Part shown: in pieces, positions 1 to 64,000 of the stretch
How positions within the stretch are numbered: the stretch's first letter is position 1
Layout of the letters: every line of letters starts with the position of its first letter
Source of the DNA: Propioniciclava soli
GTDB taxonomy: Bacteria > Actinomycetota > Actinomycetes > Propionibacteriales > Propionibacteriaceae
Reading direction: 5' to 3'
Assembly (NCBI RefSeq): GCF_014858005.1
Contig: NZ_JACYOT010000016.1
Span: forward strand, 1-64,000
DNA: 64,000 nt
Position numbers and translations under genes: made by a program
Notes under the pieces: model-generated
Told to the model about the DNA's origin: nothing
What the model saw: only the letters and a program-made list of their open reading frames with translations
Database searches by the model: none

Positions 1-181
1 CATCACCCCACCACCCCACAGGGCAGCAAGACGACGAGGCACACAAAAATGTGCATCTAAATAAGCGATCCACCCCACAAAAGAGGCAGACCAACTGGCA
101 TTGACCTAAGCACGCTGTTGAGTTCTCAAACTTCCACCACACACCTTGGGCTCCGATTTCTCGGCGCCTTCCGGGGCAACC
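1..181 (-). promoter_or_regulatory. Leader of an rRNA operon that lies beyond the left edge
   Basis: Read on the minus strand, 131-111 gives TTTGAGAACTCAACAGCGTG, an element typically found in actinobacterial rRNA leaders upstream of 16S genes. It contains the inverted repeat TTGAG/CTCAA. A small hairpin with arms GCACA/TGTGC lies at about 37-55. Two strong promoters lie just upstream (188-216 and 351-379). The 16S gene itself would be left of base 1 and is not visible, so the assignment rests on the leader signature and the promoters. No protein gene is visible in 1-553; the long open frames there are high-GC artefacts. Confidence 0.75.
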
Positions 182-187
182 AGACCA

Positions 188-216
188 ACATTACTTGGTC
201 CGAATCCCGGAGTCAA
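188..216 (-). promoter_or_regulatory. Proximal rRNA operon promoter (P2)
   Basis: The minus strand reads TTGACT, a 17-base spacer, then TAATGT. This is the best match to a housekeeping sigma promoter in the left end. Transcription would start near 181 and run left through the rRNA leader. Confidence 0.75.
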
Positions 217-350
217 ATCCTGCGATTCTCCTCCAGCGACCGCCGTCGACGAAGTCAAGCCCAGAAGGCTTGATCGTCATTGGTTGAGGTCGGCCACTCG
301 GTCCGTCCGATCCGTTGTCCGGCTCGTCCGTTCCCCCGAGGGCTTGGTAA

Positions 351-379
351 ACATTACAGGGGTGTGTCGGCGGACGCAA
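351..379 (-). promoter_or_regulatory. Distal rRNA operon promoter (P1)
   Basis: The minus strand reads TTGCGT, 17 bases, then TAATGT. The -10 hexamer is identical to that of the promoter 160 bases downstream, giving a tandem arrangement usual for rRNA operons. It lies between the 3' end of tyrS and the proximal promoter. Confidence 0.6.
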
Positions 380-553
380 ATCGGCTGTGCAGCCCGGGCG
401 TGTCGCGGTGGCCCGAGCCGGCCTGCCCAGCCGGTCTCCCTGGCCACGTGCCCCAGCCGTGTGTCTCCAGCCATGTGTCCCCGGCGCGGTCCCCGCGCCG
501 TTCGCCCGGCCCGACACAGCGGCCCTCGCGGTGCCGCCCGGCACCCACGGGGC

Positions 554-1819
554 TCAGCGCTGGATGCGCAGTGCTCCGACGGTCTTCTTGCCGCGACGCA
601 CGATCACCATCTGCCCACCGAGCAGATCCTCCTGGCTCAGACGGGCGTCCGGCTCGGTGACCTTCACGTTGTTCACGTACGCCCCGCCCTCCTCGATCGC
701 ACGTCGCGCGGCGGAACGGCTCGCGACGACGCCGGACTCGGCCAGGGCGTCCACCACCGAGGGCCAGGTCTCCCCCACCTGCACCGTGGCGGCGTCCAGT
801 TGGGTGGCGACGGCGGCGAGCGTGCGGGCGTCCAGGTCGCGCAGTTCACTGCGCCCGAACAGGGCCGCTGCGGCAGCCTCGGCGCCCTGCCGCTCGCCCA
901 CCCCGTGCACCAGGTCGGTGATGTCGTTGGCCAGCGCCCGCTGCGCCACGCGCAGGAACGGCTTCTCGGCCTGCTGGGCGGCGATGTCGTCGATCTCCTC
1001 GTGGGATCGCTCGCTGAACACCTTCAGGTAGGAGACGACCATCTCGTCCTCGGCGTTCAGGAAGTACTGGTGGAACGCGTAGGGCGAGGTCATCTCCGGA
1101 TCGAGCCACACGGTGCCGGACTCGGTCTTGCCGAACTTCACCCCGTCCGACTTCGTCAGCAATGGGGTTGCCAAGGCGTGCACCCGAGCGCCCTCGGAGC
1201 GCCGGATCAAATCGACCCCGGCGGTGATGTTGCCCCACTGGTCCGACCCGCCGGTCTGCAGGGTCACGCCGTAGCGGCGGTACAGCTCCCGGTAGTCCAG
1301 CGACTGGAGCAGGACGTAGCTGAACTCGGTGTAGCTGATGCCCGCCTCGAGGCGGCTCTTCACCACCTCGCGGTCGAGCATGCGGTTCACCGAGAAGTGC
1401 TTCCCCACGTCGCGCAGGAAGTCGAGCGCCGAGATGCCGGACGTCCAGTCCAGGTTGTTCACGAGGGTTCCGGCGTGGGGGCCGTCCAGATCGATGAGGC
1501 GGCCGACCTGGGATCGGATGCGCTCCACCCACCCCGCCACGACGTCCACATCGTTCATCACACGCTCACCGGCCTGTTTCGGGTCGCCGATCAGCCCGGT
1601 CGAGCCCCCCACCAGCAGCACGGGGCGATGCCCCGCTCGCTGCAGCGCCCGGTGCACCATGATCTGCACCAGGTTGCCCATGTGGATCGACGGCGCGGTC
1701 GGGTCGAACCCCACGTAGGCCTTGACCGGGCCCTCATCGAAGTGGGCGCCCAGGGCGTCCAGATCGGTCGTGTGGGCGAGGAGCCCCCGCCAGGACAGGT
1801 CGTCGATCACGGCATTCAC
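554..1819 (-). CDS. tyrS: Tyrosyl-tRNA synthetase
   Basis: A class I aminoacyl-tRNA synthetase (about 421 aa, normal length for TyrRS) that charges tRNA-Tyr in the cytoplasm. The HIGH-type motif is HMGN near residues 46-49, the tyrosine-site segment GGSDQWGN follows near 190-197, and the KMSKS equivalent is KFGKT at about 228-232. A C-terminal S4 RNA-binding domain covers roughly 350-420. I prefer the GTG at 1819: on the minus strand a TAGCCT hexamer ends 8 bases before it, which suggests a leaderless transcript, and no Shine-Dalgarno sequence is visible. A TTG at 1828 would add three residues. The gene starts 34 bases after argH ends and reads towards the rRNA operon. Confidence 0.95.
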   Translation of the reverse strand: MNAVIDDLSWRGLLAHTTDLDALGAHFDEGPVKAYVGFDPTAPSIHMGNLVQIMVHRALQRAGHRPVLLVGGSTGLIGDPKQAGERVMNDVDVVAGWVERIRSQVGRLIDLDGPHAGTLVNNLDWTSGISALDFLRDVGKHFSVNRMLDREVVKSRLEAGISYTEFSYVLLQSLDYRELYRRYGVTLQTGGSDQWGNITAGVDLIRRSEGARVHALATPLLTKSDGVKFGKTESGTVWLDPEMTSPYAFHQYFLNAEDEMVVSYLKVFSERSHEEIDDIAAQQAEKPFLRVAQRALANDITDLVHGVGERQGAEAAAAALFGRSELRDLDARTLAAVATQLDAATVQVGETWPSVVDALAESGVVASRSAARRAIEEGGAYVNNVKVTEPDARLSQEDLLGGQMVIVRRGKKTVGALRIQR

Positions 1820-1853
1820 GGGGCACAAGGCTACCGCGCCGCCCCCGCCGCCC

Positions 1854-3747
<1,894 letters not shown>

Positions 3748-3751
<4 letters not shown>

Positions 3752-4986
3752 GCGGACGCCCCCAGCCACCCGGGCAGCGCGGCCACGAACGGCTCGAGCT
3801 GCTCGCGGGTCACGATGAGCGGCGGCGCGAGCCGCAGCACGTCGGGGCGCGGCGCATTGATGAGGAAGCCGTCCGCCAGCGCCTTGGCGTGCACGTCCTT
3901 GGCGACCGGTGCGGTCAGCACGACGCCGCGCAGCAGCCCGCGGCCCCGCACGTGGGAGATCTGCGGCAGCCCGAGCCCCTCGATGGCGGCGGCGAGCCAG
4001 TCGCCGGTGGCGGTGACGTGGGCGAGCAGGTCGTCCTCCTCGATGACCGCGATCACCTCCAGCGCCGCCCGGCACGCGAGCGGGTTGCCGCCGAACGTGC
4101 TGCCGTGGTGGCCGGCCTGCAGCAGGTCGCCGGCCGCCCCGAGCCCGACGCAGGCCCCGATCGGGACGCCCCCGCCCAACCCCTTCGCCAGGGTGACGAG
4201 GTCGGGCACGACCCCGTCATGCTCGGCGGCCAGCCAGGTGCCGGTCCGACCCACACCGGTCTGCACCTCGTCCAGCCACAGCAGGGCCCCGTGGGCCGTG
4301 CACAGCTCGCGGGCCCGGGCCAGCCACCCGTCCGGGGGCACGACGACGCCGCTCTCGCCCTGGATGGGCTCGACGACGACCGCCGCGACCGTGTCGTCCA
4401 TCACCGCGGCGAGGGCGTCCGCGTCGCCGTAGGGCACCCACGTCACGTCCGGCACCAACGGCGCGAAGGGCGCCCGGTAGGCCTCGGTCGCCGTCAGCGA
4501 CAGCGCCCCCATGGTGCGGCCGTGGAAGGACCCCTCCATGGCGATCACCTTCGTGCGGCCGGTGCGGCGGGTCGCCTTGAACGCTGCCTCATTGGCCTCG
4601 GTGCCCGAGTTGGTGAAGAACACGCGTGCGCCCAGGCCGGAATCCCCGGCCACGAGGGCGTCCAGCTTCTCGGCGAGATCGACCTGCACCCGGCTCGTGA
4701 ACAGGTTCGAGACGTGCACCAGCGTCGCGGCCTGGTCCGCGATCGCGGCCACCAACCGCGGGTGGGCGTGGCCGAGCGCGTTCACGGCGATGCCGCCGAG
4801 CAGGTCGAGGTAACGGCGCCCCTCGGCGTCCCAGACGTAGGGGCCCTCGCCGCGCACCAGGGCGCGCGCCGGCGTCCCGAACGTGGTCATCAGAGCGTCG
4901 CCGTAGCGGGCCAGCAGGTCCGCGGACGCCGCGCCGCCCGGCTCGTGTGCCTGGGCCGGCGTCGCCGGATCGCTCGTGCGGCTCAT
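3748..4986 (-). CDS. argD: Acetylornithine aminotransferase
   Basis: PLP-dependent class III aminotransferase (412 aa) that converts N-acetylglutamate semialdehyde to N-acetylornithine. Lys268 in TLAKGLGGG is the expected Schiff-base lysine. [11 protein letters not shown] (127-137) binds the PLP phosphate and [12 protein letters not shown] (238-249) holds the Asp contacting the pyridine nitrogen. The ATG at 4986 overlaps the argB stop by 4 bases (ATGA). The order argB-argD-argR supports ArgD over related ornithine or GABA transaminases. The first 20 residues are an unconserved Ala/Pro-rich extension. Confidence 0.95.
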
Positions 4987-5885
4987 GAGGGCACCACCAT
5001 CGTTCCCACCCCTTCATCGGTGAAGATCTCCAACAGGATCGAGTGCGGCGCTCGGCCGTCCACCACCGTGGCCAGCGGGACGCCGCCGTCGACGGCCGCC
5101 AGGCAGGCCTCCATCTTCGGAATCATGCCGCTGCTCAGCGTCGGCAGCATCGCGCGGAGCTCGTCGGCCGTGATGGCGGCGATGATCTCGTCGGTGCTCG
5201 GCCAGTTGGCGTACAACCCTTCGACGTCGGTCAGCACGATGAGCCGCTCGGCGCCCAGGGCGGCCGCCAGCGCCGCAGCCGCCGTGTCTGCGTTGACGTT
5301 GTGGACCTCGCCGTCGGCGTCCGGGGCGACGGTGGCGACGACGGGGATGCGGCCGGCGTCGATGATGTCGGCGATCGCGGCGGTGTTGACGGCCACCACC
5401 TCGCCCACGAGGCCGAGGTCGACGTGCTCACCCTGGATCACCGCGCCGCGGCGCTGGGCGGTGAACAGGTTCGCGTCCTCACCGGACATGCCCACCGCGA
5501 GCGCGCCGTGGCTGTTCAGCAACCCGACCAGCTCGCGCCCGACCTGCCCCACGAGCACCATCCGGACGATCTCCATCGTCGCCGGCGTCGTGACCCGCAG
5601 CCCGCCCTTGAACTCCGGCGCGATCCCGACCCGCTGCAGCATCGCGTTGATCTGCGGCCCGCCGCCGTGCACCACGACGACGCGGACGCCGCAGCGCCGC
5701 AGGAAGACGACATCCTTGACGAAGGCCGCCTTGAGCTCGGGGCTCGTCATCGCGTTGCCGCCGTACTTGATGACCATCGTCGAGCCGGCGTACTTCTCCA
5801 GCCACGGCAGGGCCTCCACGAGGACGCCGGCCTTCGCGTAGGCGGCCTGCTGGGCCGCCGGCGTGCGGGTGAGGGTGGGGCTCAT
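4983..5885 (-). CDS. argB: Acetylglutamate kinase
   Basis: Phosphorylates N-acetylglutamate, the usual arginine-sensitive step. The 300-aa amino acid kinase fold shows KYGGNAM at 40-46 (ATP-binding lysine) and [10 protein letters not shown] at 71-80 (substrate glycine loop). The N-terminal helix before residue 35 is of the kind that builds the arginine-inhibited hexamer in long-form enzymes, so feedback inhibition is likely but inferred. The start overlaps the argJ stop by 4 bases (ATGA). Confidence 0.95.
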
Positions 5886-7036
5886 GAGGAGTACTCCGCG
5901 TTCTCCTTGACGTAGTCGTACGTCAGGTCGTTGGTCCAGATGGTGGCGGTCTCCGCGCCGGCGGCCAGATCGATCTCGACGGTGACGTCGCGGCCCTCGA
6001 ACGGCACGAGCGAGCGGTCGTCACCCAGGGCGCCGCAGGCGAACACCGTGACGCCGTTGAACGCCACGCTCACCTGCCCAGGGTCAAACGTGGCGCTCGA
6101 CGTGCCGGCGGCGGCCAGCACCCGGCCCCAGTTCGGGTCGTCGCCGAAGATGGCGCACTTGAACAGGTTGGACCGGGCCACGCAGCGGGCAACCTCGAGC
6201 GCGTCGGCCTCGGTGGCGGCGTTGACCACGCTGACCGCCACGTCGTGGTGGGCGCCCTCGGCGTCGGTGATGAGCTGGCGGGCCAGCGACGCGCACACCC
6301 CGGTGAGGGCGTCGGTGAACTCCTCGGGGCTCGGAGTCACCCCGGACGCGCCGTTGGCGAGCAGGATCACGGTGTCGTTGGTGGACATGCAGCCGTCGGC
6401 GTCGGTGCGGTCGAAGGTGAGCGCGCAGGCGCGGCGCAGGGCGGCGTCCGCGGTGGCCGCGTCGAGGGCGGCGTCGGTGGTGACGACCACCAGCATCGTG
6501 GCCAGCGCCGGGGCGAGCATGCCGGCACCTTTCGCCATGCCGCCGACGGTCCAACCGGCCTCGGAGGTGACGGCGGCCTGCTTACTGACCGTGTCGGTCG
6601 TCATGATCGCGCGGGCGGCGTCCGGGCCCCCTTCGGGTGAGAGCTGGGCGGCGGCGTCCGCGATGCCGGCGGCGACGGCGTCCATGGGCAGGCGGACGCC
6701 GATCAGCCCGGTGGAACAGACGGCCACCTGGTCGGGCGTCGTCGCGAGCGCGGACGCCGTGAGCTCGGCCATGGCGGTGGCGTCGGCCAGCCCGTCGGGG
6801 CCGGTGCAGGCGTTGGCGCCGCCGGAGTTGAGCACGACGGCGTCGGCGCGGCCGTCGGCCAGGGCGTCGATCGACCAGACGACCGGGGCGGCCTGGAAGC
6901 GGTTGGAGGTGAACACGCCGGCGGCGACGCGCTCGGGGCCGGTGTTGACGACGAGGGCCAGGTCGGGGTTGCCCGACGCCTTGATGCCGGCGGCCACCCC
7001 CGCGGCGGTGAACTGGCTGGCAGCGGTGACGCTCAC
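5882..7036 (-). CDS. argJ: Bifunctional ornithine acetyltransferase / N-acetylglutamate synthase
   Basis: Recycles the acetyl group from N-acetylornithine to glutamate and may also acetylate glutamate with acetyl-CoA. The precursor (384 aa) self-cleaves at the conserved Ala-Thr bond in APALATML; Thr180 would become the N-terminal nucleophile of the beta chain. SGGANACTG at 71-79 is the conserved oxyanion region. The start is a GTG at 7036 (protein begins VSVTAASQF), whose GTGA overlaps the argC stop; the frame remains open upstream, but that part is antisense-like to argC and not coding. Having argJ means a separate argA or argE is not required. Confidence 0.94.
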
Positions 7037-8064
7037 GGTGCGACTCCCCACGTGGTGAGGCCCAGGGTCTCGGGGAGGCCGAGGGCGAGGTTCATGGACT
7101 GGACGGCGCCACCCGCGGTGCCCTTGGTGAGGTTGTCGAGCACGGCGACGGCGACGAGGCGGTGCGCGGCGGCGTCGACGCTCACCTGCACCTGGACGTG
7201 GTTGCTGCCCAGCACCGACTGCGTCATCGGCCACTGCCCGGGGGGCAGGACGTGCACGAACGGCTCGTCGGCGTAGAAGTCGGCGTAGGCGCGGTGCGCG
7301 TCCGCGGCCTGGAGTGGCGTGGCCAGGGGGGCGGTGACCGTCGCCAGGATGCCGCGCGACATCGGCACGAGCACGGGGGTGAACGAGACGGTCGGGTTCG
7401 CCGCGCCGAGCAGGCGGAAGTTCTGCAGCATCTCGGGCACGTGGCGGTGGACGCCCCCGACGCCATACGCGGACGCCGAGCCCATCAGCTCGGCACCAAG
7501 CAGGTGCGGCTTGAGGGACTTGCCGGCGCCCGAGGGACCCGTGGGGGCGACGACGACCGTGTCGTGGGCATCGGTCAGGCCGGCGGCGATGGCCGGGGCG
7601 AGCGCGAGTGTGACCGTGGTCGGGAAGCAGCCGGGCACGGCGATGCGCTTCGTCGCGGCGAGCACCTCGCGCTGGCCGGGAAGCTCGGGCAGGCCGTAGG
7701 GCCAGGTGCCGGCGTGGGGCGTGCCGTAGAACCGCTCCCAGTCCTCGGCCGAGCGGAGGCGGAAGTCCGCGCCGGCGTCGATGACGAGGGTGTCCTCGCC
7801 GAGCTGGGCCGCGACCTCGCCGGACGCGCCGTGCGGCAGCGCGAGGAAGACGACGTCGTGACCCGCGAGGTTTTCGACGGTGGTGTCCGCGACCACGCGG
7901 TCGGCCAGGGCCGACAGGTGGGGCTGGTGCTGGCCGAGCGGCGACCCGGCGGACGCCTTGGCCGTCAGGGCGCCGATCTCGATGTCGTCCCGCACACTCA
8001 GGAGCCGGAGGATCTCGCCCCCGGCATATCCCGTGCAACCGGCGACGGCGATGCGCGTCTTCAT
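7033..8064 (-). CDS. argC: N-acetyl-gamma-glutamyl-phosphate reductase
   Basis: NADPH-dependent reductase that makes N-acetylglutamate semialdehyde; first gene of the arg operon. The 343-aa protein starts with an NAD(P)-binding motif GCTGYAGGE (9-17) and has the catalytic cysteine at Cys146 in VPGCFPTT. I chose the ATG at 8064 (MKTRIAVAG) rather than the ATG four codons upstream, because the latter lies inside the ARG box/promoter. No Shine-Dalgarno sequence precedes 8064, so the mRNA is probably leaderless. Confidence 0.95.
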
Positions 8065-8100
8065 GTCACATATCATGCAGTGTCATACATGGTTATGCAA
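8065..8100 (-). promoter_or_regulatory. argC promoter with ARG box (ArgR operator)
   Basis: On the minus strand this A/T-rich stretch starts TTGCATAACCATGTATGA and continues ACTGCATGATATG up to the argC ATG. TGCAT-N4-ATGTA is one mismatch from the ArgR half-site pattern TGnAT-N4-ATnCA; a second, weaker box overlaps at TGTAT-N4-CTGCA. TTGCAT could act as -35 with TGATAT 18 bases downstream as a poor -10, placing transcription start at the argC ATG. ArgR bound here would cover the promoter. Confidence 0.7.
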
Positions 8101-8118
8101 GCACGGGGTGGCCACGGC

Positions 8119-8484
8119 TCAGGGGCGGGGGTCCTCCGCCAGCTCCTGGGGCTGGGTTTCGGGCGCCACGGGGGCGCCGGAGAGGTAGGCGGCCCGGGCC
8201 AGGATGTTTGTCGCCACCGAGGAGACGACCAGCAGGGCCGCAACGGTGACCACCGTCTTGAGGCCATCGGTGACGGTCGCGGTGCCGAGGGCCACGCGGT
8301 GCACGAACGCGGCCACCACGATGAGCGGCAGCCCCATCCCCGTGGCCGGGGACATGACGTTGATCCGCGCGAAGGCATCGCGCTGCCGCAGCATGGCGAT
8401 GGCGCTGACGAGCACGAACAGCGCTCCGGCCACGACCATGACGCCCGAGAGCACCTCGAGCACGACGAACGCGGTGCCGGTCAT
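8119..8484 (-). CDS. mrpG: Mrp cation/proton antiporter subunit G
   Basis: Small membrane subunit (121 aa) of the Mrp (MnhG/PhaG) complex, which exchanges Na+ or K+ for protons. Three hydrophobic helices are visible (about residues 6-28, 45-64 and 72-95), with RINVMSPATGMGLP in the conserved loop before helix 2. The ATG at 8484 overlaps the mrpF stop (ATGA). It is the last gene of the mrp operon and ends 16 bases before the arg promoter region. Confidence 0.9.
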   Translation of the reverse strand: MTGTAFVVLEVLSGVMVVAGALFVLVSAIAMLRQRDAFARINVMSPATGMGLPLIVVAAFVHRVALGTATVTDGLKTVVTVAALLVVSSVATNILARAAYLSGAPVAPETQPQELAEDPRP

Positions 8485-8741
8485 CGACGCCCCCTGGTGA
8501 TGATGCGGGCCAGCGCGATGGTGGCCAGGATGCCGAGCAACGCGGCCAGCATGGCGGCGTCCACGACGGCGGCCGACTGGGTCTGCATGCCGAGCAGCAC
8601 CAGCAACCCGATGGCGCTGAAGAACACCAGATCGCCCACCACGGCGCGGCTGGCGGCGTCCGTGGCCGTGCCGATGCGCACCAGGCCGAGCACGATGGAG
8701 ACGGCCAGGATGCCCGTGGCGATCCACACTCCGACGATCAT
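8481..8741 (-). CDS. mrpF: Mrp cation/proton antiporter subunit F
   Basis: 86-aa membrane protein with three predicted helices, the size and hydrophobic pattern of MrpF/MnhF. Conserved features are VLGLVRIGTATDAASR after helix 1 and the C-terminal segment DAAMLAALLGILATIALAR. It overlaps mrpE upstream and mrpG downstream by 4 bases each, so the three small subunits are translationally coupled. Confidence 0.9.
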   Translation of the reverse strand: MIVGVWIATGILAVSIVLGLVRIGTATDAASRAVVGDLVFFSAIGLLVLLGMQTQSAAVVDAAMLAALLGILATIALARIITRGRR

Positions 8742-9100
8742 GCGGCCTGCACCTCCCCCGCCCGGCGGCCGCGCGTGGCGCGCAGCAGGCGGGTCTCCAT
8801 CTCATCCAGGCCGGCGATGATGTCGGCGCGGCTGCGGGCGTACAGGCTGTGGACGTAGAGCACGGGCGGCTCACCGTCGCGGGCGGACGCGGTGCCGAGC
8901 ACGATCGTGCCCGGGGTGATGGTGATCGAGGACGCCATGACGGTCACCTCCAGATCGGTGCGGCAACGCAGCGGGTACTCCACGATGGCCGGGGTCGAAC
9001 CCACCCCCGGGGTGAGGGTGTCCCGGGCCACGTCGAACGAGCCCTTCACGACCTCGACGGCGATCCAGACCAGGTAGCCGAGCGCATACAGCACCCTCAT
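8738..9100 (-). CDS. mrpE: Mrp cation/proton antiporter subunit E (short form)
   Basis: 120-aa MrpE/MnhE. Firmicute MrpE proteins are about 160 aa; this one lacks the two extra N-terminal helices and begins directly at the helix YALGYLVWIAVEVVKGS, then the soluble domain with TPAIVEYPLRCRTDLEVTV, SSITITPGTIVLG and LYVHSLY. These blocks identify the family. The ATG at 9100 overlaps the mrpD stop by 4 bases. Confidence 0.88.
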   Translation of the reverse strand: MRVLYALGYLVWIAVEVVKGSFDVARDTLTPGVGSTPAIVEYPLRCRTDLEVTVMASSITITPGTIVLGTASARDGEPPVLYVHSLYARSRADIIAGLDEMETRLLRATRGRRAGEVQAA

Positions 9101-10611
9101 CGCAGCACCGCCTCGGCGTAGGCAGTGGCGTCGGCGAGCGCCACGCCGGCGTCCGCCGCCACGGGGTAGAAGACCCCGGCGAAGACGAACAGGGCGACCG
9201 AGACCGCGATGAGCGCCAGCCCGGGCGCGGCGAGACCCAGCGGGACGCGGACGCCGTCGGGCAGCGCCGTGCGCGGGGCGCGTCCGAACTCGGGGTCATC
9301 GGGTGAATAGCTGTCCATCGGCGCCCCCCAGAACACCTCGCGCCACAAGCGGGTCAGCGCCATCAGCGACGCGATCGAGGCGAGGATGACGGCCCCGATG
9401 AGCGCGGCGGCCACGCCGGCGTCCGCCTCGGCCGCCGCCCGCATGAGCCCCACCTTGCCCCAGAGCCCGGAGGTGGGCGGCAGCCCCACCAGGGAGAACA
9501 GGCCGAGGGCGAAACCGACGGCGACCACCCGGTCGCGCCGCATGAGGCCGCTCAGCCGGTCGTAGCGGCCGCTGCCGTAGGTCTGTTCGATGGCGCCGGT
9601 GAGGAGCAGCAGGCCGCCGACGGTGATGACGTGGTGCGCGAGGTAGAACAGGCCCGCGCCCAGCGAGGCGGCGCTGAACACGACGAGCGCGATCAAAATG
9701 TGCCCGATGCCGGAGACCATCTGGAACGCGATGGCCGACCGGAGGCGGCCCACGCCGGCGGTGCTGACCGCGCCCACCAGCATGGTCGCGATCACGACGG
9801 CCAACAGCACCCCCACCCAGGGCACCACCTCGCCGTACGTCGTCGCGACGATGCGGAAGATCGCGTAGAGCGCCACCTTGGTGTGCAGCCCGGAGAACAG
9901 CGCCATGATGCCGGCGGAGGTGGCGGGGTAGGCACTGGGCAGCCAGCCGTGCACGGGAAAGACGCCGGCCTTCACGGCGAGCGCGAGCAGCACCATGCCG
10001 ATGGCCAGGCCCAGCCGGGGATCCTGGGCCGCGGGACCCTGCAGCACGGCGAGGTTGACCGTGCCGGCCACCGCGTAGACGAAGCCGACACCGAGGAGCA
10101 GGAACGTGCTGGTGAGCAGGTTGACCAAGATGTAGACGCGACCGACGCCGAGGCGGCGCCACGTGCCGGTGACGGCCAGCAGGACGTAGCTGGGCAGCAG
10201 CATCACTTCGACGAAGACGAAGAGGTTGAACAGGTCGCCGGTGAGAAGCGCCCCGTTCACGCCCGCGATGAGCATGACCACCAGCGGCGGGACGAAGCGG
10301 TAACGGTCCTCGCCCGTCAGCGTCAAGTACCAGGCGGCCGCCGCGGCCATCAGGCCGGTGAGCACCAGCATGAGCGCGGACGCGGCGTCCGACACGAACG
10401 GGATCGCGACTCCGGGGACGAAGGCGCCCACATTGTGGGCCACCACCGGCTCGGCTGCATGGTGGACAAACAGGGCGCCCGCGGCCACGGCGGAGACCAG
10501 CGGCGTGCCGACCATCGCCACGCGGTCGACGAGGCGGTGACGGACCACGACGAGCAGGCCGGACACGAGCAGCGGCACGGCGACGAAGAGGGGCAGCAGC
10601 GCAGGGTTCAT
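9097..10611 (-). CDS. mrpD: Mrp cation/proton antiporter subunit D
   Basis: 504-aa polytopic protein of the NADH-quinone oxidoreductase chain 2/4/5-like family with about 14 helices. The conserved glutamate is in FNLFVFVEVMLL (near residue 135), and the conserved lysines are in LALAVKAGVFPVHGWLP and the helix before SGLWGKVGL. With MrpA it forms the proton-translocating core. The ATG at 10611 shares one base with the mrpC stop (TGATG). The 40-residue loop near 450 (PMDSYSPDDPEFGR) is cytoplasmic and not conserved. Confidence 0.94.
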   Translation of the reverse strand: MNPALLPLFVAVPLLVSGLLVVVRHRLVDRVAMVGTPLVSAVAAGALFVHHAAEPVVAHNVGAFVPGVAIPFVSDAASALMLVLTGLMAAAAAWYLTLTGEDRYRFVPPLVVMLIAGVNGALLTGDLFNLFVFVEVMLLPSYVLLAVTGTWRRLGVGRVYILVNLLTSTFLLLGVGFVYAVAGTVNLAVLQGPAAQDPRLGLAIGMVLLALAVKAGVFPVHGWLPSAYPATSAGIMALFSGLHTKVALYAIFRIVATTYGEVVPWVGVLLAVVIATMLVGAVSTAGVGRLRSAIAFQMVSGIGHILIALVVFSAASLGAGLFYLAHHVITVGGLLLLTGAIEQTYGSGRYDRLSGLMRRDRVVAVGFALGLFSLVGLPPTSGLWGKVGLMRAAAEADAGVAAALIGAVILASIASLMALTRLWREVFWGAPMDSYSPDDPEFGRAPRTALPDGVRVPLGLAAPGLALIAVSVALFVFAGVFYPVAADAGVALADATAYAEAVLR

Positions 10612-10940
10612 CAGACGTGGGTCTCCCCCGTGGCCGGCGTCTTGTGGGTGTCGTCGTTGTGGCCGAGGACGGCGAACGTGAGCATGACGACGGTGACGGC
10701 CAGCGTGATGACGATGGCGGTCAACACGAACGCCATGGGCAACGGGTCGCCCATGAGGGCCGGGTCGGTGGTGTCGCTGAGCGGCTCGGAGCGCCACGCG
10801 GGCACACCGGCGGCGAGCAGCACGAAGTTGGCGGCGTGGCTGAGCACGGCGATGCCGAAGACCGAACGCACCATGCTGCGCGAGAGCAGGAGGTAGGTGC
10901 CTCCGGCGACGAGGACTCCGACGGTGACGGCGAGGATCAT
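10611..10940 (-). CDS. mrpC: Mrp cation/proton antiporter subunit C
   Basis: 109-aa homologue of NuoK with three helices (about 1-20, 26-48 and 67-92). The segment SMVRSVFGIAVLSHAANFVLL matches the conserved NuoK/MrpC helix 2. The ATG at 10940 overlaps the mrpA stop by 4 bases, so it is coupled to the large subunit. Confidence 0.92.
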   Translation of the reverse strand: MILAVTVGVLVAGGTYLLLSRSMVRSVFGIAVLSHAANFVLLAAGVPAWRSEPLSDTTDPALMGDPLPMAFVLTAIVITLAVTVVMLTFAVLGHNDDTHKTPATGETHV

Positions 10941-13921
10941 CGGCCCAGCTCCTTCGGCGGCGTGCCCTCGGCGAGGAAGCGCGAGCGGACGCCGACGCGT
11001 CCGGCTGCGGCGGGCTCGCCCCGCACCGTGTCGAGCGGGCCGGGCAGCTCGCCCTCGACGGCCTCGTCTGCGCGCTCACGGGTGCTCTCGCCGCCGTCGC
11101 GGGTGAGGCTGTCACCGCTGGTGCCCAGCAGGTTGAACGCGAGCATCACCAGGCCGATGACGGCGAGGTAGACGCCGACGTCGAACAGCATCGAGGTCAC
11201 CAGATGGACGCCGCCCAGGTAGCCGTGGATCGGTTCGAGGAACGAGGACGCGAAGGCCAGGCCGAACAGGCCGGTGACGACCGCGATCACCACGCCCCAG
11301 CCGATGAGCCGGATGGGCAGGCGCGGCGGGCCGATCTGGCGGTCGCGCGACGTCGAGAGGTAGATCAGGCCGACGACCGCGGAGCCGACCAGCGCGGCGA
11401 TGAAGCCACCACCGGGCGCGTTGTGGCCGCGCCAGAAGATGAGCGCGGAGAGCACGACCAGCACCGGCACCATGAAGCGCAGCACCAGCTGCATGGGCAG
11501 GACGTTCGACCAGGCGTCCGTGATCGCGCGGTGGGCGGGGGTGCCCTCCGGGCGCAGGGCCAGCTCGGGCGGGGGCACGTGGGTGCGGTCCTCCTCCGGG
11601 CTCGGATCGAGCTGACGGTGCCGCACGGACGACACGAGGGCGAGAATCGCGATGCCCGCCATGCCGAGTACGGTGAGCTCACCCAGGGTGTCGAGCGCGC
11701 GGAACTCGACGAGGATGACGTTCACGATGTTCTGGGCGCTGGTGACGTCGGTGGCGTTGCCGGCGTAGTAGTCGGCGACGTCGGAGCGGGGCCGGCGAGC
11801 CGCGAGGAACCAGGTCGCCCCGCCGGCGGCCAGGCCCATGCCCACGGCGATGGCGCTGGCCTTGGCGACGCGCGGCGTCGTCTTGAAGTTGAAGTGGGTC
11901 GGCAGCTTCTGCAGCACCAGCATGATGACGATGACCGTGAGCGATTCCACGAGCAGCTGGGTGAGGGCGACGTCGGGGGCGCCAAGGGCCAGGATCTGGA
12001 CAGTGGAGATGATGCCGATCGCCGAGAGGCACAAGGTGGCGGCGAGGCGCGAGGTGGTGAGGCACAGGCAGACGACGGACGCGGCGATGAGCAGGCAGAC
12101 CACGACGTCGACGGGTTGGGTGAGCGCCACGGGGCCGACCGCGAAGGCGGGCGTCCCTGGGGCGACGAGCACGAGGCCGGGCAGCACCACGGCGAGGTAC
12201 GCGCCGAACAGGACGGCGAGGTGCCGGTCGGGGTGGTCGGAGACGAAGACGCGCACCCACGGCCGGGCGGCGGCCCGCAGGCCGTCGTGCAGCGCTCCGA
12301 TGACGGCTGCACCGTCGACGGGGAAGCGGTGGGCCTCCAGCACCGGCCACAGGGCGGCGCGGCGGGCGATGACGACCCCGCCGAGCGCGAACACCACGAG
12401 GGTGGCGATGAGCTCGGGCGTGATGCCGTGCCACAGGGTGAAGTGGGCGTGGGGATCGCTCAGTGGCAGGGCGGCGCGCGTGGCGAGGTCGACCGGGGCG
12501 TCCAGCAGGAAGGCGGCCAGGCCCAGGGGTACCCCGGTGAGGATCGGGACGGCCGCCGCGCCGAGCATCACGCCCTCATGGGGGTGCAGCTCGTGGTCGG
12601 AGTCCCGATCGGCGCCGCGGCCGTCCACGAACCCGCCGAACAGGATCTTGGTGCAGTAGGCGAAGGTCAGCACGGACGCGCCCGCGGCGAGCACGAGGGC
12701 GAGCCAACCGGTCCAGGCCGCGCCGGGGGCGTCCAGCAGCGCCGCGAAGAGCGACTCCTTGGAGATGAAGCCGAGCAGCGGGGGCAGCCCGGCCATGGAC
12801 GCGGCCCCCACGGCGGTGACCGTGAAGCTGAGCGGCATGCGCCGCCACAGCACCGGCAGGCGGCGGAGGTCGCGGGTACCGGTGGAGTGGTCGACGACGC
12901 CGACCATCATGAACAGGCCCGACTTGAACAGGGCGTGCGCGATGGTGTGGATGACGGCCGCGGCCAGGGCGGCTTCCGTGCCGACGCCGATCGTGGCGAC
13001 GATGAGGCCGAGCTGGCTCACCGTCGAGTAGGCCATCAGCTTCTTCAGGTCCGTCTGCGTGAGGGCGAACCAGGCCCCCAGCGCGGCGGTGAACAGGCCA
13101 GCCGAGATCAGGGCCGCATTCCAGACCGGGGCCGCGTGGAACGCCGGGCTGAACCGCATGAGCAGGAAGATGCCCGCCTTCACGACGGCCGCAGCGTGCA
13201 GGTAGGCGCTCACGGGCGTGATGGCGGCCATCGCGTCCGGGAGCCACACGTGGAAGGGGAACTGCGCGCTCTTGGTGAACCCGGCGAGCAGCACGAGGGT
13301 GGCGACGACGGCGGTGAAGGTGCCATCGGTGGTCCACACGTCGGACGCCAACGCCGCGGTGAGGTTGGTCGTCCCGGTGCGCACGACGATGAGGGCGACG
13401 CCGGCCAGCAGGGCGAGGCCGCCCATGAACGTGAGCAGCAGCGTCCGCATGGACGCCGCCTCACCGGCGTTGCCGGAACGAGCGATGAGGAAGAACGACG
13501 CCAGGCTGGTGAGCTCCCAGCAGATGAACAGCACCACCAGGTCGTCGGCCATCACCAGGCCGACCATGGCCAGGGTGAACACGGTCATGACGAGGTAGAA
13601 GCTGAGTTGCGAGCCGCGGCCGAGGTAGTCGGTGGAGTACACGAACACGACGGCGCCGATCAGCAGCGCGATCAGGCTGAACACGACGCCCAGGCCGTCC
13701 AGGCGCAGGGCGAACGCGACGCCCAGGGCCTCGACCCACGGAACCGCGAACGTCGGGGTGCCACCGGCGAAGACCTCGGCTATCGCGGGCCACAGGGTGG
13801 CGGTGGCGGCCAGGTAGAGCGCCGCCAGGGGCCAGCCCGCGGCACGGCCCAGGAACCGGTTGAGCAGCGGCGTGAGCACCACGGCGAGGGCGAGCACGCC
13901 GAGCGTCCAGACCATGCTCAT
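10937..13921 (-). CDS. mrpA: Mrp cation/proton antiporter fused subunit A-B
   Basis: A 994-aa fusion. Residues 1 to about 770 are MrpA, the NuoL-like proton channel subunit, with the glutamate in FICWELTSLASFFLI, the lysine in AGFTKSAQFPFHVWLP and the histidine helix VIHTIAHALFKSGLFMM. Residues about 800-940 are an MrpB domain, recognised by HNAPGGGFIAALVGSAV; no separate mrpB exists, so the operon is complete as A(B)-C-D-E-F-G. I prefer the ATG at 13921: GAGG lies 11 bases upstream. A GTG at 13933 overlaps that Shine-Dalgarno. The operon promoter should lie in 13934-14085; TAGACT near 14015 on the minus strand is the only -10 candidate I see. Roles in Na+ and alkaline pH tolerance follow from the family. 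Confidence 0.93.
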   Translation of the reverse strand: MSMVWTLGVLALAVVLTPLLNRFLGRAAGWPLAALYLAATATLWPAIAEVFAGGTPTFAVPWVEALGVAFALRLDGLGVVFSLIALLIGAVVFVYSTDYLGRGSQLSFYLVMTVFTLAMVGLVMADDLVVLFICWELTSLASFFLIARSGNAGEAASMRTLLLTFMGGLALLAGVALIVVRTGTTNLTAALASDVWTTDGTFTAVVATLVLLAGFTKSAQFPFHVWLPDAMAAITPVSAYLHAAAVVKAGIFLLMRFSPAFHAAPVWNAALISAGLFTAALGAWFALTQTDLKKLMAYSTVSQLGLIVATIGVGTEAALAAAVIHTIAHALFKSGLFMMVGVVDHSTGTRDLRRLPVLWRRMPLSFTVTAVGAASMAGLPPLLGFISKESLFAALLDAPGAAWTGWLALVLAAGASVLTFAYCTKILFGGFVDGRGADRDSDHELHPHEGVMLGAAAVPILTGVPLGLAAFLLDAPVDLATRAALPLSDPHAHFTLWHGITPELIATLVVFALGGVVIARRAALWPVLEAHRFPVDGAAVIGALHDGLRAAARPWVRVFVSDHPDRHLAVLFGAYLAVVLPGLVLVAPGTPAFAVGPVALTQPVDVVVCLLIAASVVCLCLTTSRLAATLCLSAIGIISTVQILALGAPDVALTQLLVESLTVIVIMLVLQKLPTHFNFKTTPRVAKASAIAVGMGLAAGGATWFLAARRPRSDVADYYAGNATDVTSAQNIVNVILVEFRALDTLGELTVLGMAGIAILALVSSVRHRQLDPSPEEDRTHVPPPELALRPEGTPAHRAITDAWSNVLPMQLVLRFMVPVLVVLSALIFWRGHNAPGGGFIAALVGSAVVGLIYLSTSRDRQIGPPRLPIRLIGWGVVIAVVTGLFGLAFASSFLEPIHGYLGGVHLVTSMLFDVGVYLAVIGLVMLAFNLLGTSGDSLTRDGGESTRERADEAVEGELPGPLDTVRGEPAAAGRVGVRSRFLAEGTPPKELGR

Positions 13922-14085
13922 GGGCGGGGGCACCTCGTTTCGGCGGATCGACGTCGTGCTAGAGGGGGCCGCGCCGTTGGCGCAGCAGCTCGCCGCAGTC
14001 TACCGGGTCTGCTCCGTCCTCCGAGCACACGCCACCCGACAGCGCTCCTCCCACCTGCCGGACGCTGGTGCTGGCCTGGGGGTGT

Positions 14086-16608
14086 TCAGTCCTGCCGGCT
14101 GACGTCGGTGGTGTGCACCACGAGCTCGCCGGCGGCGTCACACTCGTCGAGGTCGACCCACGCGTGGACCGCCCAGTCGTGGTTGCCCTCAGGGTCGGCG
14201 ACGATCTGGCGCACCTGCCAGGTGCGGCCCTTCGCCTCGACGTCGAAGAAGCGCGGGCCGCGGGCGTCGGCGTCCGTGCCCACCCGGTCGTGTTCGGCGT
14301 AGTAGAGCTCCAGGGCCTCGTCCCAGTGGCGGCGGGTCATCACGACCTGCTGGCCGGTCTCCAGGGACGCGAGCGCGTCCAGGTCGTCGTCGGCCATCAG
14401 CTCGATGCGGCGCCACAGGGCGTTGCGGACGAGGACGCGGAAGGCGCGCTCGTTTCCGGTGACCGGGCGGGCCGGGGGTGGCGGCGCGTCCTCGGCGGGC
14501 GTTGCCTCCCCGGCCATGCCGGCGAGCTTCGTCCACTCATCGAGCAGTGAGGAGTCGACGAGCCGGACGACCTCCCCGAGCCACGCGATCAGGTCACCGA
14601 GCTCGTCGGTGCGCGACGCCTCGGGCACGGTCTGGCGCAAGGCCCGCCACGCGTCGGAGAGGTAGCGCAGGAGCAGGCCCTCGGAGCGCTGGATCTTGTA
14701 GTGGGCCACGAACTCGCCGAACGTCATGCCGCGGGCGTACATGTCGCGGACGACGGCCTTGGGCGACAGCGGGGTCTCGGCCAACCAGGGGTGCGTCGTG
14801 GCGTAGAGGCCGTACAGCTGTTCGAGCGGCTCGGCGAGCGGGCGCGGCCACGTGACCTCGTCGAGGATCTCCTGACGCTCCTCGAACTCCACACCGTCGG
14901 CCTTCAGCTCCGCGACCACCTCGCCACGCTCGCGAAACTGCTGGGCGAGCAGGATCACCATGGGGTTCTCCAGGGTCGCCTCGACCACGCTGACCACGTC
15001 GAGGGCGTACTCCGGCGATGCCGGGTCGAGGGTCTCGATGGCGGCCAGCGCAAAGGCGCTGAGCGGCTGGTTGAGCGCGAAGTCGCGCTGCAGATCGACG
15101 CTGACGGAGTACAGGCGTCCTCCCCGGGTGGGCTCGTCGCGGCGCACGACGATCCCCGCCCGGACGAGGGAGCGGGCGAGCTGGGCGGCCCGCCGGATGA
15201 GACGACGGCGGGTGGCGGCGTCCGGGTTGACCGAGTCGATGAGCCGCACGAGCACCTCGGCGGTGTCGACGTCGCGCTGCAGGAGGTTGAGCAGCAGGGC
15301 GTGGCTGATGGACAGGCGGGGGTGGAGCTCCTCGGGGGTGGACGCGATGAGCTTGGTGAACGTCGACTCGGTGTAGTTGACGAAGTCGGGCGGCGGCTGC
15401 TTGCGGCGGACGGAGCGGAGCTTCTTCGGGTCGCCGGCGAACTTGGCGAGAATACGGGCGTTCTCCACCTCGTGCTCGGGGGCCTGCGCGACGACGTAGC
15501 CGACGGTGTCGTAGCCGGCGCGGCCCGCGCGTCCGGCGATCTGGTGGAACTCGCGGCTGCGCAGGACGCGCTGGCGGCGTCCGTCGAACTTGGTGAGGGC
15601 GCTGAACAGTACGGTGCGGATGGGGACGTTGATGCCGACGCCCAGAGTGTCGGTGCCGCAGATCACCGCGAGCAGGCCGCGCTGGGCGAGGCGCTCCACG
15701 AGGCGCCGGTAGCGGGGCAGCATGCCGGCGTGGTGCACGGCGATGCCGGAGCGGAGCAGTTTTTCCAGCGTGGTGCCGAAGCCGCCCGCGAAGCCGAACC
15801 CCTTGAGCGCCTCACCGATCTCGGCACGGCGCGCGGGGTCGGTGATGCCCTGGCTGAGCAGCGCCTGGGCTCGCTCGACGGCCGCCGCCTGGGTGCCGTG
15901 GACGACGTAGACGGGCGCCTGGTGGGTGGCGATGAGCTGCTCGATCGTCTCGTGGATGGGCTCGAGCGACCACGAGAACGACAGCGGGACCGGCCGCTCC
16001 GCCCCGCCGGTCACGGCGGTCTCGCGTCCGGTGGCGGTGGTGAGCCGCTCGGCGAGCCGGGTGACGTCGCCGAGGGTGGCCGACATGAGTAGGAACTGCG
16101 CCTGGGGCAGCTCCACGAGCGGAACGTGCCAGGCCCAGCCTCGGTCGGGGTCGGCGACGAAGTGGAACTCGTCCATGACGACCTGCCCCACGACGGCGTC
16201 CACCCCTTCGCGGAGGGCGATGTTGGCCAGAATCTCGGCGGTGCAGCACACGATGGGGGCGTCGGCGTTGACGGCGGCGTCACCGGTGACCATGCCGACG
16301 TTCTCGGCGCCGAAGGTGTCGACCAACGCGAAGAACTTCTCGCTCACCAGCGCCTTGATGGGGGCGGTGTAGTACGTCCGGACGCCGCGGGCGAAGGCCG
16401 CGAAGTGCGCCGCGGTGGCGATCAGCGTCTTGCCCGAGCCCGTGGGGGTGGTGACGATGACGTTGTTGCCGACGAGGAGTTCGAGCAGCGACTCCTCCTG
16501 GTGGGGGTACAGGGTCAGTCCCTGCGCCGTGGCCCAGGCGACGAAGCCGGTCTCCAGGTCGTCGGGGTCGGCGGAACCGTCGGGGGGCAGAAAGTCGGTG
16601 ATCACCAT
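14086..16608 (-). CDS. DEAD/DEAH-box RNA helicase with DUF3516 C-terminus
   Basis: Superfamily II helicase (840 aa) of an actinobacterial type related to Ski2/Mtr4-like RNA helicases. Motif I is TPTGSGKT at 54-61, motif II DEFH at 146-149, motif III SAT at 176-178, and the second RecA domain holds HHAGMLPRYRRLVE and HQIAGRAGRAGYD. The last 400 residues correspond to DUF3516. Likely roles in RNA turnover or ribosome maturation are inferred from the family only. The ATG at 16608 (MVITDFLPP) is preferred over an upstream start at 16740 because it is preceded by GGATGGG and begins the conserved part. Confidence 0.88.
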   Translation of the reverse strand: MVITDFLPPDGSADPDDLETGFVAWATAQGLTLYPHQEESLLELLVGNNVIVTTPTGSGKTLIATAAHFAAFARGVRTYYTAPIKALVSEKFFALVDTFGAENVGMVTGDAAVNADAPIVCCTAEILANIALREGVDAVVGQVVMDEFHFVADPDRGWAWHVPLVELPQAQFLLMSATLGDVTRLAERLTTATGRETAVTGGAERPVPLSFSWSLEPIHETIEQLIATHQAPVYVVHGTQAAAVERAQALLSQGITDPARRAEIGEALKGFGFAGGFGTTLEKLLRSGIAVHHAGMLPRYRRLVERLAQRGLLAVICGTDTLGVGINVPIRTVLFSALTKFDGRRQRVLRSREFHQIAGRAGRAGYDTVGYVVAQAPEHEVENARILAKFAGDPKKLRSVRRKQPPPDFVNYTESTFTKLIASTPEELHPRLSISHALLLNLLQRDVDTAEVLVRLIDSVNPDAATRRRLIRRAAQLARSLVRAGIVVRRDEPTRGGRLYSVSVDLQRDFALNQPLSAFALAAIETLDPASPEYALDVVSVVEATLENPMVILLAQQFRERGEVVAELKADGVEFEERQEILDEVTWPRPLAEPLEQLYGLYATTHPWLAETPLSPKAVVRDMYARGMTFGEFVAHYKIQRSEGLLLRYLSDAWRALRQTVPEASRTDELGDLIAWLGEVVRLVDSSLLDEWTKLAGMAGEATPAEDAPPPPARPVTGNERAFRVLVRNALWRRIELMADDDLDALASLETGQQVVMTRRHWDEALELYYAEHDRVGTDADARGPRFFDVEAKGRTWQVRQIVADPEGNHDWAVHAWVDLDECDAAGELVVHTTDVSRQD

Positions 16609-16834
16609 GGCCCACCCATCCTTCCACGCGGGCGTCGGGCGGCACGACTGTCCCCGCTTCCTGTCGTCAGGCCCACCACCCCCGGTGGTTCGCTCGACTC
16701 TGTGGTGTGGCGCCCGACTCCCTGGCAGAACAAGCCCCACTACCCTGCCGGAACCGTCGCTTCCCTAGCGCCACGCTCGCCACCCTGCGCGGATCGCACC
16801 ACCCCAGCGTTGCACCACCAGGGTCGTCGATTGC

Positions 16835-16894
16835 GGACAGGGAGGCGGGCGCTCCGGCAGGGAGGCGGGCGCAGCGGCAGGGAGGCGGCTGCGC
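16835..16894. repeat. Tandem repeat, three 20-bp units
   Basis: Three head-to-tail copies of a 20-base unit with core GGCAGGGAGGCGGGCGC lie in the gene-free stretch 16609-17121. Units 1 and 2 differ by about 3 bases; unit 3 has diverged at its 3' side. No open frame with coding character crosses them. Confidence 0.8.
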
Positions 16895-16924
16895 TCCGTG
16901 AGTCGACGCGGCGTCGTGCGAGCC

Positions 16925-17053
16925 CACGTGGCGCACCTCAACAGCACGTGGCGCAGTGAAGCTCACGTGGAGGCCCGTGCAAGGCCCGCCACGTGAGGCC
17001 CACTGCGCCACGTGGTGACCACGTGCGCCACGTGAGTTCCCCTGCGCCACGTG
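16925..17053. repeat. Palindrome-rich intergenic repeat (TGCGCCACGTG family), copy 1
   Basis: Eight CACGTG palindromes occur in 129 bases (starting at 16925, 16945, 16964, 16990, 17009, 17020, 17029 and 17048). The 11-base unit TGCGCCACGTG occurs five times, twice inverted (16925, 16945) and three times direct (17004, 17024, 17043). Positions 16949-16970 and 16989-17010 are inverted repeats matching at 19 of 22 positions around an 18-base loop; CACGTGGT-G-ACCACGTG at 17009-17025 is a perfect inner palindrome. The block sits 69 bases downstream of the pheT stop. A related block lies downstream of xfp (36936-37021). Confidence 0.9.
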
Positions 17054-17121
17054 GTGAGCGCGATCATGGGCGACCCCCGTGGTGGAGGAGTCCGTGTGCG
17101 CGCTCCACGCGCCAGGATGGG

Positions 17122-19728
17122 TCAGGCCCGCAGCTCGGCACCCCACGCGCGCGCCGCCTCGGCGACGGCGGCGGCGCGGGCCTGGGCCACCTCGGCGTCG
17201 GTCAGCGTCCGATCCGGCGCGCGGAACCGCAGCGCGAACGCGACGGACTTCTTGCCCGCCGGCACCGGATCGCCTGTGTAGACGTCGAAGAGGCGCACCG
17301 ATTCCAGCAGCGTTCCGCCGCCCGCGACCAGCGCGGACTCCAGCGACGCCGCGCCGACGGACTCCTCCACCACGAGCGCCACGTCCTCCTTCACCACCGG
17401 GTGCGTCGACACCGCGGCGACCGAGCCGGGCTCGCCGGCCAGCGAGAGCAGCAGGTCGAGGTCCAACTCGAGGGCGGCCGTGCGGGCCGGGAGGTCGAAG
17501 GCCTTGATGACGCTGGGGTGCAGCTCGCCGGCGTGGCCGACGACCGTCCCGGACACGACCAGCTCGGCGCACCGCCCCGGGTGCCACGGCATGACGGACG
17601 CCGGCGCCCGCGTCAGCTCGGCGCCCACGGTCGTCGCCACGAGCTCGGCCAGGCCGAACGCCTGCCGCCAACCCGCGGGCTGCGCGGGGCCGTCCCAGCC
17701 AGCCGGAAGCCAGTCGCCTGCCACCACGGCCGCGAGATGACGCGGCTGCTCGGGCAGGGTCGCCTCGATGGCGGCCAGGTCGGACTCCGACGGGCGGCCC
17801 GACACCCCGGGCAGCGGAGTCGGCTCGTCGCCGGCCGAGAAGAACACCCGGCCCGCCTCGAACAGCGCCACGTCATCGATGCCGCGCGAGGCGTTGCGCG
17901 CGAGCGCCCCGAACAGCCCGGGCAGGATCGTCGTGCGCAGCACCGGCGCGGTGTCGGCCAGCGGGTTCGCCAGCCGGACGCCGCGGCGGCGCCGATCGTC
18001 GGCCAGCAGCCCGAGCGCGTCGGCGTCCGCCTGGCCCACCCACGGGAACGTGAGCACCTCGACGAAGCCGCTCGTGGCGACCGCCCGCGTGACGGCACGC
18101 CGCAGGTGTTGCTCGCGGGTGAGGCCGCGTCCGGCGGGCGCGGTGGGCACCACCGATGGAATACGGTCGTACCCCACCTTGATGCCGACCTCCTCGACGT
18201 AGTCGAAGGGGTCCACGAGGTCGCTGCGCCAGGTCGGCGGGGTCACGGTGAGAGACGCCCCCGGCGCCGCCTCGCCGCCGTCCGCAACCGGCTCGTCCAC
18301 ACCCGCCACGCGCACCCCGGAGGCGGTCAGGATCGCCACCACCTGATCGGCGCTCACCGGCATGCCGAGGATCCGCTCCGGCAGGTTCGCAGCGAGCGTC
18401 TGGGTGGGCATCGCGGGCACGGACCCGGCCACCGTCTCGGCGACGAGCTCTCCCCCGCCCAGCTCCACCAGCAGCTCGGCCACCCGTCGGGCGGCGGAGT
18501 AGGCGGCGCCGGCGTCCACGTGGCGTTCGAAGCGCTTGGACGCCTCGCTCACCAGTCGGTGCCTGCGCGAGGTTCGCGCGATGCTGATCGGATCGAAGTG
18601 GGCGGCCTCGATGACGATGCGGGTCGTCGCGTCGCGCAGCTCGGTGGTCTCCCCGCCCATGACGCCGGCCAAGCCGATCGGGCCGGTCTCGTCGGTGATC
18701 AGCAGGTCCTCGTCGTCCAGCCGACGCGTCACGCCGTCCAGCGTCACGAGCGTCTCCCCACCGCGGGCGCGCCGCACGACGAGGGGCCCGGCGAGGGCGT
18801 CCGCGTCGTAACAGTGGTTCGGTTGGCCGGTCTCGAGCATGACGTAGTTGGAGATGTCGACGCTCAGCGAGATCGAGCGCATGCCGCAGGCCGCCAGCCG
18901 CTGGCGCAGCCAGCTCGGGCTGGGTGCCGCCGGGTCGAACCCCTCGACCGTCAGCGCCACGAACAGCGGGCAGGCGTCGGACTCCAGCCGCACCGGATAC
19001 CCGCCCTCGGACGCCGCCGGTGTCGGGTGGGCGATCACGTCGGTGAACGCCACCCCGAGCGACTGGGACGCCTCGCGGGCCAGGCCGCGCACCGACAGGC
19101 AGTGCCCCATGTCGGAGGTGATCGGCATGTCGAGCACCTCGTCGGCCACCCCCATGGCGTCCAGCGCCGGAGCGCCGAGCACCCACGGCTCCCCCGCCGC
19201 GTCGATGTCACCCAGCACGATGATGCCGCTGTGGTCCTCGCCCAGGCCCAACTCGTCCTCGGCGCAGATCATGCCGTCGCTGAGGTGCCCGTAGGTCCTG
19301 CGGGAGCCGATGGTGAAGCCGCCCGGTTGCGTGGGGTCCGGCAGCGTCGTGCCCGGCAGCGCCACCACCACGTGGTCACCCGGGGCGAAGTTCAGGGCAC
19401 CGCAGATCACGCCGCGCGGCCAGTACCCGCCCCCCGGGGAGCCGATCCGCTCCACCGTCTCGCCGCGCAGCGGCCCCGGGGCGGCGTCGGGGGCCAGCTC
19501 GGCGCCGACGTCCACGTGGCACCACCGGATGGTCTTGCCGTTCTTCTGCGGCTCCTCGACGAAGTCGACGACCCGGCCGATGACCAGCGGCCCTGTGACG
19601 TCGCCGCCCACGGCCTCGACGCGCTCCACCTCCAGGCCGGCGCGCACCAGCGCCTCGCCCAGCTCGCGGCCCGACAGACCCGCGGGCAGCGCGGCGTACT
19701 CGGCGATCCAGCTCTTCGTGACCCTCAC
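17122..19728 (-). CDS. pheT: Phenylalanyl-tRNA synthetase beta subunit
   Basis: Large subunit (868 aa) of the alpha2-beta2 PheRS. It begins VTKSWIAEYAALP, has the N-terminal tRNA-binding (EMAP-like) domain to about residue 150 (VVIGRVVDF, INAP-type region CGALNFAPGD), the B3/B4 editing domain with the segment RRHRLVSEASKRFERHVD, a B5 domain around 410-480, a catalytic-like domain, and a C-terminal ferredoxin-fold anticodon-binding domain (STHPVVKEDVALVV to the end). The start is the GTG at 19728, whose GTGA overlaps the pheS stop; the open frame upstream of it is not coding. Confidence 0.95.
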   Translation of the reverse strand: MRVTKSWIAEYAALPAGLSGRELGEALVRAGLEVERVEAVGGDVTGPLVIGRVVDFVEEPQKNGKTIRWCHVDVGAELAPDAAPGPLRGETVERIGSPGGGYWPRGVICGALNFAPGDHVVVALPGTTLPDPTQPGGFTIGSRRTYGHLSDGMICAEDELGLGEDHSGIIVLGDIDAAGEPWVLGAPALDAMGVADEVLDMPITSDMGHCLSVRGLAREASQSLGVAFTDVIAHPTPAASEGGYPVRLESDACPLFVALTVEGFDPAAPSPSWLRQRLAACGMRSISLSVDISNYVMLETGQPNHCYDADALAGPLVVRRARGGETLVTLDGVTRRLDDEDLLITDETGPIGLAGVMGGETTELRDATTRIVIEAAHFDPISIARTSRRHRLVSEASKRFERHVDAGAAYSAARRVAELLVELGGGELVAETVAGSVPAMPTQTLAANLPERILGMPVSADQVVAILTASGVRVAGVDEPVADGGEAAPGASLTVTPPTWRSDLVDPFDYVEEVGIKVGYDRIPSVVPTAPAGRGLTREQHLRRAVTRAVATSGFVEVLTFPWVGQADADALGLLADDRRRRGVRLANPLADTAPVLRTTILPGLFGALARNASRGIDDVALFEAGRVFFSAGDEPTPLPGVSGRPSESDLAAIEATLPEQPRHLAAVVAGDWLPAGWDGPAQPAGWRQAFGLAELVATTVGAELTRAPASVMPWHPGRCAELVVSGTVVGHAGELHPSVIKAFDLPARTAALELDLDLLLSLAGEPGSVAAVSTHPVVKEDVALVVEESVGAASLESALVAGGGTLLESVRLFDVYTGDPVPAGKKSVAFALRFRAPDRTLTDAEVAQARAAAVAEAARAWGAELRA

Positions 19729-20834
19729 CGGGACTCCCCCTTCAGCGACCGGCTGAACCGGACGTCGCCCTCGACCATGTCGCGCATGTCCTCGGCGTTG
19801 TTGCGGAACATGAGCGTGCGCTCGATGCCCATGCCGAACGCGAACCCGCTGTAGACGTCGGCGTCCACGCCCGCGGCGCGCAGCACGCGGGGGTTGACGA
19901 CGCCGCAGCCGCCCCACTCGATCCAGCCCTCGCTGCGGCAGGTGCGGCAGGGCGCGTCCGGATTGCCGACGGAGGCGCCGTGGCACACGAAGCACTCCAG
20001 ATCCATCTCCGCGCTGGGCTCGGTGAACGGGAAGTAGTTGGGCCGGAAACGCGTTGTCACGTCGCCGAACATCGCCTGCGCCAGGTGATCGAGCGTGCCC
20101 TTCAGGTGCGCCAGCGTGATGCCCTTGTCGACCACCAGCCCCTCGATCTGGTGGAACGCCGGGACGTGCGTGGCGTCGAACTCATCGGAGCGGAACACCT
20201 TGCCCGGACACACGACGTAGACCGGCAGCTCGCGGTTGAGCAGCGCGCGGATCTGCACCGGCGAGGTGTGCGTGCGCAGCACGCGGTGCGCCGAGGCGGG
20301 CTCGACGAACAGCGTGTCGGTCTCGGCGCGGGCCGGGTGGTCGGGGTGCAGGTTGAGGGCATCGAAGTTCATCCACTCGGCCTCGACCTCGGGGCCCTCG
20401 GCGATCTCCCAGCCCATGGCGACGAACACGTCGCCCATCAGGTCCATCAGGCCGGTGATCGGGTGGATCGCCCCCTGCGGCGCCAGCGCCACCGGCAGCG
20501 TCACGTCGATGGCCTCCCGCGTGAGCGCCTCCTCCAGCTCGGCGGCCTCGATCTCCTCGGCACGCGCGGCCAGGGCGGCGTTGATCTGCCCCCGCGCGGC
20601 CCCCATGCGGCGGCCGGCGTCCTTGCGGGCGGCCGGCGGCAGGGCGCCGATCTCGCGGTTGGCCAGCGCGATCGGCGACCGGTCGCCGGTGTGCGCCAAC
20701 CGCGCGGCCTTCAGCGAGGCGCTGTCGGACGCCGCCGCGAACGCCCCCAGGGCGTCCGCCACGGTCGCCGCCAGCGACTCCTCGCTCAGCGCCGACACCT
20801 GCTTCGGGTCGTACTGGTCGTTCGGGCCCGACAT
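19725..20834 (-). CDS. pheS: Phenylalanyl-tRNA synthetase alpha subunit
   Basis: Catalytic subunit (369 aa) of PheRS, class II. A coiled-coil N-terminal arm covers about residues 1-95; motif 2 is FRSDEFDATHVPAFHQIEGLVV and motif 3 is GFAFGMGIERTLMFR near the C-terminus. Two CxxC pairs (CFVCHG and CRTCRSEGW) form a zinc-like knuckle seen in many bacterial PheS. The ATG at 20834 has AAGGAG 6 bases upstream and is preferred over an ATG at 20858. Upstream 20835-20934 has a GC-rich hairpin near 20905-20932 but no recognisable T-box or leader peptide. Confidence 0.95.
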   Translation of the reverse strand: MSGPNDQYDPKQVSALSEESLAATVADALGAFAAASDSASLKAARLAHTGDRSPIALANREIGALPPAARKDAGRRMGAARGQINAALAARAEEIEAAELEEALTREAIDVTLPVALAPQGAIHPITGLMDLMGDVFVAMGWEIAEGPEVEAEWMNFDALNLHPDHPARAETDTLFVEPASAHRVLRTHTSPVQIRALLNRELPVYVVCPGKVFRSDEFDATHVPAFHQIEGLVVDKGITLAHLKGTLDHLAQAMFGDVTTRFRPNYFPFTEPSAEMDLECFVCHGASVGNPDAPCRTCRSEGWIEWGGCGVVNPRVLRAAGVDADVYSGFAFGMGIERTLMFRNNAEDMRDMVEGDVRFSRSLKGESR

Positions 20835-20934
20835 GGGCTCTCCTTCGTGGCTACTCAACGTGCTCTCAGGTGGCGTGCGGTTCGGCGGGTCTGCGCTTCG
20901 AGCCGCGCGGGCAGCGCCCCGCGGCGGAAGGCGC

Positions 20935-21792
20935 TCAGGCCGTGCGCTGCGCGGACGCCGAGGCGTACAGGCAGATCGCGGCGGCGGTGGCCAGGTTCAG
21001 CGACTCGGCGTGGCCGTAGATCGGCACGGCCACGGTGGTGTCGGCCAGGTCGAGGTGTTCGGCCGGCAGGCCCCACGCCTCGTTGCCCATCACCCAGGCC
21101 GTCGGCCGGCCGAGCTGCTCCCCGAGATCGGTCAGGTCGACCCCGGCGTCCCCGTCGGTGGCGAACACCTGCATGCCGGCGGCGCGGCAGGCCTCGATGG
21201 TCGCCTCCAACTCCACGCCGACCACGACGGGGAGGTGGAACAGGCTGCCAACCGAGGCGCGCACCGTCTTGGGGTTGTAGACCTCGACCGAGTCGGAGCT
21301 GAACACGACGGCGTCCGCGCCGAAGGCGTCCGCGCACCGGATCACCGTGCCCGCGTTGCCGGGGTCGCGGATCTGGGCGCAGATGACGATCAGCGCCACG
21401 TCCTTGCGCTCGTGCTTCTTCTTGGGCTGCGTCGGATCCTTGCGGCGCGTGCCGAGCACGGTCGAGAGGTCGACGTCGACGCGGTTGGCGACGGCGATGA
21501 CGCCCTGGGGCGTCACGGTGTCGGACATCGTGCCGAGGTTCTGCTCGCTGACGGCGTAGACCGGGACGGCCTCGGCGCGGGCGGCGTCGATGAGGTCGAC
21601 GTTGGCGGCGGCGTCCGACCAGCGCACGAACAGCGACTCGACCACGCCCGGCACCGCGAGGGCCTCGCGGACCCCCTGGCGTCCCTCGACCAGGAACAGG
21701 CCGGATTCACGGCGCTCCTTGCGGCGCAGCAGGCTGCGCGCCTTGCGCAGGTCGGCGTTGCTCGGCTCCTCGAGCTCGATGCGTTCGCTCAT
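20935..21792 (-). CDS. SpoU/TrmH-family RNA 2'-O-methyltransferase
   Basis: A 285-aa SPOUT methyltransferase with an N-terminal RNA-binding domain (SLLRRKERRESGLFLVEGRQGVREAL) and a C-terminal knotted catalytic domain. The three family motifs are clear: IRDPGNAGTVIRCADAFGAD, AWVMGNEAWGLP and VPIYGHAESLNLATAAAICLY. It probably methylates 23S rRNA, but the target nucleotide (TsnR- or RlmB-like) cannot be told from sequence. GGAGGG immediately precedes two in-frame ATGs; the second (21792) has the better spacing. An acidic/basic insert RRKDPTQPKKKHERKD lies near residue 125. It sits downstream of rplT, a common place for this gene in actinobacteria. Confidence 0.9.
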   Translation of the reverse strand: MSERIELEEPSNADLRKARSLLRRKERRESGLFLVEGRQGVREALAVPGVVESLFVRWSDAAANVDLIDAARAEAVPVYAVSEQNLGTMSDTVTPQGVIAVANRVDVDLSTVLGTRRKDPTQPKKKHERKDVALIVICAQIRDPGNAGTVIRCADAFGADAVVFSSDSVEVYNPKTVRASVGSLFHLPVVVGVELEATIEACRAAGMQVFATDGDAGVDLTDLGEQLGRPTAWVMGNEAWGLPAEHLDLADTTVAVPIYGHAESLNLATAAAICLYASASAQRTA

Positions 21793-21847
21793 CATCCCTC
21801 CGAATCTCGCGTCGCCCAGCCTTGCACATCTGACGGACGCGAACATG

Positions 21848-21892
21848 CGCGCGCGGCAGCCCGGGACACGTGGGAACCCCGGCTGCCGCGCG
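21848..21892 (-). terminator. GC-rich hairpin after rplT
   Basis: The arms CGCGCGGCAGCC and GGCTGCCGCGCG pair perfectly for 12 bases around a loop holding CCCACGTG, 13 bases after the rplT stop on the minus strand. There is no U-run after it, so it may act as a Rho-associated or processing structure, not as a classical terminator. Confidence 0.55.
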
Positions 21893-21904
21893 GCGTGGAC
21901 CGTC

Positions 21905-22270
21905 TCAGGCGGCGGCGGGCTGGCTGGCCTTGGCCAGCTCGACCAGCGACGCGAACGCCTGCTCGTCGGTCACGGCCAGATCCGCCAGGATCTTGCGGTC
22001 GACCTCGACACCGGCGGCCTTCAGGCCGGAGATGAACCGGTTGTAGGTCATGCCGTTGGCGCGGGCGCCGGCGTTGATCCGCTGGATCCACAGGCGGCGG
22101 AAGTCGCCCTTCTTGTCCTTACGGTGGTCGTAGCTGTACGTGTAGCTGTGGAGCAGCTGCTCCTTGGCCTTGCGGTACAGGCGCGAGCGCTGGCCGCGGT
22201 AGCCGGACGCCTCGTCCAGCACCTCACGGCGCTTCTTCTTCGCGTTCACGGAGCGCTTGACGCGAGCCAT
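21905..22270 (-). CDS. rplT: Ribosomal protein bL20
   Basis: 121-aa bL20, full length. It begins [18 protein letters not shown] and has the conserved central helices ([40 protein letters not shown]). bL20 binds 23S rRNA early in 50S assembly and in some bacteria represses its own operon. It is the third gene of infC-rpmI-rplT; 35 bases separate it from rpmI. Confidence 0.97.
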
Positions 22271-22305
22271 GGTGGTATCTCCTCGTGGGTGTCAGTTCGG
22301 GTGGG

Positions 22306-22500
22306 TCACTTGCCGAGCAGGCGCTTGGCGGTCTTGGTGTCGGCCTTGCTCAGCACGACGTCATTGCTCAGGCGGCGGGTGCGCGTCGTGGGCTTGTGCT
22401 CGTTGAGGTGCATCTTGCCGGCGCGGCGGCGCATGATCTTGCCGCTGCCGGTGACCCGGAACCGCTTCTTGGCACCGGAGTGCGTCTTCATCTTCGGCAT
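22306..22500 (-). CDS. rpmI: Ribosomal protein bL35
   Basis: 64-aa bL35 ([20 protein letters not shown] onward), highly basic and full length. The ATG at 22500 has the purine-rich AGAAAGAAGGAG upstream. It lies between infC and rplT as in most bacteria, 97 bases after infC. Confidence 0.97.
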
Positions 22501-22597
22501 GTCGCCGCTCCTTCTTTCTTCGGCACGACCCCGGGCGCGAGGTCGCAGGTTCTTGGCACACGGATCCCGGGCGGGCCCGTGCGGATGGCGATCGACG

Positions 22598-23284
22598 TCA
22601 GATGACGTCGGGATCCAGGTTGTCGGCCGGCCCCCGCTTGCGCCGGGGCTGGGCGGACGCGTGCGCCGCGGCCCGCTGCTCGGCGGCCTCCCGGGCCTCG
22701 GCCTCGGCGTCGGCCTGACGCTGCTCGGCGCGGACCTGCTTGGCGGCCTGCTCCTCGGCGCGGGCCTCGGCCTTGCGCCGAGTGGGCGTGAGCACCATGA
22801 GCATGTTGCGGCCGTCCTGGCGCGGCTGGCTCTCGACGCTGCCGTCCTCCGCCACGTCGTCGGCGAGGCGCTTGAGCAGGTTGTAGCCGAGCTCGGGGCG
22901 GCTCTGCTCGCGGCCACGGAACATGATGGTGATCTTCACCTTGTCCCCGCCACGGAGGAAGCGGACCACGTGGCCCTTCTTCGTCTCGTAGTCGTGGTCG
23001 TCGATCTTCGGGCGGAGCTTCATCTCCTTGATGACCGTGTTCGTCTGGTTGCGTCGGCTCTCGCGCGCCTTCTGCGCGCTCTCGTACTTGAACTTTCCGT
23101 AGTCCATGAGCTTCGCGACCGGCGGACGGGCCTGCGGCGCGACCTCGACCAGGTCGAGATCCGCCTCGCGGGCCAGGCGCAGGGCGTCGTCAATGCGGAC
23201 GATGCCGACCTGCTCGCCGTTGGGGCCGACCAGGCGTACTTCGTTCACATGGATGCGATCGTTGATGCGCGGTTCGGTGCTGAT
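22598..23284 (-). CDS. infC: Translation initiation factor IF-3, ATC start codon
   Basis: IF-3 (228 aa) blocks 50S joining and proofreads the start codon. The N-domain starts [21 protein letters not shown], the linker is rich in Lys and Arg, and the C-domain carries [32 protein letters not shown]; an actinobacterial Ala/Glu/Arg-rich tail follows from about residue 180. The conserved N-terminus begins at an ATC codon at 23284, preceded by GGGAGG with 7-base spacing. The nearest in-frame ATG or GTG upstream would include non-conserved leader sequence. A rare start codon is the known device for infC autoregulation, since IF-3 discriminates against it. Confidence 0.93.
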
Positions 23285-23317
23285 GGGTGTGCCTCCCTGT
23301 CGTGGTGGGCGTCGACA

Positions 23318-23350
23318 CACGAAAAGGGCTCCCGCTGCGTGCGGAAGCCC
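23318..23350 (-). terminator. Leader attenuator hairpin upstream of infC
   Basis: On the minus strand GGGCTTCCGC, a 5-base loop and GCGGGAGCCC (one mismatch in 10) are followed directly by TTTTCGTG, the layout of an intrinsic terminator. It lies 34-66 bases before the infC start and about 120 bases after the predicted transcription start, so it is inside the leader, suggesting premature termination control of the infC-rpmI-rplT operon. Confidence 0.7.
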
Positions 23351-23478
23351 AAGCCCAGCGGCACTCACCCCGACTCCCCGGGGGCACCGATACCCTGCCG
23401 GCCGGGGGCCGGACGGGTGGGAGCTTGGCGACTCCACTTCGCAGCGAACGCACCCTCGACGGGTGGTCGAACCCGTCC

Positions 23479-23507
23479 ATCCTATCGGACCCCGCGCCCT
23501 CGCCCAA
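23479..23507 (-). promoter_or_regulatory. infC operon promoter
   Basis: Minus strand TTGGGC, 17-base spacer, TAGGAT. Transcription would begin near 23472 and give a leader of about 188 bases. A 7-bp perfect hairpin (GACGGGT, loop TCGACC, ACCCGTC) forms right at the 5' end (about 23459-23478). Confidence 0.7.
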
Positions 23508-23623
23508 GTCGGCTGCCCGCCCACGATGTGTCGGCGGACGCGGACGCCCGGTTCCGCCCCCTAGTCTGGTGCCTTTCACACCGACGTGCACGCACCCATC
23601 ACCGAGCCCGGGAGGATCGCAGC

Positions 23624-24403
23624 ATGGCCGAGGCCGCCACCGTGGAGGCCCGCGAGGTGTCGAAGGTCTTCTTCTCCGGATCGGATCCGGTGTGGGCCCT
23701 CGACGGCGTCTCGCTCACCCTCGACCCGGGGTCGTTCACCTGCATCGTGGGCCCGTCCGGCTGCGGCAAGTCGACGCTGCTGCGCATCATGGGCGGCCTG
23801 GAGCCGCTCACCTCCGGCGAGGTGCGGCGTCCCCAGAGCGGCTAGCGCGTCAGCGAGGCGTTCGTGTTCCAGGAGCACGGCGTGTTCCCCTGGATGACCG
23901 TGCTCGACAACGTGGCCTTCGGGCTGCGCATGAACGGGGCGGGGGCGTCCGCCCGGACGGCCACGGCACGCGACTGGATCTCCCGCGTCGGGCTGGCCGC
24001 CTTCGAGGGCCACTACCCCCACCAGCTCTCGGGTGGCATGCGGCAGCGCGTCGCCATCGCGCGCGCCTTCGCGACCGGCTCCGCGGTGCTGCTCATGGAC
24101 GAGCCCCTCGGCGCGCTGGACGCGCAGACCCGGCAGCTCATGCAGGAGGAGCTGCTGACCCTGTGGGAGGCCGAGCGCAAGACGGTGCTCATGGTGACCC
24201 ACGACATCGAGGAGGCGATCCTGCTCGGCGACCGGATCATCGTGATGTCGACCCGACCGGGGCGCATCACGTCCGACATCGCCGTGCCGTTCCCCCGCCC
24301 CCGCACGATGGGCATCGAACGCGACCCGGCGTTCGTCGACCTACGCCACCGCATCTGGGGCCTGCTCAAGGACGACGTCCGCGCCACCGAGGAGGGGGCA
24401 TGA
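23624..24403 (+). pseudogene. ABC importer ATPase (SsuB/TauB type) with in-frame TAG
   Basis: ATPase of a nitrate/sulfonate/taurine-type importer. Codons 1-73 give Walker A (GPSGCGKST at about 44-52); codon 74 (23843-23845) is TAG; the same frame then continues with VSEAFVFQEHGVFPWMTV (Q-loop), LSGGMRQRVAIARAF (signature), VLLMDEPLGALD (Walker B) and HDIEEA (H-loop) to 24403. No bases appear to be missing, since the spacing from Walker A to Q-loop is family-like. Either a nonsense mutation, a base-call error or suppression explains it. A GTG at 23864 could restart but would lack Walker A. Its last codons overlap the permease start (ATGA). A TAGTCT -10 candidate lies at 23562-23567 and GGGAGG precedes the ATG. 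Confidence 0.85.
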
Positions 24404-25275
24404 CGCCCACGAACCACGCCGCGACGCCGGCGTCCGCGCCCAGCGAGTCGCCCGACCGCGCGGCGCGCACCGAGGCGGCAGCCCGCGACGAGCGCGCCCG
24501 CGAGCGGCGCCTGCGCACCCGGGATCTCGTGCTGGCCGTCGCGACGCCGGTGGCGCTGCTGGCCCTGTGGGAGGTGGCCGCCCGGGCGGGGTGGATCGAC
24601 ATCCGCGTCTTCTCCTCCCCCACCGCCGTGGCCGCCCAGGCCGCGACCATGGCGTCCGACGGTTCGCTGGCCACCCACACGCTCGCCACGCTCGGGCGCC
24701 TCACCATCGGCGGGCTGATCGGGGCGGTGCTGGGGGTCGTCGTCGGGTTGCTCATGGGCACCTCCCGCGCGCTCAACGCCGCGCTCGGCCCGACGTTCGC
24801 GGCGCTGTACGCGCTGCCGAAGGTGGCCATCCTGCCCATCTTGTTGTTCATCTTCGGCCTCACGGAGACGCCGCGGATCCTGTCGGTGGTGATCAGCGTG
24901 TTCTTCATCATGCAGATCAACACCGTGGCCGGGGTGCACGCGATCGACGCGAAGCTGCTCGAGGCCGCCCGGGCCTACGGGGCCCGCGGGCTCGACCGCT
25001 TCCGCTTCGTGATCCTGCCCGGGGCGCTGCCCTACGTCTTCGCGGGGTTCCGCGTCGCGGTGGGCACGGGGGTCATCGTCATCACCGCCGTGGAGATGCT
25101 GGCGTCCAACACCGGCCTGGGCTATCTCATCTGGAACTCCTGGACGCTGTTCATGCCTGCCCGCATGTACGTGGGGCTCGTGATGGTGTCGCTGCTCGGC
25201 GCGGGCCTCACCGCCCTGTTCGCCCTGCTCGAGCGCCGGGCCATCCCGTGGCGCCGCGGACGCCGCGCGTCCTGA
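24400..25275 (+). CDS. ABC importer permease (BPD type, SsuC/TauC-like)
   Basis: A 291-aa inner-membrane permease. After a 45-residue charged cytoplasmic N-terminus, six helices are visible from about 48 to 280. The EAA loop, contacting the ATPase, is EAARAYGARGLDRFRFVILPGALPY near 188-212. The family is that of nitrate, alkanesulfonate, taurine and pyrimidine-precursor importers; the substrate cannot be assigned. ATG at 24400 overlaps the ATPase stop by 4 bases. If the ATPase is truly dead, this permease has no partner encoded here. Confidence 0.9.
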   Translation: MTPTNHAATPASAPSESPDRAARTEAAARDERARERRLRTRDLVLAVATPVALLALWEVAARAGWIDIRVFSSPTAVAAQAATMASDGSLATHTLATLGRLTIGGLIGAVLGVVVGLLMGTSRALNAALGPTFAALYALPKVAILPILLFIFGLTETPRILSVVISVFFIMQINTVAGVHAIDAKLLEAARAYGARGLDRFRFVILPGALPYVFAGFRVAVGTGVIVITAVEMLASNTGLGYLIWNSWTLFMPARMYVGLVMVSLLGAGLTALFALLERRAIPWRRGRRAS

Positions 25276-25328
25276 CGTCCTCCCCCAACCCTGAAACCGA
25301 CCGCACCACCCACCTGAGGAGCACTCCC

Positions 25329-26363
25329 GTGAAGCGCACCGCAAACCGCATCGCCGGCCTGGTGGCCGGCCTCGCCCTGGCCCTGGCCGGCTGCACCGGG
25401 CAGGCCGCGCCGTCGGCGTCCGACTCGGCCGGCACGGCCGAAGGCACCGAAACCACCACCGTCCGCGTCGCCCACGTGCCGTCGACGCTGTTCTCCCCGC
25501 TGTACATCGCCCAGGCCAAGGGGTACTTCGCCGAGAACGGCGTCGAGGTGCAGCTGGAGGCGGTGCAGTCGGGCCAGGACGCGATCCCGCTGTTGGCCTC
25601 CGGGCGGCTGGACGCGCTGACCGCCGGTTTCTCCGCCGGCATGTTCAACGCGCGCAGCGAGGGCCTGGAGTTCCAGGTGGTCGGCTCGATGGGGCGCCAG
25701 ACCGGCGACCCGGAGGACTCGCCCACCTCGCTCATCGCGGCGCAGGCGTCCTACGACGACGGTTCGGTGACGTCGGTGGCCGATCTGGCGGGCAAGCGGA
25801 TCGCCGCCGCGGGCGGCCCGGGGGCGACGGGCGGGTTCCTGGTCGCGTCGATCCTGGAGGAGGCCGGCCTGGAGCTGACGGACGTGGAGATCGTCAACGT
25901 CTCCACCCCCGACATGCCCAACGCGCTGGCGACGGGCGCGGTGGACGCCGCGCTCATCTCGGCGCCGCTGTCGGAGCGGGTCGTCGGTGACGGTGCCGGC
26001 ACCGTGATCGGGGTGCCCGCCGCGGGCGTCAGCTCGACCGGCGTCCTGTACGGCCCCGAGTTCGCCGCCACCCCGGCCGCGCAGCAGTTCTTCGACGCGC
26101 TCGTGCAGGGCGCGGCCGACCTGCAGGGCGAGGGGGCCACCGACGAGGAGAACCTGCAGATCCTCGCCGAGGCGACGTCGCAGGACATCGAGGTGCTGCG
26201 CACCGCGCCGAAGTACACCTTCGACCCGCGCCTGGCGCCCTACCCCGAGACCATCGACCAGATGGAGCGCATCTGGATGGCCGGCGGGCAGATCACGCAT
26301 GCCACGCCGCTGGGGGCCGACGCCTTCGTGAACGACGAGTTCAGCGCGAACGCCGGTTCCTGA
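25329..26363 (+). CDS. ABC importer substrate-binding lipoprotein (NMT1/SsuA-like)
   Basis: 344 aa with a lipoprotein signal peptide: KRTANR, hydrophobic stretch 8-20, lipobox LALAGC with Cys at about 22. The mature protein belongs to the NMT1/THI5-like periplasmic binding fold (STLFSPLYIAQAKGYFAENGVEV; GQDAIPLLASGRLDAL; KRIAAAGGPGATGGFL). The ligand is unknown; relatives bind sulfonates, nitrate or pyrimidine-like molecules. The start is GTG at 25329 with GAGGAG 8 bases upstream, 53 bases after the permease. Confidence 0.9.
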   Translation: MKRTANRIAGLVAGLALALAGCTGQAAPSASDSAGTAEGTETTTVRVAHVPSTLFSPLYIAQAKGYFAENGVEVQLEAVQSGQDAIPLLASGRLDALTAGFSAGMFNARSEGLEFQVVGSMGRQTGDPEDSPTSLIAAQASYDDGSVTSVADLAGKRIAAAGGPGATGGFLVASILEEAGLELTDVEIVNVSTPDMPNALATGAVDAALISAPLSERVVGDGAGTVIGVPAAGVSSTGVLYGPEFAATPAAQQFFDALVQGAADLQGEGATDEENLQILAEATSQDIEVLRTAPKYTFDPRLAPYPETIDQMERIWMAGGQITHATPLGADAFVNDEFSANAGS

Positions 26364-26370
26364 CCGCCGT

Positions 26371-26417
26371 CGCAGGGGCGCCCGGGCCGCTTAAGACTGG
26401 GACTGGGCGCCCCTGCG
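26371..26417. terminator. Bidirectional terminator-like hairpin
   Basis: A perfect 13-base inverted repeat, CGCAGGGGCGCCC (26371-26383) and GGGCGCCCCTGCG (26405-26417), lies between two convergent genes. It begins 8 bases after the binding-protein stop and its right arm encodes the last residues of the minus-strand gene. No U-run follows in either direction. Confidence 0.65.
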
Positions 26418-26639
26418 CGCGACGAACACCAGGGCCCCCACGATGGTGATGAGGGTGGCCCACGTGAGCACGCCGACATAGCCGCCCGTGGCCAGCCGGA
26501 ACGCGGTGTCGGCCACGCTCAGCACGAGGATGATGCCGATCGCGATGAGCGGCCCTCGGAAAGAGGTTCCGCCGCGACCGGGCGCCTTCCCGACCAAGTC
26601 GGGCCTAGCATCCGCGATTCTGCGCGTGTCATTCTCCAT
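26391..26639 (-). CDS. Small two-helix membrane protein, unknown function
   Basis: 82 aa: an N-terminal hydrophilic part (MENDTRRIADARPDLVGK), then two helices (about 30-48 and 55-73) and a basic tail. Not a family I recognise. Its start overlaps the end of the SseB-like gene by 11 bases, with GGGGAAGA upstream, so the two are probably co-transcribed. Its stop lies inside the hairpin at 26371-26417. Confidence 0.7.
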   Translation of the reverse strand: MENDTRRIADARPDLVGKAPGRGGTSFRGPLIAIGIILVLSVADTAFRLATGGYVGVLTWATLITIVGALVFVARRGAQSQS

Positions 26640-27156
26640 GGGTCGATTCTTCCCCAGTGGAGTTGCCGCGGGCGTGGACCCAGCCGAAACCCCCGTCGTC
26701 GAGCTCCACGAGCCGGCGGCCCTGCGCGAGCTGCGCGAGGACGTCACCCTCCAGCACCAAGGACGCCGGACCGGCGATGTCGATGACCACGGCGACCGAC
26801 CCGGTCTCGGCGGCGGTCGCGGCGACGTCGTCCAGGGTGCACGGGACGGGTCGCGCCTGGGGCTGCCAGGCGGTCAGGGCGTCCAGGCCGCTGAACACGG
26901 GCACGGCCGTGGCGCCGGCGTCCGATTGCACCAGGACGGCCGCCATCTCGGCATGACGGTCGGGGTCGGGGCCGTCGCCGCCCTCGTCACCCGTGGCGAC
27001 GATGGGCAGCAGGAAGCGGCCGACGCACAACTCCACGATCGCCCGCTGGTAGGCGCGGGCGTCGTCGTAGGCGGACGCCAGCGCCGCCCGCACCCGGGGG
27101 TCGGGGGCGCCGGTGTCGCCGGCGTAGGACGCTTGGGGCTGGCCGAGAAAACGCAC
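26629..27156 (-). CDS. SseB-family protein
   Basis: 175-aa soluble protein. The blocks AELCVGRFLLPIVATGDE-like (ELCVGRFLLPIV), AAVLVQSDAGATAVPVFSGLDALTAW and PCTLDDVAATAAETGSVAVVIDIAGP match the SseB N-terminal-like family common in actinobacteria, whose role is not known. The start is GTG at 27156: on the minus strand TACCGT ends 7 bases before it and there is no Shine-Dalgarno, so the message is probably leaderless. It diverges from the gene at 27214. Confidence 0.8.
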   Translation of the reverse strand: MRFLGQPQASYAGDTGAPDPRVRAALASAYDDARAYQRAIVELCVGRFLLPIVATGDEGGDGPDPDRHAEMAAVLVQSDAGATAVPVFSGLDALTAWQPQARPVPCTLDDVAATAAETGSVAVVIDIAGPASLVLEGDVLAQLAQGRRLVELDDGGFGWVHARGNSTGEESTHGE

Positions 27157-27163
27157 GGGGCCC

Positions 27164-27207
27164 ACGGTAGCGCCGGTTGGGACCGGGGCTCCCGGGGGCC
27201 GTAGGGT
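27164..27207. promoter_or_regulatory. Divergent leaderless promoters
   Basis: Plus strand: TTGGGA (27177-27182), 19 bases, TAGGGT (27202-27207), then 6 bases to the ATG at 27214. Minus strand: TACCGT (27169-27164), then 7 bases to the GTG at 27156. Both place transcription start at the first base of the start codon or within one or two bases of it. Confidence 0.6.
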
Positions 27208-27213
27208 GGGGCC

Positions 27214-27762
27214 ATGCAACCCGACGTCCTCCACATCGTCATCACCGTCGTGCTGACGCTGCTCTTCGCCGTGGTCACGGCCCTGATCTGGCGCCGCGCC
27301 CAGGTGAAGACGGTGTTCTGGTGGATCGGGCTGACCCTGCTGCCCGCCGGCGTCTACCTGCTGGGCCTGGCGCCCGCCGTCGACGGCGCGATCACCACGC
27401 TGACGTCCTGGGTGCAGGGGCTCGTCTTGACGCCGCTGGTCTGGACGGGCATCGTGCTCGCGGGGCTCTCGGCCCTCCTCATGCTGGGCAGCCGGCTCAT
27501 TCCCTCGGAATCGCTCGCCGACCGTCGTGCCGCCCGCAAGGACGCCGCGAAGCAGCCGCGCACCGCTTCCGGCAGCCCTGCGCCGTCGGCGCGAGCCGCC
27601 GCGAGCGGTCGCACCCGCCCGGCCGTGACCGGACGCGACACCCCCGCCGCTGCCGGTGGGGCGACGCGCCCCGGGACGGCCGCCCCCGGCAACCAGGCGG
27701 CGGGCTCCGACGCCGAGTTCGACGAGATCGCGGAACTGCTCCGCAAGCGCGGCATCAACTGA
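27214..27762 (+). CDS. Membrane protein with Ala/Pro-rich cytoplasmic tail
   Basis: 182 aa. Three helices are visible (about 5-25, 33-52 and 67-92), followed by a disordered Ala/Pro/Arg-rich stretch and a conserved-looking C-terminal motif DAEFDEIAELLRKRGIN. The helix-plus-terminal-motif layout recurs in actinobacterial hypothetical proteins, but I cannot name a function. Leaderless ATG (TAGGGT 6 bases upstream). The next gene starts 2 bases after its stop. Confidence 0.8.
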   Translation: MQPDVLHIVITVVLTLLFAVVTALIWRRAQVKTVFWWIGLTLLPAGVYLLGLAPAVDGAITTLTSWVQGLVLTPLVWTGIVLAGLSALLMLGSRLIPSESLADRRAARKDAAKQPRTASGSPAPSARAAASGRTRPAVTGRDTPAAAGGATRPGTAAPGNQAAGSDAEFDEIAELLRKRGIN

Positions 27763-27763
27763 C

Positions 27764-28525
27764 GTGCACCACCCCGCACAACCGCCCGAGCTCGTCACCG
27801 ACCTCTCCCCCACCACGTGGATCGAGCCGCGTCTGGAACCGTGGGGCTGGGGCCGCGGTGTTCCCGTGTGCTCGCAGGTGCCCACCGGATTCGCGGTCTA
27901 CCTCCGCCTGTTCCACCCCGCCCCCGACGGCCGCCGTTGGGATCGCATCGCCGCCCAGCGCTATCGCTTCGCGCACCCCCTGATGCAGTGGGAGGGCCTG
28001 TGCCGCAACCAGGACGAGTTCGTGAACGGGCCGATGATCGGCTCGCTGCCCGAGGCGGAGATGCGCCGGCTGTTCTGCCACCTGCCGGCAGCCGACGAGG
28101 TCTACTACGCCTTCTGGAACGGCTTCGGTCTCGACCACGTCGCGGCCGGTCTGGACCCGGAGCGACCGGGCCGGGTGCTCGGCCAGGGCCGGCGGATCGA
28201 CAGCTGGCGCACCCCGCTGCTGGAGTTGCCCTCCCGCGGTTACGTCGTCCTGCGCGGCCCCCTGCACCCCCTCGCGCTGGTGACACGTGGGCAGGGCGAA
28301 GCGCCCCTCGAACCGGAGCAGTCACCCAATCTGATCTGGCCGGCGGAGCACACGTGGTTCGTGGCCACCGAGATCGACCACCGCTTCACGCTCATCGGCG
28401 GTGATGAGGCTCTCGCCACGGCGCTGCTCGACGATCCGGAACTCGAAGTCGCGCGCGTCCAGCCGGACGACCGCATCGACTACGGCGGCGACACCGTCAA
28501 CGACAAGCTGCCCGCCTGGGGCTGA
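27764..28525 (+). CDS. Conserved hypothetical protein
   Basis: 253-aa soluble protein without signal peptide or helices. It is rich in aromatic residues (TTWIEPRLEPWGWG, YYAFWNGFGLDH, LIWPAEHTWFVATEIDHRFTLIGG), which gives the look of a compact alpha/beta domain. I do not recognise the family. The GTG at 27764 directly follows the upstream stop, so the two are co-translated. It converges tail-to-tail with the PH-domain gene, with no gap between the stops. Confidence 0.75.
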   Translation: MHHPAQPPELVTDLSPTTWIEPRLEPWGWGRGVPVCSQVPTGFAVYLRLFHPAPDGRRWDRIAAQRYRFAHPLMQWEGLCRNQDEFVNGPMIGSLPEAEMRRLFCHLPAADEVYYAFWNGFGLDHVAAGLDPERPGRVLGQGRRIDSWRTPLLELPSRGYVVLRGPLHPLALVTRGQGEAPLEPEQSPNLIWPAEHTWFVATEIDHRFTLIGGDEALATALLDDPELEVARVQPDDRIDYGGDTVNDKLPAWG

Positions 28526-29026
28526 TCAGCCCTCGCCCCCCTCAGCGCCGGGCACGGCAACATCGGACGCGGGCCGGACGGGCGCGTACCGGGCGTGGAG
28601 CTCGCGGAGCACCTCGACGTCCTCGTCGGTGTAGCGGCCGTCCACGCGCTGCAGCGCGAGCACCGGCTGGTCGAGGTGACCCTTCTCGAGGAATGCCCAC
28701 GAGTCGCCCGGCCAGTAGCGAACCGCCGCGACGGCGTCCCACGGCACGTGGTAGCGCTTGAGACCGTTGCGCAACACCACGCCCTCCGGGCCGGCCTTCA
28801 CCCAGCACATCGCCATGACCCACACGATGCCCAGCATGATGAGCACGAAGAAGACGAGCGTGCCGATCTGCAAGCCGGTGAACAGGACGCGAATCGATGC
28901 CGGCAGCATGAACCAGCCCAGCAGCGCCGCCCCGGGCAGCACGATCGACCACAGGATCGCCTGCCGGCGCACCATGCGGGGGTGCGCGGCCAGCTCGACC
29001 TGACTCAGTTCCTTCGGACGGCCCAT
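28526..29026 (-). CDS. Bacterial PH-domain membrane protein
   Basis: 166 aa. Two helices (about 27-46 and 52-76) are followed by a bacterial PH-like domain (VKAGPEGVVLRNGLKRYHVPWDAVAAVRYWPGDSW). The function of such proteins is unknown. The ATG at 29026 (MGRPKEL) is leaderless: on the minus strand TAGGGT ends exactly 7 bases before it. A GTG three codons upstream lies in the promoter and is rejected. Confidence 0.8.
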   Translation of the reverse strand: MGRPKELSQVELAAHPRMVRRQAILWSIVLPGAALLGWFMLPASIRVLFTGLQIGTLVFFVLIMLGIVWVMAMCWVKAGPEGVVLRNGLKRYHVPWDAVAAVRYWPGDSWAFLEKGHLDQPVLALQRVDGRYTDEDVEVLRELHARYAPVRPASDVAVPGAEGGEG

Positions 29027-29048
29027 GGCTCCCACCCTAGCGATCCGC

Positions 29049-29906
29049 TCAGAGGCGGCACGCCGCGATGTCGGTGACGAGGATGCCCTCGGCGCCGACG
29101 TCCCACAGCTCGTCCATGAGCCGGTGCGCCTCGGCGGCCGGGATCATGGCGCGCACGGCCAGCCAGCCGTCGCGCGCCAGCGGTGACACGGTCGGGCTGT
29201 CGATGCCGGGGGTGATCGCACAGGCGGCCTCGAGGCGTGCCTCGGAGACGTTGTAGTCGATCATCTTGTAGTTGCGGGCGGTCATCACGCCGGCGAGGCG
29301 GCGCAGCAGCAGGTCCAGCCCCGCCGGACGCTCGACGCCCCGCGGCTGGATCAGGATCGCCTCGCTCACCAAGATAGGCTCGCCGAACATCTCCAGCCCG
29401 GCGCGCTTGAGCGTCGAACCGGTCTCGACGACGTCGGCGACGGCGTCCGCCACCCCCAGGCGGACGGCCGACTCGACCGCCCCGTCCAGCTTGATGAGGC
29501 GCGCCTCGATGCCACGCTCGGCGAGCCAGGCCCCGAGCAGCCCCGGGTAGCTGGTGGCGATGCGGGTGCCGTGGAGGTCGGCGGCGCTCCAGCCGGACGC
29601 CCCCGGCGCGGCGAAGCGGAACTTCGTGCCGCCGAACCCGAGGGCGAGCACCTCCTCGGCGGCGGCCGCGGAGTCGAGCAGCATGTCGCGGCCGGTGAAG
29701 CCGAGGTCGAGCGTCCGCTCCCCCACGTACACCGCGATGTCGCGGGGCCGCAGGTAGTAGAACTCGACCTGGTTGGCGGCGTCGAGCAACACCAGATCCT
29801 TGGAGTCGGTGCGCTGCCGGTAGCCCGCCTCGGTCAGCATGTGGGTGGTCGCCTCGGCCAGGGAGCCCTTGTTGGGCAGGGCGATGCGCAGCGGTCGGTC
29901 GGTCAC
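29049..29906 (-). CDS. hisG: ATP phosphoribosyltransferase (long form)
   Basis: First, feedback-controlled enzyme of histidine biosynthesis: joins ATP and PRPP. The 285-aa length is that of the long, hexameric HisG with a C-terminal regulatory domain (about 210-285, NYKMIDYNVSEARLEAACAITPGIDSPTVSPL). Substrate-site features are IALPNKGSL (8-16), DLGFTGRDML and the PRPP loop DAVADVVETGSTLKRAGL. GTG start at 29906, 10 bases after hisE. Other his genes are not in this window. Confidence 0.95.
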   Translation of the reverse strand: MTDRPLRIALPNKGSLAEATTHMLTEAGYRQRTDSKDLVLLDAANQVEFYYLRPRDIAVYVGERTLDLGFTGRDMLLDSAAAAEEVLALGFGGTKFRFAAPGASGWSAADLHGTRIATSYPGLLGAWLAERGIEARLIKLDGAVESAVRLGVADAVADVVETGSTLKRAGLEMFGEPILVSEAILIQPRGVERPAGLDLLLRRLAGVMTARNYKMIDYNVSEARLEAACAITPGIDSPTVSPLARDGWLAVRAMIPAAEAHRLMDELWDVGAEGILVTDIAACRL

Positions 29907-29916
29907 GGTCGGCCTC

Positions 29917-30180
29917 TCAGAGGTAGCGGTAGACGTCGGCGAGGGTCAGACCCTTCGCGATCATCAGGACCTGCGTGTGGTAGAGCAGCTGGCTGATCTC
30001 CTCGGCCGTCTCGGCGTCGGACTGGAACTCCGCGGCCATCCACGACTCGGCCGCCTCCTCGACGACCTTCTTGCCGATGAAGTGGACGCCGGCGTCCAGC
30101 TCCTTCACCGTGCCCGACCCCTCGGGCCGTTCGGCCGCCTTGGCGGACAGCTCCGCGAACAGATCCTCGAACGTCTTCAC
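29917..30180 (-). CDS. hisE: Phosphoribosyl-ATP diphosphatase
   Basis: 87-aa all-alpha MazG-like enzyme that removes pyrophosphate from phosphoribosyl-ATP. Conserved residues are in [14 protein letters not shown] (metal-binding glutamates), [15 protein letters not shown] and the C-terminal VYRYL. The start is the GTG at 30180. On the minus strand the -10 box TAGGGT ends 8 bases upstream, so it appears leaderless; the first three bases of that box are also the TAG stop codon of mshC. Pairing with hisG is typical for actinobacteria. Confidence 0.95.
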
Positions 30181-30191
30181 GTGGCCCCACC

Positions 30192-31442
30192 CTAGCCGTT
30201 CAGGCGGACGCCGAGCAGCGCATCCACGGCGGTGACCACGGCGTCGACGGCGGCCGGGTCGTCCCCGCCGACGCTCGTGTGGGCCGCCACCCAGGTGTCG
30301 ACGGCCGCCAGGGCCGCGGGGGCGTCCAGGTCGTTGCGCAGCGCGTCCCGGATCGCGGCGACCGTCTCGTCGGCGGTGAAGCCCCCGGCATCGTTGGTGA
30401 CCGCGAGCCACGCGGCGAGGCGCTGCTGCGCCGCGGCCAGGTCGGCGTCGGTGTACTCCCAGTCGTCGCGGTAGTGGTGCGCGAGCAGCACGAGCCGGAT
30501 GGCCCGGGCGTCGACGCCCTGCTCGCGCAGCTTCGAGACGAGCACCAAGTTGCCCTTGGACTTGCTCATCTTTTCGCCGTCGTAGCCGACCATGCCGGCG
30601 TGCACGTAGGCGCGGGCGAACGGCTCGCCCGTGGCGGCGCGCGCCTCGACGGCGCACATCTCGTGGTGCGGGAACACCAGGTCGGAGCCGCCGCCCTGGA
30701 CGTCAAAGGTCTCCCCGAGGTGCTCCAGCGCGATGGCGGTGCACTCGATGTGCCAACCTGGACGCCCCCGCCCCAGGCTCGACTCCCATGCCGGCTCTCC
30801 GTCGCGCGCCTGGCGCCAGACCAGGCAATCGAGGGGGTCGCGCTTGCCCGGGCGGTCGGGGTCCCCGCCACGCTCGGCGAAGATCGCCCGGGCGGCCGCG
30901 AGGTCGAGATGCGCGACGTCCATGAAGCCGTCGGCGGCGCTGCAGGCGAAGTACCAGTCGGGGTGCTCGGGGTCGTCCACCTGGTACACAAGACCCGTCG
31001 GCCGGAGTCGCTCGATCAGGCTCACGACCAGCGGGATGGACTCGACCGCCCCGACGTAGTGGTCGGGCGGCAGGACGCACAGGGCCTCCATGTCGGTGCG
31101 GAACAGTTGCGTCTGGTCTTCTGCCAGCTCCTCCCACGCGACGCCGGTCGCGTCGGCGCGCTCGAGCAGCGGGTCGTCGACGTCGGTCACGTTCTGGGTG
31201 TAGCGGACGCCCACGCCGGCGTCCCGCCAGACGCGGTTCAGCAGGTCGAACGCGACGTAGGTGTTGGCGTGGCCGAGATGCGTGGCGTCGTAGGGCGTGA
31301 TGCCGCAGACGTAGAGCCGGGCGTCGGCGTCCGAGGCCGGGCCCACCTCAACCAGACGGCCGGTCGCGGTGTCGAACACGCGCGGACGCCGCGGGTCCCG
31401 GTGGGCCAGCGGGGGCACGTCCGGGGCGGACCATGCCTGCAT
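30192..31442 (-). CDS. mshC: Cysteine:1-D-myo-inosityl 2-amino-2-deoxy-glucopyranoside ligase
   Basis: Adds cysteine to GlcN-Ins in the synthesis of mycothiol, the actinobacterial thiol; evolved from CysRS. 416 aa. Cys46 in [15 protein letters not shown] is the zinc ligand and adenylate site, HLGH (55-58) is the HIGH motif, WHIECTA and FPHHE follow, and KMSKS is at 291-295. MshC-specific traits are the N-terminus [12 protein letters not shown] and lack of the CysRS C-terminal anticodon domain. The ATG at 31442 has AGGAG 6 bases upstream and is preferred over an ATG at 31490. A minus-strand -10 (TAGGCT near 31510) overlaps the divergent uppP -10. Confidence 0.95.
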
Positions 31443-31567
31443 GGGGGCTCCTGTCGTCGAGTTGGGCGGCGACGCGCGCGGTTGCGGCAACCTGCCTCGG
31501 GAAAGCCTAGCGTCGCCATTACGCTGGCTCGCCGGGGCGACATGCGCCCGAGACAGGGAGCTGGTTC

Positions 31568-32410
31568 ATGCTGCAGTGGTGGGAGTCCGTGATCCTCGGC
31601 ATCGTCGAGGGCATCACCGAGTTCCTCCCGGTGTCGTCCACCGGGCACCTCACCGTCGTGGAGAAGCTGATGGGGCTGCCCATCGACGACCCGTCGGTGA
31701 CCGCATACACGGCGATCATCCAGGTGGGCGCCATGCTGGCGTCCATCGTGTACTTCTGGCGCGACATCGTCCGCATCGCGACCGCCTGGTTCGCCGGGCT
31801 GGCCGATGCCCAGAAGCGCGGGAACGACTTCAGGCTCGGGTGGGCCGTGATCGTCGGCTTCGCGACGACCGCCGTCATCGCCCTGGCTCTGCGCGGCTTC
31901 ATCGAAGGGCCGCTGCGCTCGCTGTGGGTCGTCGCCGGCGGTCTGATCCTCTGGAGCTTCGTGATGTTCGCTGGCGACCGGCTCGGCAAGCAGACCCGCG
32001 GTGAGGAGTCGATCACCTGGAAGGACGGCCTGCTGCTGGGCCTCATCCAGTCGATCTCGCTGATCCCGGGGGTGAGCCGCTCCGGCGCCACGATCTCCGG
32101 CGCGCTGTTCATGGGCATCGACCGCGTGAGCGCGACCCGGATGAGCTTCTTCTTGGGCATCCCCACGCTGGTGGCGGCCGGGACGTTCCAGGCCATCACC
32201 GCCGCGCCCGACATCGCGGCCCCCGGTGGCGTCGGGTGGCTGGCGACGGTGATCGGCATCGTCGTGTCGTTCGTCGTGGCGTACGTGTCCATCGCCTGGC
32301 TGCTGAAGTTCGTGGCGACCAACGACTTCACCGTGTTCGTGATCTACCGCATCGTGGTGGGCCTGGTCATCGTCGGGTTGCTGTTCGGCGGCGTGATCAC
32401 GCCGGTGTGA
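31568..32410 (+). CDS. uppP: Undecaprenyl-diphosphatase
   Basis: Membrane phosphatase (BacA/UppP, 280 aa) that recycles undecaprenyl pyrophosphate to the lipid carrier of cell-wall synthesis and contributes to bacitracin tolerance. The family motifs EGITEFLPVSSTGHL (14-28) and PGVSRSGATISGALFMG (near 162-178) frame the active site; 7-8 helices follow the expected pattern. AGGGAG lies 9 bases before the ATG. TAGCGT at 31508-31513 is a likely -10, divergent from mshC. An inverted repeat CGGACGC/GCGTCCG (32431-32472) follows and may end transcription. Confidence 0.95.
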   Translation: MLQWWESVILGIVEGITEFLPVSSTGHLTVVEKLMGLPIDDPSVTAYTAIIQVGAMLASIVYFWRDIVRIATAWFAGLADAQKRGNDFRLGWAVIVGFATTAVIALALRGFIEGPLRSLWVVAGGLILWSFVMFAGDRLGKQTRGEESITWKDGLLLGLIQSISLIPGVSRSGATISGALFMGIDRVSATRMSFFLGIPTLVAAGTFQAITAAPDIAAPGGVGWLATVIGIVVSFVVAYVSIAWLLKFVATNDFTVFVIYRIVVGLVIVGLLFGGVITPV

Positions 32411-32487
32411 ACCGGCTCTGACGCGGTGGCGGACGCGTGAGCCCGCCCGGATGAGCGGGGCGGCGTCCGTTGGCTAGGGTTGCGCGC

Positions 32488-33462
32488 ATGTTGCGCCGGA
32501 ACGCGGGCACCAGCGGGTTGTCGACCTCTCGAATGGGGCTCGGCACCATGACGTGGGGCCGCGACACCTCCAAGGAGGACGCCCGCGGCCTGCTGCGCGC
32601 CTTCACCGAAGCGGGCGGCGACCTCGTCGACACCGCCCCGGCGTACGCGAGGGGCGAGGCCGAGCGCATCCTCGGCGTCCTGATGAAGACCGAGGTGAAC
32701 CGCGACGACATCGTGGTGGCCACGAAGGCCGGGTTCACGTTCCGCGACGGCGTCCGGGTGATCGACACCTCGCGCCGGGCGTTGTTGGACGACCTGCACG
32801 AGTCGCTGCGCCGGCTGCGCACCGACCACATCGACCTGTGGCAGGTGCACGCCTGGGGGCCCGCGCCGCTCGAGGAGACGCTCGCAGCGCTCGACCATGC
32901 GGTGACGGTGGGCGACGTGCGGTACGCCGGCGTCTCGAACTTCGTGGGCTGGCAGACGGCCTCGGCGGCGACGTGGCAGGAGGCGTTCCCGGGGCGTGCC
33001 CGCATCGTGGGCAACCAGGTGGAGTACTCGCTGCTGGCGCGGCGGGCCGAGGTGGAGGTGCTGCCGGCGATCCGGCATTTCGGGATGGGGTTCTTCCCGT
33101 GGTCGCCGATGGGACGCGGGGTGCTGACGGGCAAGTACCGCGGCGGCGTCCCGCGCGGGTCGCGGGCGGCGTCGGACCACTTCGGCTGGTACGTCGAGCC
33201 CTACCTGGAGCCGCGCTCGCGGGCGGTGGTGGAGGCGGTGGCCAAGGCGGCGGACGGCCTGGGCATCACGCCGCTGCAGGTGGCCTGGCTGTGGGTTCGG
33301 GACGCCCCGGGCGTCACCGCTCCCCTGCTGGGCGCCCGGACCGCCGAGCAACTGGCGGAGTACCTGGCTGCGGAGGAGATGGAGCTGCCGGTCCCCATCG
33401 CGGCGGCCCTGGACGACGTCTCCGGCGGGCCGAACGACGCGCGTCCGGCGCCGACGGCGTGA
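32488..33462 (+). CDS. Aldo/keto reductase
   Basis: 324-aa (beta/alpha)8 NADPH-dependent oxidoreductase. The catalytic tetrad is visible: Asp48 and Tyr53 (VDTAPAY), Lys80 (VVATKAGF) and His121 (WQVHAWG). NADP-site segments are FFPWSPMGRGVLTGKY and GARTAEQL. The physiological substrate is unknown. The start is the ATG at 32488; TAGGGT at 32475-32480 ends 7 bases upstream, so the mRNA is probably leaderless. Confidence 0.88.
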   Translation: MLRRNAGTSGLSTSRMGLGTMTWGRDTSKEDARGLLRAFTEAGGDLVDTAPAYARGEAERILGVLMKTEVNRDDIVVATKAGFTFRDGVRVIDTSRRALLDDLHESLRRLRTDHIDLWQVHAWGPAPLEETLAALDHAVTVGDVRYAGVSNFVGWQTASAATWQEAFPGRARIVGNQVEYSLLARRAEVEVLPAIRHFGMGFFPWSPMGRGVLTGKYRGGVPRGSRAASDHFGWYVEPYLEPRSRAVVEAVAKAADGLGITPLQVAWLWVRDAPGVTAPLLGARTAEQLAEYLAAEEMELPVPIAAALDDVSGGPNDARPAPTA

Positions 33463-33507
33463 GGGGCGCGGGTCGGCCGCCCTGTGGTGGACGGACGGCG
33501 GCGTCGT

Positions 33508-33537
33508 TTCGACATCTCCGCCTCGGCGCGGTATGGT
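33508..33537 (+). promoter_or_regulatory. tRNA-Leu promoter
   Basis: TTCGAC (33508-33513), an 18-base spacer and TATGGT (33532-33537), 33 bases before the tRNA gene. Confidence 0.6.
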
Positions 33538-33570
33538 TCTAGGGCTGTCGGGGCAACCCGGACGACACCT

Positions 33571-33656
33571 GCGCGGGTGGCGGAATTGGCAGACGCGCTA
33601 GCTTGAGGTGCTAGTGCCCGATTAAGGGCGTGGAGGTTCAAGTCCTCTCTCGCGCA
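33571..33656 (+). tRNA. tRNA-Leu(GAG)
   Basis: An 86-base class II tRNA. Acceptor arms GCGCGGG and CTCGCGC pair over 7 positions (one G-U), the anticodon stem CTAGC/GCTAG encloses the loop TTGAGGT with anticodon GAG, a long variable arm follows (TGCCCGATTAAGGGCG), and the T-arm is GGAGG-TTCAAGT-CCTCT. Discriminator base is A; CCA is not encoded. It reads Leu codons CUC and CUU. Its 3' part is the attachment site of the island that follows. Confidence 0.96.
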
Positions 33657-33667
33657 CTGGGAGCTTC
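33627..33667 (+). repeat. Left attachment site, inside tRNA-Leu
   Basis: 41-base direct repeat beginning GGCGTGGAGGTTC and ending ACTGGGAGCTTC. It completes a functional tRNA, as expected for the side regenerated by integration or original to the host. Confidence 0.85.
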
Positions 33668-33974
33668 GGCTTCCTGACTACTGCTTTTGCCTCTCTGACA
33701 AGGCGATTTACCTATCTCGCTCTTGGTCCCAAGTGGACACAAGTGGCCGGATAGTGCCGTTCTATCCCCACGTACTCCCCACGCTCTCCCCACGTGGGGA
33801 ATGGGGAACCTGCCCCCCGATGGCCGTGAAGGCACCCTCGACACCGTCATTTGAGGTGAGCGAAGGAGCGCGTCATGTCTCAGCCACTCCCCCGCGGCGG
33901 GGCTGCCCGGGGTGCGGCCGCCGGCGTACGAACCGGGCGGCCGGACATGATGCGCGTACTGGTGATGGCTCGTC

Positions 33975-34210
33975 ATGCCTAGAAGCCGGACGGCCGGACG
34001 CCGTGTCTCCGGCGAGATCTCGAAGCTACCCAGGGGCCGATTCCGGGCGCGCTACACCGGACTTGACCCGGACCCGATCTGCGGCGCCACAGCGCCCCCG
34101 TGACGTTCGTGGCGCGGATGGATCCAAAGGCCTGGCTGGTCGACCAGGAGCGCTCGATCAGCCGGGGTGAGTGGACGCCGCCGGTCAGGACCGCAACCCC
34201 TCCACTCCTG
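33975..34210 (+). pseudogene. Remnant of a tyrosine integrase (N-terminal part)
   Basis: From ATG 33975 the frame gives VSGEISKLPRGRFRARYTGLDPD, the N-terminal arm-binding domain of actinobacterial phage-type integrases. It stops at 34101. Shifting by one base at about 34070-34076 continues the similarity: LRRHSAPVTFVARMDPKAWL, then DQERSISRGEWTPP, the usual next segment. Beyond about 34210 no core-binding or catalytic (RHRY) domain is seen, so the gene is both frameshifted and truncated. Confidence 0.75.
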
Positions 34211-34431
34211 CCCGAGGTGTTAGGCGAGCACGCAGCAGCGGTGCTGGCACGTCGGCGGCTGCGGCCGGGTGCTGTGGCAGCGGCAGTGACATCGCCGATC
34301 CGGGCGATCGTCGCGCCGAGGGCTGCGTCGTGGGAAGGGCCGCGGGAGACGTCGTGTCCGGGGTCCAGGTGGTGGAGCATCTGGGCCGGATCCGAGGGTT
34401 CTCTGATCCGACTGATCGGTGGCGCGATCAC

Positions 34432-34451
34432 ATGACTGGAATTCCAGTCAT
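34432..34451. promoter_or_regulatory. 20-bp perfect palindrome, likely operator of the MNT-HEPN pair
   Basis: ATGACTGGAATTCCAGTCAT is perfectly self-complementary and ends 20 bases before the first ATG of the antitoxin gene. Toxin-antitoxin operons are usually autoregulated through such sites, and the antitoxin has an N-terminal winged helix that could bind it. No clear -10 or -35 is separable from it. Confidence 0.6.
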
Positions 34452-34471
34452 TTCGGTGGGACGATGATCAC

Positions 34472-35056
34472 ATGATGTTCGGACAGCCCTTCGGCGGCCT
34501 CTTCCCCGGGGCACGCAGCGCGGTGCTTTCTGTCCTGCTACGCACAGGCACACCTCTGACGGGAAGGCAGATTCACGGCTTGATGCGGGACGAGCACAGC
34601 TTGTGGTCGGTACAGCAGGCCCTCGCGGACTTCGTTTCGCTCGGACTCCTCGAGAGCACGACCGTGGGCCGGGCGAACCTCTACACGGTCAACGAGGCCC
34701 ACTACACCGTGGGGGCCCTGAGGGCCCTCCTGGAGCCCCTCGGCACCCTGCGTGAGATCGCCGCCGCATCCGGGGCGGACTCGGTCGTCCTCTTCGGTTC
34801 GGTCGCCCGTGGCGAGGCCACGGCCAGCAGCGACATCGACCTGGCCGTGATCGCGGAGGAATCGTGGGATGGACGAGCAGAGCTGGAGGACTCCGTCCGC
34901 GCACAACTCGGCAACGACTGCGATGTGGTTGTGTTCACTCCTCACCGGTTCGCTCAACTCGCCGCGAGCGGGGACGAACCGGTGGTCGAGCAGATCATGG
35001 CCGATGGTGTTGCGCTGGTGGGCTCACTCCCCCGACCCGGATCACAGGTGGCCTGA
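34472..35056 (+). CDS. MNT-type nucleotidyltransferase with N-terminal winged helix (antitoxin)
   Basis: 194 aa. Residues about 10-75 form a winged helix (PLTGRQIHGLMRDEHSLWSVQQAL); residues 95-150 are a minimal nucleotidyltransferase domain with the motif LFGSVARGEATASSDIDLAVI, i.e. GSxxRG and the DxD metal aspartates, and a third acidic residue near NDCDVVVF. In type VII systems such an MntA protein neutralises the HEPN toxin by adding AMP or by blocking it. Two ATG codons (34472, 34475) are possible. The stop shares one base with the HEPN start (TGATG). Confidence 0.85.
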   Translation: MMFGQPFGGLFPGARSAVLSVLLRTGTPLTGRQIHGLMRDEHSLWSVQQALADFVSLGLLESTTVGRANLYTVNEAHYTVGALRALLEPLGTLREIAAASGADSVVLFGSVARGEATASSDIDLAVIAEESWDGRAELEDSVRAQLGNDCDVVVFTPHRFAQLAASGDEPVVEQIMADGVALVGSLPRPGSQVA

Positions 35057-35457
35057 TGCCCAGTTTCGAGCAACGCAACCACGCCCGGAGCTTCCTGAGG
35101 AAGGCGCAGGAGTATCTCGCCTCGGCGGAAGCCGACCTGGCGGCCGAGCGCAACACTGTCGCGGCGGCGAACGCGATCCACGCCGGCATCAGCGCCAAAG
35201 ACGCGATCGTAACCAACCTGACCGGCAGCACGGGCAAGGGCAGGGACCACGCAACCGCCGCGAAAGAGCTTCGCCAAGCCCTGGGCAAACGGTCCGAGGC
35301 CGCCGCCGCTGAGAAGTGGCTCCGTGACCTGATCTCCAGCAAAGCCGATGTCGAGTACGGCGTCACCCTGGTGTCCGCAGCCAAGGCCGAGCCGCTCGTT
35401 CGACGCGCCAGAAACCTGGTCGAGTTGGCCGTCGACATCGTCCACCTGGGAACCTGA
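35056..35457 (+). CDS. HEPN-domain protein (predicted toxin)
   Basis: 133-aa all-helical protein of HEPN type (HARSFLRKAQEYLASAEADLAAE; NAIHAGISAKDAI; helical C-terminus PLVRRARNLVELAVDIV). The typical HEPN RNase motif R-X4-6-H is not obvious; RDH near residue 55 is too close-spaced, so it may belong to the non-catalytic subgroup or use other residues. Pairing and one-base overlap with the MNT gene support a toxin-antitoxin role. Ends 170 bases before the right attachment site; an inverted repeat CCTCC/GGAGG follows the stop. Confidence 0.75.
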   Translation: MPSFEQRNHARSFLRKAQEYLASAEADLAAERNTVAAANAIHAGISAKDAIVTNLTGSTGKGRDHATAAKELRQALGKRSEAAAAEKWLRDLISSKADVEYGVTLVSAAKAEPLVRRARNLVELAVDIVHLGT

Positions 35458-35628
35458 CCTCCCGCTGGCGGAGGCTCCCGATCGGGTGACCGTCGGCCCA
35501 GGCTCACCAAAAGGGCACAGTCAAGGCGCTCACCAACGCAGACGATTGCCCACGCATTCCCCACGACGAGGCGCAATACGTGAACAACCAACGGAAAAGA
35601 GCATTGCCGAGGGGGATTCCAGGCGAAA

Positions 35629-35669
35629 GGCGTGGAGATTCAAGTCCTCTCTCGCGCACTGGGAGCTTC
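35629..35669 (+). repeat. Right attachment site (tRNA-Leu 3' duplicate)
   Basis: Direct repeat of 33627-33667 with one substitution (GGAGATTC instead of GGAGGTTC). No acceptor or anticodon arm precedes it, so it is not a tRNA gene. Confidence 0.85.
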
Positions 35670-35786
35670 CCGTCTACTCCAATTGTCCCACTGACAAGGC
35701 GTTTCACCTATCCGGGCCCTGGGAGGAGGCGACCCCTTGCGCCGCATCCGGTGAGCGGTGGCGTCCGCCTGGGCTGGTGTGACGGC

Positions 35787-36160
35787 ATGACAGTCCCGTG
35801 GGCCACTGCCACCGCCTCGGCGGGACTGGCCGGCCTGGCCGCTTTCCAGGCCACCCTGGCCGCCGGTGCCCCGTGGGGGGTAGCCGCCTACGGCGGCCGC
35901 CCAGGACGCCTCCCCGTTCGCCTCCGCCGTACCAGCGCCGGCGCTGCCATCGGCTACGCGACCCTCGCGACGTTCGTCGCCTCAGGCGCGGGGACGCCCA
36001 TGGTTCGCCGCGGCATGTTCATAACAGTCGCGGCACTGTTGGGCCTGGCGGTCCTACCGAACCTGGCGTCGCCGTCCCGGTGGAGCCCGCGATCTGGGCG
36101 CCGGTGTGCGCCGTGACCGCCGCAGCCGCTTGGCGGGCTCTGCCACCGCCCCTCGCCTGA
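35787..36160 (+). pseudogene. Small integral membrane protein gene with a frameshift
   Basis: From ATG 35787 the frame encodes a four-helix protein (LAGLAAFQATLAAGAPWG, YATLATFVASGAG, GMFITVAALLGLAVLPNLASPSR). At about 36075 it runs into WSPRSGRRCAP and stops at 36116. In the -1 frame the sequence continues VEPAIWAPVCAVTAAAAWR to 36160, which restores the expected end of such proteins (NLASPSRVE...IWAPVC, then a last helix). One missing G in CCCGGTGG would explain it. It is a recent frameshift or a base-call error; function unknown. Confidence 0.65.
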
Positions 36161-36235
36161 GGTCACGTCTGCGCACACGTCACGCTTTTGCACACCATCC
36201 GTGCTCCTCCAGGCCTGCCATCTGGAAGGAGCAGA

Positions 36236-36646
36236 TCAGGTTCCGATACCGATGACACCAACGGCATCGTGGTCATCGAGCAAGGAGAGAACCTCGTCCC
36301 CAGCCCAGAAGGCGCTGCCGGCCCGATCGAAGAAGAAGGATTGCCCCACGTGCACCACCGACCCATGCCGGGAGACGAGGCACCCCTCAGTGAAAGTTGT
36401 GCCCTCGTCGAGCACGACAATGAATCGACCCGCCCGCTGGCCCACTTCGCCGTCGAGCATGAGCTGCCCCCGAGGGCTGACCAACAGGCGGCCGGGGTGG
36501 GCTACAGCGTCGTGCACCATGGGGGCGGTGGAGACGAGAAAGCAAACACCATCCACACATTCTTCACGAAGGCAGAAGGACAGCAGCTCCTTTTGCCTTC
36601 GAGAACGCCTCTCCACCACCATTGAGACTGTCACCCCAACCCGCAT
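36236..36646 (-). CDS. Orphan hypothetical protein
   Basis: 136 aa at most; the start is uncertain (ATG 36646 or 36622, no clear Shine-Dalgarno). The C-terminal 100 residues look like a beta-rich soluble domain (RLLVSPRGQLMLDGEVGQRAGRFIVVLDEGTTFTEG). Base composition here is lower in GC than the neighbours, as for acquired DNA. The two plus-strand frames over the same bases give low-complexity proteins and look less real. I recognise no family. Confidence 0.45.
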   Translation of the reverse strand: MRVGVTVSMVVERRSRRQKELLSFCLREECVDGVCFLVSTAPMVHDAVAHPGRLLVSPRGQLMLDGEVGQRAGRFIVVLDEGTTFTEGCLVSRHGSVVHVGQSFFFDRAGSAFWAGDEVLSLLDDHDAVGVIGIGT

Positions 36647-36935
36647 GCGAGCTCGAAAACTGTTTTGAGGCGATGCAGGGATCTACCCGCCAGGGGCTCA
36701 ACGTAATGCGGAGAAGAAGGCGCAGTCAATGGCACGGCACGTCGCCGCCCGCGGGCTCATTGACCTCGCCAGCTCACCGCGGCGTCCCACGATCGGCGGG
36801 AGGACCGGTGACTCGTGGAACCAATCCGTCACCGAGACGGGACGCCCCGCTCGCTGGGCGCTCGTCCCGTTCACGTGGAGCGCCCTCTCCTCACCTGGCG
36901 CATCTGTTCTGCACTTCGCGCCTCCTTTCTGCACT

Positions 36936-37021
36936 TGGCGCAGTGCAGCTCACCTGGCGGGGCCTGGACGGGCCGCCGGGTGACGTCCGCTGCGCCACGT
37001 GCCGCCAAGGTGCGCCACGTG
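36936..37021. repeat. Palindrome-rich intergenic repeat (TGCGCCACGTG family), copy 2
   Basis: Related to 16925-17053. The left arm starts TGGCGCAGTGCAGCTCACC (36936) and pairs imperfectly with 36970-36997 ending GCTGCGCCA; two TGCGCCACGTG units follow at 36991 and 37011. A further CACGTG lies at 36872 and degenerate CACCTG forms at 36891 and 36951. The shared block GGCGCAGTGnAGCTCAC links the two loci. As at pheT, it lies just downstream (94 bases) of the stop of a minus-strand gene. The rest of 36647-37114 holds no supportable gene. Confidence 0.8.
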
Positions 37022-37114
37022 CATTCCCGACGCGCGCCACGGCGGCGTCCACCCCGCCGGCTGACGCCCAGCAACCCGGAGGCGACCGCGTCCAGACCCG
37101 ACCCCGACGCCGTC

Positions 37115-39577
37115 CTACTCGTTGTCCCCGCCGGTGCCCTGGGTACCCGCCACGACCGACTCCGTCGAGTCGCCCCCGTCGCCCCAGACCCAGTCGTTCA
37201 CCTCCGGGTGGTCGATGCCGTGTGTGTAGGCGTACTGGCGGCACATGATGCGCTGGTCGGCCATGTACTGCCGCAGGTTGGCGTACCGCGAGCCGAGCGA
37301 GGGCACGCGGTCGATGACATCCATCACCAGGTGGTAGCGGTCGAGGTCGTTGCGCATCACCATGTCGAACGGCGTCGTGGTGGTGCCTTCCTCCTTGAAG
37401 CCGCGCACGTGCAGGTTCGCGTGGCCGGTGCGCCGGTACGTGAGCCGGTGGATCAGCCACGGGTAGCCGTGGTAGGCGAACACCACGGGCCGATCGGGCG
37501 TGAAGTACGTGTCGAACTCCCGGCTGGTCAGCCCGTGGGGGTGCTCGTCGGCGTCCTGCAGCCGCATCAGGTCGACCACGTTCACGACGCGCACCTTCAG
37601 CTCCGGGATCGCCTCGCGCAGGATCTTCGCCGCCGCGAGCACCTCGATGGTTGGGATGTCGCCGGCGCAGCCGAGCACGACGTCGGGGTCGTCCCCGTCG
37701 GACTCGGTGCCCGCCCAGTGCCAGATGCCGAGGCCGCGCGTGCAGTGCTTGATGGCCTCCTCCATGCTCAGCCAGTTCGGGTTCGGCTGCTTGCCGGCCA
37801 CGACGACGTTCACGTACTGCCGCGAGCGCAGGCAGTGGTCGAACGTCGACAGCAGCGTGTTGGTGTCCGGCGGCAGGTAGACCCGGATGATCTCGGACTT
37901 CTTGTTCACCACATGGTCGATGAACCCCGGATCCTGGTGGCTGAAGCCGTTGTGGTCCTGCCGCCACACGTGGCTGCTCAGCAGGTAGTTCAGCGACGCG
38001 ATCGGACGCCGCCACTCGATCTGGTTCGTCACCTTCAGCCACTTCGCGTGCTGGTTGAACATCGAGTCGACGATGTGGATGAACGCCTCGTAGGAACTCA
38101 TCATCCCGTGGCGCCCGGTGAGCAGGTAGCCCTCCAGCCAGCCCTGGCACTGGTGCTCCGACAGCATCTCCATGACGCGGCCGCTCACGTCCAGGTGGTC
38201 GTCGTCATCGGTGGCGTGGAACTCGGCGTTCCACTGCTTGTCGGTCACCTCGTAGACGTCCTGCAGCCGGTTGGACGCCGTCTCGTCCGGCCCGAAGATG
38301 CGGAACGTGGTCGGGTTCGCCGCCACGACGTCGCGCAGCCACGCGCCCAGCGTGCGGGTCGCCTCCGAGACCGTCGCGCCGGGCTCCTCCACGTCGACGG
38401 CGTGGTCGCGGAAGTCGGGCAGCTTGAGGCCGGCCAGCACCAGCCCGCCGTTGGTGACGGGGTTGGCGCTCATGCGGCGCTCACCTTGCGGCGCCTGCGC
38501 GGCGATCTCGGGCAGCAGGGCCCCGTCGGCGTCGAACAGCTCCTCGGGCCGGTAGGAGAGCAGCCAGTCCTTGAGCTGCTGGAGGTGCTCGGGGGTGTCG
38601 CGGGCGGACGCCAGCGGCACCTGGTGGCTGCGCCAGCTTCCCTCGGTGCGCTTGCCGTCGACCTCCTCCGGGCCGGTCCAGCCCTTCGGCGTCCGGAACA
38701 CGATCATGGGCCAGGCCGGACGCGGGGCGTCCTTGCCCTCGGGCTGCGCCTTGATGCGGACGATGGCGTCCAGTGCCTCGTCGAGGACGGCCGCGAACCG
38801 CTGGTGGGTCTCGAGCGGATCCTCGTCGTCGAAGCCACCGGTGAAGAAGAACGGCTCGTGGCCGTAGCCCCGCATGAGATCGGCGAGCTCGGACTCCGGG
38901 ATGCGCGCCAGCACCGTCGGGTTGGCGATCTTGTAGCCGTTCAGGTGCAGCACCGGCAGCACGACGCCGTCGGTGGCGGTGTTCACGAACTTGTTCGAGT
39001 GCCACGACGTGGCCAGCGGGCCGGTCTCGGCCTCACCGTCGCCGACGACGGTGAACGCCAGCAGGTTCGGGTTGTCGAAGACGGCGCCATAGGCGTGCGA
39101 GAGCGCATAGCCCAACTCGCCCCCCTCGTGGATCGAGCCCGGGGTCTCGGGCGCGACGTGGCTCGGGATGCCGCCGGGGAAGGAGAACTGCTTGAACAGC
39201 CGGCCCAGCCCCGCGGTGTCGCGGGTGACCGTCGGGTACACCTCGGTGTAGGTGCCCTCCAGATAGGTGTTCGCCACCAGGCCGGGGCCGCCGTGGCCGG
39301 GGCCGGTGATGTAGAGCGCGTCGAGCCCCCGCTGGGCGATGGCGCGGTTGAAGTGCGCGTAGAGGAAATTGAGCCCCGGCGTCGTCCCCCAGTGGCCCAG
39401 CAGGCGGGGCTTGACGTCGTCGACGGTGAACTCCTCGCGCAGCAGCGGATTGTCCAACAGGTAGATCTGGCCGACCGAGAGGTAGTTCGCGGCGCGGAAC
39501 CACGCATCGATCAGCCGCGCACCCTCCGCGTCGAGGGGCGTGCCGGTGGTCTGGGGCCAGGTGTCGTGCGCAGTCAT
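37115..39577 (-). CDS. xfp: Xylulose-5-phosphate/fructose-6-phosphate phosphoketolase
   Basis: TPP-dependent enzyme (820 aa, full length) that splits xylulose-5-P or fructose-6-P with phosphate to acetyl phosphate and an aldose phosphate; central to bifid-type or pentose fermentation and acetyl-CoA supply. [10 protein letters not shown] (61-70) holds a catalytic His, GPGHGGPG is at 92-99, and GDGEAETGP (179-187) is the TPP-binding motif. The ATG at 39577 has GGGAGG 8 bases upstream. A minus-strand -10 candidate TAGCGT lies near 39630. No acetate kinase or phosphotransacetylase gene is adjacent. Confidence 0.95.
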
Positions 39578-39822
39578 CGTGATGCCTCCCGGTGTTCCTG
39601 GGTGGTGTGGTTCCGGACGCCCCCCACGCTAGCCCGCCGCGGCCCGACGTGGGCGGTTCGGCGTCCGTGGAGTGGGCTGACTCGGAGTGGGGGCGTCCGA
39701 TCACCTCCCGGCGCCCGGCCACGCGATGGTGCTTAGGTACGAGACCCGACTCGACCTGGGTTGGAGGACACGCGCACCGATTGGTGACAGAGTGTGGCCA
39801 GCCCCGACCCAGGAGTGACGCC

Positions 39823-41118
39823 GTGACCACTGCTCCCGACCCGGCACCGCAACCGGACTCCGAGCCCGTCGACCCCGCCCCGACCCGGGTGGCCACCGAC
39901 GATCCGACCCCCACCGCCACCCCGCTCGCTCCCCCGCCGGTGCCGCCCGCACGGGAGCCGTTCTGGCGGCTCAGCGGCCGGGATGCCCTGGCGATCGGAG
40001 CGCTGGCCCTGGTGGGCCTCCTGGTCGCCGGGTTCATGGTGGTCAGCGCCGTGCAGCGGTCGTTCGACGCGGCGATGGGTGGCTACCCGGTCGAGAACGC
40101 CGAGTACGTGGTGGAGCGGACGACCCTCGGCTCGGAGGTCACGCTCTCGGGAACGGTGCAACCCACCCAGCGGCTCGATCTGTCCTTCACCAGCGAGGGC
40201 GACGTGACGGCGGTCAACGTGAACGTGGGCGACACCGTCACCGCCGGCAGCGTGCTCGCGACCATCGACGACGCGGAACTGCGCCAGGCCGTCACCGACG
40301 CGCGGGCCGAGGTCAATGCGGCGTGGACCGACTACCAGAACGCCCGTCGCTCGGGCAGTTCGGCCGAGGTCACCGCCCTGCGCTCCGAGCACGCGGTGAA
40401 GGAGCAGGCGCTCACCGAGGCGGAGAAGGCGTTGGAGCAGGCCAGCCTGGTCTCCACGATCGACGGCGTCGTGGCGGCGGTCGACGTCCACGTGGGCGAC
40501 AGCGTGGGAGCGGGCTCGACGACATCGGCGGCGGACGCGACCGGTGCGGCCACCAGCGGTGGAGCCGCCGTGGTGGTGATCTCCCACACCTTCCAGGTGG
40601 ACGCCACGGTCGGCGGCTCGGAGCGCTCCCGGCTGTCGATCGGCATGCCCGCGACGGTCACGGTCTCGTCCTCCCCCGACCCGATCCCCGGCACGGTGAC
40701 CGGCCTCGGTGTCGTGGCGGAGGCGTCCCAGACGGAAGGACGCCCCGGGGCCGCGAACTTCCCGGTCACGGTGACGCTGGATGGGCAGCCCGCGGACGTC
40801 TTCGCCGGCATCGCGGCGATCGTGACCCTCTCCACCGACGCGTCCGAGGCCGTCCTGGCCGTCCCCATGTCCGCGATCATTGACTGGGGCTCGGGCACGG
40901 ACGGGACGGTCATCGTGCTGCGCGACGGGGCGGAGGTGCCGACCCCGGTGACCCTGGGCGAGACCGGGGGCGACATGGTGGAGATCGTCTCGGGCCTGGA
41001 GGAGGGCGACACCGTCCTCATCACCGTCGGCATGATGACCACCGACGGCGCGGTCGGCCCGGACGGCATGCCCCTGGACGGCTCCGCGGCGGCGCCGGCC
41101 CCGGAGGCCACCCCGTGA
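39823..41118 (+). CDS. Membrane fusion (adaptor) protein of a MacAB-like exporter, first copy
   Basis: 431 aa. An 50-residue Pro/Thr-rich cytoplasmic N-terminus precedes one helix (about 58-80). Outside the membrane are a barrel-sandwich (lipoyl) half GDVTAVNVNVGDTVTAGSVLATIDD, a short coiled coil (about 150-205, ELRQAVTDARAEV and EHAVKEQALTEAEKALEQ), the second lipoyl half STIDGVVAAVDVHVGDSVGAG and a beta-barrel domain. GTG at 39823 has AGGAG 8 bases upstream. It overlaps the ATPase gene by 4 bases. Substrate unknown. Confidence 0.88.
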   Translation: MTTAPDPAPQPDSEPVDPAPTRVATDDPTPTATPLAPPPVPPAREPFWRLSGRDALAIGALALVGLLVAGFMVVSAVQRSFDAAMGGYPVENAEYVVERTTLGSEVTLSGTVQPTQRLDLSFTSEGDVTAVNVNVGDTVTAGSVLATIDDAELRQAVTDARAEVNAAWTDYQNARRSGSSAEVTALRSEHAVKEQALTEAEKALEQASLVSTIDGVVAAVDVHVGDSVGAGSTTSAADATGAATSGGAAVVVISHTFQVDATVGGSERSRLSIGMPATVTVSSSPDPIPGTVTGLGVVAEASQTEGRPGAANFPVTVTLDGQPADVFAGIAAIVTLSTDASEAVLAVPMSAIIDWGSGTDGTVIVLRDGAEVPTPVTLGETGGDMVEIVSGLEEGDTVLITVGMMTTDGAVGPDGMPLDGSAAAPAPEATP

Positions 41119-41879
41119 GCGTCCCGGTGCACGACGCCGCCGAGGTCGGTGCGCCGGCGTCCGACGTGGCCGACCCGCTGACCGACCCCATCCCGGTGCT
41201 GCAGCTGCGCAACGTGTGGAAGACCTACGCCTCGGGCGCGGTGCAGGTGCACGCGCTGCGCGGCGTCGACCTCGACGTGCACGCCGGGGAGTACGTGGCG
41301 ATCATGGGCCCGTCCGGTTCGGGCAAGTCGACGCTGATGAACATCATCGGCTGCCTCGACGTCGCCTCGGCGGGCCAGTACGTGTTGGACGGCGAGGACG
41401 TGGCGCGCACGAGCGACAACGACCTCGCCGACATCCGCAACGAGCGGATCGGCTTCGTGTTCCAGCAGTTCAACTTGCTGCCGAGCCAGCAGGCGTGGCG
41501 CAACGTCGAGCTGCCGCTGTGGTACGCCCGCGTCCGCTCCGCCGAACGCCGTCAACGCGCCCTCGACTCCCTGGCCCGCGTCGGCCTCGCCGATCGTGCC
41601 CACCACCGGCCCAACCAGCTCTCGGGCGGCCAGCAGCAGCGCGTCGCGATCGCGCGGGCGTTGGTGACCGACCCCGCCCTGATCCTCGCCGACGAGCCCA
41701 CGGGCAACCTCGACTCGGTCTCCACCGAGGACGTCCTCGGGTTGCTCGACGAGCTGCACGCAGCTGGCCGCACGATCGTCCTGATCACGCACGAGCAGGA
41801 GGTCGCCGAGCGAGCGCAGCGCATCGTGCGGGTGTTCGACGGCCGGATCGCCGACATCGCGGTCGGGGCCGCATCGTGA
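41115..41879 (+). CDS. ABC transporter ATPase (MacB/LolD type)
   Basis: 254-aa ATPase. Walker A GPSGSGKST at 65-73, Q-loop VFQQFNLLPSQQAWRNV near 115-131, signature LSGGQQQRVAIARAL (169-183), Walker B LILADEPTGNLDS (189-201) and H-loop LITHEQEVA. The LLPSQQAWRNVELPL pattern is that of the MacB/LolD/FtsE group, which works with FtsX-like permeases by mechanotransmission. The first 28 residues are an extra Asp/Pro-rich extension. GTG start, overlapping both neighbours. Confidence 0.93.
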   Translation: MSVPVHDAAEVGAPASDVADPLTDPIPVLQLRNVWKTYASGAVQVHALRGVDLDVHAGEYVAIMGPSGSGKSTLMNIIGCLDVASAGQYVLDGEDVARTSDNDLADIRNERIGFVFQQFNLLPSQQAWRNVELPLWYARVRSAERRQRALDSLARVGLADRAHHRPNQLSGGQQQRVAIARALVTDPALILADEPTGNLDSVSTEDVLGLLDELHAAGRTIVLITHEQEVAERAQRIVRVFDGRIADIAVGAAS

Positions 41880-43105
41880 TGACGTGGTGGGAGACGATCC
41901 GCATCGCGGTGGCGGCCATCGTGGCCCACCGCGTCCGCTCGGCCCTCACGACGCTGGGCATCATGATCGGCATCGCGGCGGTCACCTTGTCCGTGGGGCT
42001 GGCGCAGGGGGCGTCGGCGTCCATCACCTCGGAGATCAACAGTCTCGGCTCCAACACGCTGACCGTGATGGGCGGCTACTCCGGCCCGCTCGACTCCGGC
42101 ATGGGCGCCGAGGCCGCCGAGATGGTGCCCCTCTCGCTGACCGATGCCCAGGCGTTGGCCGACCCGGACGCGGCCCCCGACATCACCGGGGTGGCGCCCG
42201 CGATCCAGACCGGCTTCGACCTGTCGGCGGGCGACACCGCGGCCGTCGTCAGTGGGGAGGCGACCACGGCCGACTGGTTGGACGTCCGCGGACGCTCCCT
42301 GGCGGCCGGCACCTTCTTCACCGCCGAGCACTACGACGAGGGCGCGCCCGTGCTGGTGCTCGGCACCACCACGGCGACCACCCTGTTCGGCGACCCGCAG
42401 GCCGCCGTCGGCTCGATGGTGGCGGCGGGGGGCAGCAGCTTCCGCGTCGTCGGGGTGCTCGGTGCGGCCGGGGGCATGATGGACACCGACGACCTCGCCG
42501 TCCTGCCGCTCACCACCTACCAGCAACGCCTCGGGTACGGCGACGAGTCGCTGTCGTCGATCTACGTCCAGGCCGCATCGGACGCCAGCCTCAGCCAGGC
42601 CTACCAGGAGACGCAGAGCCTGCTGACGGCCCGCCGCGGCGTCGACTCGATCGAGCAGGCCGGCATCATGATCATGACCCAGCAGTCGCTGGTGGACGCC
42701 ATGGCCGCCGTGACGAACACCCTCACGTTGCTGCTCGGCGGCATCGCGGCCATCTCGCTGGTGGTCGGCGGCATCGGGGTGATGAACATCATGCTCGTGT
42801 CGGTGTCGGAGCGGTTCCGCGAGATCGGGCTGCGCAAGGCGCTGGGTGCGCGACGCCGCACGATCCTCGCCCAGTTCCTCACCGAGGCCGCCATGCTGGC
42901 CGTGCTCGGCGGTGCCTTCGGCCTGGGGCTGAGCGCGCTGGTGGCGTGGATCGTGACGTCGTCGAGCCCCATCACCATCCCGGTCTCGGTGCCGACGGTC
43001 CTGACCGCCCTGGGCGTCTCGGCCGCCATCGGCATCATCGCCGGCGTCTACCCCGCCTCCCGGGCCGCCCGGCTCGCCCCCATCGACGCACTCCGCCGCG
43101 AGTGA
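41879..43105 (+). CDS. MacB/FtsX-type ABC transporter permease
   Basis: 408 aa, four helices: one near residues 18-40, then a large extracellular domain (about 45-280), then three helices in the C-terminal FtsX domain (about 285-400). Family blocks are VRSALTTLGIMIGIAAV, GGIGVMNIMLVSVSERFREIGLRKALGARRRTI and YPASRAARLAPIDALRRE. The start ATG (41879) shares a base with the ATPase stop. It likely exports a peptide, lipid or antibiotic with the adaptors on either side. Confidence 0.92.
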   Translation: MTWWETIRIAVAAIVAHRVRSALTTLGIMIGIAAVTLSVGLAQGASASITSEINSLGSNTLTVMGGYSGPLDSGMGAEAAEMVPLSLTDAQALADPDAAPDITGVAPAIQTGFDLSAGDTAAVVSGEATTADWLDVRGRSLAAGTFFTAEHYDEGAPVLVLGTTTATTLFGDPQAAVGSMVAAGGSSFRVVGVLGAAGGMMDTDDLAVLPLTTYQQRLGYGDESLSSIYVQAASDASLSQAYQETQSLLTARRGVDSIEQAGIMIMTQQSLVDAMAAVTNTLTLLLGGIAAISLVVGGIGVMNIMLVSVSERFREIGLRKALGARRRTILAQFLTEAAMLAVLGGAFGLGLSALVAWIVTSSSPITIPVSVPTVLTALGVSAAIGIIAGVYPASRAARLAPIDALRRE

Positions 43106-43117
43106 GGAGAACCGCGC

Positions 43118-45307
43118 ATGTCTGACCTCCCCGCCCCCCTGCCGCCCGCCCGGGTGAACCCACCGGCCGGCGGCAGCCGGCGCGACATCGCCGCGCTGCG
43201 CCGGCGGCGTGCGTTGATCGCCGTGCTCGCGCTCGTGCTCACCGGCGGGGCGCTGTGGAGCGCCGCCCTCGCCCAGGAGCGCGCACGCGATGGCGGTGAC
43301 CGCTACACCACCGTCATGGCCACCCGCGGGTCGGTCACCCAGGTGCTCACCGCGGCCGGCACCGTGCAGGAGCTCAACGACGTGTCCGTCCGCTTCCCCG
43401 CCGCCGGCACCGTCACGGAGGTGCGCGTGGCCCCGGGGGACGCGGTCCGGGCCGGGGACGTCCTGGCCGTCATGGACGACGCCGCCCTGCGCACCCGCGT
43501 CCTGCGGGCGCAGGCCGACGTGGACGCGGCCGCCCTCGCCCTGCAACAGACGCGGCAGAGCGCCGAGGCGGTCGAGGACGCAGCCGCCGCCGAGTCGGCC
43601 CCCGTGGGGTTGTCGACCGGAGTCGACGGGCTGGCCGACGCCATCGCCGAGCAGACGGTGCCCGACCCGGCGCCGCTGCCCGAGCTGCCCCCGGCCCCGG
43701 AGCCGGGCATCGACCTCGGGCCCCTCACCGACCTGCTCGCCCGGGCGGACGCCGCCGCCCTCGAGGTTGCGACCCGCCGCGAGGCGGCGGACGCCGCCCT
43801 GGCCGCCGTGCGCGAGCAGTGCCCGCTGCCCGACGGGCCGGCGACGCCCACGCCGGATCCGAGCGCCGAGCCCACCGACACGCCCAGCCCGACGCCGGGG
43901 CCCACCCCCAGCTCGGGCCCGGCCCCGGATCCCACGGCCACTCCGGATCCGACCGTCGGGCCGGTTCCCACGGTCGGTCCGGATCCGACCGCCACTCCGG
44001 ACCCGACCGGCACCCCGGACCCGACCGCCCCTCCGGACCCGACCGGCACCCCGGCCCCGACCGCCACTCCGGACCCGACCGGCACCCCGGACCCGACCGT
44101 CACTCCGGATCCGACGGCCGCGCCGCAACCGACCGACACCCCGGACCCCACAGCAGCACCCGATCCCACCGCCGACCCCACCGCAGCACCCGATCCCACC
44201 GCCGACCCCACAGCAGCACCCGATCCCATCGCCGACCCCACAGCAGCACCGGATCCCACCGCCACCGCGGATCCCACCGTGACGCCGACGCCCGATCCGT
44301 CCACCACGCCGGGCCCGACCGCGCCCCCCTCCCCCGAGCCCAGCTCCCCGGCCCCCGATCCCGAGGCCTGCGTGGCCGCGCTGGAGGCGTCCGCCACCGC
44401 CCAGATGGCTCTGGACGAATCCCAACGGGCGGCCGGTGACCTCAACGCCGAGGGGCTGGGCCTCCTGCAGGCCCTGGTCGGCGCCCTGAACGAAGCGGTG
44501 ACCCAGGTGCAGGCCTGGGCGGCGGGCGCCGTGGAGTCCCTCGCTGCCGCGTGGGAGGCCGCCGCCACCCCGCAGGTCGTGGTGGTGCCGGCTCCACCGT
44601 CGGCACCCGTGCCGGGCCCGTCCCTGCCCGACGCCTCGCTGGGCGACAGCGGAACCCAGACGGGCACACCGGTCGTCCAACGATCACCGATCGTCTCGGC
44701 CGAGGTCGCGCTCGGCAAGGCGCGACGGGCGCTGGAACAGGCCACGAGCGATCTCGAGAACGCGAGCCTGCGCACCCCCGTGGACGGCGTGGTCGCCTCC
44801 CTGCCGTTCACGGTCGGGTCGGTCGCCTCGCCGACGCAGCGAGCCGTGATCTCCACCCCGGGCGGCATCCGCGTGACGATGACGATTCCCGCGTCCGCCT
44901 TCACCTCGGTCCAGCCGGGCCAGACAGCGCAGCTGCGGGGCAGCGGCGGAGCGCAGGCGCAGGCGTCCGTGCTGACCAAGAACCTGGTCCCGACAGGCAC
45001 CGGCGCCTACCCCGTCACCGTCGTGAGCACCGGCGCGGACGCCGAGGCGTTCGCCCCGGGCACGAACGCGACCGTCGAGATCGAGGTGAGCAACGCCACC
45101 GACGTGGTGGTCGCGCCGCTGACGGCCGTGACCCGCACCGGGACGTCGGGGATGGTGCGCGTGCTGGCAGGCTCGGACGTGGTGGACGTGCCGGTCGAAC
45201 TCGGCAGCGTCGGGGACACGCGGATCGAGATCATCAGCGGCGTCGAGGTCGGCGACCGCCTGGTGGTGGCCGACGCCGAGCTGCCCCTGCCGAGCCTGGA
45301 CTGGTGA
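43118..45307 (+). CDS. Membrane fusion protein, second copy, with Pro/Thr repeat insert
   Basis: 729 aa. One helix (about 31-51) leads to a lipoyl half (FPAAGTVTEVRVAPGDAVRAGDVLAVMDD, 93-121) and a helical hairpin whose two strands are split by a 175-residue Pro/Thr/Asp-rich insert (about 241-415) containing some 17 DPT triplets. Cys235 and Cys418 flank the insert. The second helix (420-470), the second lipoyl half (LRTPVDGVVASLPFTVGSV) and a beta-barrel domain follow. It starts 13 bases after the permease with GAGGAG upstream, so the operon is adaptor-ATPase-permease-adaptor. Confidence 0.85.
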   Translation: MSDLPAPLPPARVNPPAGGSRRDIAALRRRRALIAVLALVLTGGALWSAALAQERARDGGDRYTTVMATRGSVTQVLTAAGTVQELNDVSVRFPAAGTVTEVRVAPGDAVRAGDVLAVMDDAALRTRVLRAQADVDAAALALQQTRQSAEAVEDAAAAESAPVGLSTGVDGLADAIAEQTVPDPAPLPELPPAPEPGIDLGPLTDLLARADAAALEVATRREAADAALAAVREQCPLPDGPATPTPDPSAEPTDTPSPTPGPTPSSGPAPDPTATPDPTVGPVPTVGPDPTATPDPTGTPDPTAPPDPTGTPAPTATPDPTGTPDPTVTPDPTAAPQPTDTPDPTAAPDPTADPTAAPDPTADPTAAPDPIADPTAAPDPTATADPTVTPTPDPSTTPGPTAPPSPEPSSPAPDPEACVAALEASATAQMALDESQRAAGDLNAEGLGLLQALVGALNEAVTQVQAWAAGAVESLAAAWEAAATPQVVVVPAPPSAPVPGPSLPDASLGDSGTQTGTPVVQRSPIVSAEVALGKARRALEQATSDLENASLRTPVDGVVASLPFTVGSVASPTQRAVISTPGGIRVTMTIPASAFTSVQPGQTAQLRGSGGAQAQASVLTKNLVPTGTGAYPVTVVSTGADAEAFAPGTNATVEIEVSNATDVVVAPLTAVTRTGTSGMVRVLAGSDVVDVPVELGSVGDTRIEIISGVEVGDRLVVADAELPLPSLDW
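43838..44362 (+). repeat. Coding repeat array (DPT units)
   Basis: An 18-base unit (ACTCCGGACCCGACCGGC and variants) recurs from about 43925 to 44115, then a longer unit with GCAGCACCCGATCCCACC repeats four times to about 44270. All copies are in frame and give the Asp-Pro-Thr rich segment of the second adaptor protein. Such arrays change copy number easily. Confidence 0.85.
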
Positions 45308-45340
45308 CAGTCCACCCCGGCACGGCGATAGCGTGACGGG

Positions 45341-45838
45341 GTGAGCCCGCAGCCCCCCACCCCCGCTGCGCGGACGCTCGGGGCACGGCTGGCGTGGCCG
45401 GGCGTGCTGCCCGTCGCCGCCGTGATCGCCGGCGGTGCCCTCGGCACCGCGCTGCGGGCCGCCCTGACCCACGCGTGGCCCCCGCAGGCCGAGGGTCTGC
45501 CGTGGGTGACCTTGTTGATCAACGCGAGCGGTGCCCTCGCGCTGGGGACCCTCTTGGGGTGGCTGGGCACCAAGCCGGACGCCGGCGTCCGCCGCCTGCT
45601 GCGCCTTGGGTTGGGCACCGGCCTGCTGGGCGGCTATACCACCTACTCGACGTTCGTGCTCGAGTCGGTGACCCTCGCCGGGGCCGGCCGCCCGGGGGTC
45701 GCCCTGGTGTACGCCGCCGCCTCGCTCGTGGCCGGGTACCTCGCCGCGGCGGTGGGCCTGACCCTCGGCATCCGGGGGCAGCGTGCCACGCCGCGACTGA
45801 AGGGGCGCCGACGGTGGGGGCCGACGCGATGGGGGTGA
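45341..45838 (+). CDS. crcB: Fluoride channel subunit, first of a pair
   Basis: 165 aa, four helices, Fluc/CrcB family: passive F- export channel protecting against fluoride. Family marks are GGALGTALRAAL, LLINASGALALGTLLGWLG (Asn of helix 2) and GTGLLGGYTTYSTFVLE (Na+ and phenylalanine-box region, here Tyr-Thr-Thr-Tyr). GTG start at 45341; TAGCGT ends 6 bases before it, so the transcript may be leaderless. It overlaps the second gene, as expected for heterodimeric dual-topology pairs of Gram-positive bacteria. No crcB (fluoride) riboswitch is seen in the 33-base gap upstream. Confidence 0.9.
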   Translation: MSPQPPTPAARTLGARLAWPGVLPVAAVIAGGALGTALRAALTHAWPPQAEGLPWVTLLINASGALALGTLLGWLGTKPDAGVRRLLRLGLGTGLLGGYTTYSTFVLESVTLAGAGRPGVALVYAAASLVAGYLAAAVGLTLGIRGQRATPRLKGRRRWGPTRWG

Positions 45839-46323
45839 CGGGATGGGCGGTGGCCCTCGCCGGCGGGCTGGGTGCCGGGGCGCGGTTCTGGCTGGACGCC
45901 CTCGTCGTCAGCCGGTGGCGGGGGCGATGGCCCGTGGCGACGCTGGTGGTGAACGTGCTCGGGTCCTTGCTGCTCGGCCTGCTCGTGGGCTGGGCGGGCG
46001 CGGCGCACCCGGTGACGCGTTCCGTCATCGGGGTGGGGTTTCTCGGCGGGTTCACCACGTTCAGCACGGCGAGCGTCGAGCTCGTCCGGCTCCGGCGGAC
46101 GGAGCCGCCCTGCGCCACCCCCGGGCGGACCGCGCCGAACGGCGACGGCGCCTCGCATGGCTCCCGTCCGCCGAACGGCTCCCGCCCGTCGCATGACTCT
46201 CGCCCGTCGCATGACTCTCGCCCGCTGAATCGCTGGGGCGTCGTGCTGGGGCTCGGGCTGCTCATGTTCGTGGCGAGCGTGACGGCGCTGGTCGTCGGGC
46301 TGTGGCTGGGGGCGTCCGCCTGA
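45829..46323 (+). CDS. crcB: Fluoride channel subunit, second of a pair
   Basis: 164 aa. GGLGAGARFWLDALV, ATLVVNVLGSLLLGLLVGW and GVGFLGGFTTFSTASVELV identify CrcB/Fluc. Between helices 3 and 4 is an unusual 35-residue loop rich in Ser, Arg, Pro, His, built partly from two perfect 18-base repeats (46189-46224). The start may be ATG 45829 or GTG 45835, the latter forming GTGA with the upstream stop. Confidence 0.88.
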   Translation: MGVTGWAVALAGGLGAGARFWLDALVVSRWRGRWPVATLVVNVLGSLLLGLLVGWAGAAHPVTRSVIGVGFLGGFTTFSTASVELVRLRRTEPPCATPGRTAPNGDGASHGSRPPNGSRPSHDSRPSHDSRPLNRWGVVLGLGLLMFVASVTALVVGLWLGASA

Positions 46324-46364
46324 GGCTGGCCGCGTGGCCCAGGTCAGAATGTCCGAACTATTGA

Positions 46365-46393
46365 TTGACCCGGCCCAACGCCACTGCTAGGTT
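46365..46393 (+). promoter_or_regulatory. Promoter of the sugar ABC operon
   Basis: TTGACC, 17 bases, TAGGTT; transcription would start near 46400, leaving a leader of about 80 bases. ATGTCCGAACTATTGA just upstream (46349-46364) is A/T-rich and could hold an activator or repressor site, but I cannot match it to a known GntR operator. Confidence 0.65.
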
Positions 46394-46478
46394 CAGCCCA
46401 GCCGTCATCCGGCCGCCTCCGCGCGGGGCTGACCCAGAGTCGGGTAGGAACCTGCGTCACTCAAGGAAGAGGATCGAC

Positions 46479-47768
46479 ATGCGTACTGGCATTTCCCGAC
46501 GGACCCTCATCGCCGGCGGCGTCGCCGGCACCGCGGTGCTGGGCCTCACGGCCGGCTGCGGTGGTGGTGGCACCACCTCGGGGTCCGGCGCCGGTGGCGA
46601 CGGCGGCGATCCGGGCACCCTGCAGTTCTTCCTCTCCGGCGACGCCAACCAAGGTGGCGGTTTCGCGCACATGGCCGAGAAATACGGCGAGGAGACCGGC
46701 GTGACGGTCGAGATCGTCGACATCGCGAACGACGACCTCCGCACGCGGCTGCGCAACGCCGCCCAGGCCAACGCCCTGCCCGCGCTCGCCCGCGTCGGCG
46801 CCGTCGACCCCGTCTGGATGAACGTGACCCGCGACCTGCGCGAGCTGGTGGCCGAACACAACATCATGGCCGACCTGGCCACCACCGGCGAGGACGGCTT
46901 CGTCTACTCGGTGCCGACCGACGTGACCGCCGTCGGCCTGTACCTGAACAAGACCCTGTTCGACCAGGCCGGCGTGGCGTACCCGACCGAGGACGTCGAC
47001 GTGTGGAGCTGGGACGAGTTCGTCGACTCCGTGCGCCAGGTGCAGGCCGCCACGGGGGCGTCCTACGGCATGGCCATGGACCGCTCCTCCCACCGCCTGA
47101 AGTCGTTCCTGTACGAGTTCGGCTCGACGCTGTTCCAGCCCAACGCCGAGGGGGTCTTCGAGACCAACGACGCGACGAGCACTGCCCTGGAGTACTTCCA
47201 CAACCTCAACGACGACACCTTCATGCCGCGCTCGGTGTGGCTGTCCGAAGCCGACGGCAACGCCCTGTTCAAGTCCGGCGACGTCGTGTCGTACTACTCG
47301 GGCTCGTGGCAGATCGCGGACTTCGCCGAGAACATCGCCGATTTCGAATGGGTCTCGGTGTACACCCCACGGCAGCCCACCCAGGCCGTCCAGTACGGCA
47401 ACGCGGCGTCCATCGTCGTCTTCGAGGGCGACCAGGCCGACGCCGCGTACGACTTCGTGAACTGGCTGTACCAGACCGAGAACTATCGCGAACTGGCCGA
47501 GACCTCCGGTTTCCTGCCCGCCACGACGGACGCCGAGATCACCTACGCGAACAACCAGGCGGCCTTCGACCTCTACAACGACGAGATCGCGAACGCGGCC
47601 CCGGTCGTCGGCGAGATCAAGCAGATGGAGATCGGCTTCGAGGCGGAAGGGCTGAGCACGGAGGGCGACCCGCTCCGTGACGAGGTGATCCGGTACCTCA
47701 ACGACGAGATCGACCTGGGCACGGCGATCCAGAACGTCAGTGACCGCATGACCGAGGCGTTCGGCTGA
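46479..47768 (+). CDS. Sugar ABC importer substrate-binding lipoprotein (family 1)
   Basis: 429 aa. The signal has a twin-arginine look (ISRRTLIAGG) and a lipobox LTAGC (Cys at about 27), so it is probably a Tat-exported lipoprotein. The mature part is a solute-binding protein family 1 (MalE-like) fold: GVTVEIVDIANDDLRTRL, YSVPTDVTAVGLYLNKTLFDQAG, WSWDEFVDSV, GSWQIADFAE, VFEGDQADAAYDFVNWLY. The sugar is not identifiable. AAGGAAGAGG precedes the ATG. Confidence 0.92.
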   Translation: MRTGISRRTLIAGGVAGTAVLGLTAGCGGGGTTSGSGAGGDGGDPGTLQFFLSGDANQGGGFAHMAEKYGEETGVTVEIVDIANDDLRTRLRNAAQANALPALARVGAVDPVWMNVTRDLRELVAEHNIMADLATTGEDGFVYSVPTDVTAVGLYLNKTLFDQAGVAYPTEDVDVWSWDEFVDSVRQVQAATGASYGMAMDRSSHRLKSFLYEFGSTLFQPNAEGVFETNDATSTALEYFHNLNDDTFMPRSVWLSEADGNALFKSGDVVSYYSGSWQIADFAENIADFEWVSVYTPRQPTQAVQYGNAASIVVFEGDQADAAYDFVNWLYQTENYRELAETSGFLPATTDAEITYANNQAAFDLYNDEIANAAPVVGEIKQMEIGFEAEGLSTEGDPLRDEVIRYLNDEIDLGTAIQNVSDRMTEAFG

Positions 47769-47785
47769 GCACGGGGGCGACCGGC

Positions 47786-48712
47786 ATGGCTGAGACCACG
47801 ACAGCTGCGGCTCCCTCGGGCACCACCGCCATGCGGCGCCGGACGCGCCCGGGCCAGACCCTGGTGCCCCTGCTGTTCATCGCGATCGCGTTCGTCCTGT
47901 TCTGCGTCTTCTTCGTCGGCCCGGGCGCCTTGGGTCTGTACTACTCGTTCACGGACTACCGGGGCGTCGGCAGCCCGCGGTGGGTGGGACTGGACAACTA
48001 CCAGCGCCTGTTCGCCGACGAGCAGTTCTACGCGGTCCTCGGCCGCACGCTGACCTACACCGTGCTGTCGGTGCCGGTGCACGTCGTCGTCGCGCTCGGC
48101 ATCGCGCTGTTGCTCACCAGCGCCGCCACCCGTTTCCAGACGGTGGCCCGGGTGATCTTCTTCATCCCTTGGCTCATCTCGCCCATCGTCGCCGGCGTCA
48201 TCTGGCGTTGGCTGTTTGGTGAGAACTTCGGCCTCATCAACTACCTGTTCACCGTGGTCAACCTGCCGACGCAGCGGTGGGAGACCGACGGCAACCTGTC
48301 CCTGCTCGTGCTCATCCTGGCCGGCACCTGGGGCGGGACGGCGTTCAACATGCTGCTGTTCATCGCGGCCCTGAAGAACATCCCGAAGTCCTACCTCGAG
48401 GCCGCCGAGATCGACGGGGCCACGTCGTCCCAGCGCTTCTTCCGCATCGTGCTGCCGCTGCTGCGGCCCACCATGTTCCTGGTGGTCCTGCTCGGCACGC
48501 TCGGGGCGATGAAGGAGTTCGCGTTGGTGCAGGCCCTCAACGGCGGCGGGCCGGGTACGCAGAACATGTTCATGGTGCAGTACATCTACCGCACGGGTTT
48601 CGAGCGCGCCCAGATCGGCTACGCCAGCGCCGTCTCGATGGTGCTCATGGGGATTCTCGTCGTGATCGCGATCATCCAGATGCGGTTCGACCGGCGGGAG
48701 GACCTCGCATGA
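47786..48712 (+). CDS. Sugar ABC importer permease (MalF-type)
   Basis: 308 aa, six helices from about 27 to 300. The EAA loop is YLEAAEIDGATSSQRFFRIVLPLLRP near 200-225. The early P-loop-like segment FTDYRGVGSPRWVGLDNYQRLF is typical of MalF-type carbohydrate permeases. It follows the binding-protein gene by 17 bases and overlaps the MalG-type gene by 4. Confidence 0.93.
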   Translation: MAETTTAAAPSGTTAMRRRTRPGQTLVPLLFIAIAFVLFCVFFVGPGALGLYYSFTDYRGVGSPRWVGLDNYQRLFADEQFYAVLGRTLTYTVLSVPVHVVVALGIALLLTSAATRFQTVARVIFFIPWLISPIVAGVIWRWLFGENFGLINYLFTVVNLPTQRWETDGNLSLLVLILAGTWGGTAFNMLLFIAALKNIPKSYLEAAEIDGATSSQRFFRIVLPLLRPTMFLVVLLGTLGAMKEFALVQALNGGGPGTQNMFMVQYIYRTGFERAQIGYASAVSMVLMGILVVIAIIQMRFDRREDLA

Positions 48713-49530
48713 GGGCGCGCGCCGTCAGCATCCCCCTGACCCTGCTGCTCGTGCTCGTGGCGTTGGGTTTCCTCTTCCCGGCACTGTGGTTCCTGCTCAG
48801 CTCGTTCAAACCCGGCAGTGAGCTGTTCTCCCTGCCGCTCTCGCTGTTCCCCCGCACCTGGACCCTCTCCGGCTACGAGACGGCCTGGACGCGATTCGAC
48901 TTCTGGCGGTACTTCTACAACACCGGTCTCGTCGCCGTGATCACCACGGCCCTGACCGTCATCGTCTCCGCCCTGACCGGGTACGCCTTCGCGAAGTTCC
49001 GCTCGTGGTGGCTCAGGGCATTCTTCCTGTGCATCCTCGCCACCACGATGCTGCCGACCGAGGTCATCATGCCCTCCACCTTCGCGATCATCCGCGACCT
49101 GGGGCTGTACAACACGTTGGCCGGCATCATCGTGCCGTCGATCATCACGGCCACCGGCATCTTCATGTTCCGGCAGTACTTCCGCACGATCCCGGACGAG
49201 TTGCTCGAGGCCGCCCGCATCGACGGAGCCAGCGAGTTCCGCATCTTCACGCGCATCATGTTCCCGCTCGCGCGCCCCATCGCGGTGACGCTGGCGATCT
49301 TCAGCGTCCAGTGGCGCTGGAACGACTACATCTGGCCCCTCATCGTGCTCAACGACCCGAACCGCTACACGCTGCAGCTCGCGCTGCGCTCCATCGTGGG
49401 CGCCGACAACATCAACTGGTCGGTGCTGCTCTCGGCGTCGGTCATCTCGCTCATCCCGATGGTCATCCTCTTCGCCGTCTTCCAGCGCTACATCATGAAC
49501 GCCGACATCAACTCCGGCCTGAAGGACTGA
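48709..49530 (+). CDS. Sugar ABC importer permease (MalG-type)
   Basis: 273 aa, six helices. EAA loop ELLEAARIDGASEFRIFTRIMFPLARP near 160-186; WRWNDYIWPLIVLND and the C-terminus NADINSGLKD are typical of MalG-type partners. The ATG overlaps the upstream stop (ATGA). No ATPase gene is in the cluster; such importers usually share a general MsiK/MalK-type ATPase encoded elsewhere. Confidence 0.93.
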   Translation: MRARAVSIPLTLLLVLVALGFLFPALWFLLSSFKPGSELFSLPLSLFPRTWTLSGYETAWTRFDFWRYFYNTGLVAVITTALTVIVSALTGYAFAKFRSWWLRAFFLCILATTMLPTEVIMPSTFAIIRDLGLYNTLAGIIVPSIITATGIFMFRQYFRTIPDELLEAARIDGASEFRIFTRIMFPLARPIAVTLAIFSVQWRWNDYIWPLIVLNDPNRYTLQLALRSIVGADNINWSVLLSASVISLIPMVILFAVFQRYIMNADINSGLKD

Positions 49531-49533
49531 CCC

Positions 49534-49608
49534 ATGAGCGTGGCCGTCCCGGCCGAATCGCCGGCCCCAGCCCACGAGGGCACCAGCCGCCCCCGGGAGG
49601 GACGGTGA
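49534..49608 (+). CDS. Possible 24-codon remnant or leader ORF before gntR
   Basis: ATG 49534 begins 3 bases after the MalG-type stop and encodes MSVAVPAESPAPAHEGTSR plus a few residues; its TGA overlaps the GTG of the GntR gene (GTGA). The codon use is coding-like. It could be a coupling peptide or the stub of a lost catabolic gene (kinase or glycosidase) that would be expected at this place. Confidence 0.35.
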   Translation: MSVAVPAESPAPAHEGTSRPREGR

Positions 49609-50342
49609 CGACGCCGCTGCGCATCGAGCTGGACCGGACCAGCCCCGTCCCGCTCTACCACCAAGTGGCGGCGGGCATCGAGACCGCCATCACGGAGGGC
49701 CGGCTGCGCGCCGGGGTGCTGCTGGAGAACGAGGTGGCGTTGGCCGGGCGGCTCGGCATCTCTCGACCCACGGCGCGGCAGGCCCTGGGTTCTCTGGTGG
49801 ACCGCGGCCTGCTCGTGCGGCGTCGGGGCGTGGGAACCCAGGTGGCCCCGGAGCGCGTGCGGCGCCCTGCGGGGCTGACCTCGCTGAACGAAGACCTGGC
49901 TGCGTCCGGGCGTCGGCCGGACACACGCATCCTTGAGTACTGCCCCACCGAGGCCACCCCAGAGATGTCCCGCGAGTTGGAGGTCGACGCCGGCACCTCC
50001 GTCGTGGTCGTGCGCCGGCTCTGCCTGGCCGACGCCGAGCCCATCGCGGTGATGACCAACCTCCTGCGGCGAGAGATCGCGCCGGCCGAGGCGGAGCTCG
50101 CCGAGCGGGGGCTCTACGCGTCCCTGCGCAGCCGAGGCGTCCAGCCCGCGCTCGCCCGGCAGCGCATCGGGGCCAGGCTGGCCACGGAGTCCGAGGCGCG
50201 CATGCTCCAGGAGCCTGGCCGGACGCCGCTGCTCACCATCGATCGGATCGCCTTCGACGACACCGGCGCCGTCATCGAGGTCGGTCACCACTACTACCGA
50301 GCATCGCGCTACGACTACGAGACGACGCTCTTCGCACGCTGA
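49605..50342 (+). CDS. GntR-family regulator, HutC/UTRA type
   Basis: 245 aa: winged helix at about 10-75 (PLYHQVAAGIETAITEGRL; ALAGRLGISRPTARQALGSLVDRGLLVRRRGVGTQV) and a UTRA ligand-binding domain from about 90 (RPDTRILEYCPTEATP; IDRIAFDDTGAVIEVGHHYYRASRYDYE). Likely the sugar-responsive repressor of the upstream ABC operon. GTG start at 49605 has GGGAGGG 4-5 bases upstream. Confidence 0.9.
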   Translation: MTTPLRIELDRTSPVPLYHQVAAGIETAITEGRLRAGVLLENEVALAGRLGISRPTARQALGSLVDRGLLVRRRGVGTQVAPERVRRPAGLTSLNEDLAASGRRPDTRILEYCPTEATPEMSRELEVDAGTSVVVVRRLCLADAEPIAVMTNLLRREIAPAEAELAERGLYASLRSRGVQPALARQRIGARLATESEARMLQEPGRTPLLTIDRIAFDDTGAVIEVGHHYYRASRYDYETTLFAR

Positions 50343-50346
50343 CGGT

Positions 50347-50364
50347 CGGGGCAGGTCCGCCCCG
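50347..50364. terminator. Short hairpin between convergent genes
   Basis: CGGGGC, loop AGGTCC, GCCCCG lies 5 bases after the gntR stop. The stem is only 6 bp and lacks a U-run; the 50 bases to the HNH gene contain nothing else. Confidence 0.35.
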
Positions 50365-50414
50365 CCTGGCGTGCCCCAGGGTTGGCTGGCGTCCGGTCTA
50401 CGCCCTGCCACCCG

Positions 50415-51767
50415 CTACGTCCGCAGTACCACCCGGAAGCGGTTGTGGATGCGGGGCCGCAGGGTCGGATCCACATGGCGTGGGGGGATCACCTCGGCGG
50501 GGCCCGACTGCGGGAGACGCACCTGCCACCGGCGGGTGGGGTCGTCCTCGGGGCGCGAACTGGGCTCCACGATTCCGTGGTGGTGCGGGCAGACGAGCAC
50601 GAGATTGGCCAGGCTGGTCCTCCCGCCGGCCCACCAGGGCTGGATGTGGTGGGCGTGGCAGGCGACCGGGGGCGCGTCGCAGCCGGGGAACACGCAGCCG
50701 CGGTCCCGGGCCTCCAGGGCGGCGCGCATGGCGGGCGGCACGAGCCGCTCGGCGCGGCCGGCGTCCAACACCACGGACGCGCCGCCGAGCACCACGGGCA
50801 GCACCTCGCAGTCGCACAGCCACTGCCGCAGCTGCGAGGGCGCGATCGGCTCGTCGGTGGCGAGCAGGCGTCCCGCCAGCGGTCCCACCCCCGTCGCGGC
50901 GCGGGTCAGGGTCTCCCAGCTGCAGGTGACGACCACGCGGGGCCGGTCACCGCCGTGCACCGGCGTCCGCCCCTGCCGTTGCAGGAGATCCGCCATCGCG
51001 CACAGCGCATCGGCCCGCCGCATGCCGGGCGTGAGTTGCTCGGCGTTCGCATCGAGAACCTCCGCGCCGCGGCGGATCTGGTCGGCGAAGGCGTCCAGCA
51101 CCGTGGTCACCGCCTGCGCCGCGCCGACCGGCAGGCTGCCGCGGATCAGTACCGAGCCCGCGTGATCCGGCCTGAACGACAGGAATCGCGACCGCATGGC
51201 CCGCAGCAGCTCCCGCTCCAGGCGCCGCTCCTCGGCCTCCTCCGCGATCTGGGGCGCCACCAGTTCGAGCAACCGCCCCGACAACCGGCGCAGCTCGACC
51301 GCGTTGTGCCGGCGCGCGAAGTCGACCATCATCTCCTCGGCCCGGCCGAGGGTGGCCTCGGGCAGGTCGTCGGGCAGCTGGCCCAACACGTGGGTGATGG
51401 CGGACGCCTGCGCCGGCAGCATCGCCCCGGCGTGCACCGCCTGGGCGACCTGCGGGAACCGCCGCCACTCCTGCCCCGACCGCACCAGCGCGAGCGCTTC
51501 GGTGCGGGTCAGGTTGGCGACGTCGGCCAGCCAGGTCGCCGCCGATGTCCCGTGGGCGCGGACCGCGACCTCCTCGTCCTCCACACGGGCCACGAGCGCG
51601 GTCTGCCAGGCCTGCACCCGCCCGGTGAGGCGCACCGCCTCGTGCGTGAGCGCGAGCACGTCGCGGTCATCGGGCAGCCGCAGCCGGTCGTCGGTGAGCG
51701 CGTCGAGGGCGGCGTGGACCAGGGCGACCAGCTCCAGGTCGCTCAGGTGGTGCAGCTCCTCCGTCAT
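50415..51767 (-). CDS. DUF222/HNH endonuclease-domain protein
   Basis: 450 aa. Residues about 10-330 form the alpha-helical DUF222 (13E12-repeat) domain; residues about 365-410 hold an HNH nuclease motif (DRGCVFPGCDAPPVACHAHHIQPW, then LANLVLVCPHHHGIVE) with two Cys-containing zinc-type half-sites. These proteins occur in many copies in actinobacteria, sometimes in mobile REP13E12 elements; their role is unknown. I chose ATG 51767 (MTEELHHL): TAGGGT ends 7 bases upstream on the minus strand, so it is leaderless. No repeats or direct duplication flank it, so mobility is not supported. Confidence 0.9.
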   Translation of the reverse strand: MTEELHHLSDLELVALVHAALDALTDDRLRLPDDRDVLALTHEAVRLTGRVQAWQTALVARVEDEEVAVRAHGTSAATWLADVANLTRTEALALVRSGQEWRRFPQVAQAVHAGAMLPAQASAITHVLGQLPDDLPEATLGRAEEMMVDFARRHNAVELRRLSGRLLELVAPQIAEEAEERRLERELLRAMRSRFLSFRPDHAGSVLIRGSLPVGAAQAVTTVLDAFADQIRRGAEVLDANAEQLTPGMRRADALCAMADLLQRQGRTPVHGGDRPRVVVTCSWETLTRAATGVGPLAGRLLATDEPIAPSQLRQWLCDCEVLPVVLGGASVVLDAGRAERLVPPAMRAALEARDRGCVFPGCDAPPVACHAHHIQPWWAGGRTSLANLVLVCPHHHGIVEPSSRPEDDPTRRWQVRLPQSGPAEVIPPRHVDPTLRPRIHNRFRVVLRT

Positions 51768-51930
51768 GGGAACCACCCTAGGAGCCGGGTCTGACATTTT
51801 TTCCGGACCTCGCCCTCGACGAGGGACAATGACTCACGAGTCGATCACATGTACGATTCGCGTCCAGCCCGCCACCCCACCACCCTGACCGGCCAACGGG
51901 GCTGTCCCAGGGAGCCGATGGCTGGTCGCC

Positions 51931-51963
51931 CCGACCCGGGCGCCTCAGCCGCACCCGGGTCGG
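51931..51963 (-). terminator. Hairpin ending the urate-degradation operon
   Basis: CCGACCCGGG and CCCGGGTCGG pair perfectly over 10 bases with a 13-base loop, starting 12 bases after the transporter stop on the minus strand. No U-run. The remaining gap to 51767 contains no gene; TTTTTT at 51798 is near the HNH promoter. Confidence 0.6.
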
Positions 51964-51974
51964 TCCCGCGCACG

Positions 51975-53273
51975 TCAGTCCTGGGCGTCCGCCCTCTCGA
52001 ACGTGGCGGCGTACTCGCCGAGGTCGAGCTCATCGGCCGTCACCGTGGCGCGGCCGTTGTAGACGTCCTCGTCGATCTCGCCGGTCGCCTTCGCCACCAG
52101 CATCGCGACGAACGTGTCCCCGTTCACGTTGAGGAACGTCCGGAAGATGCCGGTGAACCAGTCGACCGCGATGAGGAGCCCGACGGCTTCGAACGGGAGT
52201 CCCAGCGACGTGGCCAGGAACATCGCCACGACCGGGAACCCGCCCGGCACCGTGATGGTGCCCATGTTGAGCAGGATGGCCAGGCCCATGCCGAGCACGA
52301 TCTGGCCCGGCGAGAGCGCCACGCCGCCGGCCTGGGCCAGGAACATCACGACGATCATGTAGTTGAGCACCGCTCCGTAGGAGCCCATGGTCAGCCCCAC
52401 CGACAGCGTGAAGTTCGCGACTCGCTGGCTGATGCCGACCTTCTCGACCGCATTGCGCAGCACCGTCGGGAAGGTCACGGCCGAACTGGTCGTCGTCACC
52501 GCGATGGCGGTCTGCTCGGCGAGGTGGCGCGGCAGCAGGGCCGGGTTCAGGCCGGTGCGCACCGCCACCACGGCCACCATGAGCGCCATGAGGATCAGGA
52601 CGCCGAGCAGCGTGGCGCCGAGGTAGGACAGCGCGGTGGTGACGACCGCGAAGCCGATGCGCCCCGCCAGGTCGGCCAACAGGCAGAACACCCCGATCGG
52701 AGCCAGGTACATGACGTAGCGGATCATGGTGAGCACGACCTGCTGGACCTGATCGATGACGTCCAAGAGCAGCCGGTTGCCCGTGGCCGCGATCTGGACG
52801 TTGAGCGCGAACCCGAACAGCAGCGAGAACACGATGATCGGGATCATCGCGGCGGTCGACATCGCGTTCACGATGTTGGTGGACACGAACCCGAGCATTG
52901 TCTCCTGCCACCCGGTGGACGCCGAGGCCGACTCGGCGAGCGACGGGTCGACCTCCCCGGAGTAGACCATGCCCACTCCCGGCCGGATCAGCGCCGCGAG
53001 CCCGTAGGCCACGAGGGCCGCGACCGCGGAGAAGCCGAGCATCCATCCGAAGGTCCGCCCGGCGAGGCGACCGGCACCCGCACCGGTCATCGAGCCGGTG
53101 GCCACGATCACCGACGTCATGACGAGCGGAACGATCGACATCTGGATGAGCCGGATGAACATGCTGCCGACGAAGGCCAGGTTGCCCGCCCACTCGCCGA
53201 CGATGAGGCCGAACACGATGCCGGCGAGGGCAGCGACTCCGATCAGCAGGGCGGGATTCTTGAGGATCTTCAC
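51975..53273 (-). CDS. Dicarboxylate/amino acid:cation symporter (DctA/GltP family)
   Basis: 432 aa, about eight helices and two re-entrant hairpins. Signature blocks are the serine-rich hairpin TTTSSAVTFPTVLRNAVEKVG (near 265-285), GLTMGSYGAVLNYMIVV-like NMDGT equivalent, and the C-terminal DWFTGIFRTFLNVNGDTFVAMLV. Its place after hpxO suggests uptake of an organic acid linked to purine breakdown, but the ligand is unknown. I prefer GTG 53273 (VKILKNPALL), preceded by GAGGAGAGG; ATG 53339 would add 22 unconserved residues. Confidence 0.88.
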   Translation of the reverse strand: MKILKNPALLIGVAALAGIVFGLIVGEWAGNLAFVGSMFIRLIQMSIVPLVMTSVIVATGSMTGAGAGRLAGRTFGWMLGFSAVAALVAYGLAALIRPGVGMVYSGEVDPSLAESASASTGWQETMLGFVSTNIVNAMSTAAMIPIIVFSLLFGFALNVQIAATGNRLLLDVIDQVQQVVLTMIRYVMYLAPIGVFCLLADLAGRIGFAVVTTALSYLGATLLGVLILMALMVAVVAVRTGLNPALLPRHLAEQTAIAVTTTSSAVTFPTVLRNAVEKVGISQRVANFTLSVGLTMGSYGAVLNYMIVVMFLAQAGGVALSPGQIVLGMGLAILLNMGTITVPGGFPVVAMFLATSLGLPFEAVGLLIAVDWFTGIFRTFLNVNGDTFVAMLVAKATGEIDEDVYNGRATVTADELDLGEYAATFERADAQD

Positions 53274-53340
53274 GGTGCGGGACCTCTCCTCGTGGGGTGG
53301 CAGGGACGCGGTGGGTGCGCTGTGCGCTGCGATGGCCATG

Positions 53341-54498
53341 TCAGGACACCGGGTTCCCGACGATGTTGGCGACGATGCCGCGGATGATGGTGGTGCCGTC
53401 TTCTCGGCTCAACTCGTCGTACCAGGCCTGCGTGACGGCCATGTCGACGCCGTGCGTCACGTCGGCGCGTTTCCGGGCACGCAGGACGAGTTCCGCCGTC
53501 CGCTCGTTGCGCCGGTTCTGGTAGCGGACGAGGGCGTCCTCGATGCCGAGGGTGTTCGTCTGCAGCGCCATCGCGAGCACGATGGCGTCCTCGAACGCCT
53601 GGCAACCGCCCTGCCCGATGTCGGGCGTCGTGGAGTGCCCCGCGTCGCCGAGCAGGGCCACGCGGCCCCGCGTCCAGGTCATGAACGGCTCGATGTCGTG
53701 GATCTCGACGCGGTTGGTGGACGCCGGGTCGAGCGTGCCGATGAGGTGCTGCACCGGCGGCGCCCAGCCGGCGAAGTACTCCGAGAGATCCGCCTTGTAG
53801 GCGTCCTTGTCCGGCGACAGCCCCAAGGGCAACGGCACGTCGAGGAAGAAGTAGAACCGCCCGTTCGCGATGGGCATGACGGAGGCGCGCTTGCCCTGCC
53901 CGACCCACGTCGTCCACTGATCCGCCGGCGCCAGGTCGGCCGAGATCGGCACGAGACCGTTGTAGTTCACGTAGCCGGAGTAGCGGCGCTCGGTGGGGCC
54001 GCCCAACACGTACTGCCGGACGGTCGAGTGAGCCCCGTCGGCGCCGATGAGGACGTCCCCCGTCGCGGTCGCACCGTTCTCGAAGTGGGCGGTCACGGTC
54101 TCCCCGTCATCCTCCACACCGACGAGGTTGTGGCCGAGGCGGATGTTCTCCGCGCCCACCTCGTCGAACAACATGGCCTGCAGTTCGGCCCGGGACACGG
54201 GGTAGGGCTTCTGGCCGACCTGCTCCACGAGCGGGTCGAGGCTGAACCGGCACAGGGTGTCCCCTGTCAGGCCGTCCACGTAGGCCAGGTTGTCCATGGG
54301 GCCGCCGAGAGCCTTCACCTTGTCACCCAACCCGAGGTAGTTGAGGCACTTGACCCCGTTGCTCCAGATCGAGATCGCCGCGCCGACCGGCCGGTTCTGC
54401 CGGACGCGCTCGTAGACGGTCACCTGGTGGCCGTGGGCCCGGAGGGCGAGGGCGGCGGTCAGGCCGCCCATGCCGGCGCCGATGACGAGAACCCTCAT
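53341..54498 (-). CDS. hpxO: FAD-dependent urate hydroxylase
   Basis: 385-aa class A flavin monooxygenase, the length of HpxO. It converts urate to 5-hydroxyisourate with NADH and O2, in place of uricase. [13 protein letters not shown] (7-19) binds ADP of [16 protein letters not shown] (near 153) is the DG motif; [15 protein letters not shown] (near 284) is the GD motif. The neighbours uraH, uraD, allB and allC fix its role among related monooxygenases. ATG shares one base with the permease stop (TGATG). Confidence 0.9.
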
Positions 54499-55925
54499 CA
54501 GTGCTCACCCTTTCCGCTCAGCATCTCCATCTCCCCCTCCTGCACCAGCCGTGGCGGCGCCGCGGCCAGGTGGCTGGGCTCGGGTGGGCGTCCGGGCGCC
54601 CACACGTTGAACACCAGGTTCAGCACCACGGCCACGATCGCGGCGGCGGAGATGCCGGAGTCCACGACGACCATCAGGCCCTCCGGCAGGGAGTGCCAGA
54701 ACGAGGGCGACAGGTCGGGCAGCAGGCCGAACGCGATCGCGACCGCCACGATCAGCAGGTTCTGGTTGCCCTGGTAGTTGACCTTGCTGAGCGTGCGGAT
54801 GCCCGATGCCGCCACGGTGCCGAACAGCGCGATGCCGACACCGCCGAGCACGGGGCTCGGGATGACCCGGACGACCGCGGCCAGCATCGGCGACAGCCCG
54901 AGCAAGGCCAACACGACGCCGCCGGCGGCCACCGCCCAGCGGGACCTGATGCCCGACAGCGCGAGCAGCCCGACGTTCTGGGCGAACGCCGTGGCGGGGA
55001 AGGTGTTGAACACCGGCGCCACCGCCGACGACAGCATGTCGGCGCGCAGGCCGTCGGACACCCGCCGGCTGTCGACGTGGGTGCCGATCACCTCGCCGAC
55101 GGCCAGGATGTCGGCGGTCGTCTCGACCATGACCACGACCATCACGACCGTCATGGCGATGATGGCGCCGAGGGCGAACGTCGGCGTCCCGAACGCGAAC
55201 GGCTGCGGGAGGGCGAAGGGCGCGGCGCCGGCCAGGTTCCACGTCGCCTGACCGGTGAACAGCGCAATGACGGTGCCGATGAGCAGCCCGAGCAGGATCG
55301 CCATGCGGCTCGTCGCCCGGATCTTGCTCAGCACGAGCACGACGGCGAGCGTGACGAGGGCCAGCGCCAGGTTGGCCCCGGAGGCGTAGTTCGGGTTCGG
55401 CGCTCCGTTCAGCGTCGCCTGCCCGGTGACCCAGCCTGCGGCCACCGGCATCAGCGACAGGCCGATCACCGTGATGATCGAGCCTGTCACCACCGGCGGG
55501 AAGAACCGCACGACCTGGGCGAAGAACGGCACGATCGCGAGGCACACCAGCGCGGCGACCAGGGTGGCGCCGAACGCGGCCCGCATGCCCTCCGCACCGT
55601 TGCCGGCGACGACGGTCAGCAGGGTCGAGACCGAGGCGAACGAGATGCCCTGGACGAGCGGCAACTGCGAGCCGAACCACGGCACGCCGACGGTCTGCAG
55701 CACCGTCGCAAGGCCACTCACGAACAGGCTGCAGGAGACGAGCAGCGCGATCTGCGGGCCCTCCAGGCCCGCGGCCCCGCCGATGATGAGCGGCACCGCG
55801 ATGACGCCGCCGAACATGGCGAGGATGTGCTGGAGCCCGGCGCCGAGCAGGGTGGGCAGGGGAAGCTTCTCGTCCTCGGGCCGCGCCGGCGGCGCCTCGG
55901 TGACGGGATCGAGCGTGGTGGTCAT
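54498..55925 (-). CDS. Nucleobase:cation symporter-2 (urate/xanthine permease)
   Basis: 475 aa with about 14 hydrophobic segments, NCS2/NAT family. Recognisable blocks are [44 protein letters not shown] and the signature region [25 protein letters not shown]. Position between uraH and hpxO favours urate as substrate. Start ATG 55925 is preceded by GAGGAGAC. It is 51 bases from uraH, so it is part of the same operon. Confidence 0.92.
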
Positions 55926-55976
55926 GGACGGTCTCCTCGGACGGGATGTGGGCGGGGGGATGGGGGGGCGGCGTGG

Positions 55977-56303
55977 TCAGCTGCCGCGATAGGTGGAGTA
56001 GGCGAACGGGCTGAGCAGGAGCGGCACGTGGAGGTGGTCGTCCAGCGCGCCCACGAGGAAGTCGAGGGTGACGACGGGGAAGAAGGTGGGCGTCGCGCGG
56101 GCGGCGAAATACGGCCCCACCGCGAACTCGAGCCGGTGGTGCCCCGGTGCCAGACGTTCGGGACCCAGTGCGGCGATGCGGCCGTCACCGTCGGTCACGC
56201 CGGTGGCGACCTCCGCGCCGTCTCCGGTGAGCAGGCGGACGCCCACGCCCTCGGCCGGCAGACCGGTCGCGGCGTCGAGCACGTGGGTCGTGACGAGACT
56301 CAT
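55977..56303 (-). CDS. uraH: 5-hydroxyisourate hydrolase
   Basis: 108-aa transthyretin-like enzyme that opens 5-hydroxyisourate to OHCU. The N-terminal block LVTTHVLDAATGLPAEGVGV, the arginine region HHRLEFAVGPYF and the hallmark C-terminal tetrapeptide YRGS are all present. The ATG at 56303 overlaps the uraD stop by 4 bases. Confidence 0.96.
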   Translation of the reverse strand: MSLVTTHVLDAATGLPAEGVGVRLLTGDGAEVATGVTDGDGRIAALGPERLAPGHHRLEFAVGPYFAARATPTFFPVVTLDFLVGALDDHLHVPLLLSPFAYSTYRGS

Positions 56304-56803
56304 GGGAGCATCCCCTCCAGCCGGAGCAGCGCGATCTCGCGCAACTGGTCGGTCGTCTCCCGACGCTCGGACGCCGCGTCGAGCGCCAGGCGTCGGCGCG
56401 CCTCGGCGAGGATCTCCGCCCCCGAGCGACCGGCGGCACGGATGAGAAAGACGTGACCGAACCGCTGCTCGTGGGCGACGTTCGCGGCGTGCAGGTCGGC
56501 GGCGAGCGTGTCGCCCACGCCCGCCTGCTCGCGGCGCGCCAGCGCCGAATCGGCGTCGGCGTCCGTCACGGGGGGTCGCTCCCCGATCCGGGGGTGGGTG
56601 GCCAGGGCGGCCTCCACCTCCGCCCACGTCCAGCCCCACGACAACCGCTCGGCCACGGCCCGCGCCTCGGAGGCCGACGCCGGCGCCTCGGCGAGCACCG
56701 CGTCGGCCCACCGGGGAATGCGGGCGCAGGTGAGCAGCAGCGAGCGCAGCGCGTTCGCCTGCGGGAGCGCCCTGGGCGCCGCGAGCGAATCCTGACGGGG
56801 CAT
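56300..56803 (-). CDS. uraD: OHCU decarboxylase
   Basis: 167 aa; decarboxylates 2-oxo-4-hydroxy-4-carboxy-5-ureidoimidazoline to S-allantoin. The catalytic histidine lies in ATHPRIGERP; other conserved parts are RIPRWADAVL and FGHVFLIRAAGRSGAEIL. AGGAG lies 8 bases before the ATG at 56803, which I prefer over an ATG 33 bases upstream. It is the first gene of uraD-uraH-permease-hpxO-symporter. Confidence 0.95.
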   Translation of the reverse strand: MPRQDSLAAPRALPQANALRSLLLTCARIPRWADAVLAEAPASASEARAVAERLSWGWTWAEVEAALATHPRIGERPPVTDADADSALARREQAGVGDTLAADLHAANVAHEQRFGHVFLIRAAGRSGAEILAEARRRLALDAASERRETTDQLREIALLRLEGMLP

Positions 56804-56936
56804 CGGTGAGCTCCTGACCGTGACGAAGAACGACACTCGAAACGGTAGGAAATGCGTGTTTCAGCAAACGGCGATGCCCATTACGCGGCGGTTTCAGCCA
56901 AATATATGATGCGGCCCGAACACCGGGGTGCGCAGA
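56804..56936 (-). promoter_or_regulatory. Promoter and putative operators of the uraD operon
   Basis: The 133-base gap between gntR and uraD is A/T-richer than its surroundings. On the minus strand two direct repeats, TTTGGCTGAAAC (about 56892-56903) and TTTGCTGAAAC (about 56859-56869), lie 33 bases apart (about three helical turns), then TACCGT near 56840. They are candidate binding sites for the FCD-type GntR regulator encoded next door. Confidence 0.5.
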
Positions 56937-57638
56937 TCAGCGCGTGCCGCCGGCCGAGGGCCATGCCTCGGTCAGCCAGGCGGCCATGCGCTCGACGTGC
57001 GCGGCGGCCAGTGCCTGGATCGGCTCCGGATCCCCTCCGGCGACGAACAGGGCCGTGAGCTCGGCATGGTCGGCGTGCAGCGCACGGACCCGGTCGGCCG
57101 GCAGCCGCACCATGGGCAGCGCGGGCCCGATCGCGTTGCTGGCCACCGCGATCATGTGGCACAACCGCGGCATCCCCGACGGCGCCACGAGCAACGTGTG
57201 GAACTGCCGGCTCTCGGCGTCCCAGGCCGCGACGTCACCACTCGCGAGCGCCGCGGACTGCCGCGCGAGGCTGACTCGGGCCGTCGCCCTGTCGTCCTCC
57301 CCCGCCCGCTCCAACGCCGGGCCGAGCGCCGCGGCCTCCAACGCGCGCCGCACGGTGTAGAGCTCGAGCAGGTCGGGCAGCCCCAGCCGGGCCACCCGGA
57401 ACCCGCTGCCCGGGGTGTGTTCCACCAGACCCTCGGCCTGGAGCGTCTTGAGGGCCTCGCGGACGGGGATGTGGCTCACCTCGAAGCGCTGCGCGATCTG
57501 GTCCAGGGGCACCAGGGCCCCGGGGCCCGCGCGGCCGGCCACGAGGACGCGGCGCAGCTCCGCCACGATGTCGGCCTGCCTGCGTCCCCGCGGTTCGAGC
57601 GCCGCGACCAGCGCGGAGGCCCGGCCGGGTGCCCTCAC
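56937..57638 (-). CDS. GntR-family regulator, FCD type
   Basis: 233 aa: winged helix (about 20-80; VPLDQIAQRFEVSHIPVREALKTLQAEGLVEHTPGSGFRV) and an FCD ligand domain with metal-ligand histidines (FHTLLVAPSGMPRLCHMI, ADHAELTALF, AAAHVERMAAWL). It lies between allB and uraD and probably controls the purine genes, with allantoin, allantoate or urate as likely effector (inferred). The GTG at 57638 overlaps the allB stop (GTGA). Confidence 0.88.
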   Translation of the reverse strand: MRAPGRASALVAALEPRGRRQADIVAELRRVLVAGRAGPGALVPLDQIAQRFEVSHIPVREALKTLQAEGLVEHTPGSGFRVARLGLPDLLELYTVRRALEAAALGPALERAGEDDRATARVSLARQSAALASGDVAAWDAESRQFHTLLVAPSGMPRLCHMIAVASNAIGPALPMVRLPADRVRALHADHAELTALFVAGGDPEPIQALAAAHVERMAAWLTEAWPSAGGTR

Positions 57639-59023
57639 CGGCCCCGCCGCAGGATGCGGCCGTCCGGCTCGGCGAGATCGTGACCGTCGAACACCGTCCG
57701 CCCGGCGCGCACGGTGCGCGACACGCTGCCCGAGAGCACGCGGCCGCTGTACGCGGAGAGCTTGTTGCGGTGCGCGAGCCGGCTCCCGTCGATGGCGATG
57801 GAGCGGCCCGGGCTGTACCAGATCAGGTCGGCGTCCATCCCGGCGGCGAGGTCGCCCTTGCCCGTCAACCCGGCCACCCGGGCCGGGCCGGCCGACATCC
57901 AGCGGCTCACCGTCTCGATGCCGAGGCCACGCTGCGCGGCGGCGTCCACCATGGTGGGGAACGTCACCTGCACGCTCGACACCCCACCCCAGGCCTGCGC
58001 CAGGTCTCCCCCGCCGCGGGTCTTCTCCTCCAGGGTCGAGGGCGAGTGATCGGACACCACGCAGTCAAGCACCCCGTCGACGAGCCCCGCCCACAGTTCC
58101 TCGCGGTTCCCGGGGTCGCGGATCGGGGGGCAGCACTTGAACTCCGCCGCCCCGTCCGGCACCGCCTGCGCGTCGAACACGAGGTAGTGCGGGCACGTCT
58201 CGGCCGTGAGCGGCAGCCCTTCGGCCTTGGCGGTCGCGATGGGCTCCAGCGCGCGGGCGCTGCTGACGTGCAGGATGTGGGCGCGGGTGCCGTGGCGCCG
58301 CACCGCCTCGATCACGGTGCGGACGGCCCGCACCTCGGCCTCGTCGGGCCGGCTGTCGACAAAGTCGGCGTAGTGGCGGCTCGACCACGGGGGCACCGCG
58401 CCCAGCACGTCCGGATCTTCGGCGTGCACGATCATCAGCCCGTCGAAGCCCGCGATCTCCGCCATCGCGGCGTCGAACGCGTCCGGGGCCAGGGGGGCGA
58501 ACTCGGGCACCCCGGAGTCGACCAGGAAGCACTTGAACCCGTAGACGCCGTCGTCCCACAGCGCCTCCAGCCGGCCGAGGTTGCCGGGCACCGCACCGCC
58601 CCACATGCCGACATCGGTGAAGATCTGCCCGGCCGCCACGGCGCGCTTGACCGCCAGCGCATCGGTGTCGACGGTGGGCGGGATCGAGTTGAGCGGCATG
58701 TCGACCAGGGTCGCGATGCCCCCGTACGCGGCGGCCTCGGTGGCGGACGCGAACCCCTCCCACGACGTCCGGCCGGGTTCGTTGACGTGCACGTGGGTGT
58801 CGACGCAGGCCGGCAACAGCAGCGTGCCGTCCGGTGCGTTGACGACCAGCGCGCCCGAGGCGTCGTGGCCCGCGTCCATCCGCGCGTCGCGGGCCAGGGC
58901 GGCGTCGCGCTCGTCCCCGGTGCGCACCGCCGTGATCGAACCGGACGCGGTGTCGACCTCCACATCGGCCGGCACGAGCCGGCCCCCCACGAGGGTCTGC
59001 TCGGCACGGAAGATCTTGCGCAC
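57635..59023 (-). CDS. allB: Allantoinase
   Basis: 462-aa metal-dependent amidohydrolase that opens allantoin to allantoate. His77 and His79 (DTHVHVNEPGRTSWEG), the lysine expected to be carboxylated (Lys164, YGFKCFLVDSG), His near MIVHAED, and VSDHSPSTLEEK with the catalytic Asp are all in place. It could be a dihydropyrimidinase, but allC, uraD and pucG next to it make allantoinase the best call. Starts 3 bases after allC ends. Confidence 0.93.
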   Translation of the reverse strand: MRKIFRAEQTLVGGRLVPADVEVDTASGSITAVRTGDERDAALARDARMDAGHDASGALVVNAPDGTLLLPACVDTHVHVNEPGRTSWEGFASATEAAAYGGIATLVDMPLNSIPPTVDTDALAVKRAVAAGQIFTDVGMWGGAVPGNLGRLEALWDDGVYGFKCFLVDSGVPEFAPLAPDAFDAAMAEIAGFDGLMIVHAEDPDVLGAVPPWSSRHYADFVDSRPDEAEVRAVRTVIEAVRRHGTRAHILHVSSARALEPIATAKAEGLPLTAETCPHYLVFDAQAVPDGAAEFKCCPPIRDPGNREELWAGLVDGVLDCVVSDHSPSTLEEKTRGGGDLAQAWGGVSSVQVTFPTMVDAAAQRGLGIETVSRWMSAGPARVAGLTGKGDLAAGMDADLIWYSPGRSIAIDGSRLAHRNKLSAYSGRVLSGSVSRTVRAGRTVFDGHDLAEPDGRILRRGR

Positions 59024-59026
59024 GGC

Positions 59027-60346
59027 TCAGCTCCGTTCGGTGGCGAGGACGGCCGCGGTGGCCGAGGTGAAGGCGTCCAGGGCGTCGGCGACGTCGTCCA
59101 CGGTGACCGACTCGAAAGGAGTGTGGGAGATGCCGTCGAGGCAGCGGATGAACAGCATGCCCACCTCGGTGAGGTGGGCGACCGCCATCGCGTCGTGCCC
59201 CGCCCGGCTGTACAGCTCGGGCACCTCGACCGGCGGTACCGGCCCGGACGCCCGCGCCGCGGTTCCCGCGCCGGGTGCGGGGGCCGGATCCTCGGCCCCG
59301 GCGGCCAGCTCGACGCCGGCGACCGCGTCACGGATCACGTCCTGCAGCCACGGGGCGCAGACCACCGCCGGGGCCCGGTGCTCCTCGACCCAGTGGAACT
59401 GCAGGCCCCGCTCGTCGCACACGCTCGTGATGGTGGCCAGCATCTCCTCCCAGGCGGCGTCGCGGGCCGGGTCGTCCGCCGCCCGCAGGTCGAGGCTGAA
59501 CTCGACGCGTCCCGGCACCACGTTCACTGCGCCGGGGTGGGCCTGGAGCTGGCCGACGGTGGCGATCACGTCGCGCCGCTTCGCGATGTCCTCCACCGCG
59601 ATCACGGCGAAGCTGGCGCCCACCAGTGCGTCGCGGCGCCGGTCGTAGGGCGTCCCGCCGGCGTGGCGGGCTTCGCCGGTGACGGTCAGCGCGAACCGGC
59701 GCGCGCCAGCGATGGAGGTGACGACGCCGAGCGAGCGGCCGGCGTCCTGCAGCAGCGGCCCCTGCTCGATGTGGGCCTCGAGGTAGGCCACCACGTCGCT
59801 CGGTTCGCGCGCGGCGGCGCCCACCTGGTGGGGGTCGAGGCCGAAGTCGGCGAAGGCGCGGCGCAGGGTCATGCCCGCCTCGTCGGTCTGGTCGAACCAG
59901 GCGTCGTCCCACGTGCCCGCGAAGGCCCGGCTCCCCATGAGCGCCGAGCCGAAGCGCGCACCCTCCTCGTCGCTGAAGGCCACCACCTCAAGCGCGTGGG
60001 GGCTGGTCTCCATGCGGTTGCGGAGGCGGCGGGCTACGCCGAGGGCGAGCATCACACCGAGGGGGCCGTCGTAGCGGCCGGCGTCCGGCACCGTGTCGAT
60101 GTGGGAGCCGAGGACGACCGCCGGAAGCCCCGGTTCGCGTCCTTCCAGACGGCCGCAGAGGTTGCCGGCGGCGTCCACCCAGGTGCGCAGGCCGGCCGAG
60201 CGCATCCATCGGGCGACCAGCGCGTTGGCCCACGCGTGCTCGGCGCTGAGGTGCAACCGGGTGATCGTGCCGGGCACGCTCGTGATGCCACCGAGTTCCT
60301 CACAGCGATCGAAGGCCAGGCGGGCGTCGGCGGGCACGGGGCTCAC
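59027..60346 (-). CDS. allC: Allantoate amidohydrolase
   Basis: 439-aa M20-family (hydantoinase/carbamoylase subgroup) enzyme that releases ammonia and CO2 from allantoate to give ureidoglycine. Dimetal site: GSHIDTVPDAGRYDGPLGV (His, Asp), FSDEEGARFGSALMGS (Glu-Glu), EAHIEQGPLL (His), and SRAGHDAMAV near the C-terminus. Lid-domain motif HAGGTPYDRRRDAL is typical of the group. A 20-residue Ala/Pro insert lies at about 360-385. Start GTG 60346 overlaps the aminotransferase stop. Confidence 0.92.
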   Translation of the reverse strand: MSPVPADARLAFDRCEELGGITSVPGTITRLHLSAEHAWANALVARWMRSAGLRTWVDAAGNLCGRLEGREPGLPAVVLGSHIDTVPDAGRYDGPLGVMLALGVARRLRNRMETSPHALEVVAFSDEEGARFGSALMGSRAFAGTWDDAWFDQTDEAGMTLRRAFADFGLDPHQVGAAAREPSDVVAYLEAHIEQGPLLQDAGRSLGVVTSIAGARRFALTVTGEARHAGGTPYDRRRDALVGASFAVIAVEDIAKRRDVIATVGQLQAHPGAVNVVPGRVEFSLDLRAADDPARDAAWEEMLATITSVCDERGLQFHWVEEHRAPAVVCAPWLQDVIRDAVAGVELAAGAEDPAPAPGAGTAARASGPVPPVEVPELYSRAGHDAMAVAHLTEVGMLFIRCLDGISHTPFESVTVDDVADALDAFTSATAAVLATERS

Positions 60347-61557
60347 GCGTAGACCTCCTTGGCCGCCGCGACGCCGGCGCCCGGTGTGGGCGAGGCACCG
60401 GCCTCGCGGAGCGCCTGTTCGAGGGCCGCGAGGGTGAGGAGCACCGCATCGTGGCGGGCGTTGTACCCCATGGTGCCGATGCGCCAGACCCGGCCGTGCA
60501 GCGGCCCGAACGAGGTGCCGATCTCGATGCCGTAGTCGGTCAGCAGGCCCGCGCGCACGGCGTCGCCGTTCACCCCCTCGGGGATCTCGACGGCGACGAC
60601 GTTGTGCATCTTGTGCGCCAGGTCGCCGAACGGAGTCAGGCCGAGGCCCCGCACGCCGGCGAGCATCGCCGCACCGTGCAGCGCGTGGCGATCGACGGCG
60701 GCATCGAGCCCCTCCTGCAGCAGCAGCCGGGCGCACTCGCGGGCGCCGTACAGCATCGTCGTGGCCTCGGTGTGGTGGTTGAGGCGGCGCGGCCCCCAGT
60801 AGTCGAGGATCATCCCGAGGTCGAAGTAGTTGGAGCGGATGCGCTCACCGGTGGCCACGTCCCCGGCCTCGCGGATGCCGGCCTCGACGTGACGCCGACC
60901 GTCGATCACCGCGAGCGCCGCCGGCGAGAGGCTGACCGGCGCGCTGCCCGACGGGCCGCCGAGACACTTCTGCAACCCCGCCGAGACCGCATCGAGCCGC
61001 CAGTCGTCCATCGCGAACGGGTTGCCGCCCACCGAGGCCGTGAGGTCGGCATAGAACAGGACGCCGTGTTCGGCGCAGATCCCGCCGAGATCGGCAAGAG
61101 GTTGGTTCATCGTGGTCGAGGTGTCGCCCTGCACGAGCGCCAGCAACGTGGGCCGCACCGCCACGATCGCCTGTTCGATCTGCTCGGGGGTGAAGACGGT
61201 TCCCCACGGCGTCTCGATGGTGTGGACCTCCGCGCCACATCGCTGGGCGATCTCGGCGAGCAGGTGGCCGAAGCGTCCGAACACGGGCACGAGGACGCGG
61301 TCGCCCGGGGAGAGCAGCGAGACCAGCACCGCCTCGATGCCCGCCCGCGACGTGCCGTCCACGAGCACCGTCGCGTCGTTCCGCGTCCGGAACACCTGCC
61401 GGTACAGCTCCTGGGTCTCGTTCATCGTGTCGGTCATCCACGGGTCGAACTGGCCCACCAACGCCGCCGACATCGCGCGCAGCACCCGCGGATCCGCGGT
61501 GATCGGGCCCGGACCCATGAGGAGGCGGTGCGGGGGATGGATGGGTTCTGCGGTCAC
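60343..61557 (-). CDS. (S)-ureidoglycine-glyoxylate aminotransferase (PucG-like)
   Basis: 404-aa class V aminotransferase. Lys197 (GLQKCLGGPSG) is the PLP lysine; LLMGPGP begins the fold and YADLTASVGGNPF holds the PLP aspartate. Gln36 (VGQFDPW) and the Asn in RRLNHHTEATT correspond, as I recall, to residues proposed for ureidoglycine selectivity in Bacillus PucG. Next to allC it would pass the amino group of ureidoglycine to glyoxylate, yielding oxalurate and glycine. Alanine- or serine-glyoxylate aminotransferase is the alternative. First gene of the minus arm. Confidence 0.85.
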   Translation of the reverse strand: MTAEPIHPPHRLLMGPGPITADPRVLRAMSAALVGQFDPWMTDTMNETQELYRQVFRTRNDATVLVDGTSRAGIEAVLVSLLSPGDRVLVPVFGRFGHLLAEIAQRCGAEVHTIETPWGTVFTPEQIEQAIVAVRPTLLALVQGDTSTTMNQPLADLGGICAEHGVLFYADLTASVGGNPFAMDDWRLDAVSAGLQKCLGGPSGSAPVSLSPAALAVIDGRRHVEAGIREAGDVATGERIRSNYFDLGMILDYWGPRRLNHHTEATTMLYGARECARLLLQEGLDAAVDRHALHGAAMLAGVRGLGLTPFGDLAHKMHNVVAVEIPEGVNGDAVRAGLLTDYGIEIGTSFGPLHGRVWRIGTMGYNARHDAVLLTLAALEQALREAGASPTPGAGVAAAKEVYA

Positions 61558-61678
61558 CGGGAGGTCCTTCGGGTCGGCGTGCGGGCGGGGGGACGGCCGG
61601 CTGGGTCTTCGTGCCAGCGTGGGGGGTGGCGTTCGGGACGACGGTGGACACCGGCACCGCCCGGGGGTCCGGGTGGGT

Positions 61679-61714
61679 TAGGGTGACACCATTGGTCTGA
61701 CCAACATACCAATG
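61679..61714. promoter_or_regulatory. Divergent promoter region with FadR/PdhR-like operator
   Basis: TAGGGT (61679-61684) is a plus-strand -10. Right after it comes ATTGGTCTGACCAACATACCAAT: a perfect palindrome TTGGT-CTG-ACCAA (61692-61704) and an outer inverted pair ATTGGT/ACCAAT. TGGT-N3-ACCA is the known site of FadR-subfamily GntR regulators such as PdhR. The regulator gene starts at 61773 and the catabolic genes diverge from here, so both arms could be controlled at once. Confidence 0.75.
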
Positions 61715-61772
61715 ACCCGTGTCGGCGGTCCCGCCGCCCACCAGTCGGAACACACCTCGGGAGGACACCCCC

Positions 61773-62522
61773 ATGCAGGCACCGGACGCCACGGCCGTGC
61801 TCCCCCGGCCACGCTCGATCAGCGGTGACGTCGCCGCGCGGCTCGAGCGCCACATCGCCACCGATCTGTCCCCCGGCGACCGCCTGCCGCCCGAACGGGA
61901 GCTCTGCACCACGTTCGGCATCTCGCGCGCCACGCTGCGCGAGGCGATGCACGCGCTCGAGGGGCGCGGACTGGTCGAGCGGCGTCCGGGCCGGGGCACG
62001 ACCGTGCTCGCGCCGCCGCCCGACGCGCTCGGCGTCCAGTTCGTCGCCACGCAGGGGGCGAGCGCGGCCGAGATCGCCCACGTGGTGGAGCTGCGCCGCA
62101 CCGTCGAGCCCGCCGTGGCCGAGCTCGCTGCCCGCCGCGCGACCGACCTCGACCTGGCACTGCTGGAGCAGACCCTGCTCGAGAGCCACGCCGGCCTGAC
62201 GGCGTCCGAGGCGCTGGAACTCGACATCCGCTTCCACGAGCAGCTCGCCGCCGCGACCGGCAACCCCCTGCTCGCGAGCGTGTGCGAGGCCATGAACCAC
62301 CTGGTGCACGACGTGCGCCTGCGGTCCCACGTGTCGCGCAGCGGGCGGCGCAACTCGATCGAGGGCCACCACCGGCTCTACGCGTGCGTCGCCGCCCATG
62401 ACGCCGCCGGCGCGAAGCAGGCGATGCTCACCCACCTCGGCGAGGTGGCGGACGTGCTGGCGGGGTTGGACGCGCTCCTGGCGGCCGAGGCGTCCGCCGG
62501 TGCGGGCGGGGGTGCCGCGTGA
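61773..62522 (+). CDS. GntR-family regulator, FadR/FCD type
   Basis: 249 aa: winged helix (about 12-75; GDRLPPERELCTTFGISRATLREAMHALEGRGLVERRPGRGTTV) and an FCD domain (about 95-230; ELDIRFHEQLAAATGNPLLASVCEAM; IEGHHRLYACVAAHD with histidine metal ligands). It should bind the operator at 61691-61714. The ATG at 61773 has GGGAGGACA upstream; an earlier start at 61719 is less likely. Its end overlaps the amidase gene. Confidence 0.9.
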   Translation: MQAPDATAVLPRPRSISGDVAARLERHIATDLSPGDRLPPERELCTTFGISRATLREAMHALEGRGLVERRPGRGTTVLAPPPDALGVQFVATQGASAAEIAHVVELRRTVEPAVAELAARRATDLDLALLEQTLLESHAGLTASEALELDIRFHEQLAAATGNPLLASVCEAMNHLVHDVRLRSHVSRSGRRNSIEGHHRLYACVAAHDAAGAKQAMLTHLGEVADVLAGLDALLAAEASAGAGGGAA

Positions 62523-63595
62523 GCCGGATCCTGCTGCGCGACGCCGGGGACATCCCCGGCGACCACTACCTGCCCGCCCGCGCCGAGGAGCTGTTCTGGG
62601 GACGCCTGCCCTCCGATGCGGACGCCCCGCTGCTGACGGTGCGCCCCGGGGAGTCGGTGACCATCGACACGGTGAGCCACGAGGGGCTGTTGGAGGACCA
62701 GGGCCGCGACCCCCGCGCCTTCTTCGGGCGCCACGGCGTGCCGGCCGAACTGGTGCTGCCCGAGGCGTCCGAGCTGGCGGCCTCCACCCATCCCCACGAC
62801 CCGGGTGTGGACGGCCCGCACGTCGTCACGGGGCCGATCGCCGTGACGGGGGCCCGTCCGGGCGACCTGCTGGCCCTGACCGTGGAACGGCTCGACCGCC
62901 GCGTCGACTACGGCGTGATCAGCAACCGGCACGGCCGCGGTTCCCTGGCGGGGGAACTGCCCGAGCAACCGGGCACGGTGAGCGTGTTCACCCCCGTGGT
63001 CGAGGACGCCTCCGGGGCGCACGGCGAGCTGCCGCTGTCCGGCGCAGCGGACGCGGGCCGCGTCCGGTTCCCGCTCGCGCCGTTCCTCGGGATCATGGGC
63101 GTGGCGACCCCCGGGGAGCGCCTGCACTCGGTGCCGCCCGGTCCCCACGGCGGCAACCTCGACATCGCCCTGCTGGTGGAGGGCGCGACGCTGTACCTGC
63201 CGGTCCAGGTGCCGGGAGGGCTCGCCCACGTCGGCGACCCCCACTTCGCCCAGGGGGACGGCGAGGTGTGCCTCACCGCGTTGGAGGCCTCCCTGCGGGC
63301 CACCCTGCGGTTCGACGTGGTGCCGGCCGGGGACGCCGCGGCCCGCTTCGGCGAGCTGCTCGGGCCGCTGGCGGAGACCGCGGAGTATCTGGTGCCGACC
63401 GGGCTGGACCCCGACCTGGACGTCGCGACGCAGAACTGCGTGCGCGCCGCGTTGGGGTTGCTGCAGGCCCGCCACGGCATGGACCGTCACCTCGCCTACG
63501 CCTACCTCTCGGCCGCCACCGATTTCAACATCTCGCAGGTCGTGGACCTGGTGAAGGGCGTCCACGCTCGCATCCGGAAGGCCGACTTCGCATGA
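62519..63595 (+). CDS. Acetamidase/formamidase family protein
   Basis: 358-aa FmdA/AmdA-family amidase. Family blocks: VRPGESVTIDTVSHEGLL, NPHPHDPG-like STHPHDPGVDGPHVVTGPIAV, PLAPFLGIMGVATPG, GPHGGNLDIALLVEGATLYLPVQVPGGLAHVGDPHFAQGDGEV. The enzymes hydrolyse small amides. Placed beside an allantoin pathway and an hpxZ-like gene, the substrate may be formamide, oxamate or a similar product of oxalurate breakdown (inference). GTG start overlapping the regulator stop. Confidence 0.85.
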   Translation: MSRILLRDAGDIPGDHYLPARAEELFWGRLPSDADAPLLTVRPGESVTIDTVSHEGLLEDQGRDPRAFFGRHGVPAELVLPEASELAASTHPHDPGVDGPHVVTGPIAVTGARPGDLLALTVERLDRRVDYGVISNRHGRGSLAGELPEQPGTVSVFTPVVEDASGAHGELPLSGAADAGRVRFPLAPFLGIMGVATPGERLHSVPPGPHGGNLDIALLVEGATLYLPVQVPGGLAHVGDPHFAQGDGEVCLTALEASLRATLRFDVVPAGDAAARFGELLGPLAETAEYLVPTGLDPDLDVATQNCVRAALGLLQARHGMDRHLAYAYLSAATDFNISQVVDLVKGVHARIRKADFA

Positions 63596-64000
63596 ACCCC
63601 GCCCGCGTGGAAGCCGCCCGCTGGCGGGCCGACAACCCCGACGCCCCGGCCGGGCTGCTCGAGGCATTCTGCGCCTACGAGGACGCGCTGATGGCCGACG
63701 ACCTGGCCGTTCTGGACGACCTGTTCGCCGACGCCCCCGGCACGCTGCGCGGCGACCCCGAGGGGCTGCTGGTGGGCCATGCCGCGATCGGGGCGTTCCG
63801 TGCGGTGCGCGGCGGCGCGCCGGCCCGCACCCTGGCTGCGGTGCGTGTGGTGGGCACCGGCGAGACGGCGGTCGTCGTGGCCGTGACCGAGCCCACGCGC
63901 GGCGGCCACGGGCTGCAGACCCAGGCCTGGCGGCGTGGGGCGGACGGGGCCTGGCGCATCGACGTCGCCCACGTGGCTCCGCCGCCGGTCACCTTCGACG
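63592..64000 (+). CDS. HpxZ/AtzH-like protein (DUF3225), cut by the window edge
   Basis: The first 136 residues of an NTF2-like fold protein: LLEAFCAYEDALMADDLAVLDDLFAD, RGDPEGLLVGHAAIGAFRAVRG, and the terminal AWRRGADGAWRIDVAHVAPP. It matches the HpxZ/AtzH family, small partners of AtzE/HpxY-type amidases (carboxybiuret or oxalurate breakdown). An amidase and a small AtzG/HpxX protein are expected just beyond base 64000. The ATG overlaps the amidase stop by 4 bases. Confidence 0.8.
   Translation, partial: MNPARVEAARWRADNPDAPAGLLEAFCAYEDALMADDLAVLDDLFADAPGTLRGDPEGLLVGHAAIGAFRAVRGGAPARTLAAVRVVGTGETAVVVAVTEPTRGGHGLQTQAWRRGADGAWRIDVAHVAPPPVTFD

Follow-up and report, generated by a model that had tools for sequence, protein, structure and literature searches.

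A species-specific dispersed element with conserved half-sites between the genes of Propioniciclava soli

A species-specific element, here called Family A, is dispersed over the genome of Propioniciclava soli, and its duplex half-sites are conserved. Two copies lie in the window, i.e., in the whole stretch of 64,000 nucleotides that was analysed. With modest confidence we describe Family A as a species-specific, non-coding, dispersible intergenic element whose CACNTGGCGCA half-sites would be bound by a protein and which would spread in the fashion of REP/BIME repeats. In PMC3733652, Proteobacteria are named as the group in which REP-like repeats are known best, and those of the GTAG kind are thought to be moved by a dedicated transposase.

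Family A in the Window

The original prediction described eight CACGTG palindromes and five exact TGCGCCACGTG units within positions 16925-17053 and a second copy with two more such units. Both counts are reproduced, and the two further units start at 36991 and 37011. Dinucleotide shuffles of the window lead to an expectation of 0.23 exact TGCGCCACGTG matches, while 7 are observed, a number reached by none of 100 shuffles. CACGTG alone is not enriched across the window (44 vs. 38 expected), such that the signal consists of the cluster together with the 11-mer.

The features are listed in Table 1. The two predicted copies are real, but both are larger than described, and each contains a 70-base core. 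Their location downstream of minus-strand stops, namely of pheT and xfp, fits the distances given originally. When folded as single-stranded DNA, the core of copy 1 reaches -33.3 kcal/mol (z -8.2). The left side of copy 2 holds five degenerate units, two of them inside the core (by eye). Elsewhere in the window, an 18-base tandem repeat is found at 46157-46260, in which 48/60 bases repeat.

Table 1. Positions of Family A, Family B and neighbouring genes in the window.
Feature	Positions	Strand	Remarks
DEAD-box helicase with DUF3516	14086..16608	-	name by Pfam
Family B element adjoining copy 1	16742..16888 (edges approximate)	none	20-base unit starting GGCAGGGAGGCGG; layout like Family A, other letters
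Family A copy 1	16925..17058 (approximate span)	none	between pheT stop and DUF3516 helicase gene
Copy 1, outer left unit TGCGCCACGTG	16925..16935	-	
Copy 1, 70-base core	16945..17014	+	centre GTGCAA at 16977-16982
Copy 1, core left half-site TGCGCCACGTG	16945..16955	-	
Copy 1, core right half-site TGCGCCACGTG	17004..17014	+	
Copy 1, outer right unit	17024..17034	+	spacing 20
Copy 1, next outer right unit	17043..17053	+	spacing 19
pheT	17122..19728	-	stop 63 bases from copy 1; name by Pfam
Family A copy 2	about 36872..37043 (<=3 mismatches per unit)	none	beside xfp; degenerate left units
Copy 2, 70-base core	36932..37001	-	
Copy 2, core right half-site, exact	36991..37001	+	
Copy 2, outer right unit, exact	37011..37021	+	
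xfp (phosphoketolase)	37115..39577	-	stop 71 bases from copy 2; name by Pfam

Genome-Wide Copies and Anatomy

We searched the genome of 3,795,546 bases on 65 contigs. Within these 3.80 Mb, TGCGCCACGTG occurs 153 times, compared to 11 times for the reversed-pattern control. The 11-mer is the half-site of Family A. A covariance model of the core yields at least 41 places on 13 contigs, to which two half copies (L041, L057) are to be added, and the multi-copy intergenic repeat family that had been proposed is supported. Here, scoring covered 150 of 9,210 first-look candidates, and 80 rows were merged to the 41 places; additional, more degenerate copies may exist. Another 37 listed TGCGCCACGTG places were read as stretches. 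While 27 of them are rows or half rows, 10 are isolated single matches without a row and were left out (L031, L035, L044, L045, L048, L053, L054, L061, L062, L063).

All copies can be related to one plan, i.e., a 70-base core with inverted half-sites about a polar 6-base centre, flanked outside by inverted rows of CACGTGGCGCA+N9. The 24 cores used for the alignment fit without any gap. Their left half-sites resemble CACGTGGCGCA and CACGTGGMGG, with inverted copies of these on the right, and the centre reads GTGCAA in 8/24 and GTCCAA in 5/24 cores. Since the centre is polar, the element has a direction, and the cores occur in both directions along the contigs. A poor or altered core is found in 3/41 places (C5:61590, C11:23060, C54:202531).

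Units with at most 2 mismatches number 343 in 43 places (the 41 plus both half copies), and as only these are admitted, the following values for spacing, spacer likeness and row order are biased: neighbouring units are 20 bases apart in 170 pairs and 19 in 50, the N9 spacers (last nine unit bases), which are under loose constraint, are alike in 48% between neighbours at spacing 20 (170 pairs) vs. 37% between elements, and the left row precedes the inverted right row in 41/42 places holding both, with the opposite order in 1/42. Row lengths vary between elements, and whole-element local duplications are visible by eye at two places (L098, L099). In the flanks of the Family B/A elements L273, L274 and L098 we also noted, by eye, palindromic-looking stretches with GAGTTTG or CACACTCCGG. 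A long near-perfect hairpin, GGACCCGAGGAAATGGCGCCATGGCGCCATTTCCTCGGGTCC, stands right of the element at L105.

Conservation and Gene Context

Among the 24 cores, mean column identity is 93% for half-sites, 87% for the centre and 79% for the spacers. The 42 half-site columns show 70 departures, 31 of which fall into columns 4, 23, 48 and 67. For the pairing of the arms, no covariation is observed: standard pairs amount to 90.4% vs. 90.1% in shuffled data, the covariation value is 0.075 vs. 0.072, and stem pairs with double changes number 3 vs. 3.9 in shuffles, i.e., there is no compensatory signal. One stem pair near the centre is C.C in 18/24 cores. Because of the identity contrast between half-sites and spacers, we take it that selection, or copying success, acts on the half-sites. 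The decay of dead copies would not by itself produce this contrast, though such copies would likewise lack covariation, such that missing covariation would by itself be no proof of protein binding.

Using a codon-usage gene caller, both neighbours were resolved for 29/43 places (14 unresolved), which split into 16 tandem, 9 convergent and 4 divergent arrangements; in these counts L098a/b and L099a/b have the same neighbours, so that they are no independent cases. One of the 4 divergent places sits inside a local duplication, and at L097 the ORF overlapping the element is probably spurious. The 59 gene junctions of the window comprise 50 tandem, 5 divergent and 4 convergent ones. Compared to these, convergent places are in excess (9/29 vs. 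4/59, Fisher P 0.008), while convergent vs. divergent places alone (9 to 4) do not differ significantly (P 0.27). Eight neighbours run against Pfam are all ordinary, i.e., helicase, PheT, XFP, pyrophosphatase, EF-Tu, GroEL, acetate kinase and peptidase S51. At the EF-Tu locus, a G+C-rich hairpin, seen by eye, stands beside the EF-Tu stop with the element beyond it, and such a hairpin is present in the congeners G008, G001 and G002 as well. At gathering score, Rfam gives no match in 7 element loci, and the window yields one tRNA only.

Comparison with Congeners

Each of 12 congeners contains 3-12 exact TGCGCCACGTG matches, which is near the respective controls of 6-16, and Family A rows were not found in any of them. 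Of the refuting condition set originally, one half came true, as the element is not conserved in these 12 sister genomes, and the other did not, as it is present at far more than the two loci of the window.

The gap between pheT and helicase gene is 493-615 bases here vs. 12-149 bases (alignment gap) in 9/12 congeners. A long spacer at this place is not unique to this genome, since it measures 1150 bases in G008, where it includes an extra gene (L155, polysaccharide-deacetylase-like by eye), and about 2.3 kb in G001; in G011 the two genes are split over contigs. The gap beyond EF-Tu measures 601-603 bases here vs. 168 (G008), 324 (G001) and 209 (G002), which are the 3/12 congeners where the same neighbour aligns from end to end. 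Exact junctions or target duplications are not recognisable in either of these two comparisons.

Of 147 family genomes searched with the core model, four gave a match, namely this one as well as G008, G014 and G065, the latter three with other letters. The exact tandem pair CACGTGGCGCA-N9-CACGTGGCGCA has no match in the genome_contigs collection, which holds 1 genome for each of 84,980 species and from which own or near genomes may be omitted.

Family B and Related Layouts

Next to copy 1, we noticed a second family of similar layout but with other letters (Family B). Tandem pairs of its GGCAGGGNGGCG units number 46 here and 0 in the 12 congeners, with the reversed control at 0 here and 1 in G005. 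Its centre deviates by at most 1 base from TTGCAA in 18/18 kept places, although the template held TTGCAA and favours that centre; 2/20 centres, both far from TTGCAA, were left out as they had no row around (L271 at 992, L282 at 2814). Families A and B co-locate, i.e., 5/21 Family B loci are within 600 bases of a Family A core (0.27 expected, P about 1e-5), where one of the five is the window itself, through which Family B was noticed. Further Family B elements are found at L037, L056, L098 and L269-L296. A further repeat around CTTGTGCATGG or CATGCACATGC and TCGACGC can be seen by eye in the flanks at L269, L290 and L293.

A degenerate pair pattern, applied to 197 family genomes, is most frequent here (156 vs. 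2 in the control), followed by G065 (14 vs. 3), G008 (9 vs. 0, with 5 in one array) and G014 (7 vs. 0). The next highest count (6 vs. 1) belongs to G031, where the one place that was read is coding sequence (by eye). In G008 we find one element whose left unit has 19 bases and differs from its right unit; its centre is GTTGCAAC. Within genome_contigs, the degenerate scan gives 33 stretches: 21 in Actinomyces bowdenii (Actinomycetaceae), 8 in Enemella dayhoffiae (Propionibacteriaceae) and 4 singles elsewhere. A looser pair pattern matches in 5 of 396 phylum genomes, with 31 matches here, 4 in G293 and 1 each in three others (G282, G384, G443), whose one pair each was not counted as a family.

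The layout thus recurs with other letters in Family B, G008, Enemella, G014, A. bowdenii and G293. Rows in inverted order are seen throughout in A. bowdenii (21 stretches), Enemella (8 places) and G014 (4 places), while G293 shows the rows the other way round in 4/4 places; this reading took 4 of 6 fetched G014 stretches as well as 9 stretches of Family B, and it carries the bias from units with at most 2 mismatches noted above. The search patterns did not require inverted order. They did prescribe a period of 17-20 or 19-20 (about 20 for Family B, which was seen in the window first), such that for Enemella, G014, A. bowdenii and G293 the spacing adds no independent support. The centre is TTGCAA/GTGCAA-like in Families A and B and in the G008 element, but not in Enemella. 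Between two Enemella elements lies a 305-aa ORF (L137:730-1647) without Pfam match at 1e-5.

Search for a Partner Gene or Mobile Origin

A RAYT transposase was rejected as partner, as the Y1_Tnp profile (PF01797) has no match in this genome, while 5/14 control genomes are positive. We further considered a DUF559/AbiEi-like endonuclease, given that the Enemella ORF at L137 and an ORF beside a G014 element look like members of that family. Both lack a Pfam match at 1e-5 and DUF559 (PF04480) has none in this genome, and the candidate was rejected. The same holds for IS21-like ends, for which no respective genes were seen by eye among closed ORFs of at least 120 aa near nine arrays of other organisms. 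Phage and plasmid collections contain no copy of the element at 1e-5, and 19 viral stretches with degenerate pairs looked by eye like chance or simple repeats; a phage or plasmid origin was thus discarded as well.

Discussion

We read Family A not as a terminator but as a dispersible, REP/BIME-like element that carries putative sites for protein binding to duplex DNA. The 11-mer CACNTGGCGCA would be the half-site that a trans-acting protein recognises in the duplex, and a recombinase- or transposase-like kind is our first guess for this protein. It may occupy one unit after another, at steps of about two helical turns, to the left and right of the centre. Via the protein, copies would spread REP/BIME-fashion into tolerated intergenic gaps, and rows would lengthen and shorten through local unit duplication. 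Against this reading stands that no mobilising gene was found among the two families searched in this genome (PF01797, PF04480). The lack of copies in the phage and plasmid collections speaks against it as well, as do the 3 poor or altered cores, the 1 place with opposite row order and the long pheT spacers of G008 and G001. Target duplications were not recognised, nor were fixed termini, the latter because rows vary in length.

REP/BIME/REPIN systems with RAYT (PMC3733652, PMC3116915, PMC2817692) are alike in that they are dispersed intergenic palindromic repeats forming species-specific families, with oppositely oriented units that lie chiefly between tandem or convergent genes. They differ in being palindromes of 20-40 bases, whereas Family A consists of phased rows of 20-base units to either side of a single polar centre. 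It also lacks the GTAG tag of GTAG REPs, and the genome lacks a RAYT gene: GTAG is found in 1/24 cores and 1/43 elements with 15 flanking bases, CTAC in 0/24 and 2/43. CGTC, which tags one palindrome end in CGTC REPs, is found in 8/24 cores and 30/43 elements with flanks, and GACG in 3/24 and 24/43; within the alignment of the 24 cores, CGTC has no fixed place. The mosaic of opposite-orientation units at 41 intergenic places is BIME-like. The originally suggested REP/BIME type stands for the manner of dispersal and not for classical REP membership, which fails on the GTAG tag and the RAYT transposase; an element working like REP/BIME remains the best description. Enterobacterial RU elements and other MITE-like repeats share the short, non-autonomous, intergenic character (PMC2759123, PMC2229807), but in Family A no fixed ends or target duplications are seen and the row number varies. 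In agreement with the original remark on the lack of a described family, none of the literature matches listed shows an actinobacterial family of this layout in title or abstract opening, and the words 'Actinobacteria', 'Actinomyces' and 'Propionibacter' are absent from the abstract and passages of PMC3733652 used here.

Several other explanations have to be weighed. The rows could be host chromosome-organising sites, i.e., a ParB/Noc-like or nucleoid protein would bind them and copies would be kept for that function. Phased multi-site rows with conserved half-sites at 41 places on 13 contigs would suit this, and CACGTG is also found at the centre of parS. Yet that they were not found in 12 congeners is odd for a housekeeping function, and neither the local duplications nor the presence of Family B, which repeats the layout in this genome with other letters, are in line with it, which makes this explanation unlikely. 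An RNA-level element, i.e., a 3' untranslated hairpin that ends or stabilises transcripts, would account for the very stable fold, for the many places just after stops and for the convergent excess over the window junctions. It conflicts with arms that do not covary, with cores in both directions, with divergent places (one of the four within a local duplication), with the congener-shared hairpin between EF-Tu stop and element, with the missing Rfam match and with the non-significant difference of convergent and divergent places, and we regard it as quite improbable. The originally proposed role at transcript ends is thus weakly supported at best, while protein binding, the other proposed function, appears better supported, given that half-sites are conserved and arm pairing is not.

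Neutral copies that recombination and slippage spread passively, and that no protein recognises, would explain that row lengths vary and that neighbouring units resemble one another. They would not explain why half-sites are better conserved than spacers within an ungapped core, nor the same layout with other letters in several genomes, so that we hold this for very improbable. Transposon ends and recombination sites can carry several recombinase-binding repeats. Such sites resemble Family A in their inverted protein-binding (here putative) repeats about an asymmetric centre, while Family A is short and stand-alone with no recombinase gene found among the few families searched. A miniature insertion sequence, made from two repeat-bearing ends of a larger transposon, comes to mind since a left row plus an inverted right row about a short centre has the look of two ends joined together, for which an IS21-like end array could be a model. 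Given that no istA/istB-like gene is visible by eye near nine arrays of other organisms and that no fixed ends were recognised, we give it hardly any credence.

Conclusions

The layout recurs with other unit letters, both in this genome and outside it, which points to a general mechanism and not to one particular sequence. More tentatively, and as a possibility only, the element class would be set by layout and not by letters: inverted 19-20-base rows about a short centre, scattered over Actinomycetota with own letters per genome and served by an unrecognised recombinase family of fast-changing specificity. The genome of the window has no RAYT transposase, and several actinobacterial genomes share the layout with different letters. 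The look-alikes in a few other actinobacteria point to a type of spreading repeat in bacteria that is still poorly charted. Its families form a natural series of matched sites with different letters, and the partner protein, if found, would represent a new repeat-mobilising or chromosome-organising system.
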